Assembly: GCA_003565775.1 (NCBI GenBank)
Contig: PXAT01000135.1
Location: 1-34,565, forward strand
Length of the DNA: 34,565 bases
From: Ectothiorhodospiraceae bacterium
GTDB taxonomy: Bacteria; Pseudomonadota; Gammaproteobacteria; Nitrococcales; Aquisalimonadaceae
Direction: 5' to 3'
In this document: positions 1 through 34,565 of the stretch, piece by piece
Numbering within the stretch: position 1 is the first letter of the stretch
Layout: each line of letters starts with the position of its first letter
Notes under the pieces: model-generated
Database searches by the model: none
What the model saw: only the letters and a program-made list of their open reading frames with translations
Told to the model about the DNA's origin: nothing
Made by a program: the position numbers and the translations under genes

Positions 1-92
1 CGGAGGGACGTCGGCCGCAGGGACGCGGCCGATGAGCGTCCATGGATGGACTCGCAGCGGTCCCGGAGAGGGAATGCCTGACCCCGGCGAAG
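1..92 (+). repeat. Structured repeat, copy 1 (cut by window start)
   Basis: Two adjacent hairpins are visible. The first has stem GGCCGC (13-18) and GCGGCC (25-30) around the hexaloop AGGGAC. The second has stem GTCC (38-41) and GGAC (48-51) around the hexaloop ATGGAT. They are followed by a 36-base tract (53-88) that recurs at 1597-1632 with 31 of 36 matches. The same two-hairpin layout is found at 7351-7446. The left arm of the outer stem would lie before base 1. Both loops carry GGA in the form ANGGAY. Confidence 0.6.
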
Positions 93-155
93 GCACCACT
101 CGGTGAGGTTTGCACTCGAACCGAAGGGCCCAAAGATAAATCATCGTTTTCTTAA

Positions 156-425
156 GGAAACGCTGACGTATTCGCACGCCTGCGTTGGAGTCCGCATTTT
201 TCCCGAGGCAAGGCGCGCGGCGCAGCGCCGCAGTCATTCTGCGGTCAAGCAGCGCAACGCCGCAGTCGGGGAAAATGCGGCCCAACCCGAAGGGCCCGGC
301 CGGTTTTGGCCCCTGGCGGCGTTGCGTCACCGGCCCGGTAGCTACGGCTACCGAACCGGTACCGCGCCTTGCCAGATGACCAAAACCGGTCTCGGGCGCA
401 GACGCGGGAATACGTCAGCGTTTCC
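156..425. mobile_element. 270-bp inverted-repeat (MITE-like) element, copy A
   Basis: The element has perfect 18-bp terminal inverted repeats, GGAAACGCTGACGTATTC at 156-173 and its complement at 408-425. TTAA flanks both sides (152-155 and 426-429) and fits a 4-bp target duplication, although TTAA is itself palindromic. Two long hairpins fill the interior, 194-278 and 300-389. The second ends in the stem GGTAGC/GCTACC (337-352) with a TACG loop, which as RNA would be a stable cUACGg tetraloop. The element is about 90% alike, by eye, to 27461-27729. It encodes no credible protein, so any movement would need a transposase from elsewhere. The reading frames crossing it are not genes. Confidence 0.7.
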
Positions 426-516
426 TTAAGAGCTCTGCCGGTCGAACCCGAGGGAAAACCCGCCTCGTCCATGGCACCGCGTCCTCCGTTCTCAGTCGCC
501 GAACCCCGGCAACCCT

Positions 517-522
517 TAAAAT
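517..522 (+). promoter_or_regulatory. Possible -10 of hemF promoter
   Basis: TAAAAT lies 80 bases before the hemF start, just outside element A. No convincing -35 sits 16-18 bases upstream, so this is only a candidate. Confidence 0.25.
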
Positions 523-602
523 AACGAACTGATGGCGCTTTGCGTCGGAGCGCCCTTCGGGACATCCTTGCCGCTCACAGGTCAACCAGAGGAATCCACA
601 GA

Positions 603-1520
603 ATGAGCCGTCCCGACCCGTCCGCCGTCCGTCAGTACCTGCTGGAGCTCCAGGACCGTATCTGTGCCGAACTGGAAGAGGACGACGGCGAGGCCCGGTT
701 CGGTGAAGAGCTCTGGGATCGCGAGGAAGGTGGTGGTGGGCGCTCGCGGATTCTGCGCGACGGGCCGGTGCTGGAGCAGGGCGGCGTCGGCTTCTCGCAT
801 GTTCATGGCAGCGAACTGCCGCCGGCCGCCACTGCGCAACGCCCGGAACTCTCCGGGCGCGGCTGGCAGGCCATGGGCGTGTCGCTGGTGATTCATCCGC
901 GTAATCCGCACGCGCCGACGGCGCACGCCAATATCCGTTTCTTTCTCGCGGACAAGCCCGGCGAGGATGCGGTCTGGTGGTTCGGTGGCGGCTTCGATCT
1001 GACGCCCTATTACGGCTATGACGAGGATGCGGTGCACTGGCACCGGCAGGCACGAGCCGCCTGCAACCCCTTTGGCGACGAGGTCTATCCGCGCTACAAG
1101 GCCTGGTGCGACGAGTACTTCCACATGCCTCATCGCAACGAGCAGCGCGGCGTCGGCGGCCTGTTCTTCGACGATCTGAACGAGTGGGGCTTCGAGCGCA
1201 GTTTCGCCTTCATGCGCTCGGTGGGTGATCACTTCCTGCCGGCTTACCGACCGATCCTGCAGCGCCGTCACGCCCTGCCGTACGGCGACCGCGAGCGCGA
1301 CTTCCAGCTCTATCGGCGTGGCCGCTACGTGGAATTCAACCTGCTGTGGGATCGGGGCACCAAGTTCGGTATCCAGTCCGGCGGTCGCACCGAATCGATT
1401 CTGATGTCTCTCCCGCCACTCGCGCGCTGGGAATACGGCTGGACACCGGAGCCCGGCAGCGAAGAGGCGCGGCTTTACAGCCGCTTCCTGCAGCCGCGCG
1501 ACTGGCTTGCCGAAAGTTGA
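603..1520 (+). CDS. hemF: Oxygen-dependent coproporphyrinogen III oxidase
   Basis: This cytosolic enzyme of heme synthesis decarboxylates two propionates of coproporphyrinogen III to give protoporphyrinogen IX, using O2. The 305-residue product matches the usual length of about 300. Family hallmarks are visible: [14 protein letters not shown], the [19 protein letters not shown] block at about residues 125-143, GGLFFDDL, and a C-terminal [20 protein letters not shown] block near residue 242. The start at 603 is chosen because AGAGGA (588-593) stands at ribosome-binding distance and the protein aligns from MSRPDP. An in-frame start at 540 would add 21 residues without family resemblance. The gene stands alone, with element A upstream. 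The other heme genes here (hemCDXY) lie 18 kb away on the other strand. Confidence 0.96.
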
Positions 1521-1557
1521 GTCCGACTGCCGCGAACATTCCCCGATTAAGATCGAC

Positions 1558-1573
1558 CCCGTTTTGCAACGGG
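1558..1573 (+). terminator. Hairpin after hemF
   Basis: CCCGTT (1558-1563) and AACGGG (1568-1573) form a 6-bp stem around TTGC, 38 bases after the hemF stop. There is no following T run, so intrinsic termination is uncertain. A second small hairpin, ATCC-TTCG-GGAT (1579-1590), follows directly and would make a cUUCGg tetraloop in RNA. Confidence 0.4.
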
Positions 1574-1574
1574 C

Positions 1575-1635
1575 CCGGATCCTTCGGGATGGGTTTACGG
1601 CGGTCCCGCAGAGGGAATGCCTTACCCCGGCCCGA
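1575..1635 (+). repeat. Structured repeat, partial copy 2
   Basis: Bases 1597-1632 match 53-88 at 31 of 36 positions, with CAGAGGGAATGCC as the most conserved part. Upstream, the GGAT and TTTACGGCGGTCCC words line up with GGAT and TTCACGGCGTGTCCC at 7408-7429. Only the right half of the element seems to remain; the first hairpin is missing. The rest of the 282-base hemF-DUF502 gap shows nothing I recognise except a possible TAGACT -10 at 1755-1760. Confidence 0.45.
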
Positions 1636-1802
1636 ACTGCGATGCCGGGTTCGGGCGGGCGCCGAAGCCACGTTACCCGGAGACGCCACCCACTCGGCCT
1701 TGAGAAGCCGCAAACACGCGCCCGCAATCGCATCGGCCTGCCATCTGATCCGTGTAGACTCTGGCGCTGAATCATTTACGACTTGGCCCGGGGAACCCGT
1801 TC

Positions 1803-2444
1803 ATGGACAAGACCGCAATGCGCGTTGTCGGCACCACCTTTCTGAAAGGGCTGGCAGCCGTCCTGCCCATCATCGTCACCATCTACCTGATCATCTGGCT
1901 GGCTAGCCTGCTGGAGTCGGTGATCGGCGGCATGGTCAGCTGGATATTTCCGTTCTACTTCCCCGGCCTCGGTCTGCTGATCGCGATCGGTGGCATCTTT
2001 GTCGTCGGCGTGCTGCTCAACGCCTGGCTGGTGCGGGCCGTGTTCGAACTCGGCGAGCGCATCATGCATCGCATCCCGCTGGTGAAGACCGTCTACGGCG
2101 CGGTGCAGGACCTGATGAGCTTCTTCTCCCGCGACTCCGACAACGCCGCCAGCCAGGTGGTCATGGTGCATGTCGACATCGCCGGCGTGCCGGCGCGGAT
2201 CATCGGCGTCGTCACCCGGGAGGATTTCGAGGGGCTGCCGGAGGGCCTCGGCCTGCCGGATCATATCGCCGTCTATCTGCCGATGAGCTATCAGATCGGC
2301 GGTTACACCGTGGTTCTGCCACGGGACAAGGTGACGCCGGTGGACATGAGTATCGACCAGGCCATGCGTTATGCGGTCACCGCCGGCATGTCGGTAACAC
2401 CGGCAGGTGGTCCGCGAATTCATTCCGCCGGGGAACAAACCTAG
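1803..2444 (+). CDS. DUF502 family membrane protein
   Basis: This 213-residue inner-membrane protein has two predicted transmembrane helices, at about residues 15-38 and 54-78. A soluble C-terminal part follows, containing the DUF502 signatures RIPLVKTVYGAVQDL and LPMSYQIGGYTVVLPRDKV. The family is widespread in proteobacteria and also occurs in plants (the COV/LCV proteins). Its biochemical role is not established, and nothing in the sequence suggests an active site. It starts at the first ATG of the frame. The gene lies between hemF and aceE with gaps of 282 and 267 bases, so it is probably transcribed alone. The family call is confident; the function is unknown. Confidence 0.88.
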   Translation: MDKTAMRVVGTTFLKGLAAVLPIIVTIYLIIWLASLLESVIGGMVSWIFPFYFPGLGLLIAIGGIFVVGVLLNAWLVRAVFELGERIMHRIPLVKTVYGAVQDLMSFFSRDSDNAASQVVMVHVDIAGVPARIIGVVTREDFEGLPEGLGLPDHIAVYLPMSYQIGGYTVVLPRDKVTPVDMSIDQAMRYAVTAGMSVTPAGGPRIHSAGEQT

Positions 2445-2556
2445 TTCCGCGGCGAGTCCGTCGCCGTCTGGTAAACCTGCGGCCACACACCTACCATGAA
2501 AATGCGGTTACCGGACGCCGATCCGGGAACACGCCATGACAAGAATTGGAGGGGGT

Positions 2557-2581
2557 GGTGACCCGGTTGCGACCGGTCACC
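2557..2581. promoter_or_regulatory. Inverted repeat upstream of aceE
   Basis: GGTGACCCGGT and ACCGGTCACC form near-perfect arms around a short TGCG centre, 131 bases before the aceE start. This could be an operator for a pdh regulator or a leader hairpin. No regulator gene such as pdhR is adjacent. The rest of the 267-base gap shows nothing else recognisable. Confidence 0.35.
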
Positions 2582-2711
2582 GGCCTCGAAGCCACTGCGG
2601 CACCCCGACGATCCAGGATCCGGCCCACAAGGCCGCCTGCCCGGGGGCATCTGCACTCGATGATGCTCCCCTGATTTCCCGGTTGCCGCAGACAACCCAA
2701 GAGGTGAGGCA

Positions 2712-5372
<2,661 letters not shown>

Positions 5373-5398
5373 CCGATCCCATCCGAGAAGACGCGGTT

Positions 5399-5414
5399 GC
5401 CCGCCAGAGCGGGC
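5399..5414 (+). other. Hairpin in the aceE-aceF gap
   Basis: GCCCGC (5399-5404), a CAGA loop and GCGGGC (5409-5414) form a 6-bp GC stem. A wider GTTGC (5396-5400)/GCAAC (5426-5430) pairing could enclose it. There is no T tract. It may act as an mRNA processing or stability element inside the operon rather than a terminator. Confidence 0.35.
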
Positions 5415-5448
5415 GCGGCATCCGCGCAACTGACAAGGAACACGCGTC

Positions 5449-7125
5449 ATGGCGACGAAAACCATCAAGGTTCCGGACATCGGTGACTTCGACGAGGTGG
5501 ATGTCATTGAGGTCCTGGTGTCCGAAGGCGACAGCATCGAGGCAGAACAGAGCCTGATCACGCTGGAATCCGACAAGGCCACCATGGAAGTGCCGGCCAG
5601 CGAGTCGGGCAAGGTCGGCAAACTGCTGGTCAAGGTCGGCGACAAGGTCGCCGAAGGCATGGATATCCTGGAACTGGAAACCGGCGACAGCGAAGACGCC
5701 GGCGAAGCGCCCCGGGAGCCGGCCCCCGACGCGAACGCCGCCGAAGACAAGCCGGCGCCTGCCCCGGAACCGGCCGAGACCGGTGGTGGCAGTCAGACGG
5801 TCAAGGTGCCCGATATCGGCGACTTCGACGAGGTCGACGTGATCGAGGTGCTGGTGGCCGAGGGCGACCAGGTCGAGGCCGAACAGAGTCTGATCACGCT
5901 GGAATCCGACAAGGCGACGATGGAAGTCCCGGCGCCTGCAGCCGGCACCGTGCAGGCGCTGCATATCAAGGTCGGTGACAAGGTCGCCGAGGGCACCGCG
6001 ATTCTCGAACTGACGGGCGCTGCAGGTGGCGCGAAAAAAACGGCACCCGAGAAACCCGCATCAGGCGAAGAACCCGCGCCGGCCAAAGCCGACGACGCCG
6101 GTTCGGACAAGGCAGCGGACAAGCCCCGCGATCATCAGCTCTACCAGCTCGAAGCCGACCCCGGCCCGGTACCGGTGCAGGCGATCGACAGCGAAGGACA
6201 TCGCCTGGCGCATGCCTCGCCGGGCGTCCGTCGCTACGCCCGCGAGCTGGGCGTCGACCTGTCGGGGCTGAAGGGCACCGGGCGCAAGGGCCGCATCGTC
6301 AAGGAAGACGTGCAGCAGTTCGTCAAGCAGGCCGTGAAACAGGCCGGTAGCGGCGCCGCCGCAGCCGCGCCGGCGGCTGGTGGCGGCATGGGCATCCCGC
6401 CGATCCCGGAGGTGGACTTCAGCAAGTTCGGGGAGACGGAGGAAAAACCGCTCTCGCGGATCAAGCAGAAGTCCGGGCCGCATCTCCATCGCAGCTGGCT
6501 CAACGTGCCGCATGTCACCCAGTTCGAGGAGGCGGACATCACGGCACTGGAAGACTTCCGCAAGGCCGAAAAGGCCGCGGCGGAGAAGGCCGGCGTCAAA
6601 CTCACGCCGCTGGCCTTTCTGGTCAAGGCGGCGGCGGCGGCGCTGGTCGAGTTCCCGGATTTCAACAGCAGCCTGAAACCGGACGGCAGCGCCCTGATCC
6701 TGAAGCGCTACATCAATGTCGGGGTGGCCGTGGACACGCCGAACGGCCTGGTCGTGCCGGTGGTCAAGGATGCCCATCAGAAGGGCGTCTACGCCATTGC
6801 CCGCGACCTGGGTGAGATCAGCAGCAAGGCCCGCGACGGCAAACTCGGACCGGGTGACATGCAGGGCGGCACCTTCAGCATCTCCAGCCTCGGCGGCATC
6901 GGCGGCACGGCCTTCACGCCCATCGTCAATGCGCCAGAAGTGGCAATCCTTGGCGTTTCACGCTCGGAGATGAAGCCCAAATGGAACGGCTCTGAGTTCG
7001 AACCACGGCTGATGCTGCCGCTGTCCCTGTCCTACGATCATAGGGTCATCGACGGCGCTGCGGCAGCACGGTTCACGACGTATCTGAGCGGTCTGCTGGC
7101 TGATTTACGCCGGCTGGTTCTTTGA
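5449..7125 (+). CDS. aceF: Pyruvate dehydrogenase E2, dihydrolipoyl acetyltransferase
   Basis: E2 is the core of the PDH complex and transfers acetyl from lipoamide to CoA. The 558 residues comprise two lipoyl domains (about 1-75 and 118-195), each with the lipoylation motif ESDKATMEVPA. An Ala/Pro/Glu-rich linker follows each lipoyl domain. Next comes a peripheral subunit-binding domain (about 254-290, HASPGVRRYARELGVDLSGL). The catalytic domain begins near residue 330 and ends with the active-site motif H531-RVI-D535-G. E. coli E2 has three lipoyl domains; here a third sits on LpdA. The ATG at 5449 follows an AGGAA ribosome-binding site. Codons in the two lipoyl domains are strikingly alike. 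Confidence 0.96.
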   Translation: MATKTIKVPDIGDFDEVDVIEVLVSEGDSIEAEQSLITLESDKATMEVPASESGKVGKLLVKVGDKVAEGMDILELETGDSEDAGEAPREPAPDANAAEDKPAPAPEPAETGGGSQTVKVPDIGDFDEVDVIEVLVAEGDQVEAEQSLITLESDKATMEVPAPAAGTVQALHIKVGDKVAEGTAILELTGAAGGAKKTAPEKPASGEEPAPAKADDAGSDKAADKPRDHQLYQLEADPGPVPVQAIDSEGHRLAHASPGVRRYARELGVDLSGLKGTGRKGRIVKEDVQQFVKQAVKQAGSGAAAAAPAAGGGMGIPPIPEVDFSKFGETEEKPLSRIKQKSGPHLHRSWLNVPHVTQFEEADITALEDFRKAEKAAAEKAGVKLTPLAFLVKAAAAALVEFPDFNSSLKPDGSALILKRYINVGVAVDTPNGLVVPVVKDAHQKGVYAIARDLGEISSKARDGKLGPGDMQGGTFSISSLGGIGGTAFTPIVNAPEVAILGVSRSEMKPKWNGSEFEPRLMLPLSLSYDHRVIDGAAAARFTTYLSGLLADLRRLVL

Positions 7126-7350
7126 GGAGGAGACAACCTTGAGGCCGGCCGGGGAGCCTGTTCGCCACCTGCTGAAAGCGTGGTGCGGACCTGAGACGCC
7201 AGGAGCAATGTACCGATCTCGCTTGTTCGACGCTGGCGTGATCGGATCACGAACGAAGACTTTGCCGGGAGCCACTGCGATTCGGCACTGCCGTAACAGG
7301 TTTCCTGGAAGCCACCCGGAAAACGAGCGCTGATCAGCCGGAATCAGGGT

Positions 7351-7446
7351 GTCGGATCTGTCGCTCCGGGACTGTCGGCGGCACGGATGCCGCCGCCAAG
7401 CCTGCAAGGATGCATTCACGGCGTGTCCCGGGGCGACAGATGCGGC
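7351..7446 (+). repeat. Structured repeat, full copy 3 with two ANGGAY hairpins
   Basis: Outer arms 7351-7372 and 7425-7446 are complementary at 19 of 22 positions. Inside are hairpin GGCGGC-ACGGAT-GCCGCC (7377-7394) and hairpin TGC-AAGGAT-GCA (7403-7414). Both hexaloops carry the GGA core in the form ANGGAY. It lies in the untranslated gap between aceF and lpdA, on the coding strand. The second loop with its flanks reads CAAGGATG, which matches the core of the published CsrA consensus (CARGGAUG). The rest of the 402-base gap holds no gene I can support. Confidence 0.65.
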
Positions 7447-7527
7447 AACCGGATGGCTCGAAGCCACAAACGTCGGAAAAGTCATCCGTCCGCTTCCATG
7501 CGAGGCGCTGGACACAGGAAACAGATC

Positions 7528-9291
7528 ATGGCGAAGACCACTATCAAGGTACCGGACATCGGCGATTTCGATGCGGTGGAGGTGATCGAGGTGCTGGTCG
7601 CCGAGGGCGACCGGGTGGAAAAGGAACAGAGCCTGATCACGCTGGAATCCGACAAGGCCACCATGGAGGTTCCGGCCGATGCGGCGGGCACGGTCGGCAA
7701 GCTGCTGGTCAAGGTGGGCGACAAGGTCGCCGAGGGCACGCCAATCCTGGATATCGAAGCGGCCGCCGATGATGGCGACACCGCCGAGACCACCGGCGAA
7801 AAGCCGGCGCCCGAGAGCAAGCCTGCGGAAGCGGCGAAACCTGCCGAGAAACCCGCTCCGGCAGCGGCCAGCGACGCGCCGAGCGATGCCGAGTGTGACG
7901 TGCTGGTCATCGGTGCCGGGCCCGGCGGTTATACCGCCGCCTTCCGCGCCGCCGATCTGGGCCTGAGGGTCATCCTGGTGGAGCGCTATGCCGCCCTCGG
8001 CGGCGTCTGCCTGAACGTCGGCTGTATTCCGTCCAAGGCCCTGCTGCACGTCGGTCACATCATCGATACCGCGGCCCAGTTCAAGGACCACGGCATCATT
8101 TTCGGCAAGCCGAAGATCGAGCTGGACAAGCTCCGTTCCTGGAAGGATTCGGTGATCGGCAAGCTCACCGGCGGTCTCGCCGGCATGGCGAAAAAACGCA
8201 AGGTCGAGACCGTTACCGGCAAGGCCCGTTTCACCGGCAGTCATGCGGTCACCGTTAAAGGCGACGACGGCGAACGCGAGATCAGGTTCCGACACGCCAT
8301 CATCGCCGCCGGCTCGCGCGTCGTGGTGCCGCCGGGCATGGATCTGGACGATCCGCGGGTCATGGATTCCACCGGCGCACTCCAGCTCGAGGAGATCCCG
8401 AAGCGCCTGCTGGTCATCGGTGGCGGCATCATCGGCCTGGAGATGGCCACCGTCTACGAGGCCCTGGGCTCGAAGATCACCGTGGTCGAGATGCTGGACC
8501 GGATCATGCCCGGCGCCGACAAGGATCTTATCCGGCCCTACGAAAAGCGTATCCGCAGCCGCTATGAAAACATCTTCCTGAAAACCAGGGTCACCGGCAT
8601 GGAAGCCCAGAAAAAGGGCATCAAGGTGACCTTCGAAGGCGACGACGTGCCGGAGTCGGATACCTTCGACCGGGTGCTGCTGTCGGTCGGGCGCCGCCCC
8701 AATGGCGACCAGCTGGAGGTCGAGGCGGCCGGACTGGAACACGAGCGCGGCTTCATCCGCGTGGACGAACAGATGCGCAGCGTGGTGCCGCACATCTTCG
8801 CGATTGGCGATATCGTCGGCCAGCCGATGCTGGCGCACAAGGCGTCGCACGAGGGCAAGGTCGCCGCCGAGGTCATTGCCGGCGAGAAGAGTGCCTTCGA
8901 CGCTCGCGTCATCCCGTCCGTGGCCTACACCGATCCCGAAGTCGCCTGGGTCGGGGTCACCGAGGAACAAGCCAGGGACGAGGGCATCGCCGTGGAGAAG
9001 GGGGTGTTTCCCTGGGCCGCCAGCGGCCGGGCGCTGGCCATGGGCCGCGACGAGGGCATGACCAAGCTGCTGTTCAGCAAGGAAACCGGGCGGATCATCG
9101 GTGGCGCCGTGCTGGGACCGAATGCCGGCGACGTCATCGGCGAGATCTGCCTGGCCATCGAGATGGGTGCCGAGGCCGCCGACATCGGCCTGACCGTGCA
9201 TCCGCACCCGACCCTGATCGAGACCGTCGGCATGGCCGCCGAAGCCGCCGAGGGCACGATCACCGACCTTTACATGCCGAAGAAGAAGTGA
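7528..9291 (+). CDS. lpdA: Dihydrolipoyl dehydrogenase (E3) with N-terminal lipoyl domain
   Basis: E3 reoxidises dihydrolipoamide using FAD and NAD+. The 587-residue protein starts with a lipoyl domain (about 1-78, with ESDKATMEVPA) and an Ala/Pro/Glu linker. The FAD-binding motif VIGAGPGGYTAAFRA begins near residue 126. The redox-active pair is C161/C166 in GGVCLNVGCIPSKA. The second nucleotide-binding motif is VIGGGIIGLEMA, and the C-terminal catalytic motif is HPHPTLIE near residue 558. The start at 7528 is chosen because the lipoyl domain begins MAKTTIKVPDIGDFD, with AGGAA upstream; an in-frame start at 7387 lies inside the repeat. A lipoyl-E3 fusion next to aceEF is known in several proteobacteria. 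Confidence 0.95.
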   Translation: MAKTTIKVPDIGDFDAVEVIEVLVAEGDRVEKEQSLITLESDKATMEVPADAAGTVGKLLVKVGDKVAEGTPILDIEAAADDGDTAETTGEKPAPESKPAEAAKPAEKPAPAAASDAPSDAECDVLVIGAGPGGYTAAFRAADLGLRVILVERYAALGGVCLNVGCIPSKALLHVGHIIDTAAQFKDHGIIFGKPKIELDKLRSWKDSVIGKLTGGLAGMAKKRKVETVTGKARFTGSHAVTVKGDDGEREIRFRHAIIAAGSRVVVPPGMDLDDPRVMDSTGALQLEEIPKRLLVIGGGIIGLEMATVYEALGSKITVVEMLDRIMPGADKDLIRPYEKRIRSRYENIFLKTRVTGMEAQKKGIKVTFEGDDVPESDTFDRVLLSVGRRPNGDQLEVEAAGLEHERGFIRVDEQMRSVVPHIFAIGDIVGQPMLAHKASHEGKVAAEVIAGEKSAFDARVIPSVAYTDPEVAWVGVTEEQARDEGIAVEKGVFPWAASGRALAMGRDEGMTKLLFSKETGRIIGGAVLGPNAGDVIGEICLAIEMGAEAADIGLTVHPHPTLIETVGMAAEAAEGTITDLYMPKKK

Positions 9292-9299
9292 CGGGATGG

Positions 9300-9415
9300 T
9301 TCAAAGTTGCAAGTTCAAGGGTCAAAGTGGCGCTCCTGAGGCTACGACCAGACGAATGCCGACGGCTCGCCCCGAGCGTGTCGCGTTGACCTTTAAACCT
9401 TAAACTTTCAACGAA
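9300..9415. repeat. Inverted short-word repeat (TTCAAAG/AAGGTCAA words)
   Basis: The left arm (about 9300-9328: GGTTCAAAGTT..., ending GGGTCAA) is complementary, with some mismatches, to the right arm (about 9386-9415: TTGACC..., ending CTTTCAACGAACC). The words resemble those in the argH downstream array at 27431-27455. It fills most of the 131-base gap before the KASIII-like gene and could form a long imperfect hairpin. Confidence 0.5.
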
Positions 9416-9422
9416 CCGACTC

Positions 9423-10415
9423 ATGCGCCACGCTCGCCTGATCTCCACGGCCCATTACCTGCCCGAACGCCGGATCGACAACGAATCGCTGGCGGCGCAT
9501 TTCGCGACGCTGGGCAAACCGGAGGTGATCGGCAAGTTCGAGGCCGGCAGTGGCATCCGGCAGCGCTGGTACGCGCCGGATGACTGGGCCACGTCGGATC
9601 TGGCGCTGCCGGCGGCCCGCGAAGCCCTGCACCGGGCGGGGCGCCGGGCCGAGGACGTGGATCTGATCATTCTCGGCAGCGATTCACCGGATTACATCAC
9701 GCCGGCGACCTCGACGGTGCTGCAACACAAGCTGGGGGCCTTCAACGCCGGCACCTTCGATATCGGCTGCGCCTGTGCGTCGTTCCCCACCGCCGTCGCC
9801 ACCGCCGCTGGCATTCTGCAGGGCAGAGCCGGTGTGCGTACCGTGTTGCTGGTCGGCGCCTACATGATGCGCAAACTGGCTGATCCGGACGATCCGATGA
9901 TCTTCTTCTACGGCGACGGCGCCGGCGCCGCGGGGATGGAACTGGATAACGACACCGGTTACCTGGGTGCAGCGTTCCGTGCTGACGGCACCTACGCGAG
10001 GAGCTGGGGAATCTTCGCCGGTGGTACCGCGGAACCGGCCACCATTGACGCGGTGGCCGCCGGCCGCACCCGGGTGCGGCTGCTGGAGCGCTATCCGCCG
10101 GAAATCAACGATGACGGCTGGCCCCGGCTGTTCGATCAGCTGTGCGCCAATACCGGCATCGATGTCGACCAGGTGGACCATCTGATTTTCACCCAGGTCC
10201 GGCGCAACACCATCGAACTGGTGGCGGACCGCATCGGACTGCCGCGAGAAAAAGCCCCGATGATCATGGATCGCTGCGGCTATACCGGCTCGGCCTGCAT
10301 TCCGATGGCGCTTTCCGACGGTATCGAACGGGGCGCCATCCGGAACGGACAGCTGGTCGTCATGATCGGCTCGGGCGTGGGTTACAACCAGACAGCCGTG
10401 GCGCTCCACCTCTGA
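9423..10415 (+). CDS. Ketoacyl-ACP synthase III-like protein with altered catalytic triad
   Basis: The thiolase-fold protein of 330 residues belongs to the FabH/KASIII superfamily. The N-terminal half carries FDIGCACASF, where C118 aligns with the nucleophilic Cys of FabH (C112 in E. coli). The glycine-rich YGDGAGAA follows at about 163-170, and the C-terminal half ends GSGVGYNQTAVAL. In FabH the other catalytic residues are His in PHQAN and Asn in HGNTSA. By alignment these positions are T257 (LIFTQVRRN) and Y287 (RCGYTGSA). A standard decarboxylating condensation therefore looks unlikely; simple acyl transfer, hydrolysis or a different mechanism is possible. No fatty-acid or polyketide gene is adjacent. 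It is convergent with an unknown gene. The superfamily is certain, the substrate unknown. Confidence 0.85.
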   Translation: MRHARLISTAHYLPERRIDNESLAAHFATLGKPEVIGKFEAGSGIRQRWYAPDDWATSDLALPAAREALHRAGRRAEDVDLIILGSDSPDYITPATSTVLQHKLGAFNAGTFDIGCACASFPTAVATAAGILQGRAGVRTVLLVGAYMMRKLADPDDPMIFFYGDGAGAAGMELDNDTGYLGAAFRADGTYARSWGIFAGGTAEPATIDAVAAGRTRVRLLERYPPEINDDGWPRLFDQLCANTGIDVDQVDHLIFTQVRRNTIELVADRIGLPREKAPMIMDRCGYTGSACIPMALSDGIERGAIRNGQLVVMIGSGVGYNQTAVALHL

Positions 10416-10419
10416 CGGT

Positions 10420-10445
10420 CTGATCCGGCCGGCGCGCCCGATCAG
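10420..10445. terminator. Palindrome between convergent genes, possible bidirectional terminator
   Basis: CTGATC (10420-10425) pairs with GATCAG (10440-10445), and GC-rich inner bases extend the stem. The stop codon of the minus-strand gene (10442-10444) lies inside the right arm, and the KASIII-like stop is 5 bases from the left arm. There is no T tract. Confidence 0.4.
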
Positions 10446-11059
10446 GCGCCGATCCGCTTCAGCAGACCCTGAAAACAGGTCACCACCTGCTCACGCTGGT
10501 GCTGGCATGTCCGCTCCCGCTCGCGCTGTTCCAGCGCACCCGCCAGGTCCAGGAGCAGAGCCTCCTGCACCCGGACCTGGCGGGCACTTTCCTCTTCCAC
10601 CTGCGTCAGCGCCTGCATGAAGACCGTGTCGCCGGGCATGTCCTCGGGCATCAACGGTACGATCCGGACCACATCCAGCAACGCATGACTCAGCGCGAGG
10701 TAGCGAAAGAAAGTACCCGTTTCGGACAGCAACCCCTGCAGGTAAAGCGCCGCGCCGGTGCGGTTCCACAATTCCAGATTGAGGTTGGTCGCCTCCATGT
10801 AAAGCATCGGGCTGGAGGACCAGGCGGTGGCTTTGCCCAGCCGGGTAGCGGCCTCCACTTCTTTCAGGTACTGCTGCTGCAGGGCCTGTGCCGGCTGCGG
10901 GTCGAATGGCTGAAACTCGACTCTGGCGAGCACCGCACTGTTGATTGCCTTGACCGACTGGATGAACAGAGTCATCCGGGTCTGGTCGTCAGGATGCACA
11001 CTGCCGCGGGCGAAATGCGTCCGCAGCCGTTCTCGCGTTGCCCTGTCGACGATGACCAT
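10442..11059 (-). CDS. Protein of unknown function, 205 aa
   Basis: I do not recognise this family. The protein is soluble and strongly helical in character, with no signal peptide or transmembrane segment. The N-terminal half is moderately charged. A Leu-rich middle (LALSHALLDVVRIVPLMPED) precedes a Glu/Gln/Arg-rich C-terminal segment (about 155-195) that could be a coiled coil. Reality is supported by high GC at third codon positions in this frame and by GGGGGG just before the ATG at 11059, so it is preferred over the 206-codon frame on the opposite strand. It is divergent from the glutamate dehydrogenase gene (115-base gap) and convergent with the KASIII-like gene. No function is proposed. 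Confidence 0.7.
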   Translation of the reverse strand: MVIVDRATRERLRTHFARGSVHPDDQTRMTLFIQSVKAINSAVLARVEFQPFDPQPAQALQQQYLKEVEAATRLGKATAWSSSPMLYMEATNLNLELWNRTGAALYLQGLLSETGTFFRYLALSHALLDVVRIVPLMPEDMPGDTVFMQALTQVEEESARQVRVQEALLLDLAGALEQRERERTCQHQREQVVTCFQGLLKRIGA

Positions 11060-11174
11060 GATGACCCCCCTGTTTCCGAGTCCAGTTTGCTACCGCTCGG
11101 CCTGACAGCCAAACTCTAACCACCGGCCGATGCGTTCCGAACCCGGTTCGCTCCGGCCCGTGCGGGGGAGAGCC

Positions 11175-14100
11175 ATGCAACACAGTGCGGAGGACGCCAA
11201 ACAGCGGAGTCTGGAACAGGTTGCCGAGCGGATTCGGCAGAAGTGGCCCGAAGCCACGCGGCCCCTGCTGACCGGACTGGTGGCACATTATTTCCGCCGC
11301 GTGCCGGCGGATGACCTGCGACACCGCAGTCCCGACAATCTCTACGGCATGGCGGCGGCACACTGGAATCTGGGGCGGCAGCGCCGGCCAGGGCTGGTGC
11401 GCACCCAAGTGCTCAACCCGACGCCCGACCGGCACGGCTGGGAATCCAGCCACACCATCCTGCAGGTCGTCATGCAGGATCAGCCCTTCCTGGTGGATTC
11501 CATCGCCATGGCCCTCAATCGCCGGGGTCTGACCATTCATCTGACCATCCATCCCATCCTGCGGGTGGAACGCGATGCGGACGGCGAGATCCGCAGTTTT
11601 CTTGGCAACGACAGCAGCGCATCCGCTGACACGGAAGCCTGGATGCACTTCGAGGTGGATCGCGTTGCCGATGAGGAAGAACGTCGCAACCTGCAGCAGG
11701 ACATCAAGACCGTCATCGACCAGTGCCGGGTCGTGGTCGCCGACTGGCAGCCCATGCGGGACCGGATGCAGGCCGTGCTGGACGGGCTGGACCGGTCGAA
11801 GGACGCCGACGAGGAGGAAATCCGGGCCTTTCTCGCCTGGCTCATCGACCAGCATTTCCCCTACCTGGGTTACCGCTACTACGCGCTTGAGAAACGCGGC
11901 CGCAGTTTTCAGCTGACAGGCGACCCGGATGCTGCGCTCGGTCTGCTGCGCGGCACCCCGGAAACGGCGTCCTCCAGCTTCAGCAAGCTGCCCAGGGACC
12001 TGCGTGACCTGGCCCTGGAGCCGAATCGCCTGATCGTGACCAAATCCATCCATCGCTCGCCGGTGCACCGGCCCGGCTACATGGACCACGTCGGTATCAA
12101 GGCGCTGGACGACAACGGCAAGGTGATCGGAGAGCATCGTTTTTTCGGTCTCTACACCTCGGCCGCGTACAGTCGCAATCCGCGCGAAATCCCGTTGCTC
12201 CGTCGCAAGATCGAGGCCGTCCAGCAGCTCGCGGACCTGCCCCGCAACAGTCACTCGGGGAAGGCGCTGAACAACCTGCTCGAGACCTATCCCCGCGACG
12301 AACTGTTCCAGAGCGACACCGACTCCCTGTACCGCATCAGCATGGGCATCCTGCATCTGCAGGAGCGCCAGCGAGTGCGACTGTTCGTGCGCAATGACAC
12401 CTACCGCCGTTTCGTCTCCTGCCTGGTGTACGCCCCGCGCGACCGCTACGACAGCGTTGTTCGGCGGCGCATGCAGCAGATACTGGAACAGGGCTTCGGC
12501 GCGACTCGCAGCGAATTCTCCGTCAACCTGTCGGAGGCCGTCCTCGCCCGTATCCACTTCCTGTTGCATGTCGACAATCATCAGATCCCCGATGTGAATC
12601 TGGAGACGCTGGAACAGCGTCTGGCCGGCGCGGCCCGGGACTGGACCGATGATCTGCAGGAGGCGCTGCTGGACTATTACGGCGAGGCGGACGGCAACCG
12701 TCTGTTCGCACGCTACGGCCAGGCCTTCAGTGCCGCCTACCGCGAGGACACCAGCCCGCGCACCGGCGCTCAGGACGTGGCCCGGCTGGAATGCCTGACC
12801 CCCGGTCACGATCTGGACATCATGCTGTACCGCCCGCTCGAAGCGGCCGATCACCTGATCCGCCTGCGGCTTTATCGTTTCGGTGACGCCATCCCCCTGT
12901 CCGATGTCCTGCCGTTGCTGGAGAACATGGGGCTGCGGGTGGTCGACGAACGCCCTTACGCGATTCACCTGGAAGGGCACAGTCAATGGATTCACGATTT
13001 CGGCCTGTTGCACAGCGACGAGGCGGATCCGGATCTGGATCAGATTCGCGAACTGTTCGAAAGCGGCCTTGATGCCATCTGGCACGGCAAAGTGGAAAAC
13101 GACGGCTTCAACCGTCTGCTGCTGGCAGCCCGGCTGACCTGGCCGGAGATCATCATCCTGCGAGCCTATGCACGCTATCTGCGGCAGGCCGGCACCGCGT
13201 TCAGCCAGGCCTACATCGAAGACACCCTGGTCGCCAATTCACGGATCGCACGCCTGTTGGTGCGCCTGTTCCATTACCGGCTGGATCCGGACCGGCTGGA
13301 CGACAAGCGCGCCGCCCGGGTCGCGGAACAGATCGAGCTGGCCCTGGCCGACGTGCCGAGCCTGGATCAGGATCGCATTCTGCGGCGGCTGCTGGCGGCC
13401 ATCGAGGCGACGCTCCGCACCAGCTTCTACCAGGACGACAACCTCGAGGAGGCGCTCAGCCTGAAACTGGCACCGGCCACCATTCCCGATATGCCGGAGC
13501 CGCACCCCGCGTTCGAGATCTACGTCTATTCGCCACGGGTCGAGGGGGTCCATCTTCGCGGCGGCAAGGTCGCCCGCGGCGGGCTTCGCTGGTCCGAACG
13601 CAAGGAGGATTTCCGCACCGAGGTGCTCGGTCTGATGAAGGCGCAGATGGTGAAGAACGCGGTCATCGTGCCACTGGGGGCCAAGGGCGGATTCGTCGCC
13701 CGTCAGCTACCCGAGGAGCGCGAGGAGCGCCAGCGAGAGGTGGAGGCCTGTTATCGGTTGTTCATTCGCGGGCTGCTGAATATCACCGACAATTATCCGG
13801 GTGGCAGCATCACGCCGCCGCCGAGGGTCGTGCGACATGACGGTGACGACCCCTACCTGGTGGTGGCGGCGGACAAGGGCACCGCGACCTTCTCGGACAA
13901 GGCCAACGAGATCGCCGCCGAGTACGGCTTCTGGCTCGGCGACGCCTTTGCCTCCGGTGGCAGCAACGGCTATGACCACAAGAAGATGGGAATCACCGCG
14001 CGTGGTGCCTGGGTGGCCGTGCAACGCCATTTCCGGGAAATGGACCATGACATCCAGCAGCAACCTTTCAGCGTGGTCGGCATCGGCGACATGTCCGGTG

Positions 14101-15989
14101 ACGTGTTCGGCAACGGCATGCTGCTGTCGCCCCAGATCCGTCTGATCGCCGCCTTCGATCATCGCCATATCTTCCTCGATCCGGATCCGGACCCGGCCAT
14201 CGGCTTCGTCGAGCGGCAACGGCTGTTCGCCCTGCCGCGCTCCTCCTGGGACGACTACGACCGGTCCTGCCTGTCGACGGGCGGGGACATCCATCCCCGC
14301 TCCGCGAAATCGGTGGCGCCATCGGCCGAGGCCTGCGCCGCACTGGGCATCACACCGGGCGCGCGCACCCCTGCGCAACTGATCCAGGCGATCCTGCAGG
14401 CACCGGTAGATCTGCTCTGGAACGGCGGTATCGGCACCTACATCAAGAGTTCCGGCGAGTCCCATGCCGAGGTCGGCGATCGCAGCAACGATCCGGTTCG
14501 GGTGGATGCCGCAGCCCTGCGCTGCCGGGTTCTTGGCGAGGGCGGCAATCTGGGTGTCACCCAGCGGGCCCGTATCGAGTTCGCGCAGGGCGGTGGCCGT
14601 ATCAACACCGACGCCATCGACAATGTCGGCGGTGTCGACTGCTCGGACCATGAGGTCAATATCAAGATCCTGCTGAACGGCCTGGTGGATAACGGGGAGC
14701 TGACCGAGCGGCAGCGCAATCGTCTGCTGGCGGACATGGGGGACGAAGTGGCGTCGCTGGTGCTGACCGACTGCGATCGGCAGACCGAGGCGCTCAGCAT
14801 CATGCAGGCCGCGGCGCCGGAACTGCTGCCCGAGCAGGCGCGGCTGATCCGGCAGCTGGAGGCCGACGGCCGACTGAACCGGGAGCTCGAGGCACTGCCG
14901 ACAGACCGGCAGATCGACGAGCGCATGGCCAGCGGCGAGGGTCTGACCCGACCCGAAGCGGCGGTGTTGCTGGCGCATGGCAAGCTGGCCGGCTACGAGA
15001 CCCTCATCGAAACCAGCCTGCCGGAGGATCCGGATCTGCAGGACACCCTGCACGGCTACTTCCCGACCCAGTTGCGACAACGCTTCGCGGCGCAACTGCC
15101 GAGCCATCGCCTGCGGCGCGAGATCATTGCCACCCAGGTCTGCAACGAGCTGTTCAACCGGTTGGGTGCCAGCGTGCTGTTCCGCCTGCACGAGCAGAGC
15201 GGTTGTTCCGCGGATGCGGTGGCAAAGGCCTATTTCATCAGTCGCCGGGTGTTGGACCTGGACCGGTTGTGGGCGGCGATCGACGCCCTCAATCACCGTG
15301 TCGCCGGCCACGATCAGATCGCCCTGCAGCAGGACGTGCTGGCGGTGACGGAGGCCGCCATGCTGTGGCTGGTGCGCCATTTCAACGGCGACCAGACCAT
15401 TGCCGAGGCCGTCGAACGACTGCAAGCACCGATGACAACCCTCGACCAGTCGCTGGATCGCCTGTTGCCCGGCGAGGACCGAGCGTTCCTGGAGGCCCGG
15501 ATCCGGCAGCGCACGGAACAGGGCGTTCCGGAAGATCTGGCGCGCCGTATCGTGCGGCTCGAACCCTTGTCCTCGGTCATGGATATCACCCTGATGGCCG
15601 AGAATACACGGGCATCGATGGCCATGGTCGCGGAGGTCTATTTCCGCCTCGCGGCGGCGCTCGATCTGCGATGGCTGGGACGGACCATTGCCGAACTGCC
15701 CGGCGATGACCCCTGGCAGGAACGGTTCCGCAGCGGTCTGAAGGATCAGCTGAGCGGAGCCCGCAGACTGCTGGCCACGGCATTGCTGCAAAACAGTGGC
15801 GACCACGAGGCTGCCGTGCTCCTCGAGCGCTGGCGCGAGCAGCACTCGGATCGCCTGCTGCGATTCCAGCAGACCATGCAGGACCTGCGGGCTACCGGCA
15901 CTGCCGGGGCGGCGATGCTGAGCGTGACCCTGCAGGATCTGCAGGACCTGGCGGCGCGCAGTGCGCGGGAGCCGGACACACATGACTGA
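11175..15989 (+). CDS. gdhB: NAD-specific glutamate dehydrogenase, large (180-kDa) type
   Basis: The enzyme deaminates glutamate to 2-oxoglutarate with NAD+, mainly for glutamate and arginine catabolism. The 1604 residues fit the large bacterial GDH family (about 1600). A long N-terminal regulatory part precedes the catalytic core. The core carries GLRWSERKEDFRTEVLGLMK from about residue 803, the substrate-binding lysine motif VPLGAKGGF at about 831-839, and the NAD-binding GIGDMSGDVFGNGM near 969. A long helical C-terminal domain follows. I choose the ATG at 11175 because GGGGGAGAG stands immediately upstream; an in-frame ATG at 11130 would add 15 poorly conserved-looking residues. The stop overlaps the next gene by 8 bases. 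Members of this family are allosterically regulated, but nothing here shows how. Confidence 0.95.
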   Translation: MQHSAEDAKQRSLEQVAERIRQKWPEATRPLLTGLVAHYFRRVPADDLRHRSPDNLYGMAAAHWNLGRQRRPGLVRTQVLNPTPDRHGWESSHTILQVVMQDQPFLVDSIAMALNRRGLTIHLTIHPILRVERDADGEIRSFLGNDSSASADTEAWMHFEVDRVADEEERRNLQQDIKTVIDQCRVVVADWQPMRDRMQAVLDGLDRSKDADEEEIRAFLAWLIDQHFPYLGYRYYALEKRGRSFQLTGDPDAALGLLRGTPETASSSFSKLPRDLRDLALEPNRLIVTKSIHRSPVHRPGYMDHVGIKALDDNGKVIGEHRFFGLYTSAAYSRNPREIPLLRRKIEAVQQLADLPRNSHSGKALNNLLETYPRDELFQSDTDSLYRISMGILHLQERQRVRLFVRNDTYRRFVSCLVYAPRDRYDSVVRRRMQQILEQGFGATRSEFSVNLSEAVLARIHFLLHVDNHQIPDVNLETLEQRLAGAARDWTDDLQEALLDYYGEADGNRLFARYGQAFSAAYREDTSPRTGAQDVARLECLTPGHDLDIMLYRPLEAADHLIRLRLYRFGDAIPLSDVLPLLENMGLRVVDERPYAIHLEGHSQWIHDFGLLHSDEADPDLDQIRELFESGLDAIWHGKVENDGFNRLLLAARLTWPEIIILRAYARYLRQAGTAFSQAYIEDTLVANSRIARLLVRLFHYRLDPDRLDDKRAARVAEQIELALADVPSLDQDRILRRLLAAIEATLRTSFYQDDNLEEALSLKLAPATIPDMPEPHPAFEIYVYSPRVEGVHLRGGKVARGGLRWSERKEDFRTEVLGLMKAQMVKNAVIVPLGAKGGFVARQLPEEREERQREVEACYRLFIRGLLNITDNYPGGSITPPPRVVRHDGDDPYLVVAADKGTATFSDKANEIAAEYGFWLGDAFASGGSNGYDHKKMGITARGAWVAVQRHFREMDHDIQQQPFSVVGIGDMSGDVFGNGMLLSPQIRLIAAFDHRHIFLDPDPDPAIGFVERQRLFALPRSSWDDYDRSCLSTGGDIHPRSAKSVAPSAEACAALGITPGARTPAQLIQAILQAPVDLLWNGGIGTYIKSSGESHAEVGDRSNDPVRVDAAALRCRVLGEGGNLGVTQRARIEFAQGGGRINTDAIDNVGGVDCSDHEVNIKILLNGLVDNGELTERQRNRLLADMGDEVASLVLTDCDRQTEALSIMQAAAPELLPEQARLIRQLEADGRLNRELEALPTDRQIDERMASGEGLTRPEAAVLLAHGKLAGYETLIETSLPEDPDLQDTLHGYFPTQLRQRFAAQLPSHRLRREIIATQVCNELFNRLGASVLFRLHEQSGCSADAVAKAYFISRRVLDLDRLWAAIDALNHRVAGHDQIALQQDVLAVTEAAMLWLVRHFNGDQTIAEAVERLQAPMTTLDQSLDRLLPGEDRAFLEARIRQRTEQGVPEDLARRIVRLEPLSSVMDITLMAENTRASMAMVAEVYFRLAAALDLRWLGRTIAELPGDDPWQERFRSGLKDQLSGARRLLATALLQNSGDHEAAVLLERWREQHSDRLLRFQQTMQDLRATGTAGAAMLSVTLQDLQDLAARSAREPDTHD

Positions 15990-16764
15990 GGGCGTCAGCC
16001 TGCATTGTCGTCGCAGCGGGGGCGACGGCCCTGCCCTGGTGCTATTGCACGGGCTTTACGGCTCGGGCAGCAACTGGGCCAGGGTCGCTCCAGCGATGGC
16101 CGGGACGTACCGGGTGTTGATGCCGGATCTGCGCAATCACGGTCAATCGCCGACACATTCACGCATGGACTATCCGTCCATGGCTGCCGACATTCGGGCG
16201 CTGCTGGATGCCGAAGGCTTATCGGAAGCTATCGTTCTGGGGCACAGCATGGGCGGCAAGGTTGCCATGCAACTGGCCCTTGCAGAGCCCGAACGGGTGC
16301 AGGCCCTGATCATCGCCGACATGGCACCACGCGCCTATGACGGCGCGGAACATGCCGGCATCATCCGTGCGCTGCAGGCCTTGCCGCTCGAGACCCTGGA
16401 TTCCCGCAGCGCAGCCGATGCGGCGCTGGCCGATGACATTCCGTCCGCAGGCATTCGCCAGTTCCTGCTGACCAATCTCCAGCGTCGTAATGGTGGCTGG
16501 GCCTGGCGGCTGCCGCTGGAAGTACTCGCCGATCAGTTGCCTGAAATCATGGGCTGGCCCGGTGTCGAGGGTCGCTACTCCGACCCCGCCCTGTTCATCC
16601 ACGGCGGCCGTTCGCCCTACCTCCAGGACAGCGATCACGCGCCTATCCTCGAGCTATTTCCGCAGGCTCGCTTTCGCTGCCTGGAGGACTGCGGTCACTG
16701 GCTGCATGTCGAGGATCCCGAGGGTTTTCTGCAGGAGGTCAAGGCATTTCTGGAGAAGCTCTGA
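15982..16764 (+). CDS. Alpha/beta-fold hydrolase, YbfF-like esterase
   Basis: The 260-residue alpha/beta hydrolase shows the oxyanion-hole motif LLHGLYGSGSNW, the nucleophile elbow GHSMGG with S89, and the catalytic His motif DCGHWLHVEDP near the C terminus. The PDLRNHGQS block and overall length resemble the YbfF acyl-CoA esterase family; the physiological substrate is unknown. The ATG at 15982 overlaps the end of gdhB by 8 bases, with GGGAG ten bases upstream, so translation is probably coupled. The last two codons (AAG CTC) and the stop TGA lie inside a fragment of the 270-bp element, so the C terminus was probably remade by that insertion. The hydrolase call is certain, the subfamily moderately so. 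Confidence 0.88.
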   Translation: MTEGVSLHCRRSGGDGPALVLLHGLYGSGSNWARVAPAMAGTYRVLMPDLRNHGQSPTHSRMDYPSMAADIRALLDAEGLSEAIVLGHSMGGKVAMQLALAEPERVQALIIADMAPRAYDGAEHAGIIRALQALPLETLDSRSAADAALADDIPSAGIRQFLLTNLQRRNGGWAWRLPLEVLADQLPEIMGWPGVEGRYSDPALFIHGGRSPYLQDSDHAPILELFPQARFRCLEDCGHWLHVEDPEGFLQEVKAFLEKL

Positions 16765-16790
16765 TCTATTCCCGCTCTGCGCCCGAAACC
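16754..16790. mobile_element. Solo end of the 270-bp element
   Basis: Bases 16754-16790 match the terminal 38 bases of the copy at 34448 (GAAGCTCTGATCTATTCCCG, then CTCTGCGCCCG) with few differences. Neither the internal hairpins nor the other end follows; the sequence passes directly into a different repeat at 16796. It is a truncated remnant that carries the hydrolase stop codon. Confidence 0.65.
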
Positions 16791-16795
16791 TCCGG

Positions 16796-16825
16796 GTAGG
16801 TCGGGTCAAGCGAAGCGAACCCACG
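16796..16825. repeat. REP-like palindrome
   Basis: GTAGGTCGGGTCAAGCGAAG and the following CGAACCCACG form CGGGT/ACCC arms around AAGCGAAGCG. The pattern resembles extragenic GTCGGGTTAGCG-type palindromes seen in other proteobacteria. It is joined directly to the solo element end. Confidence 0.45.
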
Positions 16826-16877
16826 CGGAGCTGGTGCCGGTCTGACGCAAGCGGTTGACGCTGACCCATGACACCGC

Positions 16878-16903
16878 GTGCGTTCGCCGTCGGCGAACGG
16901 CAC
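16878..16903. repeat. Strong hairpin in the hydrolase-maeB gap
   Basis: GTGCGTTCGCC (16878-16888) and GGCGAAC-G-GCAC (16892-16903) pair around a GTC loop with one bulged base. There is no T tract. It is the strongest stem in the 383-base gap and may end transcription of gdhB and the hydrolase. Confidence 0.45.
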
Positions 16904-16926
16904 CCTGCAACCGAAAGATCGACTAA

Positions 16927-16984
16927 CCACGAAGGACACGAAGAAAGGGCAGAGTGCTCTTCGTCTCCTTCGTGATCTTCGTGG
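16927..16984. repeat. CACGAAG-word hairpin, copy 1
   Basis: CCACGAAGGACACGAAG on the left is opposed by an imperfect complement ending CTTCGTGG on the right; 16927-16934 pairs with 16977-16984. The arms are built from repeated CACGAAG-type words, as in the longer copy at 25736-25830. Confidence 0.6.
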
Positions 16985-17109
16985 CGGATTCTTTCCTTCG
17001 CACTGCCCGCGCCGGCACAGCGGCACACTTGACGAGCAAACCCGTTTCACCTGAAGAAATCAGTTTCGTGAAAAGAAACAGCGAATGGCGGACGGCTGGA
17101 GCAAGCCCC

Positions 17110-17115
17110 TATAAT
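17110..17115 (+). promoter_or_regulatory. -10 element of the maeB promoter
   Basis: A perfect TATAAT stands 32 bases before the maeB start. The -35 is not clear. An inverted TTTCAC/GTGAAA pair (17045-17050, 17068-17073) just upstream could be a regulator site. Confidence 0.5.
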
Positions 17116-17147
17116 CGGAGCGCACAAACAACAACCGGAGCCCCGCC

Positions 17148-19439
17148 ATGGCCGACGATCTGCGCGAAGCAGCGCTCGAATACCACCGCTATCCGACCCC
17201 CGGCAAGCTCACCATCACCCCGAGCAAGCCGCTGGCCAACCAGCGGGATCTGGCGTTGGCCTATTCCCCCGGCGTGGCAGCCGCCTGTGATCTGATCGTG
17301 CAGGACCCCCAGGAGGCGGCCAACCTGACCTCCCGCGCCAATCTGGTCGGCGTGGTCACGAACGGCACCGCCGTGCTCGGCCTCGGCGCCATCGGACCAC
17401 TGGCCTCGAAGCCGGTGATGGAAGGCAAGGCGGTGTTGTTCAAGAAGTTCTCCGGCATCGACGTGTTCGATATCGAGATCGACGAGCGGGATCCGGACAA
17501 ACTGGTGGAGATCATCGCCAGCCTCGAGCCCACCTTCGGCGGCATCAATCTGGAAGACATCAAGGCGCCGGAGTGCTTCGAGATCGAGGCCAGGCTCAAG
17601 GAACGCATGAACATTCCGGTGTTTCATGACGACCAGCACGGCACCGCGATCATCACGGCTGCCGCGATCCGCAATGGCCTGCGCGTGGTGGAGAAGCAAC
17701 TGGACGACGTGAAGCTGGTCTGTTCCGGCGCCGGGGCGGCCGCCATCGCCTGCCTGGATCTGCTGGTCGGACTGGGCATGAAGCCGGAAAACATCTACGT
17801 CACCGATCGCGACGGCGTGGTCCACACCGGCCGTGACGACCTGGATCCGCGCAAGGCCGTGTACGCCCGCGAGACCGACGCCCGCAGCCTCGGCGACATC
17901 ATCGCCGACGCCGATGTCTTTCTCGGCCTGTCGGCCCCCGGTGTCCTGACCCAGGACATGGTCAAGACCATGGCCGAGCGACCGCTGATTCTGGCGCTGG
18001 CGAATCCGATCCCGGAAATCCTGCCGGAGGCGGCGCTGGAGGTCCGGCCCGACTGCGTCATGGCCACCGGCCGTTCCGACTACCCGAATCAGGTCAACAA
18101 CGTGCTCTGTTTCCCGTTCATCTTCCGGGGTGCGCTGGATGTCGGCGCCACCACGATCAACGAGGAGATGAAGCTGGCCTGCGTCGAGGCGATTGCCGAT
18201 CTGACCATGCAGGAATCCTCCGATGTCGTGGTTGCCGCCTACGGCGGCAAGCCGCTGCGCTTCGGCCGCGACTACCTGATTCCGAAACCCTTCGATCCAC
18301 GCTTGATCTCGCGGATCGCCCCGGCGGTGGCAAAGGCGGCCATGGACAGCGGCGTCGCAACCCGGCCGATCGAGGACTTCATGGCCTACCGGCTCCGACT
18401 GAACCAGTTCGTGTTCCAGTCCGGGCTGGTCATGAAGCCCCTGTTTGAGCAGGCTCGCCGCAGCCAGAAGCGCGTCGTCTATGCCGAGGGTGAACAGGAG
18501 CGCGTGCTGCGCGCCGTGCAGGTGGTGGTAGATGACGGCCTCGCCGCGCCGATTCTGATCGGTCGCCGGAAAGTGGTGGCCATGCGCATCCGCCGGCTGG
18601 GTCTGCGGCTCAAGGTGGATGAACATTTCGAGCTCGTGGACCCGGAAGACGATCCGCGCTATCGCGAATACTGGACCCTCTACCACAGTCTGATGGAGCG
18701 CCGCGGCGTAACGCCCGATCAGGCCCAGAACATCGTCCGCACGCGCAACACCGTGATTGCAACGCTGATGGTCTACCGCGGCGAGGCGGACGCCCTGATC
18801 TGCGGCACGGTGGGCCGCTACCACCGCCAGTTGCAATACATCGAATCGGTGCTCGGCCGGCGCCCCGGTGTACGCAACCTGGCGGCGATGAGCGCGCTTA
18901 TCCTACCCAAGGGCACGTTCTTTCTCTGCGACACCTACGTCACCAATGATCCGACGGCGGCTCAGATCGCGGAGATGACGATCCTGGCCGCGGACGAAGT
19001 CCGACGCTTCGGCGTCACACCCAAGGTGGCGCTTCTGTCGCATTCCAGCTTCGGCTCGTCGGAAGCTGAATCGGCGATCAAGATGCGTGAAGCTCTGCAG
19101 TTGATCGAGGCCCGCGATCCGTCGCTGGAGGTGGAAGGGGAAATGCACGGCGATGCGGCGCTGTCGGAAACCGTGCGCCAGCGGATCTTCCCCAGCTCGC
19201 GACTGACCGGTAAGGCCAACCTGCTGATCCTGCCGACCCTGGACGCTGCCAATATTGCCTTCAATCTGCTCAAGATCATGGGCGACGGCGTATCGGTGGG
19301 CCCGATCCTGCTCGGCACCAACAAACCGGCCCATATCCTGACGCCGTCCACCACCACGCGCGGCATCATGAACATCACCGCCCTGGCCGCGGTGGAGGCC
19401 AGCATGCTGGAGAGTGACCCGAAGGCTAACGCCGGCTGA
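17148..19439 (+). CDS. maeB: NADP-type malic enzyme with phosphotransacetylase-like domain
   Basis: MaeB oxidatively decarboxylates malate to pyruvate, supplying NADPH. The 763 residues comprise a malic enzyme part (about 1-430), with [13 protein letters not shown], the DDQHGTAI block and a nucleotide-binding [16 protein letters not shown] near residue 190. A C-terminal phosphate acetyltransferase-like domain starts near 437 ([15 protein letters not shown]); in this family it is regulatory and binds acetyl-CoA. The length matches E. coli MaeB (759). The start at 17148 follows GGAG. NADP preference is inferred from the MaeB architecture. Its acetyl-CoA link and the nearby PDH and glutamate dehydrogenase genes suit a role in balancing C4 and C3 pools. 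It is convergent with hemY, 20 bases away. Confidence 0.95.
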
Positions 19440-19467
19440 GCCCCGCGAGTGCGACGCGCTCAGCCGG
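19432..19467. terminator. Palindrome spanning both stop codons of maeB and hemY
   Basis: CCGGCTGAGC (19432-19441) and GCTCAGCCGG (19458-19467) are a perfect 10-bp inverted repeat with a 16-base loop. The maeB TGA lies in the left arm and the hemY TGA (minus strand) at the mirror position in the right arm. It probably serves as a shared bidirectional 3' end, without T tracts. Confidence 0.6.
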
Positions 19468-20716
19468 TGGCTTCTGCTGCCTGGCTCATGTCCGGCAAGG
19501 GTCGGCGCAACTGACGCAGCCCCGCCGGCGGATGGAAAGCGGCGCCCAGCTCGGCGGCTCGACGGTACGAAGCCAGCGCCTGATCACTCTCGCCCAGCCG
19601 CTCCTGCATGCTGCCCAGCAGGTAGCAGGCCTCGCCGCTCGGCTCCCGGGACACCGCCGCCTCGAGGTAGGAGCGGGCGCGCCCCCAGAGGCCATTGGCG
19701 ATGGCCAGACGGCCGGCGGCAAGCAGCAGGGCCGCGTCTTCCGGCCGCTGCTTCAGCCATGATTCCACCTGGCGCAACGAACCGTTGGAGTCAGCCAGTT
19801 CCAGCCGACCGTAACGGTCCACCCAATCGCTGCGCCATTCCCGATGCAAACCCTGACGAAGCAGACGCTCGGCTTCGGCATCGGCGGTCGAGAACTGCAT
19901 GCGACAGTCGATGTAGCAGAGGGCCACTTCCATGTCGTTGTTGGCCGAGCGGGGCAGACGGTTCCACGCCTGGGTCAGCGCCGATTCGTCCTGGCGCGCG
20001 GCTGCTCGCAGGCTGCCGATCGCCGCAACCCGCTCGAGACGCGCCAGCGTTGCTTCATCCATATGCCCCTCACGGCGCAGACCCGGCAGCAATGACAACA
20101 GCCGGTCCCATTCGCCCAGCGGCTCGCAGACGCGGGCGAGCAATTCGCGCACCCGCGTCTGGCGCGGCCACTTTTCGTTCAGGTAGGTCAGACTGGCAAA
20201 CGCGGTTTCCCACTGCTGGTCCTCCAGACTGAACCGGGCCTGCACCAGACCCACGGCAAGACGTGCCTGGGAATCGCTGCGGTCGGCCAGCGCCAGGTAT
20301 TCGTCACGCCGCGCGCTGGCGCCGAGCCCGTGGGCAGCGAAGGCGGCACAGAGATAGTGCAGCAGAGGCACATCGGCACTGCGCGCGGAGCGCGACAGCG
20401 ATCGTTCGGCCTCCGCATAGCGCCCTTCCATGATGCGCAGCAGGCCACGCACCAGGCGATCACGGGCGCCACCCCTCCGGCGCTGATGCCACCAGCGCCG
20501 GAGGCTGTCCGGCGTGCGCACCAGACGCAACAGGAAACGCAGCAGGAAATAGGCGAGCAAGGCAGCGACCAGAGTCACCGCAACCGCCAGGAAAAGACTG
20601 GTCTCGACCGTGGTCCGGCCGGCATTGATCATCACGTAGCCGCCCTGGTGGTGAAACCAGAGAGCTGCGACCACACTCAGCAGCAAGGCTGCCAGCAACA
20701 GGAAGAGCCGGATCAT
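19460..20716 (-). CDS. hemY: HemY-type membrane protein of the hem operon
   Basis: The 418-residue protein has two N-terminal transmembrane helices (about 2-20 and 40-62), a basic loop (RRWWHQRRRGG), and then a long helical TPR-like region. This is the architecture of the HemY_N family encoded after hemX in gammaproteobacteria. It is associated with tetrapyrrole synthesis at the inner membrane, but its exact role is unsettled. It is not the Bacillus HemY protoporphyrinogen oxidase. The ATG overlaps the hemX stop by four bases (ATGA), which indicates translational coupling. It is the last gene of the hemCDXY run, and its stop codon is inside a palindrome shared with maeB. Confidence 0.9.
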   Translation of the reverse strand: MIRLFLLLAALLLSVVAALWFHHQGGYVMINAGRTTVETSLFLAVAVTLVAALLAYFLLRFLLRLVRTPDSLRRWWHQRRRGGARDRLVRGLLRIMEGRYAEAERSLSRSARSADVPLLHYLCAAFAAHGLGASARRDEYLALADRSDSQARLAVGLVQARFSLEDQQWETAFASLTYLNEKWPRQTRVRELLARVCEPLGEWDRLLSLLPGLRREGHMDEATLARLERVAAIGSLRAAARQDESALTQAWNRLPRSANNDMEVALCYIDCRMQFSTADAEAERLLRQGLHREWRSDWVDRYGRLELADSNGSLRQVESWLKQRPEDAALLLAAGRLAIANGLWGRARSYLEAAVSREPSGEACYLLGSMQERLGESDQALASYRRAAELGAAFHPPAGLRQLRRPLPDMSQAAEATG

Positions 20717-21963
20717 GAGTCATCCTCCTCGTCGCTTTCGGCGGCGGAAAGACTCGGCAGCAAGGCATCGAGATCAGGCAGCTCCGCGGTCAGGGACATT
20801 TCGCGGAGTTCCTGCAGGGTCTCGCGCGCCGCAGTCACTGCATCGCCCTGCTGGAAATAGCGCTCCAGCCAGTCGTCGGCCTCGGCCAGGCTGTCCTGCC
20901 AGGTCTGCTCCTCACCCTCCAGCAGCGCCACGCGGGCGGTCTGCAGGTTGAGCCGCAGATTCTCGCGCAGGAACCATTCCTCTTCCGCCGCCATCAGTGG
21001 GCGGGCCGGCTCGCCGCGATGCACCACCACCAGACTGGAGAGACTCTCGCGGAACTGCATCCAGGCGCGCTGTCCGGCCCGGCGCCACCCTTCGGCACTG
21101 TCGAGTTGGGCGTCTCGCTGACGGCCCATCGCCTGTGGCTCGAGCCGGGTATCGGGCTGATGCACGGCGAAGTCGTCCATTGCCGCGATCACGTCGCGAA
21201 TGCTGGCGGCAGCAGCGGCCCGATCGGGCATGCGAACCTCGAGCAGCGCATCCACCGCGTCACGCACCGCGCGCCGCTCGTCGACGGTATCGTCGCTCAT
21301 GTCCCGCAGCAGCCGGTCCGCCTCGCGCAGCGCTTCGAGGGCCCCGTCCGGATCCCGGTGAAGCGTGGCCCGGTAACGAGCCAGATTGAACAGGTAATCG
21401 ACTTCGCTGCGGACCCATTCCTGACGTTTCGCCTCGGTCAGAACCTGCAACCGTTCCATGCGATCGTCGACCAGAGCCTGGCGCTCGCGCACGCCCTCCA
21501 TCAACTCCGCAGCCCGGGCCAGGGTCTGCACGTGGCCCTGATGTTCACTGGCGAGATTCTCGACCCGGCCTTCCAGCCGATCGGCTCGCGAGACCGCGGA
21601 ATCGCGGATCTCATCGAGTTCGCTGGAAACGGATTCACGCAATTCGGCCAGTTCCGCGGCATCCGCAACGTTGTCCTGCAGGGCGAGGTTTTCCTGCTCA
21701 GCCAACAGTTGCTGCTGACGCTCCCACAGGAACCAGCCGCCGACTGCCAGGGCAAGCGCCAGCAGCAGACTGATCAGCAACGCCAGAATGGCGATGCCCC
21801 GCCCGTTGCCGTTTCCGGATGGCGGCGGTGACTCCTCGGCCGGAGCCGCGTCATCGCTACCCGAAGCGGCCGTCTGCCCGGTGTCTACGGTGTCTTCCGA
21901 CGGCTCGCCCGCGGTGTCCTGCTGTATGGTCTCGTCCGCTTCACGCTGCTTGTCATCGCTCAT
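20713..21963 (-). CDS. hemX: HemX, uroporphyrinogen-III methyltransferase-like membrane protein
   Basis: The 416-residue protein begins with an acidic, low-complexity cytoplasmic tail (1-54). One transmembrane helix follows (about 57-80, AILALLISLLLALALAVGGW), then a long helical domain rich in Glu, Arg and Leu that could form coiled coils (RQQQLLAEQENLALQDNV onward). This matches HemX of the gammaproteobacterial hem operon. Despite annotations as a methyltransferase, no SAM-binding motif is visible. Two in-frame ATGs lie at 21969 and 21963; the second has better spacing to GGGC. The start overlaps the end of hemD, and the stop overlaps hemY. Confidence 0.9.
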   Translation of the reverse strand: MSDDKQREADETIQQDTAGEPSEDTVDTGQTAASGSDDAAPAEESPPPSGNGNGRGIAILALLISLLLALALAVGGWFLWERQQQLLAEQENLALQDNVADAAELAELRESVSSELDEIRDSAVSRADRLEGRVENLASEHQGHVQTLARAAELMEGVRERQALVDDRMERLQVLTEAKRQEWVRSEVDYLFNLARYRATLHRDPDGALEALREADRLLRDMSDDTVDERRAVRDAVDALLEVRMPDRAAAAASIRDVIAAMDDFAVHQPDTRLEPQAMGRQRDAQLDSAEGWRRAGQRAWMQFRESLSSLVVVHRGEPARPLMAAEEEWFLRENLRLNLQTARVALLEGEEQTWQDSLAEADDWLERYFQQGDAVTAARETLQELREMSLTAELPDLDALLPSLSAAESDEEDDS

Positions 21964-22753
21964 GAGCATGCCCGTTTGTCGTCGTCTGTTGTCTCCAGCC
22001 TACTACGCTCCGCACCAAAGCTGCATCGCTGGCTGAAGTGATCCGTATCTCGGCGGTGAAGCCGTCCGCCCGCGCCTTCTCCCCCAGACGCTTGCTGACG
22101 GTGACCAGCGGCAAGCTCCGCAGGTCGCTCCAGGCCGGCCCTGACAGGTGCCTCAGATTGTCCATCGCCTCGCCGCTGGTAATGGTCAGGAGGTGCAGAT
22201 CCCCGCGCTGCAGGGCCCGTTGCAGGGGCGCCGGGTCTGTGTCCGGCAATGCCCGGCGATAGACCGGCAACACGCTCAGCCTGACCCCGCGCTCCCGCAG
22301 CGCTGCCGCAATCAGGCCGCGCCCCCCTTCCCCGGTCACCAGCATGGCCGGCTCGTCGCGAAGATCCCGCAGCTGCGGCAAGGTCAGCAGGGCCTCGCTG
22401 GTATAGGGCAACGGCGCCGTCAGGACACGACGAAATCCGGCCTCATGCAGGGCCTCGGCAGTGCGCCCGCCAATGGCGGCGACGTCGACCCCGAACGGCG
22501 CCGCGACGCCGCTTTTCCTGACCAGTCGCAGGAATCCGTCGACCGCATTGACGCTGGTGAAAAGCAGCAGCCGCTGTTGCCCGAGGTGTTGCAACCGTTC
22601 GCGATCCGGCGCCAGCGGTACGATGGCAATCACCGGGAAGCGCAATACCGCGAATCCCGCGGCCTCCAACGCCCGACACAGCGGTTCCGCCTGGTGGGCC
22701 GGCCGGGTTACCAGCACCCGGGGCTGCTCAGGAATGGGGCTTGTCGTCGGCAT
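21953..22753 (-). CDS. hemD: Uroporphyrinogen-III synthase
   Basis: HemD cyclises hydroxymethylbilane with inversion of ring D to give uroporphyrinogen III. The 266-residue product begins [22 protein letters not shown], the typical RPxxQ start of the family. It also carries [12 protein letters not shown], the repeated-domain [10 protein letters not shown]-like block, and [12 protein letters not shown]. The sequence is divergent, as usual for HemD. The start at 22753 is chosen because the family homology begins there; it overlaps the hemC end by 26 bases. The longer frame to 22948 is simply hemC read in another frame. Confidence 0.92.
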
Positions 22754-23681
22754 TCGCGGCCGCCAGAACCTCGCGCAGGATCTCGTCGGCACCCTGGGCC
22801 AGCAGATCCTGCCCCAGCCGGGTGCCCAGCTCATCGGCATCCACTGCGGTCCCACGCACCTCGCCGCGAACGATTCGCCGGCCATCGGTGGAACCAACCA
22901 GACCCCGCAGGTACAGCTCGTCGCCGTCCAGCGTGGCGTAGGCGGCAATCGGTATCTGGCAACTGCCCTCCAGCTGCCGGTTGAGACCGCGCTCGGCCTC
23001 GACCCGGATATGGCTTTCGGTGTGATCCAGCGGACCGATCAGCTGCTCCACCTCGGTATCGCCCTGACGGCACTGGATACCGAGGGCACCCTGGCCCACC
23101 GCCGGCAGGATCTCTTCCGGCGGCACGGCGTAGCGGATGCGCTCCTCCAGCTCCAGCCGACGCAGGCCGGCGGCGGCAAGGATGATGGCGTCAAACAGGC
23201 CGTCGTCCAGTTTCTGCAAGCGCGTATTGACGCTTCCGCGCAGGGTTTCCACCACCAGATCCGGCCGCGCCGCGAGGATCTGGCACTGGCGCCGCAGACT
23301 GGCGGTCCCGACCCTGGCCCCGTGCGGGAGGGAGAGAATGTCGGCGTATTCATTGCAGACAAAGGCGTCGCAGGGATCACCGCGTTCGGGAATCACTGAC
23401 ACCTGCAATTCCGGGGTGACCTGCGCCGGCACATCTTTCATCGAATGCACGGCGATGTCGGCGCGCTCTTCAAGCAGACCCTGCTCGAGCTCCTTGAGAA
23501 ACAACCCTTTGCCGCCGATGCGGGCCAGCGGTGCATCCAGGATGCGGTCGCCCCGCGTGCTCATCGGCACCAGTTCCACCTGCAGGCCGGGATGCCGCGC
23601 GCGCAGGCAGGCGGCAACATGCTCAGCCTGCCACAGGGCAAGCGGCGATTTGCGCGTGGCGATGCGCAGCAGATCCTTCAT
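22728..23681 (-). CDS. hemC: Hydroxymethylbilane synthase (porphobilinogen deaminase)
   Basis: HemC joins four porphobilinogens into hydroxymethylbilane using a covalently bound dipyrromethane cofactor. The 317 residues match the family (313 in E. coli). Visible are [17 protein letters not shown] at the N terminus, the catalytic Asp region [12 protein letters not shown], the Arg-rich GTASLRRQ and the cofactor-binding C241 in [12 protein letters not shown]. The ATG at 23681 has GGAAGGGGG just upstream, so 66 in-frame codons before it are rejected. The gene follows algR after 145 bases, an order conserved in pseudomonads. Confidence 0.96.
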
Positions 23682-23729
23682 CGAACCCCCTTCCGGTAGG
23701 CGGCCGGGGATGGCCACCTGTATGTACCC

Positions 23730-23750
23730 GGGAAACACCGACGGTTTCCC
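23730..23750 (-). promoter_or_regulatory. Hairpin in the hemC leader
   Basis: GGGAAAC (23730-23736) and GTTTCCC (23744-23750) form a perfect 7-bp stem with a 7-base loop, 49 bases before the hemC start. A second stem, CCGACA/TGTCGG (23794-23811), lies nearer the algR stop. They could be a terminator plus leader element between algR and hemC. Confidence 0.35.
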
Positions 23751-23826
23751 CACCTCCGCCATGATGCCATGCCCGGGGGTGGCTGCCGAACCGCCGACAA
23801 GGGGCTGTCGGGCAACAGGACCGGAT

Positions 23827-24573
23827 TCAGTCGCGGCGGGCTGGGACCATACCGAGGTCACGCAGCGCCCGGCGCACATCCGGCAGATGCCGGCGACTGA
23901 CCTCCAGCCGTTCGCCGGACTCGCGCAGCACGATCACATGGCGCCCGGTCAGCTCCTTCTCCAGCGCTTCGATGCGATCACGGCAAACCAGCGTGCGACG
24001 ATGAATGCGCAACAGCTCGGTCGGGAAACGCTCCTCCAGCTGCCGTAGTGAATCGTCGATGAGATCCTCGCCATCGTCATGGACCGCGGTTACGTATTTC
24101 TGCTCGGCCTCGAAGAAACGACTGCGCTGCAGCTGGATCAGATGCAGGTCACCACGCCGCCGGCACAAGACATGCGCCGGTGTCTGCGCCGACGGTTGCA
24201 GGCGCTGGGCTGCCTGCTCGCGCGCCGCCCGCTCCAGGGCCTCCGCCAGACGCTCGCGGCGTACCGGCTTCAACAGGTAGTCAGCGGCCTGCAGATCAAA
24301 GGCCTGGAGCGCATGCTCGCCGTAGGCTGTCACGAACACGATGCGTGGCGCAGCCGGGCCACGCTCGCGCAGTTGCGCTGCGGCATCGAGGCCGTCCATG
24401 CCGGGCATGCGAATGTCCATCAGCACCACGTCGGGAGCCAGCTGGGCGACCTGCTGCAGCGCTTCCTCTCCGTCACGAGCCGCACCCACCACCTGATAAC
24501 CACCGAGTTCACTGACCAGCTGCGCCATGCGTTCGCGGGCGAGGCCTTCGTCATCAACAATCAGTACGCGCAT
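23827..24573 (-). CDS. algR: LytTR-family response regulator AlgR
   Basis: The 248-residue product has the same length as Pseudomonas AlgR. The N-terminal receiver domain (about 1-120) has the acidic pair D7/D8 and the phosphoacceptor D53 in [11 protein letters not shown], followed by [20 protein letters not shown] and the KPVRRE lysine. A LytTR DNA-binding domain occupies about 135-245 ([13 protein letters not shown]...[11 protein letters not shown]). In Pseudomonas it controls alginate and type IV pilus genes; the targets here are unknown. The start at 24573 has AGGAG 6 bases upstream and overlaps the end of algZ by 20 bases, so the pair is co-translated. A chain of 37 extra in-frame codons upstream is rejected. 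Confidence 0.94.
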
Positions 24574-25603
24574 GCCGGCTCCTGCGATAGGGAAACGCCA
24601 GATGCACAGCATAAGTTTCGTCATCCGCGTGTGCCGTGAACGATGCCGCGTTCCCGAACGCGAGTTGCAGCCGTTCCATGACATTGTCCTGCGCCGTGCC
24701 GCTACCCTGATAACGTGCCGGCCCCGGCGCCAGAGGGTTGTTGATGTCGATTTGCAGCCGGTTGTCGCGGCGCCGACCGGTCAGACGCACCACGCCGCCC
24801 CGGCGACAGGGTTCGACCCCGTGGCGAACCGCATTCTCCAGCAAGGGCTGCAGGGTCATCGGCGGCAGCAGGGCATCGTCGGGCAAGGCATCCACCTGCC
24901 AGTCCACGATCAGTCGCTCGCCCAGCCGGAGTTCCTCGAGCCGCAGGTAATTGCGGGCCAGCTCCAGCTCCCCCGCCAGCGGGACCAGCTGCGAGACATC
25001 GGCCAGACTGGCGCGGAACAGGCCGGAAAGATCCTCGACCGCGCCCTCGGCCGCGTCCGGCCGCTGACGAATCAGTGCAAGAATCGTATTCAGACTGTTG
25101 AACAGAAAATGCGGCTGGATGCGCGCCTGCAAGGCCTCGATGCGGGCGCGAGTCAGGGTTTCGAGCCGCCGGCGCCAGGCGAACTGCTGGTGCAGATAAC
25201 GCAGACTGACTGCAGCGGCAATGCCGCTGATGGCGAGGTTGCGCGCATGAAACTCCCAGCCCGGGCGGGGATCGGCCCCGGCCAGAGCCTGCCGCGCGCC
25301 TTCGCCGACCACCAGGGTCACTAGCAACACCAGCAGCCAGGCAATGACCCCGGCCTGGGCCATGGGCAGGCGACACAGAAACGGCCGCGTCAGGCACAGC
25401 AGCAGAGTGCTGCCGATCGCGACCCACTGCACGAACAGGCTGTAGAGGCTGAGCGCGGTCCAGCGATCAATGCCGGCCGGCTGCACCAGCACGATGACAA
25501 AGACCAGCAACTGGGCAATGACCACGACCGCGAACAGCGTCTGCAGCCGACAGAACTCCGGCAGAAAACAGTTCGCCCGATCGCCGTCCTGCGCCCGCGC
25601 CAT
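24554..25603 (-). CDS. algZ: LytS/AlgZ-type sensor histidine kinase
   Basis: The 349-residue inner-membrane kinase has four predicted transmembrane helices (about 22-41, 48-70, 83-101, 120-136). A His_kinase domain follows with the phosphoacceptor H165 in QPHFLFNSLNT. The N box is LQPLLENAVRHGVEP. The usual glycine box (GxGxGLxNxxxRL) is weak: YQGSGTAQDNVMERL. AlgZ (FimS) of Pseudomonas is known for unconventional ATP-binding motifs, so this fits the family. The start at 25603 follows AGAGGTGGGC; longer in-frame starts (25636, 25762) lack a good site, and the latter reads into a repeat hairpin. Partner: AlgR. Confidence 0.92.
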   Translation of the reverse strand: MARAQDGDRANCFLPEFCRLQTLFAVVVIAQLLVFVIVLVQPAGIDRWTALSLYSLFVQWVAIGSTLLLCLTRPFLCRLPMAQAGVIAWLLVLLVTLVVGEGARQALAGADPRPGWEFHARNLAISGIAAAVSLRYLHQQFAWRRRLETLTRARIEALQARIQPHFLFNSLNTILALIRQRPDAAEGAVEDLSGLFRASLADVSQLVPLAGELELARNYLRLEELRLGERLIVDWQVDALPDDALLPPMTLQPLLENAVRHGVEPCRRGGVVRLTGRRRDNRLQIDINNPLAPGPARYQGSGTAQDNVMERLQLAFGNAASFTAHADDETYAVHLAFPYRRSRHARTDC

Positions 25604-25735
25604 GCCCACCTCTTGTGTTGAACCCCCGCTCAGCATCACCCGTGCCCGACGGTCAGACAAGAATCTCGGCACCTCTTCCCCATCACGCCACGCGCCCGGC
25701 GCCCGGGAATCGACAAGAGTCTCGTCAATAAAGGG

Positions 25736-25830
25736 ATTCACCACGAAGAGCACGAAGGACACGAAGAAAATGCGGCGCAGGTTGCAGGAAAGGCTTTGAC
25801 TTCGTGCTCTTCGTGTCCTTCGTGGTGAAT
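25736..25830. repeat. CACGAAG-word hairpin, copy 2
   Basis: The left arm reads ATTCACCACGAAG, then AG, CACGAAG, GA, CACGAAG. The right arm is its complement with AG and GA swapped. The outermost 13 bases (25736-25748 with 25818-25830) pair perfectly. The loop of about 30 bases is unrelated. It occupies the centre of the 352-base algZ-argH divergent gap, upstream of both promoters or inside their leaders. Frames through it give meaningless TTKDTKSTK-type peptides. Confidence 0.7.
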
Positions 25831-25904
25831 AGATTTTCTAGGTTGTTGTATTGACGGTCAGGAGGCGTGTCGGCGCGGGGGCGGGCATGGATCCGTGTTT
25901 CCCT

Positions 25905-25913
25905 TGCTATACT
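25905..25913 (+). promoter_or_regulatory. Extended -10 promoter of argH
   Basis: TGCTATACT is an extended -10 (TGn plus TATACT at 25908-25913), 43 bases before the argH start. The -35 region is poor, as is common with extended -10 promoters. Confidence 0.5.
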
Positions 25914-25955
25914 CTGCCGCCGTTCCGACATCTCACGACCCTGGGCACTGACGCC

Positions 25956-27353
25956 ATGAGCAAATCGACTTCCGGCCAGCTTTGGACCGGCCGTTTCACC
26001 GAGGCCACCGACGCCTTCGTCGAGGCCTTCACCGCCTCCGAGCATTTCGATCGCCGCCTGTACCGGCAGGATATCCGTGGCTCCATCGCCCATGCTCGCA
26101 TGCTGACCCGGGCCGGCGTGCTCAGCGAGCAGGAGCGCGACGCCATCGTCGAAGGTCTGGAAGCGCTGCGGCAGGATATCGAGCAGGGCGATTTCGACTG
26201 GTCGCCGGCGCTCGAAGACGTGCACATGAACATCGAAAAGCGGCTGACCGACCGGATCGGCGAGGCCGGCAAGAAGCTGCACACCGCGCGCTCGCGGAAC
26301 GATCAGGTGGCTACCGACATCCGCCTGTACCTGCGCGATGCCATCGATGCCATTCGCGAGCAGCTACTGCGGTTCCAGCGCGGCCTGGTGGATCTGGCGG
26401 AACGCGAGGTCGATACCATCCTGCCCGGTTTCACCCACCTGCAGGTCGCACAACCGGTCAGTTTCGGTCATCACATGCTGGCCTGGTACGAAATGCTGCT
26501 GCGCGATCAGGAGCGGTTCGAGGACTGTCAGCGCCGCATGAACGTGATGCCGCTGGGGTCGGCGGCGCTGGCGGGCACCAGCTTTCCGATCGACCGCGAC
26601 ATGACCTGCGCCGAACTGGGTTTCGACCGGCCCAGCCGCAATTCGCTGGATGCGGTGTCGGATCGGGATTTCGCGCTGGAATTCACATCCGCCGCGGCGA
26701 TCCTGCTGACCCATACCTCGCGCATGGCCGAAGAGATGATCCTCTGGGCCTCGCCGCTGGTGGACTTCATCGATCTGCCGGATCGCTACTGCACCGGCTC
26801 CAGCATCATGCCGCAGAAGAAGAACCCGGACGTGGCGGAGATCGTGCGCGGCAAGACCGCACGCGTGAACGGTCACCTGATGGCCCTGCTCACGCTGATG
26901 AAGTCCCAGCCGCTGGCATACAACCGGGACAACCAGGAAGACAAGGAACCACTGTTCGACACCGTCGACACGGTTCTCGACAGCCTGCGTGCCTTTGCCG
27001 ACATGGTGCCGGCGATGCAGGTCAAGGCAGACAGCATGTACAACGCGGCCAGGAAGGGCTTCGCCACCGCCACCGACCTGGCCGACTATCTGGTGCGCAA
27101 GGGCGTGCCGTTCCGCGATGCCCACGCCATCGTCGGAGCCGCCGTGCGCCATGGCGTGGAACAGGGCATGGATCTCGCGGAAATGGATCTGACAACCCTG
27201 CAGGGCTTCTCGGACACCATCGACGAGGACGTCTACGCCGTCCTCACACTGGAAGGCTCGGTGGCGGCCCGCGATCATTTCGGCGGTACCGCACCGAATC
27301 AGGTCCGACTGCAGATCGCGGAAGCAAGGAAACGAATCGAAGCCGCGCTGTAA
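25956..27353 (+). CDS. argH: Argininosuccinate lyase
   Basis: ArgH splits argininosuccinate into arginine and fumarate in the last step of arginine synthesis. The 465 residues match the family length. It begins with [21 protein letters not shown]. Visible motifs are [31 protein letters not shown], and the fumarase/lyase signature [12 protein letters not shown] with the catalytic Ser. The start MSKSTSG at 25956 is chosen over a frame extension to 25851 because homology starts there and the promoter lies between. It is divergent from algZ, the arrangement known from Pseudomonas. Confidence 0.96.
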
Positions 27354-27358
27354 GGCGC

Positions 27359-27402
27359 GGTTCCAGGTTCCAGGTTCCAGGTTCCAGGTTCCAGGTTCCA
27401 GG
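27359..27402 (+). repeat. GGTTCCA tandem array
   Basis: Six perfect copies of the 7-base unit GGTTCCA plus two bases begin 6 bases after the argH stop. About 30 bases later CGACCTGGAAC (27430-27440) can pair back with the units, and TTTGAACCTTGAAC follows. Between them a hairpin, CGAAAG-CCCGGGT-CTTTCG (27413-27431), may be the argH terminator. Confidence 0.75.
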
Positions 27403-27460
27403 AAAGGATCACCGAAAGCCCGGGTCTTTCGACCTGGAACTTTGAACCTTGAACGCCAAG

Positions 27461-27729
27461 GGAAGCGCCGATCTATTCGCACGCCTGCGTTGGAGTCCGC
27501 ATTTTCTCCGAGGCAAGGCGCGCTGCGCAGCGCCGCAGTCATTCTGCGGTCAGGCAGCGCAACACCGCAGTCAGGGAAAATGCGGCCCAACCCGAAGGGC
27601 CCGGCCGGTTTTGGCCCCTGGCGGCGTTGCGGCACCGGCCCGGTAGAATCACTACCGGAGCGGCACCGTGCCTTGCCAGATGACCAGAACCGGTCTCGGG
27701 CGCAGGCGCGGGAATAGACCAGGGCTTCC
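27461..27729. mobile_element. 269-bp inverted-repeat (MITE-like) element, copy B
   Basis: The ends are GGAAGCGCCGATCTATTC (27461-27478) and, inverted, GGAAGCCCTGGTCTATTC (27712-27729), 15 of 18 identical. Both are flanked by CAAG (27457-27460 and 27730-27733), an apparent 4-bp target duplication. The two internal long hairpins are the same as in copy A, and the second is tipped with GGTAG-AATCA-CTACC. It lies between the convergent genes argH and the carboxylesterase, 7 bases from the latter's stop. There is no coding capacity. Confidence 0.75.
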
Positions 27730-27736
27730 CAAGAGG

Positions 27737-28405
27737 CTACCCAAGCCTCCTGGCCAGCCACTCCCCAACCAAGCGAATCTCCTCCAGACAGACCGCATGC
27801 GCCATCGGGTAGGTATGCCATTCGACCTGGTAACCGAGCGCTTCCAGGTCCTCGCGTGACTGCTCGCCGAGGCGCAGATCCAGCACCGGGTCCGCGACGC
27901 CATGAGCCATGAGGATCGGGGTGTCCTGATTGGCGGCACTGCGTTCCTCGGCCAGCGTGTCCTGCAGCGGCAGGTAGGTGGACAAAGCCAGGATCCCGGC
28001 CAGCCGGCGCGGATGACGCAGCCCCAGATGCAGGGCGACGGCACCGCCCTGGGAAAACCCGGCCAGCACGATGCGCTCGTCCGGCACCCCGCGACTGTTC
28101 TCCCGCTCGATCAGGGCCTGTATCCGGCTGGCCGAAGCGCGAATGCCCGCGTCGTCCTGGCGCGCCTTACGATCCAGCGCGATCAGGTCGAACCATGCGC
28201 GCATCCGCATGCCCCCGTTCAGGGTCACGGGCTGCTCCGGGGCGTGCGGGAAGATGAAGCGCACGTTGAGCTCGGCGGGCAGCCGCAGCTCGGGCACGAT
28301 CGGCTCGAAATCGTGGCCGTCGGCGCCCAGACCGTGCAACCAGATCACCGAGGCGCGCGCGTCGTCGCCGCCGATCTCCACCGCATCCAGCAATGCCTCG
28401 TTCAT
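27737..28405 (-). CDS. Carboxylesterase/phospholipase-family alpha/beta hydrolase
   Basis: The 222-residue serine hydrolase belongs to the Abhydrolase_2 family (carboxylesterase II/EstB type). Motifs: WLHGLGADGHDFEP (oxyanion hole), GFSQGGAVALHL with nucleophile S118, MAHGVADPVL (acid), and YPMAHAV (His). Members hydrolyse short acyl esters or deacylate proteins; the true substrate is unknown. The start at 28405 has GGGAG about 8 bases upstream. The frame extends to 28480 but the extension does not resemble the family. Its start is only 73 bases from lptM on the other strand, and both probably use one AT-rich promoter core. Confidence 0.92.
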   Translation of the reverse strand: MNEALLDAVEIGGDDARASVIWLHGLGADGHDFEPIVPELRLPAELNVRFIFPHAPEQPVTLNGGMRMRAWFDLIALDRKARQDDAGIRASASRIQALIERENSRGVPDERIVLAGFSQGGAVALHLGLRHPRRLAGILALSTYLPLQDTLAEERSAANQDTPILMAHGVADPVLDLRLGEQSREDLEALGYQVEWHTYPMAHAVCLEEIRLVGEWLARRLG

Positions 28406-28442
28406 GCTGCAACTCCCGTGTCTGCGTTGATTGATTCCGGAC

Positions 28443-28450
28443 GGTATACT
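28443..28450. promoter_or_regulatory. Shared, near-symmetric -10 between esterase and lptM
   Basis: GGTATACT gives TATACT on the plus strand (28445-28450, 29 bases before lptM). On the minus strand it gives TATACC (28448-28443, 38 bases before the esterase). It is the only -10-like hexamer in the 73-base divergent gap. -35 boxes are poor on both sides. Confidence 0.4.
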
Positions 28451-28478
28451 GCCCGCATTGCACTGCCGGAGGCCACCC

Positions 28479-28616
28479 ATGCGCCACAGTCTCGCCTTGC
28501 TGCTCCTTGCCTGTCTGCTGCTCGCAGCCTGTGGTCAGAAGGGGCCGCTGTTCCTGCCCGATGATGAGGACGAGCAGAGCGTCGCGCCGCCGCCGCAGTC
28601 CCGGTCCACCGTCTGA
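28479..28616 (+). CDS. lptM: LptM-type small lipoprotein
   Basis: The 45-residue precursor has a signal peptide MRHSLALLLLACLLLA and lipobox LAAC, so the mature protein begins with a lipidated Cys at residue 19, then GQKGPLFLPDD. The CGQKGPLYLP-type start is the hallmark of LptM (YifL, LppL). In E. coli LptM binds the LPS translocon LptDE and aids its oxidative assembly. The acidic, Pro-rich tail is short. The start at 28479 follows CCGGAGG. It heads the lysA-dapF-DUF484-xerC cluster, the conserved gammaproteobacterial order. Confidence 0.92.
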   Translation: MRHSLALLLLACLLLAACGQKGPLFLPDDEDEQSVAPPPQSRSTV

Positions 28617-28639
28617 ACGAGCCAGCCCACGGAGCCTTC

Positions 28640-29890
28640 ATGCAACCGTTCGAATATCGGGACGGGCAGCTGTTCGTCGAACAGGTACCCCTGACCGCCA
28701 TCGCCGACGAGCACGGTACGCCGGCCTATGTCTACTCGCGGGCCGCGATCACGGAAGCCTGGCAGGCCTTCGATGCGGCCTTCGCGACGGTTGATCATCA
28801 GATCTGCTACGCGGTGAAGGCCAATTCCAACCTCGCCGTGCTCAATCTGCTGGCACGTCTCGGCTCCGGTTTCGACATCGTCTCCGGCGGCGAACTGGAA
28901 CGGGTCCTGCGTGCCGGCGGCGACGTCGCCCGCGTGGTGTTCTCCGGCGTCGGCAAGAGCCGCTACGAAATGGCGCAGGCGCTGAATGCCGGTATCGGTT
29001 GCTTCAATGTCGAGTCCAGCGCCGAGCTGGACCAGTTACAGACGGTCGCGACGCGGCTGGACCGGATCGCCCCGGTATCGCTGCGGGTCAATCCGGACGT
29101 CGATGCCCGGACCCATCCCTACATTGCCACCGGCCTCAAGGACAACAAGTTCGGCATCGCTCTGGCTGAGGCCGAGGCGCTGTACCGTCGGCATGCGGAA
29201 TACAGCCATCTCGACTTTGTCGGCGTCGACTTCCATATCGGCTCGCAGCTGACGGAAGTGGACCCGTTCCGGGACGCCCTGAGCCGCGTCCTTGCCATGC
29301 TCGATCGGGTCGCCGACAGCGGCCTGACGCTGCGGCATATCGACATCGGTGGCGGCGTCGGCGTGCGTTACCGCGACGAACAGCCGCCGGCCGCAAGCAG
29401 CTATGCCGAGGCAGTCCTGCCGCTGCTGCAGGATCGCGGACTCAAGGTGCTGCTGGAACCGGGACGCGCCATCGTCGCCAATGCCGGGGTCCTGCTGACC
29501 CGGGTGCAGTTCCTCAAGCACACCGGGCACCGCAACTTCGCGGTGGTGGACGGAGCCATGAACGATCTGCTGCGGCCGGCGCTCTACGGCGCCTGGCAGG
29601 ACATCGTCCCGGTCCGCGGCCATGACGGAGAGGCTCGTGACTACGACGTGGTCGGTCCCGTCTGCGAAACCGGCGACTTCCTCGGCCGCGATCGCTCGCT
29701 GGCGTTGCGGCCCAATGACCTGCTGGCAGTGAAGAGCGCCGGCGCCTACGGTTTCGTCATGGCATCCAATTACAATTCCCGGCCGCGGCCGCCGGAACTC
29801 CTGGTGGACGGTGATCGGGTCCATCTGGTGCGCAAGCGCGAGACCGTGGCCGAGCTGATGGCCGGCGAACGGCTGCTGCCGGAGGCCTGA
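28640..29890 (+). CDS. lysA: Diaminopimelate decarboxylase
   Basis: LysA converts meso-diaminopimelate to lysine with PLP. The 416 residues fit the bacterial family. The PLP lysine is K60 in ICYAVKANSNLAVL. Visible further are GGELERVLRAG, FHIGSQL, the phosphate-binding HIDIGGGVGVRY, and the substrate-binding CETGDFLGRDR. The start at 28640 follows GGAG. The stop codon overlaps the dapF start by one base (TGATG), so both lysine-pathway genes are coupled. Confidence 0.96.
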   Translation: MQPFEYRDGQLFVEQVPLTAIADEHGTPAYVYSRAAITEAWQAFDAAFATVDHQICYAVKANSNLAVLNLLARLGSGFDIVSGGELERVLRAGGDVARVVFSGVGKSRYEMAQALNAGIGCFNVESSAELDQLQTVATRLDRIAPVSLRVNPDVDARTHPYIATGLKDNKFGIALAEAEALYRRHAEYSHLDFVGVDFHIGSQLTEVDPFRDALSRVLAMLDRVADSGLTLRHIDIGGGVGVRYRDEQPPAASSYAEAVLPLLQDRGLKVLLEPGRAIVANAGVLLTRVQFLKHTGHRNFAVVDGAMNDLLRPALYGAWQDIVPVRGHDGEARDYDVVGPVCETGDFLGRDRSLALRPNDLLAVKSAGAYGFVMASNYNSRPRPPELLVDGDRVHLVRKRETVAELMAGERLLPEA

Positions 29891-30747
29891 TGGACCTGCG
29901 TTTCACCAAGATGCACGGCATCGGTAACGACTTCGTGGTGATCGATGCGATCCGCCAGAACGTTGCCCTCAGCCGAAACCAGATCCGGTTTCTGGCAGAC
30001 CGGCATTTCGGCGTCGGCTGCGATCAGATCCTGATGGCGGCGCCGGCCACCGAACCGGGGACCGACTTCCGCTACCGGATCTTCAACGCCGACGGCGGCG
30101 AGGTGGAACAGTGCGGCAACGGCGTGCGCTGCCTGGCCGTCTTTCTTGCCGAACAGGGGCTGAGCGACCGCAGCGACCTGATCATCCAGACCCTGGGTGG
30201 ACCGACCCGTATCCAGCGACAGCCGGATGGCCAGGTAACGGTCGACATGGGGCCACCGCGGCTGGATCCGGCGGAAATTCCGTTCCAGGCCGAGTCCCGC
30301 GCACCGCGGTACCCGCTCGCGGTCGACGGCCGCATGCTTGATATCGGTGCGGCGTCGATGGGCAATCCGCACGCCGTGCTGCAGGTCGGGGATGTGGCGG
30401 ACGCGCCACTCACCCGCTGGGGGCCGATCATCGAAAGCCACCCGCGCTTTCCGCGCCGGGTCAACGCCGGCTTCATGGAAGTGGTCGATCGGGGCCATAT
30501 CCGCCTGCGCGTCTACGAGCGCGGTGTCGGCGAAACCCTGGCCTGCGGCACCGGCGCCTGCGCCGCGGCCGTCGTCGGTCAGTTACAGGGTCTGCTGGAT
30601 CAGGCGGTGCAGGTGGATCTGCCCGGAGGCAGCCTGCAGATCCGCTGGCAGGGCGAGGGCGAGCCGGTCTGGATGACCGGGCCGGCGGTCACGGTATTCG
30701 AGGGACAGCTGCGACTGCCCGATGACGCCACTGCAAATGGCGGATAG
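29890..30747 (+). CDS. dapF: Diaminopimelate epimerase
   Basis: DapF interconverts LL- and meso-diaminopimelate, feeding peptidoglycan and lysine synthesis. The 285 residues (E. coli 274) show both catalytic cysteines: C75 in EQCGNGVRC and C219 in ACGTGACAAA. The N-terminal MHGIGNDFVVID and MGNPHAV blocks are typical. CGGAGG at 29879-29884, inside the lysA end, serves as the ribosome-binding site. Confidence 0.96.
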   Translation: MDLRFTKMHGIGNDFVVIDAIRQNVALSRNQIRFLADRHFGVGCDQILMAAPATEPGTDFRYRIFNADGGEVEQCGNGVRCLAVFLAEQGLSDRSDLIIQTLGGPTRIQRQPDGQVTVDMGPPRLDPAEIPFQAESRAPRYPLAVDGRMLDIGAASMGNPHAVLQVGDVADAPLTRWGPIIESHPRFPRRVNAGFMEVVDRGHIRLRVYERGVGETLACGTGACAAAVVGQLQGLLDQAVQVDLPGGSLQIRWQGEGEPVWMTGPAVTVFEGQLRLPDDATANGG

Positions 30748-30794
30748 ACTGGGGAAAATCCGGCGAGTGGCCGGACGCAGGACCGGAGGAGCGG

Positions 30795-31490
30795 ATGAGC
30801 ACCCAGCACGAAGCGGATCTTGAGCAGGCGTCGCCGGAAGACAGCGTCGTCAGCTATCTCGAACAGCACCCGGATTTCTTTGTTCGACACCCGGATCTCG
30901 TGACGCAGCTGCGTATCCCCCACGAATGCGGCGAGGCCGTGTCCCTGATCACGCATCAGGTTCAGGTCCTGCGCGACCGCAACCGTCAGTACACCCGGCG
31001 TCTGGACGAGCTGGTCCGCGTGGCCCGCGACAATGACCGGCTGTCCGAGCGCCTGCACCGGCTGACCCTGGATCTGCTCGACAGCGGGGATCTGGACGGG
31101 GTGTTGCAGGCGCTCAAGGACGGGCTGCGCGAACACTTCGACGCCGACATGGTATCCGTGCGGCTGTTCGACAGGGACAAGCTGCAGGCGGAGCATCAGG
31201 ATTTCGTGGCACCTGAAGACAGCAACCTGAGCCACTTCCGGCGGTTTCTCGGCGAGGAGAGGCCGATCTGCGGCACGCTGGCGGCCGAACAGATTCAATT
31301 CCTGTTCGGCGACAGCGCGACCAAGGTCGCCTCGGCGGCCCTGATTCCGGTCTGCGACCGGCAGGTCATGGGCCTGCTGGCCATCGGCAGCTATCAGCCT
31401 GACCGCTTCCACGTCAGTCAGGGGACGGTTTTCCTCCGCCAGCTCGGTCAACTTGCCGGACGGGCCCTGCGACCCCACCTGAGCCGCTGA
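30795..31490 (+). CDS. DUF484 family protein
   Basis: The 231-residue soluble protein has an N-terminal helical part (SYLEQHPDFFVRHPDLVTQL, the family hallmark). Heptad-like Leu/Arg segments (residues about 50-95) and a GAF-like C-terminal domain follow. DUF484 genes lie next to xerC and dapF in many gammaproteobacteria, but their role is unknown. The start at 30795 has a very strong GGAGGAG. The gaps to dapF (47 bases) and xerC (7 bases) indicate one operon. Confidence 0.92.
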   Translation: MSTQHEADLEQASPEDSVVSYLEQHPDFFVRHPDLVTQLRIPHECGEAVSLITHQVQVLRDRNRQYTRRLDELVRVARDNDRLSERLHRLTLDLLDSGDLDGVLQALKDGLREHFDADMVSVRLFDRDKLQAEHQDFVAPEDSNLSHFRRFLGEERPICGTLAAEQIQFLFGDSATKVASAALIPVCDRQVMGLLAIGSYQPDRFHVSQGTVFLRQLGQLAGRALRPHLSR

Positions 31491-31497
31491 TACGGCC

Positions 31498-32400
31498 ATG
31501 CAGGCGGATGCCCTGCAATGGCTGGAACGCTACGACCGGTATCTGGTCAGCGAGCGGCGCCTGTCGGCACTCAGTCGGAAACACTACCGGCGCGACCTGG
31601 ACAGTCTTCAGCGCTGGTGTGACGCGCAGGGACTGGATCACTGGATGGCGCTGGACGGGCACCACGTGCGCCAGTTCGTTGCCGGTGAGCACCGCCGCGG
31701 TCTCGGCGGGAAGTCACTGCAGCGACTGCTGTCATCAATCCGGGGCTTCTACCGGTTCCTGCTGCGAGAGCAGGTCTGCCGGGTCAATCCGGCCCAGGAT
31801 ATCCGTGCGCCGAAAAGCCCCCGGCGCCTGCCGAGCAGCCTCGACCCCGACCAGACCGCGCGCCTGCTCGATCAGGGTGCGGACAGCGATGATCCGCTGC
31901 AGCAGCGCGACGTTGCCATCTTCGAACTGGTCTATTCCTGCGGCCTGCGCCTGGCCGAGGTGGCATCACTGGATTGCAGCGATATTGACGGCGACATGCT
32001 GCAGGTCACCGGCAAGGGCGCACGGACCCGGATCCTGCCCGTGGGCCGCATGGCACGGCAGCGACTGGCCGACTGGCTGGCGCTGCGACCGCAATTCGCC
32101 GGCGCCGGGCAGCCGGCCCTGTTCGTCAGCCGGCGCGGCAAGCGGCTCTCGCATCGCAGTATCCAGAGCCGACTGCAACGTCTGGCGGCGGTCACCGGGC
32201 TGGACCGGCATGTCCATCCGCACATGCTGCGTCACGCCTTTGCCAGCCATCTGCTGGAGTCCAGCGGCGACCTGCGTGCCATCCAGGAACTGCTCGGGCA
32301 TGCCGACATCGGTACCACCCAGATCTATACCCATCTGGATTTCCAGCATCTGGCCGAGGTGTACGATAAGGCCCACCCACGGGCCAACAGGAAACCCTGA
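31498..32400 (+). CDS. xerC: Tyrosine recombinase XerC
   Basis: XerC with XerD resolves chromosome dimers at dif. The 300 residues show the SAM-like core-binding domain (about 1-95) and the catalytic domain with R151 (GLRLAEV), K173 (GKGARTR), H242 and R245 (HPHMLRHAFAS), H268 (LLGHADI) and the nucleophile Y277 (TQIYTHL). All six catalytic positions are intact. Its place after DUF484 and the lack of phage genes or att sites argue for housekeeping XerC rather than an integrase. No dif-like site was seen in the window. Confidence 0.94.
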   Translation: MQADALQWLERYDRYLVSERRLSALSRKHYRRDLDSLQRWCDAQGLDHWMALDGHHVRQFVAGEHRRGLGGKSLQRLLSSIRGFYRFLLREQVCRVNPAQDIRAPKSPRRLPSSLDPDQTARLLDQGADSDDPLQQRDVAIFELVYSCGLRLAEVASLDCSDIDGDMLQVTGKGARTRILPVGRMARQRLADWLALRPQFAGAGQPALFVSRRGKRLSHRSIQSRLQRLAAVTGLDRHVHPHMLRHAFASHLLESSGDLRAIQELLGHADIGTTQIYTHLDFQHLAEVYDKAHPRANRKP

Positions 32401-32481
32401 TCGGGGATCGCTTCCATCGTCCGAGTTCCCGTTGCGCGGTACATCCGGCACCGGCATCGGCCCGGGACAGGGATGGATTCC

Positions 32482-32510
32482 CTTGAAGGATGGCCGTGGG
32501 CACCCCATAC
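32482..32510 (+). promoter_or_regulatory. Sigma-32 (heat-shock) promoter of hslVU
   Basis: CTTGAA (32482-32487), a 15-base spacer and CCCCATAC (32503-32510) match the RpoH consensus CTTGAA(A)-N-CCCCATnT closely. It lies 35 bases before the hslV start, the expected position for a heat-shock operon. Confidence 0.8.
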
Positions 32511-32545
32511 CCTGAGCACCGCAGGACGCAGCCGACGGAGCATGC

Positions 32546-33091
32546 ATGGAACAATTCAGAGGCACCACCATCCTGTCCGCCCGCCGCGAGGGCCATGTGG
32601 TCATCGGTGGCGACGGCCAGGTCTCGATGGGCAACACAGTGATGAAGGGCAATGCGCGCAAGGTGCGGCGCCTGTTCCATGAACGCGTCCTGGCAGGCTT
32701 TGCCGGTGGCACGGCCGATGCGTTCACGCTGTTCGAACGCTTCGAAGGGCAACTGGAAAAACACCGGGGCAACCTGCAGCGTTCCGCGGTGGAACTGGCC
32801 AAGGACTGGCGCTCGGACCGCGCCCTGCGCCGTCTGGAGGCGCTGTTGCTGGTCGCCGATTCAACGTCGACGCTGATGATTTCCGGCAATGGCGACGTGA
32901 TCGAGCCGGAACGTGACCTGATCGCTATCGGGTCCGGCGGTCCTTTCGCCCAGGCTGCCGCCACGGCACTGATGGATCACACGGCACTGTCCGCACGCGA
33001 GGTGGTGGAGCAGGGGCTCCACATCGCTGCCGATATCTGCATCTACACCAATCACCATCTCACCATCGAAGAGCTTGGCCCCGAGGCCTGA
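32546..33091 (+). CDS. hslV: ATP-dependent protease peptidase subunit HslV
   Basis: HslV (ClpQ) forms the dodecameric proteolytic core of the HslUV protease. The 181 residues include the N-terminal nucleophile T7 in GTTILSARR, preceded by a 6-residue propeptide MEQFRG that must be removed; E. coli HslV carries only the initiator Met. [35 protein letters not shown] and [14 protein letters not shown] are typical. GGAG precedes the start by 5 bases. It is followed 12 bases later by hslU. Confidence 0.96.
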
Positions 33092-33103
33092 GGAATCGCA
33101 TTC

Positions 33104-34447
33104 ATGTCGGAAATGACACCGCGCGAAATCGTCCAGGAACTGGATCGCTTCATCATCGGCCAGGCGAACGCCAAGCGGGCCGTCGCCATCGCCCTGCGTA
33201 ACCGCTGGCGGCGGTCGCAGCTGGACGAGGATCTGCGCCGCGAGATCACGCCCAAGAACATTCTGATGATCGGCCCGACCGGGGTCGGCAAGACCGAGAT
33301 CGCACGCCGGCTGGCGCGACTGGCGCGGGCGCCGTTCATCAAGATCGAGGCCACCAAGTTCACCGAAGTGGGTTATGTCGGCCGCGACGTGGAATCCATC
33401 GTGCGCGACCTGGTGGATTCAGCGATCAAGATGACCCGCGAAGAGGCCATGGATCAGGTCCGTTACCGGGCCGAGGAGGCCGCCGAGGAACGCCTGCTGG
33501 ACATCCTGCTGCCGCGGCCCACGGCCAAGCAATGGGAAGAGGAGGAAAAGGAGCCCGCCGATTCCGCAACCCGCACCAAATTCCGCAACAAGTTGCGCTT
33601 CGGTGATCTGGACGATCGCGAGGTCGAGGTGGAAGTATCCGCGTCGCAGCCGGGGGTCGAAATCATGGCGCCGCCGGGCATGGAGGAGATGACCAGCCAG
33701 CTCCAGAGCATGTTCCAGAACATGGGCGGGCAGAAGACCCGCAAGCGCAAGATGAAGATCCGCGATGCACGCAAGGTGCTGCGCGAGGAAGAGGCGGCAA
33801 AGCTGGTCAACGAGGACGAGATCCGGGTGTCGGCCGTGGAGCGGGTCGAACAGCACGGCATCGTCTTCCTCGACGAAATCGACAAGGTGACGCGGCGCAG
33901 TGACGGTGCCAGCAGTGGTGGCGGTGACGTCTCCCGGGAGGGTGTGCAGCGAGACCTGCTGCCGCTGGTCGAAGGCAGCACGGTATCGACCCGCCACGGG
34001 GCAGTCCGTACCGATCACATCCTGTTCATCGCTTCCGGCGCGTTCCACCTGTCCAAGCCGTCGGACCTGATTCCCGAACTGCAGGGGCGGCTGCCGATCC
34101 GGGTCGAGCTGGATGCGTTGTCAGTGGAAGATTTCGTGCGCATCCTGACCGAGCCGAATGCCTCGCTGACCGAGCAGTACACCGCCTTGATCGGTACCGA
34201 AGGCTGCGAGTTGGCCTTTACCGAAGACGGCATTGCGCGGATCGCGCAGGTGGCCTGGGAGGTCAACGAGGGCACCGAGAACATTGGCGCCAGGCGCCTG
34301 CACACCGTGCTGGAACGACTGCTCGAAACCATCTCCTACGAGGCTGCCGATCAGAGCGGTCAGTCGGTGACCGTGGATGCCGCCTATGTCGACAGTCACC
34401 TGGCCGATCTGGCACAGAACCAGGATCTGAGCCGCTACATCCTCTAG
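33104..34447 (+). CDS. hslU: ATP-dependent protease ATPase subunit HslU
   Basis: HslU is the AAA+ unfoldase ring that feeds HslV. The 447 residues (E. coli 443) show Walker A GPTGVGKT (57-64), the pore motif GYVGRDVES, and an insertion (I) domain with a Glu/Arg-rich and Met-rich stretch (about 140-240). Walker B is IVFLDEIDK near 251-259, and the C-terminal tail SRYIL inserts into HslV to activate it. The gene is complete. Its TAG stop forms the last three bases of CTAG at the junction with the element copy that begins at 34448. Confidence 0.97.
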
Positions 34448-34565
34448 GGAAGCTCTGATCTATTCCCGCGTCTGCGCCCGAGACCGGTTTTGGTCAGCTG
34501 GCAAGGCGCGGTGCCGGTTCGGTAGTGATTCTACCGGGCCGGTGACGCAACGCCGCCAGGGGCCA
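34448..34565. mobile_element. Inverted-repeat element, copy C (cut by window end)
   Basis: It starts with GGAAGCTCTGATCTATTC directly after the hslU stop and runs in the opposite orientation to copies A and B. The second hairpin comes first (CCGGTTTTGG at about 34479), with the tip GGTAG-TGATT-CTACC. The window ends inside that hairpin. If the 4-bp duplication rule of copies A and B holds, the far end outside the window should be followed by CTAG. Confidence 0.7.

Follow-up and report, generated by a model that had tools for sequence, protein, structure and literature searches.

The gap between aceF and lpdA in the window (the whole stretch of DNA analysed, 34,565 nt) carries two hairpins with GGA in their hexaloops, and this raises the question of whether they form a CsrA/RsmA site controlling the aceF-lpdA mRNA or belong to a dispersed repeat with another role. 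The reading favoured here, with a confidence somewhat above even, is that the element is a gammaproteobacterial MITE/REP-like repeat, conserved at a tip that is predicted to dock a CsrA dimer as RNA of the GGA strand, and that it is not a dedicated aceF-lpdA control.

Repeat copies in the window

The features of the window are listed in Table 1. Gene calls came from a dicodon model with per-genome training (pooled training for the window), and gave an lpdA start at 7528. The deduced LpdA has a lipoyl domain (PF00364) at residues 5–76, ahead of the E3 domains.

Table 1. Coordinates of the repeat copies, their parts and the neighbouring genes in the window
Feature	Position	Strand	Remarks
Second copy, loops AGGGAC (19–24) and ATGGAT (42–47)	1–87	+	5' arm lost at contig start
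aceF (pyruvate dehydrogenase E2), upstream of element	5449–7125	+	PF00198, PF00364
Complete copy of the dispersed element	7351–7446	+	covariance-model match spans 7344–7451
Outer stem, 5' arm, includes GGGAC (7368–7372)	7351–7372	+	partner is 7425–7446
Hairpin 1, CGGCGGC-ACGGAT-GCCGCCG, hexaloop 7383–7388	7376–7395	+	
Hairpin 2, GCC-TGC-AAGGAT-GCA-TTCAC-GGC, hexaloop 7406–7411	7400–7422	+	
TTCAC bulge of hairpin 2, conserved (UUYAC across the family)	7415–7419	+	
Outer stem, 3' arm, GTCCC at its start	7425–7446	+	
lpdA (dihydrolipoamide dehydrogenase, N-terminal lipoyl domain), downstream of element	7528–9291	+	

A sequence-only reading of the same DNA had described hairpins with ACGGAT and AAGGAT loops inside an outer stem and an exact match to the CARGGAUG core; the hairpins are present as described, and the match (CAAGGATG) lies at 7405–7412, within hairpin 2. 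The outer stem contains 17 contiguous pairs (7356–7372 with 7425–7441), one of them G·U. RNA folding of 7340–7460 gave −71.6 kcal/mol (z = −5.2), a value equalled by none of 200 shuffles. The two GGA triplets are spaced 20 nt apart, and no T-run follows the stem of the window copy. Taken by itself the ANGGAY motif is no more frequent in the window than expected (110 occurrences found vs. 119), so that the signal lies in the paired-hairpin structure and its repetition. This lack of enrichment is the one point in favour of hairpins arising by chance in GC-rich sequence, an explanation with practically no probability left, since it is refuted by the stability of the fold and by the covariation and loop conservation of the family described below.

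The other copy had been placed at 1–92; both of its proposed loops are real, and its extent was found to be 1–87. Covariance-model E-values of the two window copies were 1.9e-18 and 1.1e-11. Contig ends at or near element copies were observed at position 1 of the window and also on contigs C5, C6, C87, C185 and C204 of the same genome, as expected where an assembly breaks at a repeat. The region 170–290 of the window, after this copy, resembles a different dispersed repeat (GGAGTCCGCATTTTTCCCGAGGCAAGGCGCGC...), and a similar stretch adjoins an element copy on another contig (G000:C152, L035).

A dispersed family with a constant tip

In the own genome of the organism (G000) a short pattern recovered the window copy and 16 more genuine copies. 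An alignment of 16 own-genome copies (A1) showed 95% standard pairs, a covariation score of 0.363 (0.155 when shuffled) and 22 pairs in which both partners had changed, vs. 13 in shuffles. The covariance model R1 raised the number of own-genome copies to about 32, whose outer stems fall into two subfamilies. With the same model the element was found in 26 of the 54 genomes from the host's order (listed counts being capped by 72 scored candidates per genome) and in 68 of 370 genomes sampled from the class (best 10 candidates scored per genome), and copy number reaches tens per genome in many gammaproteobacteria. Among the matches listed in a pattern scan of named genomes almost all were from Gammaproteobacteria, belonging to Lysobacterales, Chromatiales, Methylococcales, Pseudomonadales and Alteromonadales, with a GC content of the listed copies from about 0.32 to 0.76; 36 motif matches were obtained in viral contigs. 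The family was absent from Rfam scans at gathering and permissive thresholds, which returned only miRNA, Ysr224 and Bp1_781, all under their gathering scores. BLAST with the window copy as query recovered almost no copies, being nearly blind to the family because the stems vary.

Inverted pairs of elements, a frequent arrangement missed in the sequence-only reading, are common, with their members 43–119 nt apart (G000, G006 and G038), some of those in G000 being 65–68 nt apart; G000 examples are C90:60102–60385, C110:16035–16311 and C127:73741–74020. Transcription of such a pair from either direction would expose one GGA-presenting copy.

In the element an outer stem, long and variable in sequence, is capped by two ANGGAY-hexaloop hairpins with the UUYAC bulge, and within one genome the arms vary between copies while the tips are alike. 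In order to avoid circularity, loop conservation was measured with a model (R2) built with both loops masked. In stretches of G029 and G038 amounting to 800 kb this model found about 57 sense copies; GGA was present in the first loop of 51 of 57 copies and in the second loop of 52 of about 57. On diverse loci, many of them chosen by a pattern that includes hairpin 2 and leaves hairpin 1 outside, GGA was present in 97 of 98 copies for each loop, and the exact A.GGA. hexaloop in 76 of 98 (loop 1) and 96 of 98 (loop 2). In these loci the first loop position is A, the second any base and the sixth mostly a pyrimidine, and C-G closes the two loops in 94 of 97 and 97 of 97 copies, respectively. Loss of the GGA loops among the copies, which would have spoken against the earlier proposal, was thus not observed, and its claim of a dispersed repeat presenting paired CsrA-type sites is borne out genome- and class-wide, the loops staying A-N-GGA-Y while the stems covary.

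Double changes were found in 36 of 38 pairs of the diverse-locus alignment, and covariation reached 0.879, vs. 0.181 in shuffled controls and no more than 0.135 in slid ones, in an alignment fitted to the structure. Arm covariation can also come from template-switch repair of palindromes; this process explains neither the loop conservation nor the G·U/A·C asymmetry of the arms. Conservation of the UUYAC bulge of hairpin 2, overlooked in the sequence-only reading, is nearly that of the GGA loops; CsrA binding does not account for it, and an RNase E site or a tertiary contact is possible.

The asymmetry was measured with an arm alignment scoring that gives no preference to G·U. Were the structure required only in double-stranded DNA, G·U and A·C mismatches should be equally numerous. 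On the GGA strand, in counts that include related, non-independent copies, approximately 100 diverse loci gave 136 G·U vs. 18 A·C and four genomes gave 153 vs. 52, indicating that the GGA strand is the folded, selected one. In G029 the G·U:A·C ratio follows the gene strand (21:3 in co-directional sense copies, 3:8 in antisense ones), so mutation bias may contribute there; antisense copies in other genomes keep the G·U excess (23:1). Since G·T is better tolerated than A·C in single-stranded DNA too, the asymmetry marks the folding strand and does not require RNA.

Placement, orientation and mobility

Of 156 copies in 2.0 Mb from four genomes, two were located within called genes. The copies in co-directional gaps comprised 29 sense and 31 antisense ones (p = 0.9), and this lack of strand bias rules against a sense-mRNA regulatory site. 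Among the 147 classifiable copies, 59 lay between convergent genes and 28 between divergent ones; convergent gaps thus hold 40% of the copies vs. 17% of the intergenic sequence in gaps of at least 150 nt. The absence of strand preference together with the convergent enrichment indicates the placement of an orientation-neutral repeat and not of an mRNA regulatory site.

The aceF-lpdA site agrees with this. Twenty-six lpdA loci of relatives, own genome included, were compared in their original orientation, the element strand being judged relative to lpdA. An antisense copy was present in the gap of G001, G002, G004, G010 and G029, an element pair was located downstream of lpdA in G006, and the gap of some relatives had no element; a sense copy in the gap was found only in the own genome. 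The antisense copy of G001 and G002 is orthologous, and its conservation visibly exceeds that of its flanks. Copies are thus retained once inserted, though not as a sense site on lpdA mRNA. A conserved aceF-lpdA site was therefore rejected, because orientation and position change among the relatives. A CsrA site dedicated to the aceF-lpdA mRNA of this organism alone could still draw on the sense copy, which precedes the lpdA start codon by about 80 nt; this copy lies outside the lpdA Shine-Dalgarno region, the gap in relatives of the order has antisense copies or none, and the family lacks strand bias, which makes such a site very improbable. The earlier suggestion that the element ties this mRNA to CsrA fails on the same evidence, and operon-specific regulation of aceF-lpdA is not supported.

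The excess of copies between convergent genes (59 of 147 copies vs. about 17% of bases) would also suit a role in RNA processing or in the stability of 3' ends, the element being cut by RNase III or by RNase E at the UUYAC bulge or blocking exonucleases, with the loops kept for a protein other than CsrA. The stem is long and stable, and RNase III and RNase E effects are known for Correia and ERIC elements (PMC10969869). This explanation leaves the two identical ANGGA loops unaccounted for, the sense orientation that it should favour is not preferred, and we consider it improbable.

The mobile character of the family is clearest in G029, on whose chromosome the copies are MITEs of about 150 bp with GGNNNCCTCTAAAA ends (81 element copies in 800 kb). 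These terminal inverted repeats bound the copies, with 152 matches genome-wide vs. 1 in the control, and exact 4-bp target duplications were found at 25 of 63 copies, vs. 0.8 expected from shuffles. The ends of the element in other genomes differ from those of G029, and a crude palindrome-extension test detected no target duplications in G000, G006 and G038. An IS200-type (RAYT) origin was rejected: the presence of Y1_Tnp does not track the element (no Y1 found in the own genome with its approximately 32 copies; six Y1 and no element in G034), an element copy was nearby at only 1 of 20 Y1 loci, and no GTAG/CGTC tag was found on either strand of 7340–7460.

The element resembles bacterial MITEs (Correia, ERIC, QMITE) in being short, gene-free, intergenic and palindromic, with terminal inverted repeats and target duplications demonstrated in G029; it differs from them in that its conserved part is an internal RNA-like tip common to the whole class, the ends being divergent. 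With REP/BIME elements it shares high copy number, extragenic location, preference for 3' ends and convergent gaps, and inverted pairs, while it is much longer, the window copy lacks the GTAG/CGTC tag and RAYT genes do not track it. In the literature on MITE and REP repeats that was covered, most subscription journals being outside it, no CsrA-type module was found described.

These properties lead to the strongest competitor of the favoured reading, namely that the tip serves mobility, with the two hairpins of the GGA strand being recognised, as single-stranded DNA or as RNA, by a transposase or other factor, and that its likeness to CsrA sites is coincidental. The MITE structure of G029, the intergenic and orientation-neutral placement, and the constancy of the tip while ends, arms and companions change between genomes are all in agreement with it. 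On the other hand, the loop pattern is CsrA-like down to the free position (A, N, GGA, C-G closing, often RUACARGGAUGU), the tip is unchanged where the ends are quite different, and Y1/RAYT transposases do not track the element. We regard this explanation as unlikely, though deserving of serious attention.

The tip as a predicted CsrA/RsmA docking module

The favoured reading rests on the fit of the tip to known CsrA/RsmA sites. The CsrA SELEX consensus is RUACARGGAUGU, in loops mostly of six bases; RsmE binds an ANGGAN hexaloop, and two sites are bridged at 10–63 nt, with an optimum above 18 nt (PMC7652899). The family presents GGA in a hexaloop of the ANGGAN type, and the 20 nt between the GGAs of the window copy fall inside the bridging range. 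Hairpin 2 is UAC-ANGGAY-GUA in most species (partly through selection by the pattern), and many copies contain RUACARGGAUGU; the own copy, TGC-AAGGAT-GCA, is a partial match to the SELEX flank. The stem of hairpin 1 (7 bp, very stable) is longer than those of most SELEX winners, which have four pairs or fewer.

The csrA gene, whose absence would have refuted the proposal, is present in the own genome (G000:C195:44146–44301). It was found in 67 of 68 element-bearing genomes vs. 257 of 302 others (Fisher p = 9e-4, phylogeny ignored); the element-bearing genome in which it was not found, G227, is a draft assembly of 270 contigs.

The A-N-GGA-N hexaloop closed by C-G and the two bridgeable sites are common to the element and the CsrA/RsmA/RsmE hairpins of CsrB/RsmZ and glgC. 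Unlike these, the element is a palindrome repeated at many places, its outer stem is long and variable, it has the conserved UUYAC bulge, and it is neither a single sRNA gene nor a leader site over a Shine-Dalgarno sequence. Like the sponge sRNAs CsrB, CsrC, RsmX/Y/Z and Aln1 it has several GGA hexaloops able to sequester CsrA; such a sponge is a free-standing, regulated gene with a terminator, and in the element there are two sites per copy and many scattered copies.

According to the favoured reading, the element would be a palindromic dispersed repeat conserved at its tip rather than at its ends or arms. Its GGA strand, when transcribed, would fold and offer two high-affinity CsrA/RsmA sites at a spacing that a dimer could bridge. 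Collectively, the copies would probably spread CsrA-dimer docking sites over many transcripts, and these scattered sites may buffer or titrate CsrA and mark 3' untranslated RNA, as a distributed CsrA sink. CsrA binding, transcription and titration are inferred, as is any benefit to the host or to the element. Random orientation is odd if selection acts on sense-strand RNA in mRNAs; this tension would be resolved either if a low level of GGA-strand transcription is enough, or if selection acts on the tip while the element spreads. A more far-reaching version, in which a mobile family has spread one predicted CsrA-dimer module class-wide, its copy number setting the size of the distributed sink and selection acting on the RNA and for no single gene, is advanced only tentatively.

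If CsrA binds the copies, many gammaproteobacteria would have CsrA sites, so far unrecorded, in numbers from tens to hundreds, and the way in which CsrA dosage and regulon are counted would have to change outside E. coli and Pseudomonas; the family would then be a mobile repeat whose best-conserved part is the binding site of a global regulator of its host. Even with a partner other than CsrA, this is a large, strongly covarying and unlisted family of structured RNA that belongs in Rfam.
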